Shown: positions 1 through 64,000 of the stretch, in pieces
How positions within the stretch are numbered: the first letter of the stretch is position 1
How the letters are laid out: the number at the start of each line of letters is the position of its first letter
Made by a program: the position numbers and the translations under genes
The notes under the pieces: generated by a model
Database searches by the model: none
What the model was told of the DNA's origin: nothing
The model's input: only the letters and a program-made list of their open reading frames with translations
Assembly: GCA_003116975.1 (NCBI GenBank)
Contig: BGKB01000167.1
Span: 1-64,000 of the forward strand
Direction: 5' to 3'
DNA: 64,000 nucleotides
Source: Aurantiochytrium sp. KH105
Lineage: Eukaryota > Sar > Bigyra > Thraustochytrida > Thraustochytriidae

Positions 1-90
1 GACACTCGTCCTGCTCTTATAAAAAGACGGTCTTAAAAAAGTATTGTTTAGCCAAAAGCTTGGCACGGGACAAGGAGGACCCAGAAGAAA

Positions 91-129
91 GCCAAGCCAA
101 GCCAAGCCAAACCAAGCCAAGCCAAGCCA
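91..129. repeat. (GCCAA)n pentanucleotide repeat
   Basis: About eight near-perfect GCCAA units, one of them interrupted. The same pentamer recurs at about 28004-28024 and 29018-29040, in both cases in non-coding DNA upstream of the gene at 29205. Confidence 0.9.
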
Positions 130-694
130 GGCAGGCCGAGTTGCAGTTCAAGTCGCCAAGGTCAAGCCAGCGAGTCGCTTGCTTTTGTTTTTGTTTGGCG
201 CCTTGCACACGCGCACACACCTCGGCGCGCGCGCCGCACCGCCTCCGCGGCCGCTGCGGGCGGTGCACACACCATGCGCTCCTATGTCTCCACATGATGA
301 GCCAACTAACTTTTACTCCCTCCCCGACGGCAGTCTGTCGCGGCAAGAAGAGGAAGACGCTGCTCCCGCCCGCCGCCGGCCAGGCGCATCGCCGCTGCCG
401 CCACTGCCCTTCGCCATGGTTGCGCAAGCGGCAGCGGCCTGCGGCTTGCTTGCTTGCTTGCCCTTTCCCCTTCCAGGTCTTGCTTGCACAACTTGACTTG
501 ATTGGCCGCGACTGACTGATCCATTTTCGGCCTTTTTATGATGTGTGTATAGGCCTATACTCTACTGCAGCAACAACCTACCGTACACCCGGGCGAGCGA
601 GCGAGCGCGCTCCATGGCACGCCACCAAAACCGGAACTGCGGCAGGCAGGCAGGCCCGCTGCAGTGCAAGCCCAGCCCGCACGCGCGGACGCAC

Positions 695-740
<46 letters not shown>
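695..740. repeat. (GCAA)n tetranucleotide tract
   Basis: Eleven to twelve uninterrupted GCAA units, about 150 bases upstream of the prominin-like start codon. Translated, it gives Ser-Lys-Gln-Ala strings that are artefacts. Similar tracts lie near several other starts in the window. Confidence 0.95.
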
Positions 741-892
741 CGCTGGAGCTTCGGTCCGAGCCGGAGGCGTCTGTGACCGAGCAAGCTTGCGCTGTCGGGA
801 CCTTCTTCGGCGCGGACTTCGAGGAAAGAGAGTGAAAGAGAGGCCTTCTCGCAGTCCCGTAGCAGGAGGGAGAGAAGTCAGGGATTAAGAGA

Positions 893-3800
893 ATGCCGCG
901 CGCACGAGTCATCGGCGCACTCGCGGTCCTGGCGGCTGCCGCCGCGGTCGGTCCCCAACCCGCGCTGGCCTCGGACCTCAAGGCGTGCAGGGGCGACAAC
1001 AATGACCTGAATGATGTGCTGGGCATTCCCCGCGTCAACATGGCCATGCAAGGTGTCTCGAGAGACCTGGGGCAGTACGCCAGCCCGCTCACCGTCTGCG
1101 AGACCGCCGGCGTCATGGACATCTGCTCGGCAGACTGGCTTGACGACCTCCAGAGCGAAGGCGCCGAAATCGTCGTCGACGGAGACTATGCCTCGGCAAA
1201 TGAGGAGAGCTGGGTCAACTACATTCAGAGCCTCATCATCTACGTGGGCATCGGTTTCTTCTTCGCTCTCGTGACCGTCATTGCAGGTCTCGTGACCCTC
1301 TGTGGTAACTGCTGCGGATGCTGCAAGTGCTGCTACCGCCAGCCAGAGTTCAAGGACGGCGAGGTCGTCTACCCGCGCTGGCAAATCGTCACCATGTACT
1401 TTTGCCTCCTCTTCTTCTTTATGCTTGTCCTTACATTCATGATGCTCATCCTCGTGCGCGGCAATATGGGCCTCATGGAGGCGCAGTACGCACTGGTCGA
1501 CGCACCTGATGAGCTCGCCACCCTCACTGCCAGCGTCTCATCGCCCGTGATCAGTCTCGCGACATCACTCATCGGGACGACCGCCGTCAACCTGATCACC
1601 CGTGTCAACGAGACCCTCTTTGACGTCGGCGAGCTCGGGCAGGTCCACGAGTCCATCAGCTGTGCGCGCGAGGTCTTCGAGGACATCACCGATCCGACAC
1701 TTTTGTCCAACGTAACTGGTGTCCTCGACGAAATCAGCGCTGTCATTGGCAGTCTTCCCACCCAAACAGACGTCGACAACGTGATCAACGGCGTCTTGGC
1801 TGATCTCACCACGCTCACAGACGCTGTGTCTTCCACAAGCACTGAAGTCACGGAATTCCAAAACGGCGTCGATACGATTCTCAGTTACGGAATCGACGAT
1901 CAGGTCTCCAGCATTGAGACTGACTTGACCACGATTGAAACGCAACTCTCGTCCGTCGAATCAGGCCTTGATTCGCTGATCGGACTTCGGGACTCTGCAA
2001 CCGCTTTGAAAGACACAATCGCTCCTCTGATTGACAGCGGCAACGAGTATACCATCGAAGAAGTCGAGGCCTTTGAAACTGCCTACTCGACCTTCAAAAC
2101 CAACTTGAATGGTCTTGATCCTGATGAAGCGGATCTCAAGGCATCGATTAATGCGTTGAACGCGTCGCTCGGCTCTATGGAGGGCAGTCTTGACCAACTC
2201 TATACCGATCTTGACAACGTCAATTATACCGTGACAAACGACATGTCACTTACCGGTCTCATAAACGGTCTCAACGCAACCATCGCCGCGATCGATAATT
2301 TTGACTTCTCTGACCTCCAGAGCGAGCTGAACTCGACCCTTGCTCTCTTCGACTCACTTCCCGATGTGCAGCCCATCGTTGACACTATTAACCACGTCAT
2401 CGCGCTGCAATCTCAGATCCCATGCATATTTGAAATCGCCGATGTGCCGCAAACGATCAACGACCGTCTCGTCGAACTTCCTGCCAGTCTTTTGAATGCT
2501 ACGAGCGAGCTCCAGACGCTGAATCAGACCTTTTACGATGCAACCTCCGAGCTCCCAACCCTCCTCGATGATATCGACACCTTTTCTGCGAGCTTCAACG
2601 GCACCGGCCAGGCAATCAACGACGAGTTCGACGCCCAGCTCGCCGTCGTTCTCGATAAACTCAACGCAACCCGCGCTGCCATCGTCACTTTGCGGGACGA
2701 GGTGACTGCTATGGATGATCCCATCATCGACGTTAGTGGTGCCCTGACGACGGTTGATACGCTCAGAAACAGCATCACCAATGGCAATCTCCGTCCTAGT
2801 GCAGATACTAACAGCTCGCTCGACAATGCCACGGATGCGCGAAGCACGCTTATCACCAGCATTGACACTCTTGATGGGACTACTTTTCCGGCAGACGTTG
2901 AGGCCGTTCGGACCACCGACCCAGAGACTTCGTGGAATTGCAATGATGTGTCAGGTTCTACCTGCTACAACTATGGGAGCACCGGGTACGACGACGCTGC
3001 GTGTGCCTCGGAATATCTTTGTGCCTATCCTTACAAATATTGGTCTGACCTGAGCGACGCTCTCAATACCTTTGTCGCTGGATTCAACGGTATTAACCCG
3101 GGCTTGGACGATATGAAAACCCAAGTTGAAAATGCGCAGGGAAACGTTTCGGGCATCGATCTTAGCTGTTGCAATGACTTTTCAGAGATTGAAACAGCCG
3201 CAACCGAGCTGAGCGACTCTTCCGCTGCGATCTCTAATGCGACGAGCAGCACGGATGATCTCGAAGCCGAAATCGAGGGTCTCCGCGATGAATTTTCCGA
3301 GCTTTTGTCGAGCAAGACCAACTTTGAGAACATCATTAGTGACGTTGAGACCACAATCGATGACATCAACAACACCATCACAAGTTTTGGCGATAGCGGC
3401 ATCGAGGAAATCTTCGATATGGAGCTGAATGTGTATGAACTTCTCACCGTCAATCTCGGTGGTATCTTGCAAGAAATCAGCACGGCGCGGCTCGACGCGA
3501 TCGCAGCCGGCCCAACCGGAGTGGAAGATCTCGTCATGCACGTTGCAGAGCAGCTCGACCTCGCCATCGCGGCAGTCGAGCCTTCGCAAGCTGTTCTGGC
3601 AAGCGAAGCGGCTTCCATCATGAACTATGTTCGGGCGCTTGATACGTCGCGAGATGTGGACGGTGCGCTACGCGAGGTTGGCTCCATCTACTACCTCGCG
3701 CAAACTGCTATTGCCGCTCAGGACGACTCATCCATTGCAGTAGAGTCTGCCGCCTTTTTCGAGTCTTATGATACGCCCTCCGTCTATGGACCAATCACTG

Positions 3801-5113
3801 GCAGTGGAATCGGGACGTACCCTGGCGACGTCATGTGCGTCACTGATGAGTGCATCCGGAACACTATCGATTATTACAACAACAACAAACTCAGTGACGT
3901 TGTTCCTTCGGAGTTTTCCGAGGCGGTGCCCATCCCTCTCGGCGTCTCTCGACACACCATTACTGCAGTTCCGGCGATTCTGCCTGCGATCTTGCTCGTC
4001 ATGACCATCTGTATCTGCTTCTGGCCATCATGTGGTAACTGGCTTGGGTGCTGTTCGGTCTGCATTGCGCCCTGGCTCTTTGCCATCTTTGGCGCGATCA
4101 TTTTTCCCAACCTTATCGTTGTTGCGGACGTATGTGCCAGCGCTGAGTCCGTCGGCAAAACAGTCATGACTGAGCTCCAGCCCTACCTTTGTGAGCAAAT
4201 CAATGGCACCATCACAGCGGGCGGCTTCTGCGAAGTCTACATGGACGTGCCCCCAGTTGCCAAGACCGTGGAGCTCGACCTCCCACAGCTCGTCCTTTCG
4301 CTCCTCGACGATTGCTCGGGATCCTCTCTCGCCAACGTTGAGGGTGCCGAGGCCGCCGAGCCTGTCGCTGCGCTTTACGCTAGCTTCGGTCTCGAGGCTG
4401 GCATCATCGTCCAGAATCAGCTTGCCAACCTTCTCGATGATATTCTGCCTGGTATGGGCGTTGTCCTTCGTGCCGATCTCCGTGATGACGTTGAGGCGAG
4501 CGGCGCGGATCTTCAGAACGACGTGACGAACTTTGCAGATAACCTCGAGGGAGTTCTCGGCTGCGATGACTTCAGCGCCGCATACTTGGGCTTCAAGGAA
4601 ACCTTTTGCTGTGAGTTTGGCCAAGCGTTCTATTGGTCCTTTGCGGGTTGGTACTTGTTGGCCTTTTGCATGCTACTTCTGGGCTTTCCGGTGGGCTGCT
4701 GTGCGGCAAGGCGCTTGCACAATCTCAAGCACAGCCGCGACGAGCTTCGCGGATTTTACCGGGATGGTTCTCAGGCGCTTGCGGACTCCCGTGTTGGTAC
4801 TGCTGTGGCGAACTCGAGGGTCGGTTCCGCGGTTGCAAACACGCGCCTCGGCCGCGCCGTGTTTATTGCGAGCCCTCAAAAGGAGTCCGAGGCGGGGGCG
4901 TCCGTCGCTCCCTACGCAACGGTGTACGAGGAGGGCGATCCCGAGGCCCGCCCGGGCGAGAGCAAGCCGAAAACCTCTCGCTGGGACAAGGCCAAGAACA
5001 TGATGAACCGCGCCAAGACCGCGGTGCGTCGCCCAGGTCGTTCCGGCGAATCGGACCAGGGCATCGCTCCCTCCGAGTCTGTGACCGGAATGGCAAGCAA
5101 GGACGACGAGTAA
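893..5113 (+). CDS. Prominin-like five-pass membrane glycoprotein
   Basis: This is a 1406-residue single-exon protein. It has a signal peptide (1-26), a short N-terminal ectodomain, TM1 (about 112-134), a cysteine cluster (seven Cys between 137 and 147), TM2 (164-187), a very large outer loop (188-1020), TM3 (1026-1044), TM4 (1051-1075), a second outer loop (1076-1246), TM5 (1247-1272) and a hydrophilic tail. This order, with Cys-rich turns after TM1 and TM3, is the layout of prominins, cholesterol-binding proteins of plasma-membrane protrusions. The first loop is heptad-like, rich in Asp, Ser and Thr, and has many N-x-S/T sequons. It is far longer than in animal prominins (whole protein about 850 residues). 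The call rests on topology, not on a recognised sequence signature, so a lineage-specific family with similar topology is possible. The ATG at 893 starts a good signal peptide. Confidence 0.6.
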   Translation: MPRARVIGALAVLAAAAAVGPQPALASDLKACRGDNNDLNDVLGIPRVNMAMQGVSRDLGQYASPLTVCETAGVMDICSADWLDDLQSEGAEIVVDGDYASANEESWVNYIQSLIIYVGIGFFFALVTVIAGLVTLCGNCCGCCKCCYRQPEFKDGEVVYPRWQIVTMYFCLLFFFMLVLTFMMLILVRGNMGLMEAQYALVDAPDELATLTASVSSPVISLATSLIGTTAVNLITRVNETLFDVGELGQVHESISCAREVFEDITDPTLLSNVTGVLDEISAVIGSLPTQTDVDNVINGVLADLTTLTDAVSSTSTEVTEFQNGVDTILSYGIDDQVSSIETDLTTIETQLSSVESGLDSLIGLRDSATALKDTIAPLIDSGNEYTIEEVEAFETAYSTFKTNLNGLDPDEADLKASINALNASLGSMEGSLDQLYTDLDNVNYTVTNDMSLTGLINGLNATIAAIDNFDFSDLQSELNSTLALFDSLPDVQPIVDTINHVIALQSQIPCIFEIADVPQTINDRLVELPASLLNATSELQTLNQTFYDATSELPTLLDDIDTFSASFNGTGQAINDEFDAQLAVVLDKLNATRAAIVTLRDEVTAMDDPIIDVSGALTTVDTLRNSITNGNLRPSADTNSSLDNATDARSTLITSIDTLDGTTFPADVEAVRTTDPETSWNCNDVSGSTCYNYGSTGYDDAACASEYLCAYPYKYWSDLSDALNTFVAGFNGINPGLDDMKTQVENAQGNVSGIDLSCCNDFSEIETAATELSDSSAAISNATSSTDDLEAEIEGLRDEFSELLSSKTNFENIISDVETTIDDINNTITSFGDSGIEEIFDMELNVYELLTVNLGGILQEISTARLDAIAAGPTGVEDLVMHVAEQLDLAIAAVEPSQAVLASEAASIMNYVRALDTSRDVDGALREVGSIYYLAQTAIAAQDDSSIAVESAAFFESYDTPSVYGPITGSGIGTYPGDVMCVTDECIRNTIDYYNNNKLSDVVPSEFSEAVPIPLGVSRHTITAVPAILPAILLVMTICICFWPSCGNWLGCCSVCIAPWLFAIFGAIIFPNLIVVADVCASAESVGKTVMTELQPYLCEQINGTITAGGFCEVYMDVPPVAKTVELDLPQLVLSLLDDCSGSSLANVEGAEAAEPVAALYASFGLEAGIIVQNQLANLLDDILPGMGVVLRADLRDDVEASGADLQNDVTNFADNLEGVLGCDDFSAAYLGFKETFCCEFGQAFYWSFAGWYLLAFCMLLLGFPVGCCAARRLHNLKHSRDELRGFYRDGSQALADSRVGTAVANSRVGSAVANTRLGRAVFIASPQKESEAGASVAPYATVYEEGDPEARPGESKPKTSRWDKAKNMMNRAKTAVRRPGRSGESDQGIAPSESVTGMASKDDE

Positions 5114-5385
5114 GCCGGAAACAGTATGCACCTCTTTTGAGGCCAGTTTCTCGCTCGTTCGCTCGCTCGCTTGTTTGCTCCCAAGAACAAGAACAGGAAC
5201 AAGCTAGCTGTCTGTCTAGCTACCTGGCTGGATGGATATATGGCTGGCCGTCGCACTATCAGCGAGTCGTTCGATGTTGCATGTGTGTGTGATTGTGTGA
5301 CAAGAGCAGAGCGTGCGATGAACGCTAGGGTTTTGGTTTGCAGTGAATCGTCTAAAACTTGTTCCCTTTTTTCTTGTTCTTCTGA

Positions 5386-8300
5386 TTATTTATGCGTTTG
5401 TGTCCCTACAAAGAGGGCGTCTTGTCTCGCCTTGAGGTCCTGAATGCGCTGCATGATCGCGTAAAGCTCCGTGGCGGTTGATCCCCCCTTTTCTTCTTGT
5501 GCTACCTTGATTGAGTCCTCTGTCCTAGTGTTGACGTTTTCAAGACGCACAGTGTCTCTGACAAAGGTTTCCAGCAGACTCTCGGTCTGTACGTCGCTCT
5601 TGCTGCAACGTGGCTTTGCTCCAGATCCCTTCGAACGTTCGTAGGGAAGATGTGCGAGATTCGGCCCAGATAAGATCCGTGCCGTCTGGCGTGCTTTTTC
5701 CCGTGCGAGCCGTGGCAACTTCTTGAGCAAGCCGCGGCCAAGATGAGGGCTCGACGTCGCACCAGATCGATTCAAAGCAAGCTTCTCGTACACAGCACCG
5801 AGCTGCAGTGGACTGGCACCAGTGTCTTCGAGACGCAGGCAGCTCAACGCCCCATTGTAGCGAAGGGCCCGAGTCAGTGTAGTGAGTCCTTCTTGTGTGA
5901 GGACAATGCTCGAGAGGTCCAACTGCTGAAGTGTAGTGTTCCAAATGAGCGATTCTGCCAGAGCAAGTACTCCAGTTATGTCGTGTCCGTCCTCCGTGAT
6001 GGCATTTCCGGCAAGATCAAGATCCGTCAGATGCCCAGGACACCTCAGCGCGTCAGCGAGACGCTTGAAACCGCGAACACCAAGTCCGCATTCAGCCATT
6101 TGAAGTTTTCGAATATTGCACTCAGGCTTGGCGAGCCAGCTGGCCACCGTCGTAGCGCCATCGTCTCCGATACTTGGATTATGAGAAAGCTCAATCTCTT
6201 CAAAACCGCGGGTCCCCACAACAGACTCGAGACAAACAAGGTCTGCACCGCAAATACCACCTCTGGAGAGGTCTAGGGTGCGGAGATATTTCTTCTCCTT
6301 TGTATGTGCTGCCAGTACCCCTAAGAGAGCTTGAACGGTCTCAAGAGAAGAGTCGGAATGCAGTACGCTCACCGCAAGTGGAAGAAGCGCCTTGGCTGCA
6401 GCTGCATAAAATGGTGACTCAAGACTGCAATCTTCGTCTCCAATGGCTTGCTCGAGCGCTGCCACAAGAATCGCAATGTGTGAGCGTACAAACTCGCGGT
6501 TCACCCTCTGTGCTGCGGTGAAAGCTACAACGAGATTAAGTCCCAGTCCAGGGACGCGATCAATTTGCGGAGAAATCGTTGAAAGTAAGTTTGCTCTGGT
6601 CTCTGTTCCGAACGTGGGAGACCAAGCCAGGAGCGCAAGCTCCGCTGCTTTTGCATTTGCATCTTGAGCAAGTAAATCTGCAAATTTTGCACTTCCTGTG
6701 CTTGCGATTGCCGCTAAAATGCTCGCGCTGTTCTTGTCCATGTGTTGCGCGAGGCTCTCCATTCCCACATCATGCAATACCGCGGCTTCAAGGGCTCTTG
6801 TGCGTGGCCAAGCTGGGACCCGATGCATCGAATCAAGAAATCGGCCCCAGCATACGCTCTGTGAAACAGCCGTCGCTTGAGCTGGGGATTGTACTGTGTT
6901 CCACAAGAGTGCGCTGCACGTGCCGTAGAACCACAGGTTAGATGGCATCTGACTCATACTGCACATTGCAAGGTGCTGCTCATCGCCAAGAATGCGCTCG
7001 TTCTTGCGCCGACAACGTGCGATACGCTCGAGAAGCGAAACCGATGCCAGGACGAGTGGTGAGCGTTCTTCCTCGTCCTGACCACTTTGGGCCAGACGAA
7101 CAAGAGCGTCAGTGAGTCCCACGTCCAGAGATGAATACAGGGGTGCGTTTACTGACGTGACGAGGCCGTGTATGATTACGAGCGCGCCAAGGCGAATGCC
7201 TGGGGCTGTAGACTGACCAGCCACCAATCCTTGGAGTGCTGCCAAGTGCGCCTGGGCCTCGCGTTCTTTCTTTTCGCGGCGTAGCTGGGCGTGGTCCGAG
7301 ACAAATCTTGCAAGCCACCCGAGCTGGGCTTCTCTGGAAGTTGGCAACTCACAGAATGGAAGCGAAGTGCTTTCGCATCCGTTGCTGACCCCGAGCTGCA
7401 AAAGAGAGGCGCTTTCAGTGTTGCCTGTGAGAACTGAGAGCTCTCGGTGCGACACGCGCTTGACAAAAGCACGAAGTGCTGCGCCTGTCGAGGTCTCTGC
7501 CTCAATCTCGTAAGGCTGATGGTGCGCGAGTCTTGTCCTGTGGCCAAGGTCCCAATCCCATGAAACCTCGGGAGGCGTCCATTCTGTCTTGAAAAAATGC
7601 TTCAGAACTGCACATTGGCTCTCTCCATAGCCCTCGCTCCAACAATCCATTGCCAAAATGTACACCATGTGGTGGAGACGTTTCGAAGGGAGCTCATTAA
7701 TTTGATCTCCTGCCCTTTCGAGGAGCGCGAGGGTGCGGGTTTTGCTCGCCTCGCAATCTCCAACGGAGCGAGCAACAAGTTCCCACATAAGATCGCCCAT
7801 GTGAAACTCTGCAAAATTTTCAAGTACAATTTGCTCGGCTCTTTCACGTAGGCGTTCCTCGGAAGCCCCCACCAGTACCATGCCAGGATGACTTCCCGTG
7901 ATGGTCCATTCCAGCTTTGAGGGAGGAATATCGGCCACGTGTACAGGTCTGCCCAAATAACGCTGGAAAGACACGGCGCGTAGCGTTCTGGGCTCGCCAC
8001 GCTGTCGAAAGCGAACCACCGTTTCTTGTTCTCCGGACGTTTCAGACACCATCTCAGACTCGTGATCTGACGCTTCTTCGTCGCTCGAAAGGTCCGCGAA
8101 TTGATCGGCGAAAGACGTGGAGTTCGCGCTGGGCCTTGCATCCGACACGCTCTCCGTGACGTTATGCTCGCGCACGAGTTCTAACATGCGGTCGAATCGA
8201 TCGAGCAAGTCCTCGCACGTCCGGCTCAAGCTCGAAGGTTGAGGTCCCGCTTGGCTGCGAGCCTGAGAGCTTAGGGCTGTCAGCTCAACGCTTGGAACTG

Positions 8301-9600
8301 CGACCGCAAAGGATGACGTAGGGTCCGGAGATCGCAGAGCAGGAAGGCCCTCGGCTTCTTCATCATCCTCGAGGCTACTGGGCTCGCCTTCATCGCTTTG
8401 GTCGTCTGTTGCCACAATGCAGACACTCGGGCAAGGCTGTTTGCGCGGCGGAGCAAGATCAAGCTGCAAGAGGGTGTTTTGGACGAGATTAAAAAAGCCT
8501 CCGGCGGAAAGAGACTTGCAAAACTGCTCGAGGGCCTCTGCGGACGCCCGCTCTCGAAAGGTTACCACGGCGAGACTCAAAGCTGCGGCGCGCCCTGCAT
8601 CAGAAGCGTCTGGACTGATTGCGCGTGAGAGCCATTTCTGCATCCACTGACTTGCTGTAGGGATGGCCAGAAACGCTTTCATCGAGAGGGTACAACGATG
8701 GAAAAGCAAGCTCCAACATGCAGATCCGCTTCCATTGGCTTGCGCGGAAAGAAGCCACTCAATGACGACCGGGATACCCCGGTCCACAGAGAGAGCTGTC
8801 AGCCATTCTGGCACGCAGTCAAGCCAAGTCAACGCACGAGACAAGCTCGCGTCACTTCCTTCAGCTGCGAGGCCTCGCACAATACTTTCCGCAAAGTGCT
8901 CAAAACCGGATTCCCCTCTGCCGATTCCACTTTCAAGAAGCGCCGAGCAGAGTGCGGTTGTCGAAACTCTTGAATCTGAGCCCGCTACGCGCTGTAAGAG
9001 CTGCAGACTGACTTTCGCGAGCAATCTTCGTTTCGTAAGAGAACTGGGGTCTTTTGATCCGCGCACAGCGCTCGTTATCTCGCCGAGGAGTTGCGCAGAA
9101 GGTTTCGTGACACCAGCAAGCCTAACGATGAATTCCGTGTTTGCGTCCAACATATCGTGCAGTTCTACATGGTCGAAATTGACGTACGGCGAGGCGATCA
9201 GACGCGCAACAACACAAAGAGCTTCGTCGCTGATGGAAGAAGGCGATTCACCAGATACATTTCGAAGGATCCATTCAAGAAGCAAGGCTGTTGCTCTGAC
9301 GCAAAACTTTGCCCTGAATGGCAAGATGTCGCGCAGTTTGGCCTCGGGAGCTACATCCGTAAAGTGCGGCCAAAACTTCTCCAGCGCGGCCATCCCGGTC
9401 TGCTCGAAGGGCGTGGAGAGGGTCAATGTGCGTAGTTCTGCGAGGATTGAGTCCATGGCCCCTGTCGAATCACCAAGCTCGCGCAATTTGGAGAGCGCTT
9501 GGTTAGAAACGCTCGTCTCTTCTTCTTTGCTTGCTCTTTGATTGCTAGATGAGGGCGTACGGCTTTCTCGCAGGCCGTCATCCTGAACGAGTTGCTCCAT
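5386..9600 (-). CDS. Large protein with C-terminal leucine-rich repeats
   Basis: This is a 1404-residue protein. The start is set at the ATG at 9600, because the upstream in-frame extension has only a TTG. Residues about 1-1100 are mostly helical and unrecognised, with an acidic stretch (Asp/Glu-rich, near residues 400-420) and a Ser-rich linker. Residues about 1108-1310 form ribonuclease-inhibitor-type leucine-rich repeats. Examples are the motifs LDLSRGGICGADL, IELSHNPSIGDDGA and LDLAGNAITEDG, spaced about 28-32 residues apart. The basic tail (1311-1404) carries several Lys/Arg patches. RNI-type LRRs usually mediate protein binding, but the partner cannot be deduced. No signal peptide or membrane segment is visible, so it is probably cytosolic or nuclear. 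The gene converges on the prominin-like gene with 272 bases between stops and diverges from the acyltransferase at 10073. Confidence 0.75.
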   Translation of the reverse strand: MEQLVQDDGLRESRTPSSSNQRASKEEETSVSNQALSKLRELGDSTGAMDSILAELRTLTLSTPFEQTGMAALEKFWPHFTDVAPEAKLRDILPFRAKFCVRATALLLEWILRNVSGESPSSISDEALCVVARLIASPYVNFDHVELHDMLDANTEFIVRLAGVTKPSAQLLGEITSAVRGSKDPSSLTKRRLLAKVSLQLLQRVAGSDSRVSTTALCSALLESGIGRGESGFEHFAESIVRGLAAEGSDASLSRALTWLDCVPEWLTALSVDRGIPVVIEWLLSAQANGSGSACWSLLFHRCTLSMKAFLAIPTASQWMQKWLSRAISPDASDAGRAAALSLAVVTFRERASAEALEQFCKSLSAGGFFNLVQNTLLQLDLAPPRKQPCPSVCIVATDDQSDEGEPSSLEDDEEAEGLPALRSPDPTSSFAVAVPSVELTALSSQARSQAGPQPSSLSRTCEDLLDRFDRMLELVREHNVTESVSDARPSANSTSFADQFADLSSDEEASDHESEMVSETSGEQETVVRFRQRGEPRTLRAVSFQRYLGRPVHVADIPPSKLEWTITGSHPGMVLVGASEERLRERAEQIVLENFAEFHMGDLMWELVARSVGDCEASKTRTLALLERAGDQINELPSKRLHHMVYILAMDCWSEGYGESQCAVLKHFFKTEWTPPEVSWDWDLGHRTRLAHHQPYEIEAETSTGAALRAFVKRVSHRELSVLTGNTESASLLQLGVSNGCESTSLPFCELPTSREAQLGWLARFVSDHAQLRREKKEREAQAHLAALQGLVAGQSTAPGIRLGALVIIHGLVTSVNAPLYSSLDVGLTDALVRLAQSGQDEEERSPLVLASVSLLERIARCRRKNERILGDEQHLAMCSMSQMPSNLWFYGTCSALLWNTVQSPAQATAVSQSVCWGRFLDSMHRVPAWPRTRALEAAVLHDVGMESLAQHMDKNSASILAAIASTGSAKFADLLAQDANAKAAELALLAWSPTFGTETRANLLSTISPQIDRVPGLGLNLVVAFTAAQRVNREFVRSHIAILVAALEQAIGDEDCSLESPFYAAAAKALLPLAVSVLHSDSSLETVQALLGVLAAHTKEKKYLRTLDLSRGGICGADLVCLESVVGTRGFEEIELSHNPSIGDDGATTVASWLAKPECNIRKLQMAECGLGVRGFKRLADALRCPGHLTDLDLAGNAITEDGHDITGVLALAESLIWNTTLQQLDLSSIVLTQEGLTTLTRALRYNGALSCLRLEDTGASPLQLGAVYEKLALNRSGATSSPHLGRGLLKKLPRLAREKARQTARILSGPNLAHLPYERSKGSGAKPRCSKSDVQTESLLETFVRDTVRLENVNTRTEDSIKVAQEEKGGSTATELYAIMQRIQDLKARQDALFVGTQTHK

Positions 9601-10072
9601 GCTTTCGTGCTGACAATAACTCTGAGCTCTTCGATGCCCGCGCACGGATGAAACTAGATGCAAACAATGCGACTCTGTTCGCGACTTAGCAGCAGGGCAC
9701 TCGCTGTTTGGGCAAATACGTGTGTCTGCTGCTTGATTGATCGGCCCAACAACAAGAGCAACCAGCTGCGCGAGGCCTGTCGTATTCCCCTTCCCCTCCT
9801 TTTCCCTCTTCTTCGCTGAAGCTTGGCCCGAAAAGTATCCTTTTGCACGATGCTACTGCGCTGTAAATTGGCCAATCGAGCATGTTGCTGTCTCGCAAAC
9901 AAGGAGATAAATCAAGCAACTTGATTGGATCGACAGTCCGAGTCCGAGTCCGAGTCGTTTGTGTCATCAACGGCCATATTTTTTCGAAGGGGAACACGGG
10001 GAACGACATCGGCATACATTGAGATATCCCTGGCACAACAACAACGTAGCGTGCGCCAAGTTTCTCTTCAAA
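9601..10072. promoter_or_regulatory. Divergent intergenic region, LRR gene / acyltransferase gene
   Basis: These 472 bases separate two outward-facing start codons, so they should hold both promoters and 5' leaders. No TATA-like or other named element could be assigned. A short GTCCGA repeat lies at about 9936-9956. In-frame upstream TTG codons on both sides were not accepted as starts. Confidence 0.5.
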
Positions 10073-11410
10073 ATGCAGATAACGCCAGACAACGTGGTGG
10101 ACGATGAAGTCTCGCATGTTGCGCTCCTCGATGTGGAGTGCACGATGCAGTTTATGATGGAAAAGGGCATTACGACCGCCACGTTTGTCTGTCCTGGCAC
10201 GATCACGAAAAGCTTCGAAGAGCTGGAAAGCATCGTCCGCGCACGCATCCAAGCAATTTGTGAAGTAAGCCCATGGATTACAGCGCGACTTGTGAAGAAT
10301 AAAAAATTGCACAAGAATGTTCTCATGAAATTCTCGACGCGTCCAACAGTTGACGATCTTGACGCTGTCTTCCAATCGGTAAAAATAGACTGCCCTCTCG
10401 CACGCCTTTCCAGAACAGACGGCCTGGAGACAATTCTTAAAACCGTCGCAAAGTCCTCGGCGGTGGTGGCAAGTGGGTCAAGTCTGATTGGAAAAGACGG
10501 CCGCGTCTGCAAATTCACACTTATCAAGTCATCGGAAACCGACGACGCTGAGGATGGATTCCGCGCGATGCTCATTGCCTCGCTCTCACATGCAGTTGCT
10601 GATGGATACACGTACTACCAGCTATTCTCCCAGATATCCTTGGAGCGCGAGATAGTCCCACTTAGTCCAATACGGAAAGAGATTGACGCTGCTCTTTGCC
10701 GCAATGGTGCAGGAAGCGTAGAGTATGACTGGCAGTTCAAGCCCTCGCTGCTGATCAACATAGTCGGGTCTGCGATCCGCGGCGTCAACGTGCAGCCATT
10801 TGCGCGCCTCATCGACACAGAGAAGTTGGCTGCGGCCAAGTCTGCGGTGATGAGCGCAAGCATTCCGGATGGCCAAACCAGTTCTTCGGCAGCAAAGTAT
10901 GTCTCTACCAACGATATACTCACGTCGGCTTTTGGAAGAGCAACGGCATCGCGCATCCTCTTGATGGCAATTAATTGGCGGGGCCGCCTCGGCTCTCTCA
11001 CGCCGCAGGACGCAGGCAATTACGAGTCGGCCGTTCTTTTTGATCCTGAAAGTTACAGCGATCCGCGTCACATTCGGTCGGCCCTACAATGCGAGCCCGT
11101 TGTTCGACTATCGGACAGACCTTTGCCAGGATGCTGCGAGGCTATGCAGTGCAGATTTTCCATGATCACGAGTTGGGTATTCCCGAGCTATTCTGGCGAG
11201 TTGGAGTTGTCTCCCGGATCTCGTGTGCTTCTTCACCTGCCCATTTATCTTCCCAGCGAAGCTTTGTTCAACGTGGGGGTGATCTTTCGGCCTCGCAAGA
11301 ATGAACTGGCGATTCTGTGCTTTGCAAGTCGCGGCTTGACAGCCGCGTCGTTGGAAACTGCAGGTGCACCGCTTGGCGACCCTGTCATCCCCTTTAAAGA
11401 TGTGTCTTGA
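10073..11410 (+). CDS. CoA-dependent acyltransferase of the CAT/BAHD fold
   Basis: This is a 445-residue protein from the ATG at 10073, which has a good AAAATG context. The frame stays open upstream only to a TTG. The key feature is SHAVADG near residue 170, matching the HxxxDG active-site motif of chloramphenicol-acetyltransferase-like enzymes. In those enzymes the His is the general base that activates the acceptor hydroxyl or amine. The surrounding pattern (strand, HxxxDG, then an amphipathic helix) and the C-terminal strands with the motif LLHLPIYLP fit the two-lobed fold. The BAHD-specific DFGWG motif is absent, and the doubled His of wax-ester synthases (HHxxxDG) is Ser-His here, so neither subfamily is confirmed. 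The substrate is unknown. No targeting signal is obvious. Confidence 0.6.
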   Translation: MQITPDNVVDDEVSHVALLDVECTMQFMMEKGITTATFVCPGTITKSFEELESIVRARIQAICEVSPWITARLVKNKKLHKNVLMKFSTRPTVDDLDAVFQSVKIDCPLARLSRTDGLETILKTVAKSSAVVASGSSLIGKDGRVCKFTLIKSSETDDAEDGFRAMLIASLSHAVADGYTYYQLFSQISLEREIVPLSPIRKEIDAALCRNGAGSVEYDWQFKPSLLINIVGSAIRGVNVQPFARLIDTEKLAAAKSAVMSASIPDGQTSSSAAKYVSTNDILTSAFGRATASRILLMAINWRGRLGSLTPQDAGNYESAVLFDPESYSDPRHIRSALQCEPVVRLSDRPLPGCCEAMQCRFSMITSWVFPSYSGELELSPGSRVLLHLPIYLPSEALFNVGVIFRPRKNELAILCFASRGLTAASLETAGAPLGDPVIPFKDVS

Positions 11411-11851
11411 GGTGACTCAATTACGCTGTTGTGAAATCGGAACGGTCTCTCTGGTAGTGTGAAGACGGTGCACCTAATCTCAAATTTCACCCAGCAAAAG
11501 ATATCAACAGATGACGAAAGCAATACCTCACACCAACGCCCAAACGCGTGCGCACGTTGTCTCGAAAATCAACTCGTCGAATTTTTCAATTTCTCTTTTG
11601 AGGTTGTAAATTGAAAAGTTGACGCGATGACGAAAACTCGTGATGAATTTAATCAGGAAACGATGAGGAGAAGGAACTGAAGAAAAGATGGAGAAGAAGA
11701 AGAAGAAGAAGAAGAAGAAGAAAAAGAAGAAGAAAAAGAGAAAAATAGCATGAAGACGAGCAGGACTGCCGAAGGTGAAGAAATCTACTTTTGGGTAAGT
11801 GAAATGGTCGGAAAGGGGTCGGGGCTTTGGCTGGTACTTTTTCAAAGATCA
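11411..11851. other. Convergent 3' region with GAA-rich tract
   Basis: These 441 bases lie between the acyltransferase stop and the dapB stop (tail to tail). A purine run of GAA units lies at 11691-11745. Nothing else is coding, and the Phe-rich antisense frame is a translation of the GAA tract. Confidence 0.7.
11691..11745. repeat. (GAA)n purine tract
   Basis: About 55 bases of nearly pure A/G built from GAA units with a few extra A residues, in the 3' intergenic space between two convergent genes. A comparable tract lies at about 44776-44822 between another convergent pair. Confidence 0.9.
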
Positions 11852-13130
11852 CTACTGCATCTCGCCGGCCTTGAGGACGTCAATCATGTCGTAAAGCTTC
11901 TTGTCTGCACCCTCGTTGATGCGCGCTGCGAGGAAGTTGACCGCATCCACAACGCCCTCCGCGTAGGTACGGCGGCCGCAGACGTTGTGCTTGAACTCAA
12001 ACACGACAGAGCCGTCTCCACTCTTGAGTGTGTACGTGTGCCACGCATGACCTCCAAGGGCCTCAGCGGGGACGCCAAAAGCCTGCTGGGCCTCAGACTC
12101 GCGTAGCTTCTTGATATCCTCCACGTCGAAGGGATCGCCACCCTTGAGCTTGTTCAGGTACTCGACCATGGCTTTGGCCGTACCAGAAGTGTCGGCCTTG
12201 CCGCTCTGATGTGACTCGGTGATCTCGAGTCCGTAGCCGCCAAAGGCGCCAGGGTACGTCGAGGCCATAGTGTCCATCATGGCCTGGAAAGCCACAATCT
12301 GCTTGCACATGTTGGGCGCAATAAGCGCAAAAAGACCATTGTCCGCGACGACCTTTTGCAAGGCTTCGCGGTCGCCGCCGGTCGTGCCCATGACAAAGGG
12401 AAGTCCCAACTTGACGTACAGCTCTGCGTTGCGGTTCACGGCAGAGGGATGGGTAAAGTCGATTGCGACGACGATCTTGCCCTCGCTACGGCCCTTCTCC
12501 AGCGCTTCCTTAAGCTGCGTCTCTGCCTCGGAGCCGGGGCCCACAAGGTTTACCGTCACTGTGTCATGAAGAAAAGGTATGAATGTTAGCGTATGAAATT
12601 CTTTTCCTTGTTTCACTCATTTGCGCCAGCCGGCCAGCCAGCCGGCCAGCCAGCCAGCCAGTCCGCGGATGATTCTGTGGTTGAAACACTCTGGATTGGA
12701 GAGAAATAAAAAAAAGCCAACCTACCTGATCCGCCATCGTCCTTCTCCACGGTGACGTCCTTTGGCATGTTCGCGCCTGTGAGGGCCACATCCGCCACTT
12801 CAAGGCCGCGGCGCAGACACGCTTGGGCAATCTGCGATGGCAGATCCGGAAAAACACGAATAACATCGCCACATGAAAAAGAGAAGTCAATTCGTACGCC
12901 ATCACATAACGAACACTGTGTCAGTCGTGCGTATTCTTCTCCTCGCTTCGCCCTCACATCGCATCGCATCGCATCGAGCTCTGCTCCCCTTGCTTCCTTG
13001 CTTCCTGCCTTCGTCTCTGCCCCTCTTCACATCGCATCTCTCTGCTCGGACTTACCTCCTTGCCCATGTTGCCGGGCAGGCCGTTCACGACGGCCAGCAC
13101 GGACGACTTCATCTTCTTCGGCGCCGACAT
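11852..13130 (-). CDS. dapB: Dihydrodipicolinate reductase, plant type (three exons)
   Basis: 4-hydroxy-tetrahydrodipicolinate reductase uses NAD(P)H to make tetrahydrodipicolinate in the diaminopimelate route to lysine. Exons are 13130-13056, 12831-12726 and 12558-11852. The introns (224 and 167 bases) begin GTAAGT and GTAGGT and end CGCAG and CACAG, and the joins keep phase (phase 0, then a split Val codon). The product is 295 residues. Exon 1 carries the nucleotide-binding start VNGLPGNMGKE. Exon 3 carries VMGTTGGDR, ESHQSGKADTSGTAKA (catalytic Lys and dipicolinate-binding region) and FEFKHNVCGR...YAEG, which are hallmarks of the plant/algal branch rather than the enterobacterial branch. 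No transit peptide is present, so it is probably cytosolic. The start is the ATG at 13130, just upstream of the Rossmann glycine motif. A (GCTC)n tract lies 26 bases upstream. Confidence 0.92.
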
Positions 13131-13629
13131 CGCTCTCCCCGCTCCGCGTCTGCGCGCTCGCTCGCTCGCTCGCTCGCTGCTGCTGGACCTGGCCGCTCTG
13201 CCCAATCTCGATCTGCTGCTCGTGCTCGCCGCCCGCGTTCTGCGGCTCCGGCGAGCCCCCGCGGGGGGGCTCTTCCGGAGTCCCGCGGGCCCGGCGGCCG
13301 CGCTCCCGCCTTGTCCCGCGGGCCCGCTCGCGCCGCGGGCTGCGAAACGCGCGGCGTAGCCCCCGCGCGGCGAAGTGCGGCAAACGGCGGCGCAAGTGCG
13401 CTAAAGGCGGGAAGCCCACTTGCGCGGGCGGCCGAGGTCGACTTGCTTGCGCGGCCGGGTCGAAGAGGAGATGAGTTGGAGCGCGCGGCAGAAGCCTCTC
13501 GACGCGACGCGAGTCCGCGACGAGGCCGCGACGAGCCCGCGGCGCGAGAGCGAGCGCAGCGCGGGCGCGCGGAGAGAGAGAGAGAGAAAGGGACCCGCGG
13601 ACGAGGCGCGCCTGCAGTCGGGAGCCGCC
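13131..13629. promoter_or_regulatory. Divergent region between dapB and EMC5
   Basis: This is a 499-base, very GC-rich spacer between two outward-facing starts. It contains a (GCTC)n tract at 13156-13178. Long open frames on both strands here (Arg/Ala/Pro-rich) are products of base composition. It should hold both promoters, but no specific element can be named. Confidence 0.5.
13156..13178. repeat. (GCTC)n tract beside the dapB start
   Basis: Five to six GCTC units end 26 bases upstream of the dapB ATG (minus strand). It belongs to the GCNA/CTCG class of tetranucleotide tracts seen near several starts in this window. Confidence 0.9.
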
Positions 13630-14146
13630 ATGCCCGGCGCGGCGAGCGCCGTCGTGTGGGTCGGCGTGCTGCTCGTGTGCCACGCGGCATTCTCTGCCGT
13701 GCACTGTACGTTTGGAGCTGGAGCTGCGGCGCGTGCGGCGGACGGGCGAGGATGAGCGGCTGGGTCGCGCAAGCAAGCAAGCAAGCAAGCAAGCAGGCAA
13801 GCAAGCGAGCACGCGTGTGGGCGAGCCTCCCCGTGAAGGTTTAAAGGATGGAATGGAACGACTTACGGTTTATGATGAATTTTGACGATGCGAAGATAAG
13901 GACCTGAACGCGCTTGCGGGCATCGAGCTTGCGGCCGACGAGCTTATTCCGGCCGACGTCATTCTTGAGACATTGCTCGGTGTCGTCGTTGCCACGGTGG
14001 GCGCCATGCTCAACGCCGGCAAGATGTTGCCCATCGATGGCTCTGTCACCTTCAACAAGGTTCGCGTTGAATCGTGGTGGGACTCTCCCAATTTTAGGAT
14101 CCACAACCATCGCGCCCAGTGGCTGAAAGAGAGAATGTCCAAGTGA
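13630..14146 (+). CDS. EMC5: ER membrane protein complex subunit 5 (two exons)
   Basis: EMC5 (also called MMGT1) is a small two-helix subunit of the ER membrane protein insertase. Exon 1 (13630-13705) encodes TM1, ending in HAAFSAVH; HAAFSA is shared with animal EMC5. The donor is GTACGT. Exon 2 (13896-14146) follows an AAG acceptor and restores a Tyr codon. It encodes ELIPADVILETLLG, then TM2, and ends with FRIHNHRAQW, matching the family pattern of (L)PIDIVLQTLL and a late NHRGR-type segment. The protein is 108 residues, against about 131 in human. The acceptor has a weak pyrimidine tract, so the exact 3' splice site is the least certain part. The gene is divergent from dapB and convergent with MED22, with only 83 bases between stops. 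Confidence 0.82.
13769..13810. repeat. (GCAA)n tract inside the EMC5 intron
   Basis: Eight to nine GCAA units with one GCAG and one GCGA variant, inside the single EMC5 intron. It shows that this microsatellite class is also intronic and non-coding. Confidence 0.9.
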
Positions 14147-14229
14147 TCGAGCACAAACAAGAGTGAATTGTACGTGTAGCGGCGTTTGTTTGTTTAGATA
14201 CCAGCTACGCAATGTTGATTCCCTTTCCT

Positions 14230-14847
14230 TTATCTGTGCAAAGATGATGAATAGTGTGCCTCGAGCACTTTGAGGGAGCGCGCGACGTCGTCTTCCAGGG
14301 CGGCGACCTTGATGTCTGCTATTTCTTCTTCTTGGCGGAATTTTTCGTTTTGTTCTTCTACAATGCGATTGAGACCTTCGAGGTTGGAAGTCAGAACCGC
14401 GAGCTTGAGCTCTGTGATCATCTTTAGCAGCCCTTGCGTTTCGTTGACCTGCGACGTTCATTCGTTGATTCGTTCGTTTGTTTTTCGCCCACAACACCCA
14501 ACGATACTCTGGTCAGCACTCAATCGCTTGCAAGTTTCCTCCCCGGGGTGGTACCTTCGCCACGCCAATAAGTGACCTACCACGGATGCTGCATTTGTGG
14601 TGAGCTGCAAGCGCTCTCGTTCTGCAGTCTCGCGCCCTGTAACCTGTATTATTGCACGTCAGATATTCATTTCGAGTGCCGTGTCAGCCACCATCCGTAA
14701 CAACCTTGACGTCGCTGCTTGTCACCTCAGCGCCACACGTACTTTGGCACTAGCAAGGATACGAAGGAAACTTTCGAGGATGGTATCAAGAGAGTCCTTG
14801 AGTTTCTGCGCAAACGCCTGCTGCGGCGAGAATCCGCTGTCGGCCAT
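14230..14847 (-). CDS. MED22: Mediator complex subunit 22 (three exons)
   Basis: MED22 (Surf5/Srb6) is a helical subunit of the Mediator head, the coactivator that links activators to RNA polymerase II. Exons are 14847-14743, 14643-14581 and 14448-14230. Donors are GTACGT and GTAGGT and acceptors ATACAG and CGCAG; both introns are phase 0. The product is 128 residues, close to the usual core length. It begins with a helix containing QKLKDSLDTILESFLRIL, comparable to the KRLKDDIKSIMDNFTEII-type helix of the family. Next comes a short ERERLQLTTNAAS segment aligned with the VRAAN region. It ends in a coiled coil finishing EAHYSSSL, the counterpart of the family's EEEYYSSSL. The start at 14847 is the only ATG before the conserved helix. 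Confidence 0.85.
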
Positions 14848-15216
14848 CGCCCTCGCCGCCGCTCGCTCGGTCCCGACGCCCTCGCGCTGCGTTGCGGGCC
14901 CGGGTGGACACAGCCAAGAGTGGCCAGCTTGCGGGCGAGCCGAGCTGGTGCTACAGTTTCCGATCTGCCTGGCTCCTTGCGGCGGTCGTGCTGCTGCCAC
15001 GTCCGTCTCGTGAGGGCGGCCCTTGCGCGAGGGAGGGAGAAGACGGTGAACGGGGCAAAGGGGCGCAGGGAGCGACGTTCTCCTCTCCGGCACATTCGCC
15101 AGGTCGAGGCGGACTTCAGGCGTGTCGAGGCTAATCAAGTCGAGTCGAGTCGAGTCGAGTCGCCTTGGGCAGGGCCTTGCTGCGTGCCTTCGCCGCGCTG
15201 GTACTTGCACAATACC
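14848..15216. promoter_or_regulatory. Divergent region between MED22 and the TLDc gene
   Basis: This 369-base spacer lies between two outward-facing start codons. It contains a (GTCGA)n pentanucleotide tract at 15139-15162, 55 bases before the TLDc ATG. The open frame running through here on the plus strand is an upstream extension overlapping MED22 exon 1 and is not taken as coding. Confidence 0.5.
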
Positions 15217-16983
15217 ATGCACGGGTTCTTACTACGGCTCGCATTGAGCGCGCTAGCTCTTGCACTCGTGCCTCAAGCTGCTGCTACTGCTGCTGCTGCT
15301 GCTGCTGCTACTGCTACTTGGACGAATGAAAGACCACAACACTTGGGCTCAGCAGCAGCGACAAGAACATTCACATCAACAATGATGAGGTCGCTCGTCT
15401 CAAGTCTTGAGACCGACTCGGATATTGCCAATCTTGACTTTGTCACGGACGATGTGCATGGAAACGAGGAAAAGGAGGAGGAGGAGGAAGAAGAAGAAGG
15501 AGTAGAGGATGGAGCTCAAGCTGCAAAGATCGACGATCCTCCTCAGCAGCCGCCCCCTGCACAAAGTTCTTCCCGCAAACAGGATGAACATGAGCAGATC
15601 CACCTTGCAGGTGCCGAAGACAACAATGTCAAACATGATAAACCAACGTTCACCACTGCAGACTCCGACTTGGCTGAAGATACGACACCTGATCAGGATG
15701 ATCCAGCTGTAAGCTCAGAGGTTGCTGCGTCGGAATCGCCAATGAAAAGTCGAGGACCAAAGTCGAAAGCAACCGCTCTGGGCTTGCATGCCCACGAGGA
15801 CGATGCGGAATACTTTTACACCAACGAAAAGGGACATCCAAACCAAGCCAAGCAGGACAGGGAAGCAAAAGATTCAATTCTAACCATTGCAGACCACCTT
15901 CGCGCCTCAATCTCTGCCGATGAAACCGCTCCGCATCATGAAATTCTCAAAGCTCATCACCCCAAACAACCTGTGAGCGTGGGCGACGACCTTCTTTGGA
16001 TGTCTGAGGCGCCCGGGACCAGCTCGATCATCTTGTTTGTCTTAGTAGGTTGCATTGCTTTCGCCTTTCAGCGTAGCGCGCGGCTACGATTTGCCGCTTC
16101 ACGCATCTTGGCGTGGGCGCGACGCCGATTAACCTTTGTCGCGCCAAGACTTGCGGCGCGCATACGTGGACTGGTCCCCGCATCTCTAAGCTCGAGCAAG
16201 CGCTCGTCAGGGCGCCACACCGTCTCGGACTCTGCCGGAGCCAGCGGGACTGCGAATCCCTTTGCACTGCCACGTGCTAAACTCAGCGACTTGCAGGATC
16301 ACGTGAGCGCTCTTGCCTCGAGTGTGACAAAGAAGGCTGTAAAGTCAGAAGATGCACGCAAACACACTGAGATGCAAAGTCTCGCCCGTGCCGGCGCTCT
16401 CAAGCCTCAGCGTCGCGACGTTCCGTCGGGCTTTCGCTCCGTGATCAGTGATGAAGCAATGGAGTCTCTATTGGGTCATCTTCCCGAACGACTTACAGCA
16501 ATGAACTGGTCATTGCTCTACGCGAGCGAGGTCCACGGATACAATCTGACGACTGCCTACCAGAAAGCGCAGGGTCACGGGCCTTTTCTCGTTGTTGTCA
16601 TGGACATGAACCGCTACGTTTTTGGCGCTTTCAGCAATGAGGCGCTCGCGTGCGGGCCACGCCAGTACTACGGGACGGGGGAATCGTTTATTTTTCAACT
16701 CGAGCCTGCTTTCCGTTGCCATCACTGGAGTGGCGGGAATAGCCAGTTTGTTTTATCTACAAAAGACATGCTCGCCTTTGGCGGCGGAGGCCACTTTGCG
16801 CTCTTCTTAGACGCTATGTTTGAGCAGGGCTCAAGCGAAGCAGGTTCGACAACATTCGAGCCATACGAAGGTCTTGCGAGCAACCCTCGCTTCAAGTGCT
16901 GTGCTGTGGAAATCTGGGGATTCACTTCGCCCATGCTTTCTTCTCCGAAGCGCCGCGCAAGACCATTTCCGACTTTTCGGTAA
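15217..16983 (+). CDS. Membrane-anchored TLDc-domain protein
   Basis: This is a 588-residue protein. The ATG at 15217 begins a signal peptide (1-24) followed by a poly-Ala run coded by GCT repeats. Residues about 35-265 are acidic and low-complexity, with a Glu block (about 85-95), and are predicted to be lumenal or external. A single TM lies at about 270-286 and is followed by an Arg-rich stretch, as the positive-inside rule expects for a cytosolic face. Residues about 409-570 are a TLDc domain: WSLLYASEVHGY, YVFGAFSNEAL, YYGTGESFIFQL, LAFGGGGHFALFLD and the closing VEIWGF all fit the family. TLDc proteins (OXR1/NCOA7 class) protect against oxidative stress and bind the V-ATPase. The fusion to a signal peptide and TM is unusual and suggests an endomembrane version. 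Confidence 0.85.
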   Translation: MHGFLLRLALSALALALVPQAAATAAAAAAATATWTNERPQHLGSAAATRTFTSTMMRSLVSSLETDSDIANLDFVTDDVHGNEEKEEEEEEEEGVEDGAQAAKIDDPPQQPPPAQSSSRKQDEHEQIHLAGAEDNNVKHDKPTFTTADSDLAEDTTPDQDDPAVSSEVAASESPMKSRGPKSKATALGLHAHEDDAEYFYTNEKGHPNQAKQDREAKDSILTIADHLRASISADETAPHHEILKAHHPKQPVSVGDDLLWMSEAPGTSSIILFVLVGCIAFAFQRSARLRFAASRILAWARRRLTFVAPRLAARIRGLVPASLSSSKRSSGRHTVSDSAGASGTANPFALPRAKLSDLQDHVSALASSVTKKAVKSEDARKHTEMQSLARAGALKPQRRDVPSGFRSVISDEAMESLLGHLPERLTAMNWSLLYASEVHGYNLTTAYQKAQGHGPFLVVVMDMNRYVFGAFSNEALACGPRQYYGTGESFIFQLEPAFRCHHWSGGNSQFVLSTKDMLAFGGGGHFALFLDAMFEQGSSEAGSTTFEPYEGLASNPRFKCCAVEIWGFTSPMLSSPKRRARPFPTFR

Positions 16984-17325
16984 ATGTATACAGCTGTTTT
17001 CTTTATTTTTGGTGTGCCGTTTCTTGATTTCTGTTTTGGAGAATCAGCCTCTCCATGCCAGTACACGTGTGATTCTGTTCATTTGAAGAATGTGCTATTT
17101 CATCGACATTGGGCCAAGGTGAATTCATAATTCATTGAGAGTAAGGGTTAGAATTACAATTACATCTTTACGCGTTCAGGCCAAAAGGTTTGGTCCATTT
17201 CCGAAAAAGAAACACAAGAAGGAAGACGATGACGACGACGGCAATGATGCAGTCCCGGTGCACGACTGAATTTTCAAAATCGTTCAGACCGTTCGCGTCG
17301 CTGATCCAAGCCTGGAGGGGGGGAG
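16984..17325. other. Convergent 3' region, TLDc / F-box-TMEM185 genes
   Basis: These 342 bases lie between two stops facing each other. The stretch is AT-richer than its surroundings, as expected for 3' untranslated DNA. No gene was found. Confidence 0.6.
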
Positions 17326-19548
17326 TCAAGGCCGTGAGGAAGACGCAGCCCGTGAAGCGCGCGCACGCTCGGACGCGGACCTTCGCACAGCTTCAGGCGC
17401 CGCAATGCTCACACCACGATGACGCGGAAGCGGCGGACCTAGACGACTCGAGCTGCTGCTGCTTCCGTCAGCAGCATTGCCACGCGTGTTGTTCGCTGCG
17501 AGCTGCAAACTCATCTTCTCAAGCATCTTGGGATGCGTCATACTCAGCTCTGCGCGCGAAGGTGCCTCATCGTACACTGTGACATTGATCAGATACAATG
17601 TGCAAATGCTGAACCAGACGAAAAGGGGCGTGAATACCTCCATCCACGTGAGCGGCTCACCCGCGGCGTCAAACTTGATGACCAGCAAGACTTGGAAAGC
17701 GACGAGCGGCGCAAAGATCACCAACATGACAACGACGACAAGAAGACTGTCAGAGATGTCTTTGCGTGTGTACAGACTCTGTGCAAGAGTGACAAAGAGA
17801 AAAATAAGGAGCTCGCCTTCGAAAACCCAAAGCGGAATGAGCACCACAGCAATGGAGACGGAGACATAGCGATCCAGGTACAATGGAAGCGCAATGGCAA
17901 AAACTGTCACGGGAAGCCACACAGAAAACATGAGCACCAAGTAAGGCGTCTTGAAATCATCCATGTCTTCGTGCGCGCCACACCATCGCAAAACCGGGCT
18001 TAGTGCGAAAATGAGCAACATGATCCAAAAGGGCGAAAAGATGGCCATCCAAGGCCACGTCGTTGACGCTTCCACTCGCATGCCAATAAAAATCACAAAA
18101 AGTACCAGGCTCACATAAAGTACAACCCCGCTACACATTGCAACTGGATCTTCCCGAAAAACCTTGTGCATCCAAAATTGGATGAAACCCCGATAGTTCG
18201 GATACATGCCATAAAATAAAGAGTCCGACTTGGATGACCTGAAATACAAGACCGCGCCCATACAGATTCCCACCGCAAAAAGACCAAAGAGGAAAAACAG
18301 AGGCGTCATGATCACCCAGATGCTCCCGTCGAGACGGCCGTCCATGCTCAACGCCACCAAAATGAAGAGCAGCAATGGGCAAATTCCAATCATGGGGGTT
18401 GTGAGATCCCAAGATATGGCCCGAATGCGTCGCTCCGTACGCGCTCGGAACGCAGATATCTCTCGAATTTCCTCGTTGATAATCACCTCCATGGCTGCAA
18501 GTCGAACACGCTCTTCGTAGTCGTATATCTGTTGCAAATATACCGCCTTCTCACGGCAAGGGGCAAAACGCCCAGGGGTTGCTTGCGCGTCGGCCTCGTT
18601 AACCGTAGCTCGGTCTGTGTCGGGCGCTGGAGTCGCTGCGGCAGATGATGAGGATCTTCGAAGACTTTGCGCCCAAGTAGGCCGAACGACGGGCGAACCA
18701 CCAAAGGGTCTCGACCACGATGGCCAAGACGGAGTCGCCGCTGGAGATGATGTGGTCGTCACAATCTGACTTTGGCCCTGAGGCTGACTCTGCTGGCTCG
18801 ACGTCGATGAGATTGGAGGCAAGTCGGATGTGCTATCACTTTCCAAATCAGCCGAGGACGTCAGCAGTGCGCCTGAACCAAAGCCGCGCTCGAGATCAAG
18901 ATCTGGTCCATTTCGAGGGCCAGCAGTACTGAAAGGAATTAGCGAATGGGGCATGGGAAAGTCTTGCATGGCCCCAGAGGACAGGCGCGGGCCCGAAAAG
19001 TCGAGAAATAAGAGACGACGCCAAAGCCGGGGATCGTCCGAGGCCCTTTGGAGCGATGAGCAGGTCATGGATATTGAAAGAAGGTCGCGTGCTTCGAGAA
19101 AGACAAGAAGCTTGACAACGAGTACTTGTTGCGGCACTTCGACAAGTCGGCTTACGAGAGACTTACTTGTGTCCCCCTTTCGCGCACGTTTCGAGCGCGC
19201 GCGGCGTCCATGCCATCGTTTGCTTCCCAATGCACCTTCCGAGCTTGCGTCTCCACCTTCGCCCTCCCCAGTCGCGGAGGCTTTCTCCCCAGAGCCTGAT
19301 TGTTTGCGCTCTAGACTTTGCTGTGAAGGGGGTGCTGCTGGAGGAGGACGCGCCGCAGACGCAAGCTTTGCACTCACCACGCTACTGCGTCTGCTGCCAA
19401 TGTAGCTGCTGTCGATTCCAAATGGAGTATCGTTGCCCATGGTTGTGTCAGCTGTTGACGAGCCTGATATTGTGTTGGGGCTCTCGTCAAGACGAAGATC
19501 GGTCTCTGCATGTTCTCCCGATGGCAAGGGCCCGAGCTCGAGAGCCAT
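17326..19548 (-). CDS. F-box plus TMEM185-type multi-pass membrane protein
   Basis: This is a 740-residue protein from the ATG at 19548. Residues 1-130 are Ser- and Lys/Arg-rich. Residues about 136-183 form an F-box-like motif (VPQQVLVVKLLVFLEARDLL, then LQRASDDPRLWRRL), the Skp1-binding module of SCF ubiquitin ligases. A Ser/Pro/Gln-rich linker follows. From about residue 380 there are eight or so hydrophobic segments with the spacing and RLDG / WPWMAIFSPFWI / FEVFTPLFVW-like motifs of the TMEM185 (transmembrane Fragile-X-F-associated) family, whose function is poorly known. The tail is basic and Ser-rich. An F-box on a multi-pass membrane protein would place ubiquitin-ligase recruitment on a membrane. 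The fusion lies in one uninterrupted frame, so it is not an annotation join. Confidence 0.72.
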   Translation of the reverse strand: MALELGPLPSGEHAETDLRLDESPNTISGSSTADTTMGNDTPFGIDSSYIGSRRSSVVSAKLASAARPPPAAPPSQQSLERKQSGSGEKASATGEGEGGDASSEGALGSKRWHGRRARSKRARKGDTSKSLVSRLVEVPQQVLVVKLLVFLEARDLLSISMTCSSLQRASDDPRLWRRLLFLDFSGPRLSSGAMQDFPMPHSLIPFSTAGPRNGPDLDLERGFGSGALLTSSADLESDSTSDLPPISSTSSQQSQPQGQSQIVTTTSSPAATPSWPSWSRPFGGSPVVRPTWAQSLRRSSSSAAATPAPDTDRATVNEADAQATPGRFAPCREKAVYLQQIYDYEERVRLAAMEVIINEEIREISAFRARTERRIRAISWDLTTPMIGICPLLLFILVALSMDGRLDGSIWVIMTPLFFLFGLFAVGICMGAVLYFRSSKSDSLFYGMYPNYRGFIQFWMHKVFREDPVAMCSGVVLYVSLVLFVIFIGMRVEASTTWPWMAIFSPFWIMLLIFALSPVLRWCGAHEDMDDFKTPYLVLMFSVWLPVTVFAIALPLYLDRYVSVSIAVVLIPLWVFEGELLIFLFVTLAQSLYTRKDISDSLLVVVVMLVIFAPLVAFQVLLVIKFDAAGEPLTWMEVFTPLFVWFSICTLYLINVTVYDEAPSRAELSMTHPKMLEKMSLQLAANNTRGNAADGSSSSSSRLGPPLPRHRGVSIAAPEAVRRSASERARASRAASSSRP

Positions 19549-20386
19549 AATTTTGTCGTGCCAAGATTGCCAAAAAAAACAAAGAAGCCCTTTCTTCTCC
19601 TTCCGTTGCTAACGTTGATCGACGTAGGCGGCCGCAAATGTCAGAGGCGATGCTGGTTGTTCCGCCGCCTTGTCTGCAGGATCTTGATCGTGTGCCGACT
19701 GCCAGTAGCCTTGGTTAGGATAAGATAAGAAGATGAGAAGACGAGAGAGAGCCTTTTGGGGGGACCGGCCGCTTCCGCTCTCCCACAAGCCGTGGCGCGC
19801 GCGCGCGTCCGCACACGTACGCGCGCGCGCGCGCGCAAAGGTATTTCTCAAGGAGTTCCGGAGCGGCGTGCGAAGCCGGCCTCGTCTGGATCAAGAGGCT
19901 CGACAAGGTTCTGAGCGCAGCTGCTCGTTCGCTCGTTCGCTCGCTCGCTTTACGCCTTGGACCAAAAGAAGGAGGGGTGGCAAATGGCCACCGCCTCGCC
20001 TCGCTTCGCTTCCCTTCTGGTTGCTCTCGGCGCGCGAGCGAGGGCGCCGTCAGCCAGCGAACGCCAGAAGCTAGCCCGCAAGCGCTGGTCCTAGCCCCTC
20101 CTCTCCCGCCCTGCCTCCTTGGCTTGGCCTTCGGCCGGAGCCGCCTCGGCCGCGCGACTGAGGGACGCCGCCGCGGCTACGTAGTCGTTTCGGCTTTGGT
20201 ACCGGGCCAGGTTGACGATCAAGGTGAAGCGCGTGTCCTGACTACGAGTTCTCTGTGAGCGAACGATCTCTGTGAGCGAACGATCTCTGTGAGCGAACTC
20301 TTGGCGAGTCGGCGTCAGGGCTCGCGCGAAGCGTGTTTCTCCTTTTCACATGGGGAGCGCGGCGACGCGCGACCAATGGATCCTTG
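19549..20386. other. Intergenic region with CpG run and 17-bp tandem repeat
   Basis: These 838 bases lie between the F-box/TMEM185 start and the 3' end of the next minus-strand gene. The region contains a (CG)n run at 19820-19836, a GCTC/GTTC tract at about 19921-19948 and three tandem copies of a 17-bp unit at 20250-20298. No coding region is supported. Confidence 0.6.
20250..20298. repeat. 17-bp direct repeat, three copies
   Basis: Unit TCTCTGTGAGCGAACGA, with two full copies (20250-20266, 20267-20283) and a 15-base third copy. The copies are exact, so the expansion is recent. Confidence 0.95.
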
Positions 20387-22564
20387 CTAAATAATAGGCT
20401 CGCTTCTGGCGTTCTTGGTGGCGGCCTTTCGACCGGAGTTCACGCGTCGCTCGAACAAACAAGCCTCTTCGTTCAGATTGTTGGCGCGAGAACGACTCGA
20501 AGACTCGAGACTCTGTGCGAGGCTTACTGCGTGCCTTGCAACGTCTGCAGCACGCCCAGTGCGCTGTCTTTTTTGCGACAACGTCGGGCAACAACGCAGA
20601 AGTTGCGTGCGCTTGCCGCCTACCTTTGCGAGAAGCGAAGGATTCTCGAAGGCAGCCTCAGCCCAGGACGCGGGCCTGTTAGAACTACTGGCTATCCCCA
20701 GCTTCAAATCAAGAGGCTGCCGACGGCCCATGCGTGGTTTCGAGGGGCGTTCTGGTGCTCGCGACTTGGTGAAGGCCTTCAAAAATGCCAGGTCTGCTTG
20801 CGTTTCTGAGGCGGGCTTTTGATCGTCCGACTTGCATTTCTTCTTCTCGCACTCATCTTCACACGGAGATAGTGCCAAGAGACCTTGCTCAATGGCGTCA
20901 TACACAGAAGAAGCCTATGCGTGGACGTGTTAGCATATTGCAAGCTTGACTCCAACAATTAATCCTGCACGTACCAATCCAATCTGCTCGGCATCCACGC
21001 ACATGCGAGGGACACAGGGAGTTAGCGCCAATAACCTACTTCCCATGCCTAAAAATCCCGCATGGCCGAAATTGAAGCGTCAACCTACCTTGCTCAGTCG
21101 CCGATAACGTGGAATTTGAGCCACGCGGCATGCTAACTCCAGTTGATCTCGTGTCAGCTGCAGCGACGCAACCCGAATGAAGGCATTTCTTTTGCGGATC
21201 GAATCGCACTCCACGTTTGGTATCGAGTAGAGCTGATCGAGTTTCTCCAGAACGTTTTGCTTTCGCTTTTTGAGGGCTTCGGCATCCACTGTGGACACGA
21301 TTCGTTGCTGCTTTTTCAACTGCGAGCTGATGAGTGATTGCTCTTGTTTCGCCTGCGAGGATGGCGCCCCCAAGCGGGAGCTGGTACTCTTTGACAGGGT
21401 CGTCCGGGGGGAGCTCTGCTTTGCCAATTTGGTTGTTGACGCAGACGCAGACGTCGACTTTGCCGCCGCGGGTGTTGACGTGCATAAAGTAGCATCATTT
21501 CCATGCAAAGCACCGCTCCTTTGCAGTTCGCACTGCTTCCCGGGCGGTCTTGGCTCCAATTCTGCGCTTGTTACCAGCGGTTGTACGGTATGCGACTGCT
21601 CTTTGCAACTTTTTGCCTTTGTTGCAAGCTGCGAGGTTATCTGGTGGTGTGTGCGCTGCGCTTCTCCTTTGGCTGACTTTGACCTCGTAATCATCTTCGC
21701 TGATAGCGAAAGCGCAGATTTCTCTTGCGTGACGACGGGCTTCTCCGTTGTTTGCGTTATGCGTGTCTCTTTCGAGGCGACGGAGGTGCTTGCGGAGAAT
21801 GAAGATTGTTTTTCCTTTGCCCGACATGAAGTTTTGGTGGCGCATGTCGATCGCAATGCGCTTTCAGAATGAGATTGAGGCTGGCTTGTTCCGTTTGTTT
21901 GCCGCGCGATGAGCTTTCCGGATCCATGTTTCGCGCCTTCGAAATTCGTGCCGCCTGCATCCGGCAAGTCACTTGACCGCTGCTTCAAATCATCTTTGTG
22001 CAGCGGCGTAGACGCAACGTGCGTACAAGAAGGTATTGCACTGTTTCCCTCTTTTTGCTCTGTTGTTGTCGGGCCGTCGACGTGTCCGTCAAGGCGTGGG
22101 CATTTCTCTTGGTGTACGGAAGGCAAGGGCCGCGGAATCCGTTCCAGGTCTGCCCAGAGCTCAGGAGACAGAAGATGTGTAGGAGGCGGCGGTGGAACGC
22201 AATGCGCATGCTCCGTCGCGGTCGACTCGCAGCGCGACAAGGACGGTTCTTGTGGTGGCGAAGCGTGCGCGTTTGGCGGCACCTTCGCGAGGGAGGAATT
22301 ACAGAGATGTGATTCTGAGGGCGGTAGCTGACAAGCACGGGCGCTCGATTGACCTGACATTTGTTCATGCGCTGCTTTGCTTGGCTGTGAATCCATTTCG
22401 AAACGCGATGCCATGATTCCATTCTTGTTTTGCAACTGGGATGCATCTCTTTTTTGTGTGGCAGTTTCTGATAGCTGTGCTGGCGGGTCTTTGTGCGCAT
22501 TTCTGGTGTTTGCCTTTGCTACGGAAGAGCTCATTGGCCTCTCGGAACCTTGAGAGAGTGACAT
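20387..22564 (-). CDS. Unrecognised Ser/Thr/Lys-rich protein (two or more exons)
   Basis: No family is recognised. Exon 1 (22564-21089, ATG at 22564) codes 492 residues. The first 400 are low-complexity, polar and rich in Ser, Thr, Lys, Gln and Pro. The last about 90 are structured: a basic helical stretch (LKKRKQNVLEKLDQLYSI) followed by helices ending RVAQIPRYRRLSK. The donor is GTAGGT. The last exon (20914-20387) follows a CATAG acceptor in phase 0 and codes 175 residues starting ASSVYDAIEQGLLAL with a charged CEDECEKKKC segment. That gives 667 residues. A strong GTACGT donor near 20973 leaves room for a 9-12-base microexon (Ile-Gly-Leu) between them. No signal peptide or TM is visible; basic patches suggest a nuclear protein. 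Confidence 0.5.
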
Positions 22565-24199
22565 GGCTTCCGGACACGAGGAGCGGGGAAATGTATTTTT
22601 CGAGAGCCCGCAAATGATGTTTCACAATCCCACCCCCGATACTGTGGACGGCGCAAAAAAAGCTTGAGTGAATGCAGAAGTAGCAGAACCAGCACCACCA
22701 GCACTATCAGCACAACCTCCAGCAAGCAACGACGGGGATGTTGGTCGCCTGAGCGACAAGATATCTTTGAAAGGTTTCAAATGACCTTGACGATTTGAAT
22801 CCAGTACTTGCACTAGAACTATTACTACTATTTGGGCACGTAGAATTTTAAAGGGAAATTTCAAAATATTTAAAATCGGTCTTGTCAATGACGCTGAAGG
22901 CAGGGAAAAGCTCTCTGCGCCGTGCTGTTCTTTGCACGCCATGGACGTCGCGACCCGGACGAATTGCAAAAAATATCAAAATCATGCGAGACGAGCAAGT
23001 ACCAAGTCAGCGAGCGGCGCGTGCGTGCAAAGAGGCGGCGTATGCAAAAGACGGCTGCGATCGTGGCGCGTGAGGATTCATGCGCTCCGTTGCAGAAAAT
23101 CCTCCTTTCCTGAAAGTTCAAAGTGGGACTTCGGACACCTTCCCGTCAGAAATGGTGATGGCAACGATTCGCGACCTTTTCCGCGCGGAGAGCCGAGCAT
23201 GGCGACACGGCAAAGAGGCGAACTTTCTTCTCATTGTGTAGAGAAAACTGACGAAACAGAATCGGTCGACTCCGGCCCGCCTCCGTACGCTTTTAGAAGG
23301 TTCATCTCACGGCAGCATTTTCACGATGGACTGTTTGAGGATGGCAACTCGCAGACGGAGGCTCGTTTGACATGTGGGGGGATTACCATACCATCTAGGT
23401 GGTGGGCCAAATGTACCCGTATACCCGTACTAGGGTAGGAGAGCCGGACGCGTGGAGGTTTTCTTTGTCCTTCCTTTGGATCTGGCGCAGTGTCTATCGT
23501 TGCTTTCTGTTAACGTCTGTGTTTCGGAATCGCCTCGTGTCCTGGAGATCATTGCTCGGACCGCTCGTCAGTTGCACGACGTTCCATTTTCCCCTGGTGG
23601 CGGAGGTAGGCATCTCCCGCGCCTCCGCGTTCGCGCAAAAATGATGCGCATGCTACGCTATAATTGTAGACCGCCTGCGACGGTTCCCATGGAATCCTCT
23701 TGAGCGGGATGGGCCCAGGAGGGGCTTGTGGCGGCGGCTGGGCGCGGCACGGACGCATAGCATAGATGCCCTCTCTCACTGTTCCGTGCATTGCATGCAC
23801 TTCCAGCACGGCACCGCTGCTGCTCTGCATCCGGGCCCGAATCGTCCTTCCTTCCTCATCCCTTCGCACAGCACAGCACAGCAGCACAGCACAACACAAC
23901 ACAAGCGAGGAAAGAACAAACGTCACGGCGGCCTGACAACCTATGAAGAGTGGTGAGGCCGTGGGCGAGGTGGCTGCTTGGATGCTTCGCTGCCATGCTG
24001 CATTTCCTTCCCGGCTCTAGACAGCGCGGCGGTCTGCAGTACACTGCGAGAAAGGTGCCCCCGCCCAACGCGGAGATGTGGTGAGAAAATGACTTGTGGC
24101 GGTTTCTATGCAAGCTTCCTTTGCTTGTGGGGTTGGAAGGGGAGGGCGGCCGGGCCTGCTTCGAGGGCGCCGTCGACCGCGATTCTCGAATACTGGTCA

Positions 24200-24287
24200 C
24201 GACTCCGGCCATGCCTGCCACAGCCAGCTGCAGCCTCTTTCCGCGACTCCAGCCATGCCTGTCACAGCCAGCTGCAGCCTTTGTCCA
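24200..24287. repeat. 44-bp tandem duplication
   Basis: Two adjacent 44-base units (24200-24243 and 24244-24287) share the core CCACAGCCAGCTGCAGCCT (second copy TCACAGCC...) and differ at only a few positions. Each unit contains the palindrome CAGCTG next to CAGCC. Confidence 0.9.
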
Positions 24288-24363
24288 CGACTAGCCGCGC
24301 TCATCGATTTGCCTGAGCAAGACGCATGGCCATCGCACAGCGAGTTCGACGCACGACATGCAG

Positions 24364-24408
24364 ATGCATGCATGCATGCATGCATGCATGCATGCATGCA
24401 TGCATGCA
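24364..24408. repeat. (ATGC)n tetranucleotide tract
   Basis: Eleven uninterrupted ATGC units (45 bases). Each unit pair is self-complementary, so the tract can form hairpins on either strand. It is non-coding; the Met-His-Ala-Cys strings in translation are artefacts. Confidence 0.95.
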
Positions 24409-25641
24409 CGCAGCGGGGGTGGTGAATAAATGGAAGCAGGAACGCGACGCGGGTTTCGCGGGATTCGGGCGAGCCTTTCGCTCGCTCGCTCGCGACGGCC
24501 TTCCATCGACCGAGTGCGACTGAGCGACGCCCCGACGTTCGAAAGAAGAAGAAGAAGAAGTTCCGTCGACGCGCTCAAGCTCGATTCCGCTTTCGAGTTC
24601 GACTTTACCAGGAGCGCCCGATCTCGGCCTCGCTTTCGAGTTCGAGCTGCTGCAGCTGGCTGCTGGCAGTGTCCAAGGGCCTCGGATTTTGTGTGCGTGC
24701 ATCGCGTGTTTCCCGAAAATAGGGGAGGCCGCGGCCCGCTTCCATCCCGGCTGTCAATCAAATGATCAATCATTAGTATTTGCCTCAATTCGTACCTTCT
24801 ACTTCGGGGCCGAGGGCGGCCCAAGCTATACCTGGCTGAGCCTGTGGAGGAAGAAGGTTGCCAACGTCTCGAGGCGGCCCGGAAGCGGGCCTTCAACGGC
24901 CGGGTTGGCGCGGCGAGCAGGAAGCAGTAGCACGGGGGCCTTCCTGGTTTCACTTGTTTTCGCTTGTTTTCACTTGTTTTCACTTGGAGCCGTGACCTCC
25001 GGGGCCGCACCCTCGCGCTGCGGTGCGTTGGCAACGACATCGCGAGGCTGTGGCTTTCTTGCTCTCTTGCGCAAGAGGAAGGAAAGGACGGCGAGACGCG
25101 AAGCAGGCATAGGCTGTTTCGTTGGGCCGGCTAGGCGAGGCGAGGCGAGGCGAGCCGAGCATGGAGGCATGGCAGTGGCGGGGCCAGGCCATCCTCGACC
25201 GTTACAGCCAAAAATCATGCACAATTAGCTCGGTCTGGACAGTGAGACCCTTCAAGAGTCAAGGCTTGGGTAGCGGCCGGACCCGGACGGGGCCAATTTG
25301 GTTTCACATTGCTGCGGAAGTTTCGATCGTGCCGTTGTGTCCCGACAGCAAACGCAGGCCGCGACGCTCAGGCTCGCACGCACTGATACGTCCACGCCCA
25401 CGCTGAGGAGGTAGCTCAATTTCTGTCCTCTCTGTGCCTCGTAGTTCTCGCAGCGCAGGATGGGCATCGATCTCTCTCTACGATGGCAACCGAAATATCG
25501 CGCCATCACACGACGACCGCAGATGGCGCGCTTTGCTTCGAGTGCTCGTGTATTCATGCATGGCGGTCGGAGCGAACCGTGATTCTGTATTCGCCACAAC
25601 CGCGACACGATGGCGACCGTAGTGAGTAATGGGGTAACGCA

Positions 25642-25692
25642 CGGGTCGACTCGACTCGACTCGGGTCGGGTCGGGTCGAGCGAGCGAGCGAG
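25642..25692. repeat. GTCGA / GGTCG / GAGC compound repeat
   Basis: GTCGACTCGACTCGACTCG runs into GGGTC repeats and then GAGCGAGCGAGCGAG. It is non-coding and resembles the pentanucleotide tract at 15139-15162. Confidence 0.85.
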
Positions 25693-27140
25693 AGGCGAGG
25701 TGTATTCATCAAGGAAAAAAAATTGATCCATACATGCCTCAACGGGTCTTTTGGCCGACGACTTGCTCGAACTCGAAGTCGGTGCGACTGGCAACTGACA
25801 GCTGGAACGTGGGCGAGACAGAATCGCTTCGGACTCAAAGCTCGACGACTTCCCAGGCTCTCAACGGCCATGCGAGCCACATCCCTCCACCTTTGCGCTT
25901 GGCAAGAACGGATGATTTCATCTGCATTTGGCGCTCGACTCAACTCCCCACTTGCTCTGTGATGTGGAGAAGGTGGTCATTACGCAGTGCGCAAGGGTAT
26001 CGCACGGGCCAAGGCGGAGGCAAAGTGGCCCGCGCCGTTTCTTTTCTCGAAATCGACTCCTCCTTGAACGAAGCTTAACACAAGGTATACCCTAGCCGAT
26101 CCTAGGCCGGGCAATTTCCAGATAAAGGTGAAAGATGCACCGGCACCTAGATCGCGTCGTTTGAGGTGGGTGAGTGACTCCAGCACTGCAGCAGGGCAAA
26201 CTTGCTCGCTTGTTCGTTCCGACATCACACCAATGCGACGCCAGGCGCCACTCTCCCGAGCTTCCCTCTGCTTTCCCCAAAGCTTGGCGCCAAGACTCTA
26301 GCTGTTGCGCGGTTGCAAGTTTTTCGTTTTCGACCAGGCTTCTGGTTATCTTATCTTGCGCACCGCTCCATTTGAGTCGACTTTCGTGTCCCGTGTATTA
26401 TGTCCCGGTCAAAAATCCTGGGCTGAGTCAGGCTCGCGAAAAAAATGGTCAATCGATTGTTTTCCCTTTTCGCGGAGCAAGCCAGCTCTTCGAAAGGTGA
26501 AGTGCTGAAATCTGAGTCGGTGCTTTTTTTCTTTCTTTTTTATTTATAAATCAGTGAATCTCGCTCTGCCAACCAGACGAGGAAGAAAAAACCGGTATAC
26601 CGCCTTGCGGTCTTCCAGAATTTGAATGGATGGTTGCTTGGTTGGCAGTGGTTTGGTACTGCTGCGGCGCTCTAATCAACCTGGTTTCTCCTCTGACGAA
26701 ACTCTTTCGATAAATTCGTTGTGAATTAGCAGCTTGGCCAATGCTAACACTATACCTCGCTAGCTACCCTTCCGCACGCAGCTGCAAACTGCAGATGCTC
26801 GCCTCGTGTCAAAGCGCGGCGGGGCGCTAAGTGGCGGCAGTCCAGTCGTGGATGCGCCGGTCGACGGAGCTGATTTTTGATGGACCTCATCGAGTCTGGG
26901 CATGACTACGCTGTGGGTAGGGCCTTCCCCAAAGTCGCTACCGTTACAACGCATCCTACGATCGACATCTCACTGTTAATGCTCCGTGTGGTTGGCTGGT
27001 TGGCTGGTTGGTTGCCCAGAGGCTGGTTGGTTGGTGGGCCGTCACGGTACAAAGTAGCTGGTATGTCACATCACCCAGGCTCCATTATTTCCGCCTGTCT
27101 CTCTGCTCTGGCAGAGAGGCAGGCTCGGTGGCTCGAGCCA

Positions 27141-27258
27141 GCGAGCTTGCCAGCCAGCCAGCGAGCTTGCCAGCCAGCCAGCCAGCCTGCCTGCCTGCCT
27201 GCCAGCATGCCAGCCTGCCAGCATGCCAGCCTGCCAGCATGCCAGCCTGCCAGCCTGA
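27141..27258. repeat. CCAGC / CAGCATGC compound repeat
   Basis: A run built from GCCAGC, GCGAGCTT, GCCTGCCT and GCCAGCATGCCAGCCT units, partly in higher-order repeats (GCCAGCATGCCAGCCT occurs in tandem). It is non-coding. Confidence 0.85.
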
Positions 27259-29204
27259 TTCCTTTCCTACGACTTCGACCGCCTGCTCGCTTGCTCGCTT
27301 CCGCAAGCTCGCTAAACAGAACCTAGGCTAGCTAACTGATAGCAGAGCTCCGGTGTGGAGCAAAAGTCAATGTGAAACCATCGGTCTTGCCATCAGTGAC
27401 GCCGCTCCGCATCCGCTGCCGGGTCGCACCGTGGCCCGGAGCAACCGTCCAGTGAGTGCATCGATGTCTGTGCTGGCTGCTAGGAGGAAACGATGAAACA
27501 ACTGAACGCTAGACATGGCCAGCAGCAAACCCCAAACTCGTTCCGGACCGAGTCACCGCCCCGCACCTTGGCCGTTGGGTCTCCTTGCTTGAGCTTTGGT
27601 GGCGCAGTTGCAATCCAATAAGTCGCTGCCTTTCTTTTGCGGCCAAGTTTCCGTCTCGCCGTCTCTCTCTGCAGCCACGCGAAGGCAGCTGCGAACGGGC
27701 GTGCGCCGTGGCAGGAAGGACTGGCCGGGCAGAACCGACTGACTGCAAGCTTCTTTCCCCCGCCCGCTCGAGATTCGCGTCTGCGCGTGGTCCTGCTCGC
27801 ATTCGTACAACGCTTGTTTGGCTGTCTGTGTCGCGTCAAGTCAGCTTTGCGGTTCGTTAGTTTGTTCACACAGAGGCAGCGAACCCGTTCAAGCCAGAGG
27901 TTAGACAGAGGCCGACCGGCCACGCACGCACGCACGCCACGCCAGCCCGCCCGCCTTCCTCCCTCACCGCCTCCCTCTCCCGCCGCCGCGCCGCGCGAAA
28001 CCAGCCAAGCCAAGCCAAGCCAAGCCGAGCGAGGCCCTGCCGTGTCTCGGAGAGCGCGTGAGAGAGCGCGTGAAGGACCGAGCCAGCTGCAGCGTGAAAG
28101 ACCTGCTGCTACTCGAGCGGTCCAGTGCGTGTGAGTGAGTACGAGAGTCCCTAGGCTGCTCCCCCTGACCCCTTCTTCCTGCTTCCGCGCTCCGATTCCG
28201 CTTTTCCGTCCCGCGTTCTGCGCCTGCGCGCCTGCCGTCCACCTCGCCGAGGCGTGCCGTCGATACCACGGCCGGGCTCGCGTCGCCTTCCACGTTGCGT
28301 GCCGCGCCGAAGAAAGGAAAGCAAAGCAAAGGAAGGGGGCCACAAGCGGAGGACCCGCGGCGGCTCTTCCTTTCAAGGCCGGCGCAGGAAGAGAGGCGCG
28401 AGTTCTATTCCGGCCGCCTGCGCGATCCTGCCATAAGCGAAGGAACCACGCGCGACTGACTGACGCGCACCCCATCCTCCATCCCGCGCGCTGTTGCCGC
28501 CCGCACCGTTCGCGCTGGATCTTTGCGACGAGGACTCGAGGCGGCGGCGACGGGACGCGGAGCGAAACCGAGAGGCGCGACGTTGCGCCTAAAAGCCGGA
28601 TCGGCGCGCCTGGCCTCGTGGCGCCCTGTGCATTCGCCAACGTGGGTCCGTGCATTCTTCCTTAGGGTGGGTAAGCCGTAGCTGCAAGGGTCCGGCCCGG
28701 TCTAAGCGACCCGCAACACAGAGCGTCAACCCGTTTGAAGGCTGTTGACGCATTGACGCCAACGCCCGAAACGCCGCGCGCGACAAAAGCCTGCGTCCGT
28801 CCCGCAAGTGTTTATTTTTTTTGCCGGGCTTCGTCCCCGAGTCCGTGCCTGGGCCTACGCCTTCATTGCTTGGACGCTGATCCGCCTAGTAGAGCCGCCT
28901 TGACAGCTGTTAATTTGCGATCCGCACAAAGCAACCCGAGGTCGCAGCAGGAGGAGGGCGCTGTTTGTAATTCTGCTTGGCTGACTGACGCAAACGGTCG
29001 AGGGAAGGTGGACCCAAAGCAAGCCAAGCCAAGCCAAACCAAGTCAAGCTAAAAAGTCTCTACTACGCACGAACGAACAAACAAGGGGTCGCGAACCAGA
29101 AAGCGCAAAGCAAAGTCGGGACAGGTGGGCCGACGGCCCGCCCACCTTGCACGAGCGGCAAACGGACACGTGTGCAGACAGACAGACGCCTTTGTGCTCT
29201 CACG

Positions 29205-31247
29205 ATGAACCAGGAGCTCTTTAGTCGACTTATGCAAGTCTTGCAGCAAGGACCCTCGCAAGAGCTGCAGCACGGACAACAACAACATCATCATCAACAC
29301 CAGCATCAGCATCAGCAGCAACAACAGCAGCTCGACATGCTCGAACAGAAAGTGAAGAAGTTCATACCTGCTTCACCTGCGTCAAACACCGGAACCAATG
29401 AGGAGGCCAAGCCGGAGCCACATGCTGGTCTCATCGAGCTGTTGAGAAAGGCGTCATCTTCTTCGTCCGCCTCTACTACAAATGCCAAGGTTAAGGCAGA
29501 ACATGACAACAACACAAAAGTCGAAAGTGAACCTTCGACTGCGACACACTCTCCAAACTTGAGCTCATCAAAAGAAGCTGCATTTTACATTAGCAATTGC
29601 AACAACGGTAGAGCGCAGTACGAAGGCGTCAAACATGAGACAGTGGCGCAGCATCAGAAAGGAGAAACGACATTGCGCAATGAAAAGGTGACTTCAGCTG
29701 CTCCATCCATCTCGAATTCCACGTCCTCCGACAGTCCCTTGAAGACATTTGAGGAATGGATGAAACAGCGCCAAGCTCCTCAGGCGCAAACGAAGCAGTC
29801 AACCAAAGAACTAATGCCTTCACTCCGCACGAGTGTTAAAGAGAGCAGGGAGTCTGATTCAAGTTCGCAATCGCAATCAGAAGCAAACACACAACAGGAC
29901 GCATCGGCGATGAGGCGAACGGTAGTGCTTCGCGATTCGAGCTACGGAAAGGTCACACGCAGTGCAGAAGATCGGGGCCAAAAAATCTCGCAGCTGTCTC
30001 AAGAGCCAAGCTTGCAACAATTCCAACAACAACAACAACAGCAGCAACATCTGCAAATGCATCCGCAAATGCTGGTCGCGCAGGGCCTGTGGAGTTCTCA
30101 TCAGCAACAGTCTGCATCGCAGATGCAGGACCGCCAGCCCGGCCAAATGCAGAACTCGCAACAGGTGTTTTTTGCTGCCCCAATGCCCGGAATGATGGCC
30201 TTGAATGGACAGGCAACGCACGCCATCGGAAACTGGTTTCCTGGTGGCATCATGATGCATCCTGGCTTCCTGTCGCAGCCCACAAAGTCCAACGCTGGCA
30301 TCGACGAAAGCAATGAAAGTCTGGCGCTTGGCATGTACCTAAGTCAAGTGCAGCAACAGCCGCAGCAACAGCAACAACAGCAGCAGTCAACGTCCTTGAA
30401 CCAAGCTCAAATGCAGCTCCTGCAAGCAAATTCACACATGGCCCAGGGAAAATCTCTCTCTGACTTGCCTCGTTTCATTCCTGCCCCTCAGCCGCCGCTG
30501 GAGCTTCTCGGTAGCGAACGAGCCCCGAGCATGCACGTGCGACACAACACGCCGTTGCCTCCCCGATGGCTAAACGTCGAAGTGCTTGTTGCGTTTTCCG
30601 TTGACTACAGCAAATCGACCCCGGACAACTTTGTCTTTACTTCGGACATCATTGAGAAAGGCTTTCTTTTTCATTTCATGAAGCGCACAAAGTTCCATTC
30701 TCTGACGCCCAAACAATACCGTGCCGCTGTACGCAAGCTTGTATCGGACTGCCGACCAGGTTACAGCAACGAAGATCGCGAGAGCTTGCCTAAAGAGTTG
30801 CTCGCGCGGCTGCGGGATCATGTCGAGTTCGTCGGACGGTCTCACTGGGGCTTTAAACGTTTCGTTGTGATTGGTCCTGACTGCGCCAAGTTTCGCGTTG
30901 AGCAGCAAATTGTGGAGCGCAATGCAGCAAACTTTTCCCCTGTGGTGCGCTCCATGCTTGAGTCGAGTCGCGAACCGGATGCACAAACCTTCGGCGGCAG
31001 TTTTTTGAGCGCGCCAAGGGAAAACCAGCAAATGACTTCCTCGGCGGCGCCCTTTGCGCAGACCGCCACGCCCAACTTTTTGGGTCAGCAAAGAATGATC
31101 TCAACCCCATCGGTTTCCTTGGACCTCTCCGAAACGAAAAAGCGCAAGGATTCCTCTCGCGACGAGCACACGGAAAACGAGGGAGGAAACGAGAGGTTTG
31201 CTGCACACAAAATGAGGAAGATTGAATGCAATGGGCCGACACCCTAA
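29205..31247 (+). CDS. Poly-Gln protein with an unrecognised C-terminal domain
   Basis: This is a 680-residue protein from the ATG at 29205; the frame extends upstream only to a GTG. Residues 1-445 are low-complexity, with several Gln/His runs (about 25-45, 265-285, 385-395) and Ser-rich stretches. Residues about 446-565 are compact and well structured: PRWLNVEVLVAFSVDY, DIIEKGFLFHFMKRTKF, YRAAVRKLVSDC, LRDHVEFVGRSHWGFKRFVV. This looks like a folded domain, but I do not recognise it. The tail has a basic cluster (ETKKRKD) that could be a nuclear signal. Gln-rich proteins of this kind are often transcription or RNA regulators; that role is an inference here. There are no introns. Confidence 0.7.
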   Translation: MNQELFSRLMQVLQQGPSQELQHGQQQHHHQHQHQHQQQQQQLDMLEQKVKKFIPASPASNTGTNEEAKPEPHAGLIELLRKASSSSSASTTNAKVKAEHDNNTKVESEPSTATHSPNLSSSKEAAFYISNCNNGRAQYEGVKHETVAQHQKGETTLRNEKVTSAAPSISNSTSSDSPLKTFEEWMKQRQAPQAQTKQSTKELMPSLRTSVKESRESDSSSQSQSEANTQQDASAMRRTVVLRDSSYGKVTRSAEDRGQKISQLSQEPSLQQFQQQQQQQQHLQMHPQMLVAQGLWSSHQQQSASQMQDRQPGQMQNSQQVFFAAPMPGMMALNGQATHAIGNWFPGGIMMHPGFLSQPTKSNAGIDESNESLALGMYLSQVQQQPQQQQQQQQSTSLNQAQMQLLQANSHMAQGKSLSDLPRFIPAPQPPLELLGSERAPSMHVRHNTPLPPRWLNVEVLVAFSVDYSKSTPDNFVFTSDIIEKGFLFHFMKRTKFHSLTPKQYRAAVRKLVSDCRPGYSNEDRESLPKELLARLRDHVEFVGRSHWGFKRFVVIGPDCAKFRVEQQIVERNAANFSPVVRSMLESSREPDAQTFGGSFLSAPRENQQMTSSAAPFAQTATPNFLGQQRMISTPSVSLDLSETKKRKDSSRDEHTENEGGNERFAAHKMRKIECNGPTP

Positions 31248-31622
31248 TGTATGCCGTTTCTCTCCTGGCTTGTTTTTTTATATGTTGTTCTGGGCCTATT
31301 TGCAGCAGCAAGATTCAGATGACGACGGCCCGTTCTTTGCTTAGGAGTTGAAACCTACACTACTTAGCAGATTGCTGCAAATGTATAGCATGACAGACAT
31401 CCTCTACCAGGTCTGCCAGGTAGGGAGTTAGTTACCTCGCAGATCTCTGCAAATGTATGAAAGTATAAAAATTTGTGTGTGACAAAGAAAATCAATGGAC
31501 TTGTAGGGAAGTGCGCATACTATGAAGCTTGCTTGCAAGCAAGCTGTATAACAATCATGCTACGTGAGTTTTGACTTATGAATCTTGGGTTTCCATCCAC
31601 GATTCAAGATCATTTTTTAGAG
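31248..31622. other. Convergent 3' region with a perfect palindrome
   Basis: These 375 AT-richer bases lie between the stops of the poly-Gln gene and the metzincin gene. Two copies of GCAGAT[TG/CT]CTGCAAATGTAT (31367-31386, 31439-31458) lie 72 bases apart, and a 20-base perfect palindrome spans 31526-31545. No gene was found. Confidence 0.65.
31526..31545. repeat. 20-bp perfect palindrome
   Basis: AGCTTGCTTGCAAGCAAGCT equals its own reverse complement, with its centre between 31535 and 31536. It sits in the 3' region between two convergent genes, where it could mark transcript ends on both strands. Confidence 0.9.
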
Positions 31623-33881
31623 TTATGCCGACGTCACAATGTCATAGTTGATGAGTAAAGGGGCGCACCACCCGGCTTCATACTCTGGAGGCGCGGCATG
31701 CGCACGAAATCCCGAGTGTCCGGGTAATGGTGGATCTGCGGCGTAATAGAAACTATCGACTTGTTTCGAAGCAAAGGCGACGCGCGGGTAGGTTGAGGTG
31801 TCGGGAAGATGTTCTGGCGAGAGCGCGTCGTGAATAGTATCATAATAGCTTCCCAGCTGGCCCGCCACATCACTGAACAAGACGGCATCAGAGGCGTACA
31901 GGGCCTGGTCAATATCGAGATCGTTGCCATCGAGTCGTGCTATTGCGATAAATTGGCCCTTTTCAATGGAAAGCCCAGCATCAGGAAGATCCAGTTCCTT
32001 GTGAAACCATTGATGCTCGTGAGGAAGGACCAGAGGCCCTGACCTTTGCTTGACGCTGAAGTCGACCATCTCACCGGTTGGTGCGGCCAGGGACTTTCTC
32101 CGAGGCTCGACAACATAGATCTCAACAATGGCCGCCTTGGTGTAGGGGTGTGCAGGCATCCAACGCACGCGCGCCACGCGGCCAGCCTTTGGGGCCGGTA
32201 GAAGGTTGAGGACGACAATATGCTGATGCAAAGAGCAGGGGGCCTTGCGAGTAAGCTCAAACTCTGCCGCAATATACGCTCGGCGGCTTTGGCGGAACAC
32301 GTCTGCTAGCGGCTTGGAGGCGCTTCCCAGCTGCATCGTCGATCGCCCAACGGTGATGCCACCAGGCACGGTTCCTGAGGGCTTAATATCAACCTTTTGA
32401 ATGGCCTCGCGCATGCGTGTCACTTGCTCAGCGGACAGAGAAGTCGCGCGACTTTGTTCCAATAGCGGAGCGTCCGGACAAACTCGTCTGCTCGCAATCC
32501 CAACGTAACGTAGTTGGTGCATGAGATTCCCCTTTTCCCAGGTTTCCGAGAGAGCACACGAGTCTGACGGGTGATGTTCGCCAAAGTTGTGGCCCAGCTC
32601 GTGCGCAAGCATTCGAGCCGCCGTGTCGCCTCGCATGCGAACCTTCTCATGAACACGCCGCTGCACAGGGCGCGCCGCGCGCGTCTTGAGGGCGTTCTCA
32701 AAGCGACGACAGGTAGCATTGCGCAAAAAGGCTCCAGTGTCCGGGTCGATGATAGGCTTGCGACGCTCGTAGCACGATCCTGTGCGCCCAAAGATTCTTC
32801 CTGCGAAACACTCGCCGTTCCGCATGTGAAAGTAAAAAACGGGGAAAATTGGCGATGAGTTGACCAGATTCCACGGCGGGACTCTCATCGGGTAGCCAAC
32901 GATCCACTCCAACATGTTGCGCTGAAAATTGTATTTGTCCGTGGAAGCCATGAGCGCCTTGAGGCCTTTGGGCAGCTTTGAAGCGCTCTCGAGGACCTGC
33001 AAGCCATACAGTTTCTTATACCTCGCCATCACCCAATGTGAGAATTGAACATCTGCGCGAGCAAGGGACACTTGCGGCGGCGTTGATCCAATAGTCGTCA
33101 CCTCGGCAAGGTCTGGGCCTTCCACGTAGGCAAGGTAGTCGAGAGATCGTTTGTCGTCAAGCATGTGCGCATTTGCGAGCTCGGTGCGACTCACGCGAAG
33201 GTAAATGTTGTATCTCGCGTAGATGGCGATGACACGACTAAAAATATCTTCCCAATCTTGAAGAGACACTTCGTCATCGATTAGGCGAAACGCGTCGCGG
33301 AGTCTGATCACTGTCACGTCGTACACAAGCCTCGGCTCTTCTCTCCATTTTGGAAGGACGAGACTCTCGTCAAAGGGCAGAATTGCACCATCTGCATCTT
33401 CAATATGAGGGCGGGAAAAGGGTCGCTGCGAGCGTCGTGCGGAGGCCGCAGTGTCCTTTGTGCCGAGATAATCTCTCTTCCGCGCTTCCTGGTGCCAGCC
33501 TCTGTACCCCAGGCTAAAGTCGCTCATGTCAGACTGGACGTGCGATGTGTGCGATCTCTTTGCACCATCCTCCTCGTTGTATTCTGTATTATCAAATTCT
33601 TTACTCCTCGAAGGGCTTTTGCCGACATTGAAGTCGATGACATCGTCGCCATCATTGTCGTCGTTGTCGTCATCGAAGTCTGGGTCATCCTCCTCGTTGT
33701 CGCCGTCGTCGCTGGCTCCTCCGCTGCTTGTCTTTGCCCAAGCTCCAGCTACACTTACGCTCTGCGCATAAGAATCAAGGTTCATGAGCGCGGCTGAGAA
33801 AGCAAAGTATTCGAGGATGCCGACACCCAAAGCAGCCGCGCCAACGAGCGCGAGGCACTCGAAGAGCCGCAGACGCACCAT
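31623..33881 (-). CDS. Membrane-anchored metzincin metalloprotease
   Basis: This is a 752-residue protein from the ATG at 33881. A signal anchor (about 8-32) near the N-terminus suggests a type II membrane or secreted enzyme. An acidic Asp/Glu/Asn-rich stretch follows (about 55-90). The zinc site HELGHNFGEHH (residues 427-437) is a full HExxHxxGxxH metzincin motif, so the three His ligands and the catalytic Glu are present. GNLMHQ about 20 residues on supplies a Met-turn candidate. Upstream, the motif YKKLYGLQVLESASKLPKGL and a Cys-containing MRNGECFAGRIFG stretch look like the rest of the catalytic domain. Residues about 540-740 form a beta-rich C-terminal domain. The spacing resembles reprolysin/ADAM-type enzymes, but the sequence does not clearly belong to a named family. 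The substrate is unknown. Confidence 0.75.
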   Translation of the reverse strand: MVRLRLFECLALVGAAALGVGILEYFAFSAALMNLDSYAQSVSVAGAWAKTSSGGASDDGDNEEDDPDFDDDNDDNDGDDVIDFNVGKSPSRSKEFDNTEYNEEDGAKRSHTSHVQSDMSDFSLGYRGWHQEARKRDYLGTKDTAASARRSQRPFSRPHIEDADGAILPFDESLVLPKWREEPRLVYDVTVIRLRDAFRLIDDEVSLQDWEDIFSRVIAIYARYNIYLRVSRTELANAHMLDDKRSLDYLAYVEGPDLAEVTTIGSTPPQVSLARADVQFSHWVMARYKKLYGLQVLESASKLPKGLKALMASTDKYNFQRNMLEWIVGYPMRVPPWNLVNSSPIFPVFYFHMRNGECFAGRIFGRTGSCYERRKPIIDPDTGAFLRNATCRRFENALKTRAARPVQRRVHEKVRMRGDTAARMLAHELGHNFGEHHPSDSCALSETWEKGNLMHQLRYVGIASRRVCPDAPLLEQSRATSLSAEQVTRMREAIQKVDIKPSGTVPGGITVGRSTMQLGSASKPLADVFRQSRRAYIAAEFELTRKAPCSLHQHIVVLNLLPAPKAGRVARVRWMPAHPYTKAAIVEIYVVEPRRKSLAAPTGEMVDFSVKQRSGPLVLPHEHQWFHKELDLPDAGLSIEKGQFIAIARLDGNDLDIDQALYASDAVLFSDVAGQLGSYYDTIHDALSPEHLPDTSTYPRVAFASKQVDSFYYAADPPLPGHSGFRAHAAPPEYEAGWCAPLLINYDIVTSA

Positions 33882-34422
33882 GGGTTGTTATCCGCCAGCA
33901 ACGAAAGATCAAACAGACTGCCGTAACACTCGCTCCACACTGCTTGCGAGCGGCGTGGCTTTCAGTGCGTCAGTACTGGCGCACAGCCTTGGTGTCGTGC
34001 CCACCGCGCCCTCTTGCGGCGCCCGCGTCGCTGGCTGGCGCCGCGCGCGGATCCTTTTGTGGGAAAGTCGATTGTGGTCCCAGTCTCGCGTTGACATCAT
34101 AATAATGGCATCAACCTGATTCGATGGCGCCTTTTTTCTTACAGTTAGTATAGTATAGGCCTTCAGGCGAAAGAACAAGAGGAACGCCGATTCGGAAGGA
34201 GAGGATAGACAAGTAGCTGAGCGACAAAAATGCGAGGGGAAAAGCACACACGAGTGCACGAGATTAAAACAAGCATAATCTTGTTTGATGAAAGGCCGAA
34301 CAAGAAAGATAAACGACCTGCTCATGACAATGGCAGAAAACGAAAAGCAATGTTTAGTTGTGTTAGTATGTTTTGTTTTGTAATGTCGACACAAAGGCAA
34401 TTCTTCTACGTCTGTAAAGAGA
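33882..34422. other. Intergenic region upstream of the metzincin gene
   Basis: These 541 bases lie between the metzincin start and the 3' end of the next minus-strand gene. The part nearer 34420 is AT-rich and probably a 3' untranslated region; the part nearer 33882 is GC-rich and probably promoter. No gene was found. Confidence 0.55.
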
Positions 34423-36114
34423 TTATTGCGGAGCGGGAAAGTCGAGCGTGGCCAGATACCGATCGTGGATAGCCTGTAGAGCCCGGTCATCCCTCTTGCT
34501 CTTGGCATTCCATGCGACTTCTGGCGTCTCCCCAGACTTGAGATTCTGCGTGAGCGAGTGGAAGACCATACGCCCACTCCAGCGGATCGTAAAGGTCTTG
34601 CCTTGCTCCCAGGGCCACGAAGACAACTTCATGTCTGGAACCGCAGACTGGAGATGGACGCGCTTTTGAACAATCGTCTTGGTGAACGTGGAAACCGAGG
34701 TACCCACAAAAGTCCGCGCGCGTGCGCAGACGAGCTGCTCAACGGTACCAAAGATGTCCCTGTAAACGTCCGAAGCAGGTAGGCGATTTTTAAAGTCGAG
34801 CATCGCCAGAGCAACCTCTTCGTCCTCGATGAGCCTTGTCTCTGGGATCACCTTTTTGAAGGCAGCAAAGGGTTTGAACCACTGGGTAAAGGTGTCCACC
34901 TTGCCTTCCTCGAAGACAGTTCCATCCGTAGCGAGGTAAATGGGGCGATCGCGGCTAAATCCATTGCTCAGAGCGAAATCGACAAAACCAGCTCCGTCCG
35001 GTGCGGAGAGCTTGGCTTTCTTCCAGTAGTCGCCGAGGCGTACATGGAAAGCGTCAAAGTCATTGTTGAAAAACTTTTTGCTGATCAGCAGCGAGAGCTT
35101 CAGTAGGTACGGCGAGTAGCGCACGTGCTTGTGGTACCAGGGCTCGATAAAGCGCTTGCCACCGCTGTACCAGCGGCCCTTGGCAAAGACGACTGGCGTA
35201 GTCGCCGCACTGGCCTTGGCTCGGGTGTTGGCCACGATACGCTGCGAGGCATCCTTCATCTTGCCAAACCACTTGAGATAGGTAACAATGTCAGTCGAGG
35301 TTTTCCCACCTCCAAGAACGTCCTTGTGAAAGTCTGCCAGCGTTCCGTTGAGAGCAATCATCTCGATTCCGAAGGACTTGCTCATAAAGTCGAGGTCCAT
35401 GAGCTGATCCATGGGAACTGTTGTTTCCACTGGCTGATTGTAGTAACCCATTCTGTTATATAGAGTTGGAGTTGGGGGAAAAAAGGAAAAGAAAGGTGCG
35501 AAAGTCATCATCGTGGGGTGACAGACAATGGTTAGTTTTCGGGGATGCCAAACAAAAAGCATGCGTGCCCATGAGGCAGACAGACTTGATCGAACTCACT
35601 CAAAATTGGAATGTTTGCCTCCAGGCGGGACAATAAGCGTGTAGTTGTTCTCACGCGCGACAGAGATGGCCGCAAGGAAACAGAGAATCTGGTTGTTGAA
35701 GCCTCCGCTGGGGCTGTAGAGAAAATACTGCTTTGAGCCATCGAGCTTGACATCATTGTACGGGCTCGACAATGTGCGCGGGAGAATAGACATCTTACGG
35801 GTGGCATCAAACTCGGCGGGGCTGAATTCATCAAAGACCTTTGCATTCGAACCCTCGTCCGGGGACTCATCATATTCGGATTCCTGCTCGAGCGTCTCGT
35901 CATTCATGTCATTTGCGATGTCTTCAGCAGAGACCGAGGCGCTCGGAGAGGGCGCCAGAATAGAGCCTATTGCGACCTTTGTCACGCCGTACTGGCCGAT
36001 GACTGTGTCCATGTTGCCTTCGCCGCCATCGATCGTGAAGGCGATGAGCGCCACGATCATCACGCACAACACGCTCATCGATCCAATCGCCTTGGTCGTC
36101 ATCAGGCGATTCAT
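34423..36114 (-). CDS. O-fucosyltransferase-like type II membrane protein, copy A
   Basis: There are two exons: 36114-35600 and 35452-34423, with a 147-base intron (GTGAGT...AACAG, phase 2, restoring a Glu codon). The product is 514 residues. A signal anchor (about 11-28) is followed by an acidic stem. The catalytic region starts at YFLYSPSGGFNNQ, a motif like the GG-x-NNQ donor-binding start of GDP-fucose protein O-fucosyltransferases (GT-B fold). It continues with DAFHVRLGDY near residue 306, YLATDGTV, and EQLVCARARTFVGTSVSTF near the C-terminus, the positions where that family has HLR, the TD motif and the FVG(T)xxSTF loop. It is probably a Golgi enzyme facing the lumen. Donor and acceptor are not proven. 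The ATG at 36114 is chosen because the upstream extension has only a TTG. Copy B (37064-38921) is its tandem paralogue. Confidence 0.75.
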
Positions 36115-37063
36115 CTTGTCCGAGCTGAGCTCTACCGAGATAACCTTCGCCTCGCCTCGCCGCGCTCGCGCAGATCCCTGTCTCAAGCTAGCGAGCGAGC
36201 GAGTGAGGGAGTCTCTCCCCGCCGCGCGTCAGTTGGTTCTCAGGTCACGGCGCCGCGGCGCGATCCGCCCTCGCCGCCGACGTGAGCGAAGCGAGCCCTC
36301 GCTCGCCCGCCCGCTCGCTCGCGTTCCTTCTTTCTGGCGCCCGGCCGGCCGGCTCGCCGCGCGCAGAGACGGGACGGAGCGCTGCTCGGGCCCGCGGAAG
36401 CGCCGTCGCGGTTTGGCTTTGCCTGCCGCGCCGAGTGACGACGAGTCGAGATCGGGCTCACAAGAGACTCAGACACAGAGACAGAGTCAGAGACAGAGTC
36501 AGACAGAGAGACAGACAGAGAGACAAGATAAGGAAGGAAGGCCCAGCGTCCTGCACAACGGGCCCATCGAGCCGATCGTCGTCGGGCACAAGGCACGTCA
36601 TGACGCACGCGCCTTGCGCTCGCAGGCCGGGCGCGTGCACACGATGGGGCAGCGAGCATTTGCGCGTCGCATCACGCGAATCCAGGGCCGGAGGGGAGCG
36701 GGACGGCGCCGCGTGGATGAGCGAGCCATCGGAGGGGAGAGCGATGGGAGGGGGAGAGAGAGAGGGTGGTGAGTGAATTCATGCGGATGAAAGAAAAGAG
36801 GGATCTCGCGTATGGGCACTTCGCGGAGGGAAAAGTGGACGTGGTGATAGGCCTAAGCGGCAGCGCCGATTATCCTTCAGTCTCGATGATCGATTCACCG
36901 ATTTGGAGATGATGCCAATGAGATTGGAAAATTTCGCTTCGTTTTACGCCTATACTGACCAGGTTGCTTTCCTTCGGGGAAGGAAGGAAGGGCCACAGAT
37001 AAATCCACTCCGCCCGCCCACACCCCTTTCCCATCAGCCCATTGTTTCACTCGCTCACTCGCA
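36115..37063. other. Spacer between O-fucosyltransferase-like copies A and B
   Basis: These 949 bases contain the presumed promoter of copy A. A GAGC tract at about 36187-36203 and a GACAGA-type tract at 36466-36526 are present. The open frames running through are repeat-derived (Arg/Ser/Asp/Gln strings) and are rejected. No gene was found. Confidence 0.6.
36466..36526. repeat. GACAGA/GAGACA compound repeat
   Basis: A purine-rich array of CAGAGA and CAGAGT units (for example ACAGAGACAGAGTCAGAGAC), about 360-420 bases upstream of the copy A start codon. Confidence 0.9.
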
Positions 37064-38921
37064 TTAATCCGAGTCGTCGTCGTTGTTGTTCTTGCCGCCC
37101 TTCTTGCCCTTCTTGTTGTGGGCGCGTACGGCAATATTACGATCCGGCTCCGTGTTCGGTGCCTTGGGGCCAAACTGAAGGTCCTCAATAGGCTTGGCGA
37201 GGTTCTGGGATCGACCCCGACCCGCAAGACGACCGCTCCAGCCAGAAAGATAACTTGAGCCAACCTTCCAGGGCACCTTGTTCGCAGGATCAGCCATATC
37301 CGGAATCGTGGTCAACATGTAGTGACGCATGTGACTGATCGTACGGCTGAACGTCGACACCGAGGTGCCCATGAAAGTGCGGCCTCGAGCCGCAATGAGC
37401 TGCTCCACCATGCCAAAGGTGTCCATGTAGATTTTGGTGGTTGGGAGGCGATGCTTGAAGTCAATGAGGGCCTCAGCGACCTCGGGAATCTCGGCAAGAT
37501 CAACTTGCGAGACCACGCGCTTGAACGCCGACATGGGCTGAAAGTAAGGCGTAAGTTTGCCCATGTTGTCGCGCATCATGCCGTCCGTGGCGACGTATAC
37601 AGGCCTGTCCTGGCTCATGCCCGACTCCAATGCAGTCTTGATCATGTTTCCGCAGTTGGCGTTGCGCTTCAGGGCACGTTCCTCGTAATCTCCAAGACGA
37701 ATGTGGAAGCTGTCAAAGTCTGTGCCCATGGCCTTCATAACCATGTGAGATATTTTCAGGAAATACGGCGAGTGTCGTGTGTATGCATTGTACCACGTCG
37801 GGTAGTATTTACGCGAGTACCAGCGACCCTTGGCAAAGATAATGGGCGTCTTGGCGTTTTGAATCTGCCTCCGGACGTTCTGGATCGTCTTGCCACTGGC
37901 CATCATCATTTTTCCTTGCCACTTGGGATAGGTTACCAGGGAGTTGGTCTTTTCGGTACCTCCGAGGGTTTCTTTCCAGAACTGGTACAGCGTGCCATTG
38001 ATGGGGTTAATCTCGATACCAAAGGCGCGTTCCATGTACTCGATATCAAGAATCTGGTCCATGGGAATGGTCGTCTCGACGGTTTGGTCCAGGTAGCCAT
38101 TCTCAAAGTTGCTATGCCGGGCGGCAGGCGGAATCAGCAACGTAAGTCCATAGTCGCGGCAAATACCGATGGCACTCAGCAAACACCTGCGCATGTCAAC
38201 ACCCCCTCCACACACATACACACCAAAAAAGAAGAAGAGGAAGAAGAAAGAAGAGAAGCCACGTCAGTCAAGTCATATCATCGCATGTCATCGAAACACT
38301 TGCGGCCAGCCAGCACCAAAACGCCCAAGAGACCAGACCCAAAGCATCTCTTGGGGGTCCAAGATCAACTTCTCCAAGCAAAGTTAACTCCGCCCCGACC
38401 CTTCTAATCTGCCACCATCCTAACACCCTTCTAATGACTTGAGCGTAGACCCTGCCCGATTGAGCTACGAGCTACTAAACCTACATGCGCTGATTGCTCC
38501 AACCGCCGCTGGGAGAATACAAAAAGTACCGCTTGCTCATGTCTGTGACAAAGTAGTTGTAGGGCTTCTTCGTCGTGCGTGGCAAGCGGGAGATGTTCCG
38601 AGATCCCTCGTTGATTTCGTCCTCGCTCAGGATGTCGAAAACGGGGGCCGGGCCCCATTCGTCCTCGTCGTTGTAAATGTCGGATTCGGTCGTCCCAAAG
38701 TTGTACCCGGTTGCTTTGTTGAGCGCCATCGAAGACAGTCGCACGCGTGAGACGCCGTATTGCCCGATGAGCGTGTCGATGTTTCCGACGCCGCCATCGT
38801 CCATAAAAGCCACCACGCTACCGAAAAACACGACAACCACCACGACGAGGCGCCAGTGCTTGCGCATCTCCGGGCTCAGCATGTTCGGCGGCGGGGCCAA
38901 GACATTTTCCACCGTCGCCAT
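37064..38921 (-). CDS. O-fucosyltransferase-like type II membrane protein, copy B
   Basis: There are two exons: 38921-38485 and 38186-37064, with a 298-base intron (GTAGGT...CGCAG, phase 2, restoring a Met codon). The product is 519 residues. A signal anchor (about 25-40, a run of Val) precedes DDGGVGNIDTLIGQYGVSRV, which matches copy A's stem, so the ATG at 38921 is preferred over an upstream in-frame ATG at 39119. The motifs parallel copy A: YFLYSPSGGWSNQ, DSFHIRLGDYEERA, YVATDGMM, EQLIAARGRTFMGTSVSTF. The C-terminus is Lys/Asn/Asp-rich. Its intron falls right after the SNQ motif, about 29 residues earlier than in copy A. The role is as for copy A, a lumenal Golgi-type transferase; the specificity is unknown. 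Confidence 0.75.
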
Positions 38922-40128
38922 CGTTTCTCCGCGTGCACGATCTGGTACTCCGCGAGGGCTGCAGCGCCCTCCTGCCTCTTCGGCTCCGCGCAGCCAGCGT
39001 CGGCCCACGAAGCGCTCGCGACCCTCGCGCGCCACCGGGGTCTTGCCGCCGGCTAACGATTTGGAGCCGACAGACCTCTGCGACCTGCGACGAGCAGAGG
39101 CTCTGTTGGTGAAAGACATTGCGACGGGGCCTAGCACTTGCTTATCATAAACAATAGAACCCATGTTTTGCAATTTTTTTGTTTTTTATTTTTCTGTCTT
39201 CCCCCCCCCCCCCTTGTCTCCAATGGATTATTTGCAGTGCATGCAATGCAATGCGATGCAATGCAATCTTGTTCTCCTTTTCCTTCTTCTTCTTCTCTTT
39301 GTGATGGATCTTGAGTGGTTGATCAGGGGTTTCATTCGGGCTGTTATGCGTTGCGCAGGAAGATGTTCCAGATTGATGTCTTGTACTAACTTGATTTGCG
39401 GTCTCCTCGAATGTGAGCTACTAGTTTTCGGTTCCGAGATTCATTGTTTTCAGTTCGATGCTCCCGGACCAAATACCACAGACTCCGACGAATCTACACC
39501 TTCGTGCTTGAAAGGATTATGCATTTGCTAGCCACAGCCAGGTACAGGTAGAGGCTACAGACTCAGACCAGCTTTCACTCAAAGCCGTGCTGGAGAAGGT
39601 TCTTCTACTCAATTTTTTGACCCAAAAAAATGAGATGGGCTCCGTCTTGATCCGAGAAGCAAATTGCAAGCAACAAATAATAGTCTTTACCCAAGCAGAG
39701 ATTCTTTTTATTTCTTACTCCCCCATGCACGTCATCAAATCGCAAGAAGACTGAGTAAAAAGCGTAAAGAGCAACACATTTACTGCAACAACAAAAAGGA
39801 CACAATCTTTTTAAAAAGTCTTCTTGAGAAGACGTCAATGGTGCATGAAATGAATGCATACCTCGTCAGCCACCATCGTCGAAATTCAAGTCGCCAGCGC
39901 CACTTCCGTATACGATAAGTAGGCATTGATCGATGGCATCTTCATGGCATCTCCAACCAAAGGCTACAAACAAACGCGACAGGACACCAATCCAATTTCC
40001 AAACCAGACCGAGACGGATCGTGAACGCGAGCGTGTGAGACTATACCAACGAAGCGACGCCGTCGCTCGACTGTGAGACAGAGCGCGCCGTCGCGTGCCA
40101 GGAGTGCGAAGGAAAAGAGACAAAGAGG
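38922..40128. other. Region between copy B and dihydroorotase
   Basis: This is a 1.2-kb divergent spacer. The part next to copy B (38922-39150) is GC-rich and could code a longer N-terminus of copy B. The rest is AT-rich, with a C13 homopolymer at 39201-39213 and GCAATG repeats at about 39241-39270. The short Cys/Leu-rich frames lack any domain, and no gene is supported. Promoters of both neighbours should lie here. Confidence 0.55.
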
Positions 40129-41277
40129 ATGAGCGGGGCTCAAGAGATGACCGTGGTGCAGCCCGATGACTGGCACCACCACTTTCGGGAGGGCGCGCGG
40201 CTCCGGGCGGTGACGCCCATGGTCGCGCGGCAGTTCCGGAGGGCCATCGCCATGCCAAATCTCAAACCGCCCGTTGTCAATACGGAGCAAGCCCTGCAGT
40301 ATCGCGAGGAGATCCTCGCAGCTGTGCCCGAAGGCGTGGATTTTGAGCCACTCATGACCCTCTATCTTACGGACAACACCACCCCCGAGGAGATTGAGCG
40401 CGCCAAAGCTACGGGAAAGATCGTCGCATGCAAACTCTATCCCGCCGGCGCCACCACTAACTCTGACTCTGGCGTCACTGACATCTCGCGCATCCGACCC
40501 ACGCTTGAGAAAATGGCCCAGGTTGGCATGCTCCTTCTTGTTCATAGCGAGGTCACGGACCCAGACACTGACATCTTTGATCGCGAGCCTCTCTTCATCG
40601 AGAGACACCTGCGCTCCCTCGTCGCCGAGGTCCCTAACCTGAAGATTGTCATGGAACACATTACGACGCGCGAGGCCGTCGAGTTCGTCATGAGTTGCCC
40701 GGACAACGTTGCCGCGACGATTACGGCGCACCACCTTCTTTATAACCGAAATGCCATCTTCAAGGGTGGCATTCGCCCACACATGTACTGTCTGCCGGTT
40801 CTCAAGCGCGAGACCCATCGCCAGGCCCTGCTCGAGGCCATTCGCTCGGGCAGCCCCAAGTTCTTCCTCGGGACGGACTCTGCACCTCACCCACAAGCTG
40901 GCAAGGAGAACTCGTGCGGATGCGCCGGTGTTTTCACTGGTCTCAATGCCGTCGAGCTCTACGCGGAGGCCTTTGACGAAGCTGGTGCTCTCGACAACTT
41001 TGAGGCCTTTGCTAGCTTCAACGGCCCTCGCTTCTATGGTCTTCCGCAGAATACCAGCACCGTCAAGCTTGTCAAGACGCCATCGCAGGTGCCAGCCGCT
41101 TGTCCTTTCGGTCCGAACGAGTTGCTCATTCCTCTCCGAGCCGGAGAAACCGTATCGTGGACCTTTGAGGCCTCAGCTCAGTCTTCGGCCGCATCTTCGG
41201 CCACGACGCGTTCTAGTGTCAAGAGCAACAACAACGCTGAGGATGTGGCGCCTAGCAACAACAACAGCAGCCAATAA
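40129..41277 (+). CDS. pyrC: Dihydroorotase, bacterial (type II) class
   Basis: Dihydroorotase closes carbamoyl-aspartate to dihydroorotate, step three of pyrimidine synthesis. The protein is 382 residues, single exon, ATG at 40129. All active-site residues are present: H16 and H18 (DDWHHHFR), the carboxylated Lys at K102 ([12 protein letters not shown]), H139 (LLLVHSEV), H177 (MEHITT) and the catalytic Asp D250 (FLGTDSAPH). These positions coincide with the E. coli PyrC numbering as I recall it. It is a stand-alone enzyme, not part of a CAD fusion. The last about 45 residues are a Ser/Thr/Asn-rich extension not needed by the family. No targeting signal is visible, so it is cytosolic. It converges on Pcc1 with 281 bases between stops. 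Confidence 0.95.
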
Positions 41278-41558
41278 GTCATAAAATCCTTCAAAGTACA
41301 GGCAGAGGGCAACTTCGAAACGTAAGCTTCCCTGTGCCCCTGTCAATTCTCAGATAGATGCCAGTCGCCGGAATCAAACTGTCGATCGCCAATCCCTGCA
41401 AAGAGCGTCAAGTAATGACCATCGATTTATTGCTATTGGCGGCAAACGGGTGACTCAATTCGTTTGCATCGGACGGCTCGAGCTGGCCCGTGCTGTCTCG
41501 AGCTGGCAGAAACTGCAAATAGCATTAAGGTAGACGGCATTTTTTCTTTTTCTACAAC

Positions 41559-42074
41559 CTACATTTCTGGATATTCGCGCATGGTACTCACAACAACCTT
41601 CATCATGTCAATTGTTGTGTTCGTAATGGCGCGCAGAAGCTTTGCGTCCGTTGCCTCGATCGTTCTATGGCAAGATGACATCATTGCCAGAAAGTCAGTC
41701 AGCCAGCCACACAAACCATCCACGTACTCTTTACTACTTGCTTCAATCAATCAACCAATCCACCGACCGATCGCACTCCACACAAAATAGTCCCTCTCGT
41801 GCAACCCATCCACGTATCAACGTACACGCAAAGCTGTTTTTCCTCCGTCGTAAATTGCCTCCGCCCGGTCTCTGCGTTGAGCGTGGGGTCCACCTCGAGC
41901 ACCTGTCGCGCCTTGACAGCGAGCGATTCGCTGGGAAAGTCAAACTTGCACGCACTGCGCCTCACGAACGTGTATGTGGTCGTTAGCTCACGACGACGAC
42001 TGACGGGCGACGCGTGCCCAGCTAGCCTCCGTGCGCCCGCAAACGTACCAGCGGTACCTAAAGTCGCCGTCCAT
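41559..42074 (-). CDS. PCC1: KEOPS/EKC complex subunit Pcc1 (three exons)
   Basis: Pcc1 is the small dimer-forming subunit of KEOPS, the complex that makes t6A37 on ANN-decoding tRNAs and also affects transcription and telomeres. Exons are 42074-42049, 41954-41826 and 41664-41559. Both introns start GTACGT and both joins are phase 2, restoring Cys and Val codons. The product is 86 residues, the normal Pcc1 size. The pattern is a first strand (FRYRCACKFDFPSES), a helix (LAVKARQVLEVDP), central strands (GRRQFTTEEKQLCV then TIEATDA) and a final long helix (KLLRAITNTTIDMMKVVVS). This fits the FPSE...A..AL..D...R...........DAR.LR...N motif line of the family. A GTGAGT inside the last exon would allow an alternative C-terminus, but the unspliced stop at 41559 gives the standard length. 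Confidence 0.8.
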
Positions 42075-42472
42075 GGTCAGGCTCCGCCGCCGTGCCTCTG
42101 CCAGCCTCTTGCTGCCGCAGCTTGCTATTGGAGGACTGTCGAGGCATTTTTCCTAGCCAGGGTCGGCCAGGGCAGTGCACATCGACCAGGGCAGACCCGC
42201 CTCTCACAGACAGCGAGCGAGCGAGCGAGCCCAGCGAACGACGCGAGCGAGCGAGCGAGCGAGACGAGGCAGGGACCCGTTGCAGCCGGTGAGCGGGCAA
42301 GCGAGCGTGGACAAGGTCGCGCCGATTGACGTCCGCGTCTCCAGCGGGCCTATTTGGCATCCACGCGAGAGATCGGTGACGACAGCGTACGCGTCGACGA
42401 CGACGACATCATCTTGAGCACACAGTGGTTTTCAGAGGAGGAAACCAAGAAGAAAGACCTGCTATCGTAGCG
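42075..42472. promoter_or_regulatory. Divergent region between PCC1 and the FAD oxidoreductase
   Basis: These 398 bases lie between two outward-facing starts and contain GAGC tetranucleotide tracts at about 42215-42232 and 42245-42262. They presumably hold both promoters; no specific element could be assigned. Confidence 0.5.
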
Positions 42473-44533
42473 ATGACTTCGCAGGGATACGCCGAGACGA
42501 TGACGGCAACGATGACAGCGCCAGTCGCGGCGGTGACGGCGACGATGACGACGACGACGACGACGACAACAACTATGCCGCCATCGATGCCGCCGATGAC
42601 GGCGACAAAGTCGCCCATTTCAAACCAAGGCGAACCTTCTGGATTCCAAGAGCAGCATGATCTCGCGGAGACGGAAAACTTTGTCTTTGACCAGGACCGC
42701 AGGAATGCATCATCCTCATCTGGTCGGCCTTCGCAAGCAGCCGCGGCAGTGATTTTGGCTCTCGCACTTCGACTCCAGCCGATTCTGAAGAATCTGCGTG
42801 CTTCTGTCGCAGCTTCCTTGCGTACATTGGGCAAGCTTTTGGGACTCGACAAGCTCGTATCTTTGGTACGCAGCCTGCGCGCCGTGTACGCGGGGAACGC
42901 GACCAAGATCAACGCCGGCATTGCTGCTGTTGCCGCTGCATACTGGCTTGCGTCCAAGAAACGCCAAAGGGACGCACGGAAGCGTGCTCCTCAGCGCGTT
43001 GCAGTCATCGGCAGTGGCATTGCCGGCATGGGCGCTGCTTGGACCTTGAACCGTGGTGGCAAAGATGTTGTGCTTTACGAGAAAAAGCCCAAGCTTGGCG
43101 GCAACGCCAAAGCCATGACCTGGGATGTGGATGGCCACAAGGTCGAGACCGGTCTCGCAGTGCTCGCCTGGCCGCATCAGTACTTTCACAACTACAATGC
43201 TCTGATTGATGAGCTCGGCATCGAGTACGAAGAGCACGAGCTTCGTTTCTTCGTAACCGAGCGCCAAAAGGACGGCTCCACCAACTGCGTCTTTGCCCAC
43301 GGACGCGAAAATTGGGAGCCGGACGCTGACCTGGCCAAAGACTTGAAGAATTGGGACCGCCTGTACCGCTTTGTCAAGCGCGTGAATGCTGTATTCCAAC
43401 CGAGCCCTGTGCCGAGCATGTACCGCGTCGGTTTCGCCAATCCTCTCAATCTGATTCCGCTGCGCGTGCTGTGCAAGTTCTTTGGCGTTTCCCAACGATT
43501 TTGGAATCTTGTGTTCGTGCCCATCCACACGTCGACCTTTCTCGAGGTCGAGATGGAAACCTTACCGGCCACCATGGCGGAGGTTCTCAATGAAGTTGTT
43601 CCCTTCACCGAGACCCCCCTCATGCGCGCGTGGAAGACGCACTCCTACGACACCATTAAGACGATGGCATCCGAGCTCCCAACAGGCGCGGTGCGCACTT
43701 CTTGTGCCGTTGAGTCGGCCCGCTATGTGGCCCGTTCGGATGGATCGGGCTTTGATATTCACGTCATGGACGAAGACGGCAAGGAAGAGGTCTTTGACGC
43801 CATTGTCTTTGCCTGCTCGGCTCCGGCAATGAATCAGATTCTCCATGGCAAGGGCGCTACTCTTCCTGGTCAAGTTCTCGAACCCAACAAAGCGAATGGT
43901 CTCAACAACATCAACGATCGCGGTGTAGTCGCAGGTCTTACGTCGCGTCTTTTGAACGCACTCGAAAGCACCCTCCTTGACAACATCATGTACACGACCG
44001 ATCGTGACAAGACGTTCGAAAAGGGAGTCGTGCACTCCGATGCCGATGCTGTGCTGCCATCGCAGTACAAGGATGAAGTTCTCGAGTCGTACTGCAACTA
44101 CGTTGAAGTCGATGCGAAAAATCCTCGAGAAATTGAGAATTCTTTTGTCATTTCCTCCTGGGCCCCTACCGTGCGGCATCCGGACGTTCAAGGCAAGCGT
44201 GCCATGTTGGTGTCTTATAATGCGGACTCCAAGCTCGACGCAGCGGGAACTGATGCCGAATGGGTCTCTACTTCGCGCGAGGCGCATCCATGCCTGACAC
44301 TTTTCCAGCTTGCTAGCTCTGTAGTATGCTGGCCCTTTCTTCAAGGCGCGCGCAATGGCCAGACATACTTTTGTGGGTCTGCTGTGTTGCCGGCCAACGG
44401 CCATGACCTCTCCTTTCTCTCGGGGGTTGTCGCTGCCAACGAGCTCGGGGCTCCATATCCCTTCGCCCATGATCCCACGGCTCACGATGACTATCTTCGC
44501 TTGCGAAAGCTCATGCTTCGTTTTTGGGCGTGA
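42473..44533 (+). CDS. FAD-dependent oxidoreductase (amine-oxidase-like / COG2907 type)
   Basis: This is a 686-residue protein from the ATG at 42473; upstream only a GTG is in frame. Residues 1-45 are Thr/Met-rich low complexity from ACG repeats. Residues about 85-165 hold hydrophobic and amphipathic helices that could bind a membrane. The dinucleotide-binding fold begins near residue 177 with VAVIGSGIAGMGAAW (GxGxxG) and ends its second strand with VVLYEKKPKLGGNAKA, the standard FAD site. VETGLAVLAWPHQYFHNYNALIDELG follows, close to the family of predicted NAD/FAD-binding proteins found beside cyclopropane-fatty-acid synthases in bacteria. The C-terminus carries TYFCGSAVLPANGHDLSFLSGVVAA, a FAD-contacting G-x-G-H-E/D-like segment. 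The substrate is unknown; lipid or carotenoid-type substrates are possible. Confidence 0.8.
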   Translation: MTSQGYAETMTATMTAPVAAVTATMTTTTTTTTTMPPSMPPMTATKSPISNQGEPSGFQEQHDLAETENFVFDQDRRNASSSSGRPSQAAAAVILALALRLQPILKNLRASVAASLRTLGKLLGLDKLVSLVRSLRAVYAGNATKINAGIAAVAAAYWLASKKRQRDARKRAPQRVAVIGSGIAGMGAAWTLNRGGKDVVLYEKKPKLGGNAKAMTWDVDGHKVETGLAVLAWPHQYFHNYNALIDELGIEYEEHELRFFVTERQKDGSTNCVFAHGRENWEPDADLAKDLKNWDRLYRFVKRVNAVFQPSPVPSMYRVGFANPLNLIPLRVLCKFFGVSQRFWNLVFVPIHTSTFLEVEMETLPATMAEVLNEVVPFTETPLMRAWKTHSYDTIKTMASELPTGAVRTSCAVESARYVARSDGSGFDIHVMDEDGKEEVFDAIVFACSAPAMNQILHGKGATLPGQVLEPNKANGLNNINDRGVVAGLTSRLLNALESTLLDNIMYTTDRDKTFEKGVVHSDADAVLPSQYKDEVLESYCNYVEVDAKNPREIENSFVISSWAPTVRHPDVQGKRAMLVSYNADSKLDAAGTDAEWVSTSREAHPCLTLFQLASSVVCWPFLQGARNGQTYFCGSAVLPANGHDLSFLSGVVAANELGAPYPFAHDPTAHDDYLRLRKLMLRFWA

Positions 44534-44848
44534 GATTCCTCGTCGGCTCATGCTTGATCGATCGGTCACCCACGCATGCTCAACGTTTTTCATCAAGGCA
44601 ACGCACTCACTTGAATCAATTGCAAACCAAAAAAAAAGTGTACACGCACGAATTTCCATTTCTGTTCTATCCTATCTTATAGACTTTCTCCGCGATACTC
44701 CTACCATCGTAGTAGTATACGTAAGTAGTACGGTGGCGCGGCAAGAATGCAAAGAGAAAGAGGCGTGAGAAAAGAAGAAGAGGAAGAAGAAGAAGAAAAA
44801 GAAGTTGAAGAAAAGGGGAAAAAAGGTCGTCGTCCTGAACGCCCATAT
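44534..44848. other. Convergent 3' region, FAD oxidoreductase / ELF1
   Basis: These 315 bases lie between two facing stops. The stretch is AT-rich and contains a purine tract of GAAGAA/GAG units at about 44770-44825. The Glu/Lys and Ser strings in translation are artefacts of that tract. No gene was found. Confidence 0.65.
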
Positions 44849-45420
44849 TTACTCGTCTTCGTCGCCCTCTTCAGCGCGCACGTCGAGGTTCTGGTTTTCA
44901 CACTCGTCATACCATTCACAGAATACGTCAATAGGCTCGGTAAGATCTAAGGGGAGGGAATTTAAACACGCGACGCAGAACAAATTTTCGTTAGTTGCTG
45001 CCTGATTCATCTTCTATCGCAGTCCAAGCCAATGCACCTCGCAATTTCCTTTAGGGTGAACGTACAATTTACCTTGACGGTTTGATAATCTGCGCCACAA
45101 ACTCTGCAGCTCAAGGTCGCCATACCCTTAACGTGCTCTCTGTGCGAAAAAGATATCCCCAGGTTAGTTGTTTGATCAAGGTTGCGAAAGGCAAGTGGCA
45201 GAAGAAAGAAGCGATGGACAAGAAAACGTTGCGAGAGTCGGCAGGCACATACGCTGGCACACAGACAGGCAGAGAAGCGAGCGAGGAACGAGATCTCTGC
45301 GACTTACATTTTGCAGGTGACAGCGTCATCCGTGGAGCAAAAGGGACACTTGAAGACCTTGCTGACCGTGGCGCGCTTCTTGGTCGTGACCTTCTTCTGC
45401 GACCTCCTTCGGCGGCCCAT
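44849..45420 (-). CDS. ELF1: Transcription elongation factor Elf1/ELOF1 (three exons)
   Basis: Elf1 is a small zinc-binding factor that travels with RNA polymerase II and helps passage through nucleosomes and damaged templates. Exons are 45420-45308, 45139-45066 and 44946-44849. Donors are GTAAGT and GTACGT, acceptors GCACAG and CTTAG. The joins restore Ile and Tyr codons and keep frame. The product is 94 residues, against about 83 in human. It begins MGRRRRSQKK with a basic tail, then zinc ligands C25 and C28 (FKCPFCST) and C49 and C52 (LSCRVCGA). It continues VNYLTEPIDVFCEWYDECE, nearly the family consensus YLSEPVDVYxDWIDxCE. An acidic C-terminal extension follows. Using the nearer GTAAAT donor would drop this consensus, so GTACGT is chosen. 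Confidence 0.9.
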
Positions 45421-46104
45421 GCTCGCCGCCGCCAAGAACGCGCCTGCCTCGGCGGTCTCGCGCAACCACCGCCGGAGGAGCCGGCGAAAAGACGCGGAGG
45501 GAGGGCGCACGCGGGGCGTCTCGAGTCTGGGCGCCGCGCGGAAGCGGCGGGCGCGACGGGCGCGGTGAGGCGGTGCGGTGCAATACGGTGTCTGGTGGAT
45601 CGAGCGAGCTCTCGGCCCAGTGAAAAAAAATGAATTGAAAAAATAAAGGGGCCTATCCGGGTCGCAGCGCCGCGTTCGCGAGTAATAGGGACCAAATCGA
45701 ACGGTCAAACTTCAAGTCGAATGGGGGTGCTTGAGACGAGGAACGAAAAACGGAGACTTCTAGCCCGCTCTGCGATCGTAGGCTGCTCGCGATAAATTCA
45801 AGATCTGCATGGTTGCTTGTTCATTTGTTTGTTTGGCTGGTGGCTTAGCGTTGACTTGAGAGCCGGCAAGCTCATCGGCAAGCTCATCGGCAAGCTCATC
45901 GGCAAGCTCATCGGCAAGCTCATCGGCAAGCTGGGGAGCTTGGCCACGAGTCGACGTGGGGACATTATCGATTCCATGTCTCGGACTGCTTCGCAAGCAA
46001 AAGGAAAGTCGCTCCGTAGGCAATAAGAAGGTGTTGCTCTGCCCTACGGTTAAAAGAGTCTCTCGAACGAGGCATTTTAACATCAACTTGACAACACTGA
46101 TAGT
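45421..46104. promoter_or_regulatory. Divergent region between ELF1 and the gene at 46105
   Basis: These 684 bases lie between two outward-facing starts. The ELF1 side is very GC-rich. A 12-bp tandem array lies at 45864-45932, about 170 bases before the ATG at 46105. No coding region is supported. Confidence 0.5.
45864..45932. repeat. 12-bp tandem repeat, five full copies plus a partial
   Basis: Unit CGGCAAGCTCAT repeated exactly at 45864, 45876, 45888, 45900 and 45912, then a 9-base partial copy. As 12 is a multiple of 3 the array stays open in all frames and gives Gly-Lys-Leu-Ile strings on one strand. It lies upstream of a gene and is treated as non-coding. Confidence 0.95.
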
Positions 46105-47949
46105 ATGCGCGCAATGAGAATTGGAGTGCCGACCGTCGATGTGCATGAGCTCTTGGCCAAGCTTGACGCTGCAGGTACTTTAGCATCGCCACGAATCAAT
46201 GACTCTCGTCGATCAGAAAATCATGAAGCAAACGGGAATAACATCGAAGTTCCAGCGTCAGCGCAACGACGATCTAAAAAGCTCACAAAGAAGAAGTCCA
46301 AGTCGAAGAAAGCAAAAGACAAAAGCATTAGCGACTTGCCTCGAGACCAAGACAATGTGGCACCTGATGCTCGTACGCAGAATATTGAGAGTATCCTTTC
46401 TCCCCATGTCGAGGGCATACTTTCTTCTGATGACATGAGCACACACAAACGCACGTCGAGACAAAGCAATGGCCTTGACAAAACCACCGCTGCAAACAAG
46501 GACCAGTTCGCAGCTGTTGACTGGAAGATCTGGCTTGAAAGCGATTGGATGCGTGCATATCTTGGCAAAATGCCAGGATGTCCTGATGCAAACAACGTGA
46601 CAGACGAGGATAGCACCATTCGTGCAATGAAAAACGAAAAGAAATACCTTTTGAGACTCGTCGCGCGGTCGCTAGACACTCCAGTCTCTTTGAAATGTAG
46701 ATTGCTGGTCATAATAGGGGAATCGCAGGAGTGCACCGCAAGAATCATTAAAGCTCCTCCCACAAATATTGGCAAAACACTCGAATGCAACTTCATCTCG
46801 CGAATCCTCAGCGAAATGTGTATGTGTGAGGCAACAGCAGTGGAAAGCCAGAGTTTGTCTGACAAACTCTGGCATCATAACGCATATCAAGTCACACGAG
46901 CTGGGAAGACAGAACCCGTTCCCATGGATAGCGACGGTTGGGCACTCTGCGGTGATCTTAGCCCTGGCAAAAGCTTGGAATGTATTCTGCAGCTTCGGCC
47001 CATGAGCTGGCCCAAGTCTCGCGAGATATCTCTGGCCCTTTGCTTCGCTACGAGTCCGATTCACCGCAGAGATATCGTTGTATCCCCAACGTTCAATCCT
47101 GCTGCAGGGCCATCAAGCGAGAAGATTTCACGTACGAACATAATTGACTCTGCCAGAGTGGAACCAACAAGCACTTCGGGAATCATATCACACGTGCAAA
47201 AGGCCAGTATTCACCCAAACCAGGAGGGCACAGAGATTGATTGCACATACAGACTTTCTCGTCGTCAACGCGAATCGTCCACACGACCAAGTCAAGCCAC
47301 ACCACCACCAGTGTCTCACAAAGTATCGGAAAAGGCGATAAAAGGGGAAGACGAACCACAACGCACGAATCCTCTCGCTGAAGCAACGCATCCTCGACGA
47401 CGCAAACGCATTCCCACGAATAATGATGCAAAAGGCTTCCATCGGAAAGTTATTCAGCCGCCTCCCGGGCACGGAGCTTCCTCAAGAGGATCTGTGCGGG
47501 ACCATCATCTGGGTGAGGCAGCTGCAACGTCTCGGAAAAGGGACAGTGGAAATTCACTCATCCAAGACGAGGAAATCATTCGTCAGCGTCTTGAGCGTCA
47601 AAATCAGGTCCAAACCGTTTCGTTACAGCTGAGCAGGGCTCTCGAACCACTTCGGAGCGCCAAACGGCTCGTCGATGCGTCAAATGAGACACATGGGCTT
47701 GGGCCAGCTGCGAGGGAGCTCCGCGACCGCTCTGCAGCACTGCGAGCTGCTGTTCTCACGCTCAAAGCTTCTGAAGGTGGACGCGATGAACAGTCAAAGA
47801 GTGTGAACGCGGAGAACACCATTGATTTGACTGGTGTCGACAGTTTTGTCTGCAACGAGCTTCGGCGTAAGTTTGCCAATGCGCAGACGGCAGTCGCGTT
47901 GCTTGCAAACGCATTTGGGGAAAACAAAAGGAGACCAGAAACACATTGA
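46105..47949 (+). CDS. Unrecognised nuclear-type protein with a possible SUMO-interaction motif
   Basis: This is a 614-residue single-exon protein, ATG at 46105. No family is recognised. Residues about 50-75 form a long Lys/Arg run (RRSKKLTKKKSKSKKAKDK), a strong nuclear-localisation candidate. Residues about 135-335 look like a folded, beta-rich domain: DWKIWLESDWMRAYLGKMPG, then LRLVARSLDTPVSLKCRLLVIIG and later strands. Residues 340-480 are polar and disordered. Residues about 505-610 are helical (LSRALEPLRSAKRLVDAS, RELRDRSAALRAAVLTL) and contain NTIDLTGVD at 571-579, whose I-D-L-T core fits a SUMO-interaction motif. A chromatin- or SUMO-linked role is an inference. Its coding sequence contains a 27-bp inverted repeat at 46847-46873. 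Confidence 0.65.
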   Translation: MRAMRIGVPTVDVHELLAKLDAAGTLASPRINDSRRSENHEANGNNIEVPASAQRRSKKLTKKKSKSKKAKDKSISDLPRDQDNVAPDARTQNIESILSPHVEGILSSDDMSTHKRTSRQSNGLDKTTAANKDQFAAVDWKIWLESDWMRAYLGKMPGCPDANNVTDEDSTIRAMKNEKKYLLRLVARSLDTPVSLKCRLLVIIGESQECTARIIKAPPTNIGKTLECNFISRILSEMCMCEATAVESQSLSDKLWHHNAYQVTRAGKTEPVPMDSDGWALCGDLSPGKSLECILQLRPMSWPKSREISLALCFATSPIHRRDIVVSPTFNPAAGPSSEKISRTNIIDSARVEPTSTSGIISHVQKASIHPNQEGTEIDCTYRLSRRQRESSTRPSQATPPPVSHKVSEKAIKGEDEPQRTNPLAEATHPRRRKRIPTNNDAKGFHRKVIQPPPGHGASSRGSVRDHHLGEAAATSRKRDSGNSLIQDEEIIRQRLERQNQVQTVSLQLSRALEPLRSAKRLVDASNETHGLGPAARELRDRSAALRAAVLTLKASEGGRDEQSKSVNAENTIDLTGVDSFVCNELRRKFANAQTAVALLANAFGENKRRPETH

Positions 47950-48168
47950 CGCTTGCGATCAGATTCACCACTGAATTGAGTGGTGCTGACAGCTCTGACT
48001 GAGACAAGCAAGCGGACGCAGATTATATGCTAATGCAAAGGCAGTATTTTCATTGCTTGCAAGCGCTCTCGTAAACAAGTGAAAAGGCCCAATACTGATT
48101 GACGCTTGCAGTTATTTATTGTTTGTTTACATTATAATAAAAAGGGCGCAGCGAAGCACAAGACTTTG

Positions 48169-48968
48169 TTAAAGATTAATCGATCCTTCGAGAGGCGCAA
48201 GTACGCCCTCCAAGGCAAAGTTGGACCGCCAATCCTCGTCATCGTCGAGGGAACGTCGCTGTTGACGAGGCACTCGCTGCGGCCGGGGTCGCACGCGCCG
48301 TACAAAGGCATCTACAGGGACATTCTGTTTGTAGTTCCCTAGCACTTGGGAGACCACGAGGGGCTGGCTGCCAGTGCAAGTGTGAGCTTGAGCTACTTGC
48401 GCGGAGGCCTCTCGAAGAACCTTGTCAGTGGCCCGCCAGCCCATTGGGAGCGCCGGTTCATGTGCACTCTCGTGAGCCTCCGCGACAAAGATCTCGGGAA
48501 GGCTTAGCTTTACACCGAGAGGGGCTCTTTCAGATGAAAGCCCTTCCATGGCAGCGTCAAGATTATCTTGTAAGGTGTCAATGTCGGCCTTGTTTGCCAG
48601 TGTTTCGACGCTTGTTGTTCGAACGGCATACAGGGTTTTCTCTTGCTCCAAAGTCATTTTGCGTCGAGCAGGTTGTGACATGCTGGCGTCACCTTTACGC
48701 GTCGGAGTAGCTCCTGCAGCACAAAGACCTTTGCTACCTACGGGTTCGTCAATGCCTCTGAACGCTGCCGTCTTGCTCAACTCCTGGTAGGTTTCCTCTA
48801 GTGCGGCGTTCATAGGAAATAAAGTCTCTTTCTGAGTCTGTTTACCAAAATTCCGCGAGCCAATATTCTTGTGCCGCCACGCAGCGAGCTGGCGACCTCA
48901 AAGATCTGCTTGCCTTCGTCTCCGAATCTTGCTCGCTTACGAGGCTGCTTTCCTGCTCGCCTGTTCAT
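48169..48968 (-). CDS. Small unrecognised protein (two exons, 50-base intron)
   Basis: No family is recognised. The proposed exon 1 is 48968-48846 (ATG at 48968; 41 codons, basic start MNRRAGKQPRKRARFGDEGK then IFEVASSLRGGTRILARGIL). A 50-base intron runs from GTAAAC to CTAGAG, and exon 2 is 48795-48169, phase 0. The product is 249 residues. Exon 2 has a helical part (TLEQEKTLYAVRTTSVETLANK), a hydrophobic patch (GVKLSLPEIFVAEAHE) and a charged C-terminus (RRSLDDDEDWRSNFALEGV). If the weak intron is not real, the ATG at 48813 gives a 214-residue protein from exon 2 alone. The basic N-terminus suggests a nuclear protein. It converges with the gene at 46105. Confidence 0.5.
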
Positions 48969-49219
48969 CTCACGATGCACATGCCTCTGTCCAGAAATAT
49001 GTCCCAGCTGCGCGCGGCGGAACGGGGGTTCTCGGAATGGAGTGCACACCTTACGTTCTCAAAAGAAAAAAATTGGGTGACTTGTTGCTTTGTTATACGT
49101 AATGAAACGATTTTCTGGGATCTATTCGACATCTGCGTTAATGGACGACAGACAAAGATCCAAGCCTAGAAGCCTCAGCTTGCGTAGAGGGACATAGGCA
49201 AATTCTTGGCTATGCCAGA

Positions 49220-51247
49220 TTAGTGCAAGCGTACAGCCGATGCGTGCTCCTCCGCCGGCGAAGCGCGCTCAAGATCCTTGATGTTGTACGGCTCCGACGG
49301 GGTCGACTGCGTCTCAATGTTGACAAGAGAGCGCGACTTGCAGTACCAAGCGCCGCCGAGAGCAATCGTGGTGCAGAAAAAGATGACGGCAAGGACCGTC
49401 GTGGCAATCTCCCATCCAGACGCCTTGTTCGCAACAGAGGCAGACACGACAGTAAAATCGACAACCGCGTACTTAACCGCGCCGTCGCTGAAGATAGGCA
49501 CACTGGCGCTGACATCAATGGGCTCAAAGTCCGAGTAAAGGTCGATAAGGTACGTGGGCGCGTTGCTGTTGGTCGTGGTGCTGCTCGACGAGTCGGTGCT
49601 CAGCTCAAATTCATCCGAGTTCTGCGGCCACACCTTGTAGCCGAGGTCACGAAGAGACGACACGGTGAGGGTAGAGAGCGGCTGGTCGTGCCCATACTGA
49701 GTTCCGGTCATCAGCTCATCCTCGAAAACGGACTGAGACCAGTGGTAGATGGAGCTGCTGTTCACATCAAGCGGCACACTCTCGCCGGCATTTCCTCCGA
49801 CGAGCTGGTAGCCCCAGATACCCTTGGAGCCGGTGTATGTCTTCGAGTCGGCGTCAACAAGACCAAACGCGTCCCAGAGCGAGCCAACGCCCAGCACATG
49901 GCCAATCTCGTGCTCGATAATCTCCTCAAAGTGGTAGTGGTCGAGCATCTTGACGGTCCTGCTGCTGTCCGAGTTGACAGTGATCACGCCAACGCGCGTA
50001 AAGTAGGTGTCATCCGATTGAGCAAAGATGCACGGCTTGGCAGTGATGAAAGACGCATCTTCGCCGTTGGCGATGACCTGCACAAGAATGAGAAGGTTGT
50101 CGACACTGTCTCCGGAGGCAAAGGTGTAGTCGATGCCGCAGTAGTCGGAGAGACTCGTCTCCTCCTCAAAGGTGATGGCGTCGTGCTCGGTGCGGATAAC
50201 GTTGCTCCAGTTGGTGGCGGCGTTGGTAATGGCTGTCTCGATGCGATCCTCATAGTCCGAAAGCGTGTTGGATACGAGTTCCACCTTGACAAATTCCGAG
50301 GCCGCCGTCGTGGAGGTCGAGGACGAGCTGGAAGAGACCTCGAAATCAATTACAGCGTAAGAGACGGCACCATTGTTGAAGACGGGCACACTGGCGCTGA
50401 CGTCGACCGACTCAAAGTCCATGTACAGATCGATAAGGTACTTGGGCGCGTTGCTGTTGTTGCTGCTGCTGCTCGACGAGTCGGTGCTCAGCTCAAATTC
50501 ATCCGAGTTCTGCGGCCACACCTTGTAGCCGAGGTCACGAAGAGACGACACGGTGAGGGTAGAGAGCGGCTGGTCGTGTCCATACTGGGTTCCGGTCATC
50601 AGCTCATCCTCGAAAACGGACTGAGACCAGTGGTAGATGGAGCTGCTGTTCACATCAAGCGGCACGCCTTCGTCAGAGCCTCCGACGAGCTGATAGCCCC
50701 AGATACCCTTGGAGCCGGTGTATGTCTTCGAGTCGGCGTCAACAAGACCAAACGCGTCCCAGAGCGAGCCAACGCCCAGCACATGGCCAATCTCGTGCTC
50801 GATAATCTCCTCAAAGTGGTAGTGGTCGAGCATCTTGACGGTCCTGCTGCTGTCCGAGTTGACAGTGATCACGCCAACGCGCGTAAAGTAGGTGTCATCC
50901 GATTGAGCAAAGATGCACGGCTTGGCAGTGATGAAAGACGCATCTTCGCCGTTGGCGATGACCTGCACAAGAATGAGAAGGTTGTCGACACTGTCTCCGG
51001 AGGCAAAGGTGTAGTCGATGCCGCAGTAGTCGGAGAGACTCGTCTCCTCCTCAAAGGTGATGGCGTCGTGCTCGGTGCGGATAACGTTGCTCCAGTTGGT
51101 GGCGGCGTTGGTAATGGCTGTCTCGATGCGATCCTCATAGTCCGAAAGCGTGTTGGACACGAGCTCAATCTCGATAAAGTCCGCGGTAGCCTGCGACACG
51201 AGCAGAGCCAGAGCTGCCACCATGGCGGGCATCATTCGGGGCGCCAT
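49220..51247 (-). CDS. Duplicated M8 (leishmanolysin-like) surface metalloprotease
   Basis: This is a 675-residue protein from the ATG at 51247. A signal peptide (1-22) is followed by two catalytic units of about 295 residues (about 23-315 and 318-610), then a TM (about 612-634) and a short cytosolic tail: a type I surface protein. Each unit has HEIGHVLGVGSLW (His151/Glu152/His155 and His446/Glu447/His450), a third His ligand in YHWSQSVFEDELMTG, and LSTLTVSSLRDLGYKVWP. This is the DELM...S.LT...L.DLGY signature of the M8 family. Both units keep every catalytic residue. The two units are nearly identical over the catalytic core and differ mainly in a short loop (GGSDEGVP versus GGNAGESVP) and in the Ser/Thr linkers. 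Substrates are unknown; M8 enzymes degrade extracellular proteins. Confidence 0.85.
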   Translation of the reverse strand: MAPRMMPAMVAALALLVSQATADFIEIELVSNTLSDYEDRIETAITNAATNWSNVIRTEHDAITFEEETSLSDYCGIDYTFASGDSVDNLLILVQVIANGEDASFITAKPCIFAQSDDTYFTRVGVITVNSDSSRTVKMLDHYHFEEIIEHEIGHVLGVGSLWDAFGLVDADSKTYTGSKGIWGYQLVGGSDEGVPLDVNSSSIYHWSQSVFEDELMTGTQYGHDQPLSTLTVSSLRDLGYKVWPQNSDEFELSTDSSSSSSNNSNAPKYLIDLYMDFESVDVSASVPVFNNGAVSYAVIDFEVSSSSSSTSTTAASEFVKVELVSNTLSDYEDRIETAITNAATNWSNVIRTEHDAITFEEETSLSDYCGIDYTFASGDSVDNLLILVQVIANGEDASFITAKPCIFAQSDDTYFTRVGVITVNSDSSRTVKMLDHYHFEEIIEHEIGHVLGVGSLWDAFGLVDADSKTYTGSKGIWGYQLVGGNAGESVPLDVNSSSIYHWSQSVFEDELMTGTQYGHDQPLSTLTVSSLRDLGYKVWPQNSDEFELSTDSSSSTTTNSNAPTYLIDLYSDFEPIDVSASVPIFSDGAVKYAVVDFTVVSASVANKASGWEIATTVLAVIFFCTTIALGGAWYCKSRSLVNIETQSTPSEPYNIKDLERASPAEEHASAVRLH
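49480..51170. repeat. 885-bp tandem duplication inside the M8 protease gene
   Basis: The two halves align with an offset of 888 bases in the lower part and 885 in the upper part; a 3-base indel in the GGSDEG/GGNAGE loop explains the change. Long blocks, such as 49811-50275 against 50696-51160, appear identical or almost so by eye. The linkers at each unit's C-terminal side differ more. Confidence 0.9.
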
Positions 51248-53609
51248 CTTGTCTTCTCTCCTTTGCTTGGCTTCTTTCTTTCCCTTGGTCTTTGGTTTGG
51301 GTTTGGGTTTTGCTTTTGGTCTTGGTTTTGGTTTTGCCTTTCACGTTTGCTCCACGCGACCAAGGCACTCATGTCTGTGCAAGCTTCAATAGATACATCA
51401 AAGCAGGCGCACGCACCTTGCAGCTGCGTCCTTGCGCGCCGAGTCCGCGAAGATATACCAGAGCTCGTCATGACGCCTTCCCCTCGTGACGCTCTCTCAC
51501 TCTTCCTAACTCGCAGTCAGTTCCAAATGCGGCGATTCGGCGCTCGAACGGGAAGAACGCTCGATCGCACCGACACTGCCTGTCCCCAGTGCAGCATTAT
51601 GTCGTCCATGTAGTGTGGTATTATCTGAGCAGCGACAGGTGCAGCGTGATGCAGCGTAGAGCAGCGCAGCACGGGGAAGCCACGCGCCACGCGTTCGTCT
51701 CGTCGCCCGAGGAAGCAAGTGTGCGGGCCTCGGCCGGGCCCTGGATCCACCGTTAGACAAGTACAGGCCCGCGAGGGACTCTCTCTGGCCCATTTTGCGG
51801 CTCGTATCGGCGCCAGACGGCTTCACGCCGTTGCTACGCCGTCGTCGTCGTCGTCTGCTTCGTCATTTTGCCTCCGTTGATTGATCGCTTCGCAACGTCT
51901 GCATGCTCTGGCTCAGCGCGCCGAGGCGGTAATGGGTGGCCAGGCCACCTTTGCCACGCAGAAATGGTGACCCTCGCCGCGCTCGGGGGACGGAGCGCTT
52001 CCCGAGCACGCAGGCCGGAGCACTGCGGGTCCTCCGCGACCGTGCCGGGCGCGCGACTGTGGGTATGGGCGGGACCAAGCGCACGTGGCCGCACGTGGGA
52101 GCGCGTGCACCAACAACTGCCACTGCAGGCTGCAGCTGCATTTGCGAGCGGCGCGCCTGCGGTTCGGAGGCGCAGGTGTGAGGCAAGGCGCGAGCCGGAT
52201 ATCGAATGCGGCTGTGGGCGTTGCGCGGGCGGCTCTGAGGCATGTGTTGGTGCCGCGGGATGTTTTTCCCACGGGATGTGGCGAAGCATGGCGCACGTGA
52301 GAGGGTCGGCCAGAGGCCGGGCATTTTTGCGGCTGCTCGCTCGCTCGCTCGTCGAGGCTGGTTCGCGGCTTGGAGGCGCAAGTCCAGGTGATGGATGCGC
52401 ATGCGTGCAGACAGGGCCATGACACCGACAGAGATTGTCCAGCGCAGCTTTTCGAGAACGCGCGCTTTGCGAGGGGGAAGGACGGCATCGAGGTGCGTTC
52501 AGATGAGCGAGTGCATGTGAGTAAAGACCTGCAGCATGCCGTCGCATCGATGCAGTCTCGAAGACGGTTGCGTGACAGGCGTCTAAGCGACGTGAAAAAG
52601 AAAAAAAGATGTTGCGCATTTCTTGTACGTGCGCCTGCTTGAGCAGTTGGCTGTTTGACTCGTCATCCGAGTCGCGAGAAACATTCTGTTCTATCGGGCC
52701 CGAATCACTCAGCACTTGCTGCTAATAGCGGTGCCACGGGGCAATCTTAGATTGATGTGGGGCCTGTGGCGCTCGGTGAGGCACAATGTATTGGCGTCAT
52801 CATGCCATGGCCTCGTAAAGATGAAGATTTATCGAGCTCTCATCGCGCCAAAGTCATGGCCACAGAGAGACGTTGACAAGCCAAGGTCGGGGTGCGATGA
52901 TGCTGAAGTCGAGAATCAACAGCTGACCTCCACTCGACTCGAATCGGCACGAATTGAGTTGCTTCTGTACTGCTCGGCTGTACAGGACTGACATTGCAGA
53001 ACTTGATTTTCTTTGATCTATGCGTAGTTTGGCTGGATGGGGCCAACTGCGGTCATCAAGCAAGTTGAAAAGGTACCTCGCTTGATTAATTTTCGATTCA
53101 AATTCCGGAGGGCGTTAATATTAACCGCGGGCAAAGCAAAGTGGTAGGCCTATTCAAAGATCGGCAGTTGCATCTTGGAGACGCACTCACAGTCAGCACG
53201 CGCGCGAGAGAGAGTGTGTGTGGGAAAGCGAGTGAGATGGGGAGAGAGCCACAAGTCTTCTAGGAATAAAAGAAGTCTGCTAACGAAATCAGCAAGTAAA
53301 TCGAAAGCTGCTTTGAAATGGAAAGCGAAAGAACGAAGACTGGTCTGAATACCGACGGGAAGATTTTTGCCTTGAAATTTCTTGGCAGTTCAATCTTCAG
53401 CAACGCCGCACCCTAGTTCCCGTCATTGATCGGCAAAGGAGAGCTTTTCCTTCCAAAAAAAAATAACTAACATGAAATAATCATAAATTGACCGCGCAAC
53501 TTCATGATCGCCAAATATTTTTTAAAGTCCATCTTTCCAAGTCTGATCAGAGTCTGCAAATTATCTCATACTCAGTCAAGGATATAGGTCCAGGCCTAGA
53601 TGATCATCA
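51248..53609. other. 2.4-kb region upstream of the M8 protease gene
   Basis: It holds the presumed M8 promoter next to 51248 and the 3' flank of the helical-repeat gene near 53609. A GTTTGGGTTTTGG-type low-complexity stretch lies at about 51288-51335. A pair of phase-matched candidate exons on the minus strand (52721-52629 and 52582-52499) is described in the findings, but no start exon was found. Long minus-strand frames over 51834-52715 are otherwise composition artefacts. No RNA gene is recognised. Confidence 0.5.
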
Positions 53610-56600
53610 TCACGACTGTCGAGAGGATGATGATGAGGAATCAGCTGAGGCTAACTGCTCCGCCCAGTTCATGAGTCTAGCAAGATGGTCCGTATCTGGG
53701 CAGGTCGGGTCCGCGGTGCGCTTCGCGACCTCGTCGCGCAGGTTTAGCCCGTTCCGGTCAAAGAGAACATACCTCAACTCGGGAAGACCACCAACGCAGC
53801 GCCCTAGTTCCTCGGTAAGTGAAATCGCGACACGGCGCACCTCCGAGTCGCGGTCATCCCAGAACGCAAGAAGTAGCTTGAAGGCGTTTCGAATAAGCTT
53901 CCTGGCGACCGCCGTACTGCAGCGCGGGAGAAGTCGCACAAAGGTCTCCAAAAGCTCCACTTTTGCTCGATGCAGATTATCCTCGACGTTCGAGTCAGGT
54001 ATTGATTGCTGCAGAGCCTCGTGCACACCTGCAACGTTCTCGTCAAGGAACGTCTGGAATTCACTCTTGCGGCGCGAGCTACTGGACAACCCAACAATGG
54101 CGTGACTCGTGATCGAGCGCAGCTCTCGATGTTCGCTTTTACTGAGCTGGTGAAGAAGCCAACGGAGGCCTTCCGCAACATCATCGTCGCTCAAGGTATT
54201 TGCGCGATTGTACACCACACCCAAACCATCGAGAAGAATACCTTGCAGCTTAGCCATGACCCACAAATGGGAGCTTAAGCGCTTGAGCTGTCGCTGCAGA
54301 GCCTCTCGCCTCGAAGTTATAATCTTGTGCTGCTTCTCTGTTCCAAGCTGCGCCAAGAGATTGGCGCGCTGCTTCTCGAGGGAATCAAACTCTGATTCGC
54401 TAACAACGGGCAAATGAAGCTTTTCGGATCCCAGTAAGCTTCCGAGATTCATTTTGGCGGATGCCAGCAAACGCGAGTCTCGAGCAATTTCTTCGCATTG
54501 AGCGAAAAGATCATGCATGAGCGGGAGGACGTCTGTCCAATTTGCCGGTAGTGTGTCGCACGCAAATAAGATATTGGCGTTTACTGTGAAGCTGTGCAGC
54601 AGCTGCTCCATCTCAAGCTCTCCGTACCCGAGATACTCGCTTATGAGGTCATCTGAAGAAATGCCGGCAAGATGTTCTTTGCACCGCTCAACGAGCCGCT
54701 CTCCTGTCTTGATGTCACTTCGGATAGCGTTGAAAAGTCGCTCACCCACCTCGGCGTGCCTTGAGGCAAGAATCTGCGCAATCAGTCCGAGCTCGCACGA
54801 AAGTAAGCCTCGAAAAGCTGATTCCTGCAAACCAAAAGCGTTGGATGCCCCCTCAGCGCGTAACGATGCCTTGCTCTCATCAGGGGACGTTGGGATCTCG
54901 AGCGAGCTTTTAGAAGCAATAGCTGGCGCCGTGAGACCGTACTGCGCCAGGTAGTGTAGATACGTTGGGTCGGCCTGCAAGAAATTGAGGTTTAGAGGGT
55001 CGTCGTCTTCAAGTGCGCCCGAAAGCTTGCCACCTCGGGGCGATTCTGCAAGCGATTCTGAAGCGTTTGCATGACTTGGCTGTTGATCGTCGGGACTGCC
55101 AGTCATCGTACGTATTTCGGATCGTAGAGGATCCTCATCAGCGTGCCGTCTGCGCAGGGCAGCTGCCTTGTCAAGTTCGAGATCGTTTGCAAGCTGTCGG
55201 ACCTCCTGCACAAAGGTCTCATCACGAAGCATGAATTCGGGAGGCTCGCATAGAATGCTTTGGACAGCAAGGCGACGAATCTTATCGCTCGGGTCGCACA
55301 ACGCGCGAATTAGATTAGGGAGAACCATTGTTGGCCCCATGCGTTTTCCCGCGATACTCAGCAGAGTAAAGGAGCGCTGGCGCTTGTTTACCTCGCACGA
55401 AACAAGGCCGCTCTCAACATGCTCCACAAGCGAAGTGACCAGCGGATGGTCGTTGGCAAAGGTTGCAAAAACACGCGAGAGCTGCTCTTGAGAGACTTGG
55501 TGGATTCCTGCGTCCGAGTTGCTTTCAAGCATGTCGAGAATACTACGAACTGTCATGGAAAGCTCTTGCTCGCTTGCCAGGAGAGCCGTTTGCGCCACAA
55601 GCTCTAGCGCTGCGCGACGCTCCTCGATCGGACTGCTGCTCGACTGAATGTTCCGCAAGAGAAGACCGGTTAAAGCTTTGGCGTCGGCACTAGGAATGAG
55701 TTCTGCGAGTTCCGGTTTAGCTTGCTGTTTGCTGTTGGCCACTTCTGACCCTGTTTCATTTCTTTCCCCAAGACTTGTCTCAAAGATGCGAAAGATCTGT
55801 TGCAAAAGTGTGAGATGACCAAGGCCAAGCTCATGCAGCTGGCAAAGATTCCCAACCACAAAAGGTAGAACCTTGGCAGGAGCGTGCGTTCCAATGAGTC
55901 GTAGCGCCATTGCGCTGGCTTTTCGTTGCGGTCGATCAATGTGCACATCTAGCTCTTGACTGGCGCTCGAGTCGAGCAAAAGCGCTGCCAGCATGCCTCG
56001 CAAGCGGTTTGACTTGATTTGGGGCTCACCAGCATATTCGGCCTCCTCCAGATCGAAAACGCGTATACCGAGCTCTCCGAGAAGAAGAATAGCGCAAAGA
56101 CTTGAGTGGGTATCTTGCACAAACTGGAAAAAGTGGTACTGCACAAGGTCAACCTGCGCTGGGATAAGATCCCCACAAAATTGACGCAAAAGTAACTGAA
56201 GCGTGCATAGAAGGCCTTCCGATAAGCCGTCGTGACTTTTCACAGCAGCCTCCGTCACGGCCCCGCTCGCATGGGGGAAACCGTCTTCTTCTCTGGCTGT
56301 CGACACCGCGCCGACTGGACCAGAAGCCACTGGTTCCGGGGGTGCGATGTCATCGTCGTCGTCGTCGTCGTCTCGTCGTCCGACGAAAACTGGAAAAAAG
56401 GGCGTCGAGCACTTCCACAATACAGTCTCCATCAGATCTCTTTCCGACAGACTTGCAAAGAGAACATCGTCGTCCCCGACAAAGTCATCCTCCTCGGGTC
56501 CCCAACTTGAGCGTCTCTCCTCGAGGCTTGATTCTTGCTGTGAGAAGAAAGATGGTCCAAGATCCATGAACAGCGGCATCACAACCCAACGAAGCGCAAC

Positions 56601-59600
56601 GCTTTGTTTCGAGCTGAGCAGCTCACTAAGACGAAGGATTGAATGTGCAGCCTCAATTCTAAAATCTCTCAGAGGATGGTGGATCACGTTCAATAAAATG
56701 TCAATGGCCTGAGCAGCCACAGAAACAGAGCGCAGACTGCCCAACGCTCGTAAGGACGCCTTGGTCAGAGTCTGAGCTTGCCGTTTGCCCACTTGCAAAC
56801 TCGGGGTCTCCTCAACGCCATTGCTTAGCGCCGCAGTCACATCAGCGAGATCATTTTCCTCTTTGGTCTCATTCGCTTCGGATGCTTCAAATTGAGAAAG
56901 ATCCGAACGTAAGAACTCAAAGGCAACTTGGGCGTCGTCTCGAGTTTGGCTTGTAAGCTCAAAGACAAGCGGATATGCCCCAAGTGCAACGTTGACGAGA
57001 TCTTGGCGTGACGACGAAATCATGGCGTGCAGCGTATCACGAAGAACAAAGGCAACAGGTGTTGCTTCGAGAGGCCGAGCTTTTAATAAGACGGTGACGA
57101 GACCAATACAAGCCACGCGGACTTCGGTTTCCGTGGTTTCTCGACTTGCAAGGTCAGTTGCACCTGCGAGGAAAAAACGAACCAGCACACTCGCGAGACC
57201 TTCCACTCGCAGTGGGACGAGCCGCGTGAGAACTTGCAATAACGATGAAAGGAGCGCTGCGTTACGGCGGCCGCCGACTTCTCCTCCTGCTTCGTTGACC
57301 AGAGAAGCCCGTGCTCCACCACTGCCTCTTGCACCATGTGCGCGCATCGCGCGGAATGCATCTATCACCAGACGCTGGAGCATCGTGGCTGGGACGCCAC
57401 GATTCTTTTCATGCAGGCACTTGGCATATGTCTCGACAGCCAGGAGACGCTCGTGCTCCACTCTCGTTTGCATGCAGTGTATAAAAAGTGCACTGGCCCG
57501 AGCTTCGTCCTCGGCAGATCCAAGCTGGGCAAACATGAATGCAGCATAAAGTGACCAGTGGCCTGGCTGCATCTCCGTCTGGAAGGCCGAAACGCTCGCA
57601 TTTGCCCTAAAGAAGCTGTGCGAGAGAAAAATTCGACGTGTGCTTGCGTGCTGTGGAAGCTGAAGAGTGCGAACTAGAAGCGCATAGGGCCCAAGTCGAT
57701 ACTGCAACAGAGATCGACGGAGAGCGATTCTCAAGACCGCCGCAAAGTCGCGAATATCTCTTTGATGCGGCTCATCTTCAATCTCGATGAGCTCTTCCAA
57801 AGAGGTAGCCAGCGTCTGCGCGGCCACGGCGGATTGATCACCAGCGCACGTTAGCAATGTTGCGAGCGCATACTCTCGAAGAGATGGCGTTGTCCAGAAT
57901 CGCTTACATTCGCCAAACAGCGCATAAATGGCGAGACGCGTGCGCTGTGGACATTCAAAGGCCTTGGTGGCCAAGACGCGGCAAAGCGAACGAAGTCGTC
58001 GCTCATCAAAATACTCATAGGGCAGAGCGGCCACCGTCTGAAGAATACGCTTCAGCAGACGTTCCTGCTGCGACGTTGCCAGGACCTGCCGGAAGACTGT
58101 ATCGATGGCGCACAATGAGCGGAAATACACGTTCTCCGCGAGCGGCTGGGCTGGATCCCTCGACTGGAGAGATGCGCTTAGCGTAGGGGCCATGGCCTCA
58201 AATATTTTCACTGCAAGCGTGCCCGTGCGTGAGTCCGCGCCACGAATGCCCATGAGAAGGTTGTTTGCTACAAACGGAATCGTGTGATGCAGCTTGCGCG
58301 CCCAGAGCAGAAGAACTTCCATGCGATGCAATCGCTCTACTCTTGGAAGGTAGTGCAACCCGGCAGAGAGCTGAGCAAAGGGCCTTTCCAAAAAACCTGC
58401 ACAGAGGGGAATGCCTCGCGATAGCACGGCACGAAGCTGTGCACGCTCCTCCTCAACACTGAAGGCTTTGCCTACTCGTGCGTACACGGCAGTCTCCCAG
58501 GAACAGAGATCGGCGTGAAAGCGTCTTCGAATGCGCAACTCGCGAGCATCGTCACCAGAGAGACCGAGTTGACCATTTTTCCTCCGTGAGCCTTGCGAAG
58601 CCGACGTCAAATCGACTGCTAGCTTCAGGCACTCGATGCTCAATGTTTGACACGGCTTGACATCGAGACTGGCACTGAGCAATAGGGGAAAGAGCATCGT
58701 ATCCTGTGCACGAATGAGGTCCGCCGGGAATGCCGAGAGCACAGCGTGTATGCAAAGAGTAGCTCCGTAGCGAACAGCTGGCTGTGGCGCGAGTAAAAAG
58801 TTTTCCATGTCGGCAAGAAAACCAGCAACGAGTTCTTTGGATCGGATCGTTTGCTCAAAGGCCTTCAAACAAAGCTCACAATGCATTGCAAAGTCACCTT
58901 GGGTTACGGCTGGAAGGGCATTTGAGACCACGGCCACAAGCGCCTTGAAGATATCCGTCTCTCTTTCTACTTTAACGAGCTCGACGGCCAAATGGTGCAC
59001 ACAGCCGCGTGCCGCGAGTTTTTCCTCGGGTAAAAGCTGTGTTTTGCTCACAATGCTACGAAGCACCCGAAAGAGTGTGTTGGGTGTCGGTGTTGATTTC
59101 CCGTACTTGATAATCTCAATCATGCTAACAAGGACGACCGACTTTTCCAGACTTTCCACTTGACTGCTACGTAGACGAGCAGCACTGTCGGTGCCGACGG
59201 CACCTTGCATGAAATTGGCTCCATTTTTCGAAGCTGCGTCCCCGTAAACCATGTGAAGTCGTGCAAGCGCCCCTGTCGCGTCAGTCTTGACCATGGTAGT
59301 TTCTGCGGAGGCGCAAGTGAAGAAAGAGCACATGATCGAAACGCTGAGCATTCGCATGTCCTCGCTTGGATGGATCAGCAGGGCCTCCAAAGGTGGCACG
59401 GCAAGGGTGCTGAGCTGAGCAAAGCAAGGGGAGAGGATGTCGAAGGCCGTCTTCACACCAGCAAAGATCGTGGAGCCCATGTCCAGCGCTTGGGACGCAC
59501 GGGAAAAGTGTCTCTCGTCAATCGTCTGATCAGAGAGCGCCTGCGCGAGACTAAAGAGAAGTTGCAGGGCTTCGCGGCGACGCGATTGTACTGCGTGAAG

Positions 59601-60008
59601 TAAAAGGCTCGCGAGACACAGAAAGGCGTCAACGGCAAGACTTTCCAAGATCTCGTCCATCTCTCCAGCCTGGCTCTCTCTGCGCACAAGAGTTTCGCCT
59701 TCTTCTGCGCGCATCTTTTCGTCCGATGTACCACTTAAGCCAGAAATGCCATCGCCGGAGCCATTTGCGAAAGAGACATCTTCTGCATCTTGGCTGCCTT
59801 CGTGCACGGTGCGAAGTATGTCATCGAGACGAAGGAGGCTTGCTTCTGCGACGTTTCCTTCGGCTGCCTCGTGGTTCATTTCTCGACGTTGACTTATCGC
59901 GGCACTTCGCCGTCGCGCTTGCTCAAAGAGCGTGGGGTTGTCATTTTTTAGCTTGACAATCACCCTCGCGCCTGCAAACCATTGACGGAGCTTCTCTTGC
60001 GCAGCCAT
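53610..60008 (-). CDS. Very large helical-repeat (HEAT/ARM-like) protein
   Basis: This is a 2132-residue single-exon protein from the ATG at 60008. Nearly the whole length is paired amphipathic helices with the Leu/Ala and Asp/Arg spacing of HEAT repeats. Clear examples are AVRYGATLCIHAVLSAFP, RDFRIEAAHSILRLSELL and MVLPNLIRALCDPSDKIRRL (Pro at position 4, Asp and Arg ending the repeat). Insertions are an acidic low-complexity stretch with eight Asp (near residue 1212), a Ser/Glu-rich linker (about 1640-1690) and a short Ser-rich tail. Size and repeat type suggest a scaffold similar to MROH1/SGR6-class or other giant HEAT proteins, but the family is not proven. No signal peptide or TM is visible; it is presumably cytosolic. 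It diverges from the GT61-like gene with 496 bases between starts. Confidence 0.65.
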   Translation of the reverse strand: MAAQEKLRQWFAGARVIVKLKNDNPTLFEQARRRSAAISQRREMNHEAAEGNVAEASLLRLDDILRTVHEGSQDAEDVSFANGSGDGISGLSGTSDEKMRAEEGETLVRRESQAGEMDEILESLAVDAFLCLASLLLHAVQSRRREALQLLFSLAQALSDQTIDERHFSRASQALDMGSTIFAGVKTAFDILSPCFAQLSTLAVPPLEALLIHPSEDMRMLSVSIMCSFFTCASAETTMVKTDATGALARLHMVYGDAASKNGANFMQGAVGTDSAARLRSSQVESLEKSVVLVSMIEIIKYGKSTPTPNTLFRVLRSIVSKTQLLPEEKLAARGCVHHLAVELVKVERETDIFKALVAVVSNALPAVTQGDFAMHCELCLKAFEQTIRSKELVAGFLADMENFLLAPQPAVRYGATLCIHAVLSAFPADLIRAQDTMLFPLLLSASLDVKPCQTLSIECLKLAVDLTSASQGSRRKNGQLGLSGDDARELRIRRRFHADLCSWETAVYARVGKAFSVEEERAQLRAVLSRGIPLCAGFLERPFAQLSAGLHYLPRVERLHRMEVLLLWARKLHHTIPFVANNLLMGIRGADSRTGTLAVKIFEAMAPTLSASLQSRDPAQPLAENVYFRSLCAIDTVFRQVLATSQQERLLKRILQTVAALPYEYFDERRLRSLCRVLATKAFECPQRTRLAIYALFGECKRFWTTPSLREYALATLLTCAGDQSAVAAQTLATSLEELIEIEDEPHQRDIRDFAAVLRIALRRSLLQYRLGPYALLVRTLQLPQHASTRRIFLSHSFFRANASVSAFQTEMQPGHWSLYAAFMFAQLGSAEDEARASALFIHCMQTRVEHERLLAVETYAKCLHEKNRGVPATMLQRLVIDAFRAMRAHGARGSGGARASLVNEAGGEVGGRRNAALLSSLLQVLTRLVPLRVEGLASVLVRFFLAGATDLASRETTETEVRVACIGLVTVLLKARPLEATPVAFVLRDTLHAMISSSRQDLVNVALGAYPLVFELTSQTRDDAQVAFEFLRSDLSQFEASEANETKEENDLADVTAALSNGVEETPSLQVGKRQAQTLTKASLRALGSLRSVSVAAQAIDILLNVIHHPLRDFRIEAAHSILRLSELLSSKQSVALRWVVMPLFMDLGPSFFSQQESSLEERRSSWGPEEDDFVGDDDVLFASLSERDLMETVLWKCSTPFFPVFVGRRDDDDDDDDIAPPEPVASGPVGAVSTAREEDGFPHASGAVTEAAVKSHDGLSEGLLCTLQLLLRQFCGDLIPAQVDLVQYHFFQFVQDTHSSLCAILLLGELGIRVFDLEEAEYAGEPQIKSNRLRGMLAALLLDSSASQELDVHIDRPQRKASAMALRLIGTHAPAKVLPFVVGNLCQLHELGLGHLTLLQQIFRIFETSLGERNETGSEVANSKQQAKPELAELIPSADAKALTGLLLRNIQSSSSPIEERRAALELVAQTALLASEQELSMTVRSILDMLESNSDAGIHQVSQEQLSRVFATFANDHPLVTSLVEHVESGLVSCEVNKRQRSFTLLSIAGKRMGPTMVLPNLIRALCDPSDKIRRLAVQSILCEPPEFMLRDETFVQEVRQLANDLELDKAAALRRRHADEDPLRSEIRTMTGSPDDQQPSHANASESLAESPRGGKLSGALEDDDPLNLNFLQADPTYLHYLAQYGLTAPAIASKSSLEIPTSPDESKASLRAEGASNAFGLQESAFRGLLSCELGLIAQILASRHAEVGERLFNAIRSDIKTGERLVERCKEHLAGISSDDLISEYLGYGELEMEQLLHSFTVNANILFACDTLPANWTDVLPLMHDLFAQCEEIARDSRLLASAKMNLGSLLGSEKLHLPVVSESEFDSLEKQRANLLAQLGTEKQHKIITSRREALQRQLKRLSSHLWVMAKLQGILLDGLGVVYNRANTLSDDDVAEGLRWLLHQLSKSEHRELRSITSHAIVGLSSSSRRKSEFQTFLDENVAGVHEALQQSIPDSNVEDNLHRAKVELLETFVRLLPRCSTAVARKLIRNAFKLLLAFWDDRDSEVRRVAISLTEELGRCVGGLPELRYVLFDRNGLNLRDEVAKRTADPTCPDTDHLARLMNWAEQLASADSSSSSSRQS

Positions 60009-60504
60009 CTTGCGCCGGGCAAACCAGGTCGAGCGCCAGATCCCGTCTACTTTGTGTTTGCGCGTCCCGCGCTTTGCGAGCTTGCCGCCTGGGTAGCCAG
60101 CTCCTGCGGCTGGCTGCCTTCACGGATGCCGCGATGCCTCTCGACGAGCCCAAGTCAACTCAATGAGCCGTTGGGTCGTGACCCACTCACTTACTGCACC
60201 GCACTGCAGAGATCCGGGCGTCACGACCGACACCTTTGGCGGGGCGAGAACAAGACCGTGGCACGCCCTGACAAGGCTTGCGTCTGCTCGTTCTTCCTCT
60301 TGCTCAGCTTTTCGTCGAGGCCAACTCCCGTGCGAGCGAGCCCAGCCCTGCGCGCGGAGGACGAGCGCGCTGCGCCCATTCCCATTCGCCTTTATCTGGC
60401 TGTTGCCGTGACTTTGACTCGGCTCGCGCAAATCTGCGATGGACGCTGCGGCGAGCCCAGGGCGTTGAGCGCGCGATACCTCCACGGCTGCCGCGGCCAC
60501 AAAG
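60009..60504. promoter_or_regulatory. Divergent region between the helical-repeat and GT61-like genes
   Basis: This is a 496-base GC-rich spacer between two outward-facing ATGs. It should hold both promoters. No named element, simple repeat or coding exon is evident. Confidence 0.5.
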
Positions 60505-62517
60505 ATGAGGGGCGCGAAGACGCTGACGGCCCTGCTTGCGGCGGTGAGCGTCCTGACGTCCTGCGGCGCAGGAAACTCCCCGGCTGCGACGGCAACCTGC
60601 TGGACGCACAACGTTCGCGAGGAGACCCTGGCTTGCGCTGACCGCCTTGGCGACGACCAAAGCAATGATGTTCGCTCTCGCGGACGTGAAGCAGACCTTG
60701 CAGAGCGGAAAGCTTTTGTGGTGAGCCGTTCTTGGCAGACGATTGAGCCATGGCATCAAATTCCAAGCGGCCTCGATGTTCGTCTCGACTTCGAAGCCGG
60801 CAAACGCCACGCTCGGATCCCAGACCCTTGGAAGCTGCGCGTGCAGATAAGCCTTTTGGATATGCACGCGACGGTACTTACGACAAACGCATGGCTGCCA
60901 ACCTCATCATCGGCGCCGTGGAATATCATTTCGAGTGCTATCAGGACCGACCTGCGAATTGTCCAATCCTGTCTTCTACGGGACGAAGCCTTGGGTTCTC
61001 TCGCAGCTGCCAAGAGCGTCGAGGAGCTCTTTGCCATCACAAATGGGCGAGTGTATCTCAAAGCTCGAGTTGATGGTGACTATGCTTGCCTTTGCGGAAG
61101 TGCAGAACCATGTCGCGGTCCACGCGATGCCCAGAAACAGTGCGAAAGCGCCTACGCGGAAATGGCCACGAAAAGTGACAGTGTGAGACCCGATGTGTGC
61201 TCCAAACAGCGCAGAGCATATGCAGAATGCGCGACAAAGTGTAGCGCTTTCCAAGACACAATTTTGCTCGATCGGGATCTCTTTCAAGATTCGGTCGAAG
61301 CGATTGAACAGTCGAAGCTCGTGCAACAGGAAGAAAGAGCTACAATGTTTGGTGGAATGATGAGTTCTTGGTGTCAGAACTGCGGGTTCTCGCGCGGCAA
61401 GGTCGTCTTTGCATTTGGCGAGGATTTATACCCACGCGCCAAGGCTGCCGACGCAACCGAGTGGACAATTGGAAAATCCATGTATGAGACCTACATGCGT
61501 CATGCGGACTTGGGCCGTACAGAGGCAAGCGGGTCACCCATGATTCAATGTGCCGGGCACGCTGCACATCCGGTAGTGCTCGTATCTGTGTGGTCTTTAA
61601 AGAACGTGCACCGACTGCTCGCGGACCTCATCATCCCTGTGTGGTCTACTTTGCATGATGCCGGAATGGACCCAGCCCGTGCAACTCTATTCATCGATCT
61701 TGGCGATCCAGTGGAACGAGCTCAAATGCAGCAAATTCTCCGCGACCGACATCCGTCGCAAAAACTTTCAACTCTGGGTCTTTTGCGCTTGATATTTCGC
61801 GAAGTTCACTCGACTGAAGCGCTTCGTATTACATCCGAGGAGAAAACGTACTGCTTTGCCAATCTTTTCGTGGAAGCAACCGCCATGCCCTTTCACAGGC
61901 ATGCGCGTGATGAGAACACTCACAACCGAAGTGGACAGGGTGTGATTTTCCGTCGCGAGCTGCAAACACTCTTGAAGCGTGTTTGGCCCAGCCCTTTCAA
62001 TGACAATGGCGGAATTGAAGGCGTGGTGAGCTTTGTCAAGCGTCGAGGCACCCGAGAATTTATCAATCTTCGTGAGGCAAAAGCCGTAGCGAAGAAAGTC
62101 TTCGAACCTCTGGGTATCACGATACACGACCTCGTACTCGAGAGACTCTCTTTCGATCGACAGTGGTCGCACTTTCAACGCACGCGCGTGCTTTGCTGTG
62201 TACATGGGCAGGGGTGTGCCAACATGGTCTTTTTGCCGGAGCGCTCGGTCGTGATTCTTGTCATGCCCATGGGGACATCTAAAGAAAGAGAAACGTACAC
62301 AGCGATGGCACGTTGGCTTGGCCTTCGGCTCATTTTGCACGAAATTTCCAAAGATGTGGACCGTGAGACCAACGGAACATTCACAAGCTCACTTCCCGGT
62401 TCTGGTTCTGAACCTTTTGTAAATAGGGACCCAAGATGGGATCAAGACATCATCCTCGAACCAGAGGCATGGAGGCATACCTTGCGCAAAGCGTTGATTG
62501 CACTCGTTGACATGTAA
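60505..62517 (+). CDS. GT61-like glycosyltransferase (secretory)
   Basis: This is a 670-residue single-exon protein, ATG at 60505. A signal peptide or anchor (1-28) ends in a Ser/Cys/Ala stretch. Residues 30-320 are a Cys-rich lumenal region with motifs such as ADYACLCGS and CSKQRRAYAECATKC, suggesting disulfides. The C-terminal half resembles GT61 (EOGT / plant xylosyltransferase family). It has VVLVSVWSLKNVHRLLADLI, FVEATAMPFHRHA, GTREFINLREA, then HDLVLERLSFDRQWSHFQRTR, and VHGQGCANMVFLPERSVVI (about 565-583), which fits the family's GxHGAGLxNxxFxPxxxxVxE sugar-nucleotide site with small changes. It is probably a Golgi or ER enzyme. The donor sugar (xylose, GlcNAc or arabinose in known members) cannot be told from sequence. 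Confidence 0.75.
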   Translation: MRGAKTLTALLAAVSVLTSCGAGNSPAATATCWTHNVREETLACADRLGDDQSNDVRSRGREADLAERKAFVVSRSWQTIEPWHQIPSGLDVRLDFEAGKRHARIPDPWKLRVQISLLDMHATVLTTNAWLPTSSSAPWNIISSAIRTDLRIVQSCLLRDEALGSLAAAKSVEELFAITNGRVYLKARVDGDYACLCGSAEPCRGPRDAQKQCESAYAEMATKSDSVRPDVCSKQRRAYAECATKCSAFQDTILLDRDLFQDSVEAIEQSKLVQQEERATMFGGMMSSWCQNCGFSRGKVVFAFGEDLYPRAKAADATEWTIGKSMYETYMRHADLGRTEASGSPMIQCAGHAAHPVVLVSVWSLKNVHRLLADLIIPVWSTLHDAGMDPARATLFIDLGDPVERAQMQQILRDRHPSQKLSTLGLLRLIFREVHSTEALRITSEEKTYCFANLFVEATAMPFHRHARDENTHNRSGQGVIFRRELQTLLKRVWPSPFNDNGGIEGVVSFVKRRGTREFINLREAKAVAKKVFEPLGITIHDLVLERLSFDRQWSHFQRTRVLCCVHGQGCANMVFLPERSVVILVMPMGTSKERETYTAMARWLGLRLILHEISKDVDRETNGTFTSSLPGSGSEPFVNRDPRWDQDIILEPEAWRHTLRKALIALVDM

Positions 62518-62567
62518 GGAGCATACTCTGTAAGAAGACACAGAAAACATTTTTTTTTCCAAAAGAT

Positions 62568-64000
62568 TTATAAGGAGTGCTGCGAAAGCTGTGACAAGGG
62601 CTTCCACTGCGCCAATCCTGGAGTCCACACATGAGTGTTCGCATCAATTGAGCCGTTCACGGCCAGTTGGTAGAGCTCTTCTCCGGAGACCGGCCCTTGC
62701 TGGGCTCCTGTGCGGTCAATGTACAAGAAGGACCCAATATTTACAGCTTGTGCTTGTCCACTCTCGCCCGATGCCGAGGTCCCATCCTCTGCTGCATCGT
62801 CATCCTCGCCCTCCTCCTCAACAAGTTGCACGTCAGAGCCATGAAGGCCGAAAGGGTCGCTATTGTCGTCGACATCGGGCAAGGTTTCGGACACGAAGCG
62901 ATGAGAATCGCCGCTCGGATCCTTCTCTCCGCCGCGCTGAATCGCCATCAGTGCGTCAGTGTGCTGGGCATCATCCGCATTTGATGAACAAGTCGAAGAG
63001 GCAACTAGGGAAGATGATGGCTGAGCTTGCGAGGCAGGACCGGATTCGTACATGTTTTGCGTCAAGTCAAGACGTATGATATCCCGTTCACAGAACAGCT
63101 CGTAGTGAGACATGTCTGCAGCCGGACGCACGTAACATACGCTATCATGCAGACTTGTATCGCAGCATGAGCAGCGACAACAATCGTCGTGACAACGCAG
63201 ACGGCCGTCGTCCCCAGTACATACTTGTTCAACAAGTTCGATTGGATCTTCGTCGATGCGTCCAGCACGCGTTGGGATGAGCACCCTGCGGGTCGAAGAA
63301 GAGAGGACAGGCTGCATGCACACGACGCACGACGGGCGATACTGCGTCTCGCAACATTCGTCGCAGAACACAAGCAATTTGTACTTGTCAAGGGGGCTGC
63401 GCCGCGCCGTCTCGAGCGTCAGTGCTCGATGACAGGAATTGCACTTGAGACATTGCGCCTGCCGGTGTAAATGGATCCCAGGCTCCAGCATCACTCCTTG
63501 CGAAGGCTCCTTGATAGCGTCAAGACACGCCACACACTGGGGCAGTTCTTCCTCGTCCTCATGAGGCTTGCAAAGTAACATGTTGCGAGGATTTTGAGAT
63601 GAAGCGTCTGGCGTTGTTGATGGTACAACTGCAAGTGAGGCGGGCCAGCCGCACCTCGCGCAGCACATGTGATCTTTATGCCACGTACGGTGGCAAGGGA
63701 AAACAGAAGGTTGAGGTCCTTCTTGCCCACACGAAGCGCATTTACTCACCAATTGAGCATTGCACTCGGCGCAGTATGGCCAACAGCCACCAATGCGATC
63801 GATCTGGGGAGGGTCGTCGTCATCGTTTGGATCAATAACTCGAGAGCACGTGTAACACCGCAGATGCACTTTATGCCATGCAAATCCTTTCCATAGGACC
63901 ACTTCCTCGCGGGCCTCGTCTCCATGAAGCTGTGCGAGACGTGGCGATGGAGGTCGAAGACGAATGGCTGGATTGGTGCTCGAGTGCGACCTTATCACTT
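62568..64000 (-). CDS. LIM-domain protein with C-terminal GYF_2 domain (5' partial)
   Basis: The frame is open to the window edge, so the N-terminus is missing; 476 or more residues are visible. The visible part holds successive Cys/His pairs of LIM-type zinc fingers: WHKVHLRCYTC, PYCAECNAQLVSKCASC, WHKDHMCCARCG, QCVACLDAI, HRQAQCLKCNSCHRAL, FCDECCETQYRPSCVVC and CHDDCCRCSCCDTSL. This amounts to about four domains, some with longer inserts than classic LIMs. An acidic linker (EEEGEDDDAAED) follows. The last about 50 residues (FLYIDRTGAQQGPVSGEELY, THVWTPGLAQWKPLSQL) are a GYF_2 domain, a small module for binding peptides. LIM proteins are usually cytoskeletal or nuclear adaptors. It converges on the GT61-like gene with only 50 bases between stops. 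Confidence 0.8.
   Translation of the reverse strand, partial: VIRSHSSTNPAIRLRPPSPRLAQLHGDEAREEVVLWKGFAWHKVHLRCYTCSRVIDPNDDDDPPQIDRIGGCWPYCAECNAQLVSKCASCGQEGPQPSVFPCHRTWHKDHMCCARCGWPASLAVVPSTTPDASSQNPRNMLLCKPHEDEEELPQCVACLDAIKEPSQGVMLEPGIHLHRQAQCLKCNSCHRALTLETARRSPLDKYKLLVFCDECCETQYRPSCVVCMQPVLSSSTRRVLIPTRAGRIDEDPIELVEQVCTGDDGRLRCHDDCCRCSCCDTSLHDSVCYVRPAADMSHYELFCERDIIRLDLTQNMYESGPASQAQPSSSLVASSTCSSNADDAQHTDALMAIQRGGEKDPSGDSHRFVSETLPDVDDNSDPFGLHGSDVQLVEEEGEDDDAAEDGTSASGESGQAQAVNIGSFLYIDRTGAQQGPVSGEELYQLAVNGSIDANTHVWTPGLAQWKPLSQLSQHSL

Follow-up and report, generated by a model that had tools for sequence, protein, structure and literature searches.

Leishmanolysin (GP63, family M8, PDB 1LML) carries a propeptide between its signal and its catalytic domain, and a GPI anchor. 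In angiotensin-converting enzyme, one membrane anchor carries two tandem M2 protease domains, which have diverged. Concerted evolution has mostly been described between genes or among many-copy repeats. One review gives the red and green opsins as duplicates that conversion has kept similar apart from a short diverged site (PMC3924837), and a study of Trypanosoma brucei arrays tabulates low divergence values for an array of the major surface protease gp63 (PMC1855330).

Here, we analyse a gene within a 64,000-nucleotide stretch of the genome of the single-celled marine protist Aurantiochytrium sp. KH105 (the window). Its protein shares with GP63 the fold of the catalytic unit, the HExxH motif, the distant third His and the Met-turn, but has two such units per chain and a putative transmembrane anchor. 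Like angiotensin-converting enzyme it would be a two-domain tandem protease on one membrane anchor, from another family; like the opsins and the trypanosomatid M8 arrays it contains copies that are alike, but those copies are separate genes and these are two enzyme domains of one protein. We consider it very probable, as one joint reading, that the gene encodes a membrane protein bearing two tandem zinc protease heads of the leishmanolysin fold, and that an old duplication followed by conversion of the catalytic cores explains their likeness.

Architecture and family of the tandem protease gene

The gene is a single open frame of 675 aa, apparently without introns, that holds two M8-type units in tandem (Table 1). 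The preliminary description had placed two catalytic units in one frame under one N-terminal signal and one transmembrane segment, and this layout stands: there is one frame and one hydrophobic segment. The length of 295 residues that it gave for each unit fits unit 1, but unit 2 comes to 288 when cut just before the hydrophobic anchor. The units start at aa 24 and aa 319 and lie in frame, 885–888 bases apart, and their two stretches are the only direct repeats in the window (seed 20, minimum 60 bases). By Kyte-Doolittle hydropathy in 19-residue windows (threshold 1.6), the N-terminus scores 1.61 at aa 9 and, from this value and by eye, is signal-peptide-like; it resembles the N-termini of a second copy of the gene on contig C37 and of P0001, a Hondaea fermentalgiana homologue. 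The hydrophobic segment near aa 611–636 scores 1.66–2.07 in windows starting at aa 611–618 and is followed by a short tail. No GP63-type propeptide was found, as the alignment to 1lml starts at aa 24 (residue 110 of 1lml) with only 23 residues ahead of it.

Both zinc sites are intact in sequence, as first described, each unit carrying the complete M8 set of HExxHxxG, a distant third His and a Met-turn. HEIGH lies at aa 151–155 and 446–450, the third His at 206 and 502 and the Met of the Met-turn at 217 and 513, and HEIGHVLG, the third His in YHW and an ELMTG Met-turn occur in both units. Across a 46-row alignment, the two His and the Glu of HExxH are invariant, as is the third His, and the Met is conserved in at least 90%. 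A structure model of unit 1 has the leishmanolysin fold, and among the PDB structures compared with it 1lml scores far above the matrixins.

In Pfam, unit 1 alone reached 19.3 bits against the curated PF01457 cut-off of 21, and the whole gene was not listed; the single-head paralogues of 401, 635 and 603 aa in the same genome scored 46.1, 15.2 and 17.2 bits, and PF01457 matched 45 of the 46 alignment members (E up to 0.001), most of which had been picked from hits bearing it. Because of the fold and the zinc site we keep the M8 label given at the outset, which the relatives also bear out despite the sub-threshold score. A matrixin (M10) assignment, suggested by a weak Pfam match and by the UniRef name of P0001, was dropped on the structural scores; the window gene also stayed below the curated cut-off of the M10 profile. 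Family membership suggests that both heads are probably active proteases, facing outward and digesting extracellular protein.

TRF marks a tandem repeat of 18–24 bases, GGTTTTG-rich on the plus strand, some 40 bases before the start codon (51284–51341), and it finds short tandem arrays elsewhere in the window. A 2132-aa frame on the minus strand (53610–60008) matches nothing in Pfam at E up to 0.001.

Table 1. Features of the tandem protease gene, in window coordinates.
Feature	Position	Strand	Remarks
Putative two-headed M8-type membrane protease gene, 675 aa	49220..51247	-	one open frame; second copy in C37
Signal-peptide-like N-terminus, aa 1-23	51179..51247	-	hydropathy
Unit 1 N-edge, aa 24-30, not converted	51158..51178	-	6/21 bases differ from unit 2
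Unit 1 core 1, aa 31-189	50681..51157	-	HEIGH at 50783-50797
Unit 1 island, aa 190-194 (GSDEG), not converted	50666..50680	-	7/15 bases and a one-codon gap against unit 2
Unit 1 core 2, aa 195-260	50468..50665	-	third zinc His 50630-50632; Met-turn Met 50597-50599
Unit 1 linker, C-terminal strand module and joint to unit 2, aa 261-318, diverged	50294..50467	-	
Unit 2 N-edge, aa 319-325	50273..50293	-	
Unit 2 core 1, aa 326-484	49796..50272	-	HEIGH at 49898-49912
Unit 2 island, aa 485-490 (GNAGES)	49778..49795	-	P0001 counterpart one residue shorter
Unit 2 core 2, aa 491-556	49580..49777	-	third zinc His 49742-49744; Met 49709-49711
Unit 2 linker and C-terminal strand module, aa 557-606	49430..49579	-	
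Putative transmembrane segment, ~aa 611-636	49340..49417	-	hydropathy

Divergence between units and between haplotypes

The same assembly (76.0 Mb in 367 contigs) contains a second copy of the gene, of 677 aa, at C37:128195–130228. C37 and the window run colinear for about 20 kb, at 94.3–94.6% identity (90.8–98.6% in 500-base bins). The protease gene, three other M8-like genes found with it and an M6 match each occur at two places on different contigs, and the H. fermentalgiana assembly, at 38.7 Mb, is about half the size of this one (PMC5854782). We infer that the window contig, C167, and C37 are two haplotypes of one assembly; were they instead products of a recent genome duplication, the argument for conversion would stand with 'subgenome' in place of 'haplotype'. 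One single-head paralogue likewise lies on two contigs (L017 1943–3850 and L018 5664–7475; 635 and 603 aa), and its long Asp/Gly/Arg/His-rich linker is unequal in length between them.

Comparing the two units of the window gene base by base, with segment borders set after the data were seen, we found 159 of 159 residues identical in core 1 (1 of 477 bases different) and 66 of 66 in core 2 (2 of 198 bases different). By contrast, only 33 of 50 residues and all but 44 of 150 bases agree in the tail (aa 261–310), 4 of 7 residues in the first seven codons and 2 of 5 in the island, a short stretch between the cores; aa 311–318 of unit 1 have no counterpart in the unit alignment. The claim of cores identical in protein and nearly so in DNA therefore holds apart from this diverged island within them, and the diverged linkers and last strands are as described. 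The longest identical run between the units is 464 nt, whereas permuting the 60 differences 20,000 times among the 861 ungapped columns gave a median of 61 and a maximum of 195; in the C37 copy it is 416 against a permutation maximum of 154.

Silent divergence follows the same segments. Between units, dS in core 1 and core 2 is 0.009 and 0.047 in the window and 0.019 and 0.123 in C37, and tail dS is about 1.03 in both copies, a value near saturation that comes from about 34 silent sites. Between haplotypes, dS is 0.059–0.178 in the cores (0.15–0.18 in core 2) and 0.057–0.099 in the tails. Because core dS between haplotypes is about that of the tails, constraint or double coding does not account for core identity within a haplotype. 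Antisense double coding was rejected on this ground and on a second: the 796-aa plus-strand frame over the whole gene (49223–51613) has 4 stops in C37, and it looks like a by-product of codon use.

To separate the age of the units from that of the haplotypes, we compared all four units over the 861 ungapped columns (gapped columns, including the end of the unit 1 linker, being excluded). Within the cores, 9 sites group the units by haplotype and none by unit; outside them, 53 group by unit, including all 6 N-edge differences, and none by haplotype. No column is crosswise, and 16 private or mixed sites were set aside. Core 1 contributes 6 concerted, 0 paralogue-type and 3 other sites, and core 2 contributes 3, 0 and 6. 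The kinds of site fall into 5 runs along the gene, 16.4 being expected (p 6.4e-7 by site, 7.2e-6 by codon), and a Fisher test with borders drawn post hoc gives 4.9e-11, values to be read with the non-independence of sites within one tract and the small basis of two haplotypes and 9 concerted sites. Copies within a haplotype are thus more alike than corresponding copies between haplotypes, in tracts, which is the pattern of concerted evolution. All 53 paralogue-type differences are common to both haplotypes, so the duplication predates them, and as read from these contigs the homogenisation is at least partly younger than their split. The preliminary description had offered either a recent duplication or continuing conversion of the core; the second is favoured by 9 of 9 informative core sites, and the first is opposed by the tail dS of about 1.03 between units against 0.057–0.099 between haplotypes.

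That gene conversion, and not another homogenising process, is responsible we infer from this pattern. An old in-frame duplication of a unit (catalytic domain, Ser/Asn-rich linker and small C-terminal strand module) would have supplied the second head. Repeated conversion between the units would then have kept the catalytic domains identical, each haplotype having its own variants in both heads, and the old divergence would persist in the linkers and strand modules, in the first seven codons and in a 5–6-codon loop near the active-site motif. Core 1 makes a strong case for conversion; core 2 makes a weaker one, the 0.123 between the C37 units being close to the between-haplotype 0.15–0.18, and the last conversion in core 2 of C37 is probably older. 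The shared tract borders suggest that an early conversion set them and that later events stayed inside. P0001 has Phe in both units, like C37, which fits the concerted pattern; the protein is no independent proof of conversion, because the public H. fermentalgiana assembly was built from 100-bp reads (PMC5854782) and five residues are missing in unit 1.

The island and competing explanations

The island is five codons long in unit 1, six in unit 2, and ends 12 residues before the third zinc His. In both haplotypes it retains the old divergence with homogenised sequence on either side, and in the model of unit 1 it forms the loop between helix 156–164 and strand 172–176. Selection may have kept it different. 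On this tentative proposal, which we hold with rather less than even confidence, conversion keeps both catalytic engines alike, selection removes conversions that extend over the loop near the active site, and the heads differ in substrate choice. A mechanical cause, to which we give an even chance, is at least as likely: the 3-base gap and 7 mismatches in 15 bases could lead a heteroduplex to be rejected or re-split, without selection on the loop, and the diverged tails hold most of the protein change, so escape from conversion may simply follow low constraint. Against it stand the homogenised flanks on both sides and the identical state in both haplotypes, and Fawcett and Innan, citing exon 5 of the opsins, take a peak of this kind to indicate that selection has acted against conversion (PMC3924837).

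The likeness of the cores themselves could in principle be the work of assembly or polishing software acting within each contig. The evidence consists of assembled contigs, both of which could share an error, and the cores are longer than short reads, such as those behind the public H. fermentalgiana assembly. We nevertheless think an artefact improbable: the same unit-specific edges and islands recur in the two units of both contigs, the contigs differ from each other at the 9 concerted sites, and private single-unit changes persist inside the cores, whereas polishing of an indiscriminate kind should have made all four cores alike. Homogenisation by unequal crossing over, the number of units growing and shrinking, would have a good substrate in tandem units that lie in frame at this spacing, but it is still harder to sustain, as turnover of whole units would replace the N-edges, islands and tails, and these are unit-specific in both haplotypes. 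Least credible of all is a recent duplication of the unit followed by fast evolution of linkers and tails, which the almost identical cores and the readiness of low-complexity linkers to change might suggest but which conflicts with near-saturated silent divergence in the tails against 0.009–0.123 in the cores, with silent differences in the N-edge and island as well, and with a duplication older than the haplotypes.

Relatives and implications

The best homologue, H. fermentalgiana FCC1311_074202 (P0001), is 98% identical over the whole query; it too has two units, and at the protein level their N-edges and the place of the island agree with those of the window gene. It differs in lacking five residues in unit 1, through an assembly error or as a real allele, and in a unit 2 island one residue shorter. 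By motif count, two units occur in 3 of the 248 proteins from three protein searches (P0001, P0223 and P0224), searches that were lossy, with length limits applied, 7,992 and 7,994 candidates scored in two of them, and one giving the best 120 of 320, in which P0001 was absent.

P0223 and P0224 (ENA) resemble the window protein in having two M8 units and then a hydrophobic stretch in one chain, but their units lack homogenisation (those of P0223 share 103 of 229 aligned residues) and fall on another branch. In a midpoint-rooted tree of 27 hand-chosen rows, the window's two units have the single-head paralogue of 635 aa as their sister (100/100), and the 401-aa paralogue joins next (94/88). The first units of P0223 and P0224 pair with each other, as do the second, all four group together (95/85), and this group joins a protein catalogued as Batrachochytrium salamandrivorans (100/99), away from the units of the window gene. 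Two-unit relatives with even divergence, which had been named as the sign of an old duplication, thus exist, and the tree favours an independent duplication there. Two-headed M8 proteins probably arose twice, and among those found, signs of homogenisation are confined to the window gene and its ortholog in Hondaea. Because conversion erases the history of the window's cores, one old duplication common to both groups, with later losses in the single-head paralogues, is a less likely alternative.

Among the matches listed from the titles and abstract openings of open-licence literature, no description of a two-headed M8 protein or of this gene was found, and the main text of PMC12221091 has no protease word at the start of a word. 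Concerted evolution here appears to act between two enzyme domains of one protein, and it can be seen at this level since both versions of the locus are present in a single assembly. Tandem domains can be nearly identical without having been duplicated recently. The pattern also locates the difference between the heads in a short loop, and so yields a prediction on how specificity is divided. If selection does keep the loop distinct, a new function would be held in 5–6 codons of a single polypeptide under continuing homogenisation, its two heads sharing their chemistry and differing in their choice of substrate.
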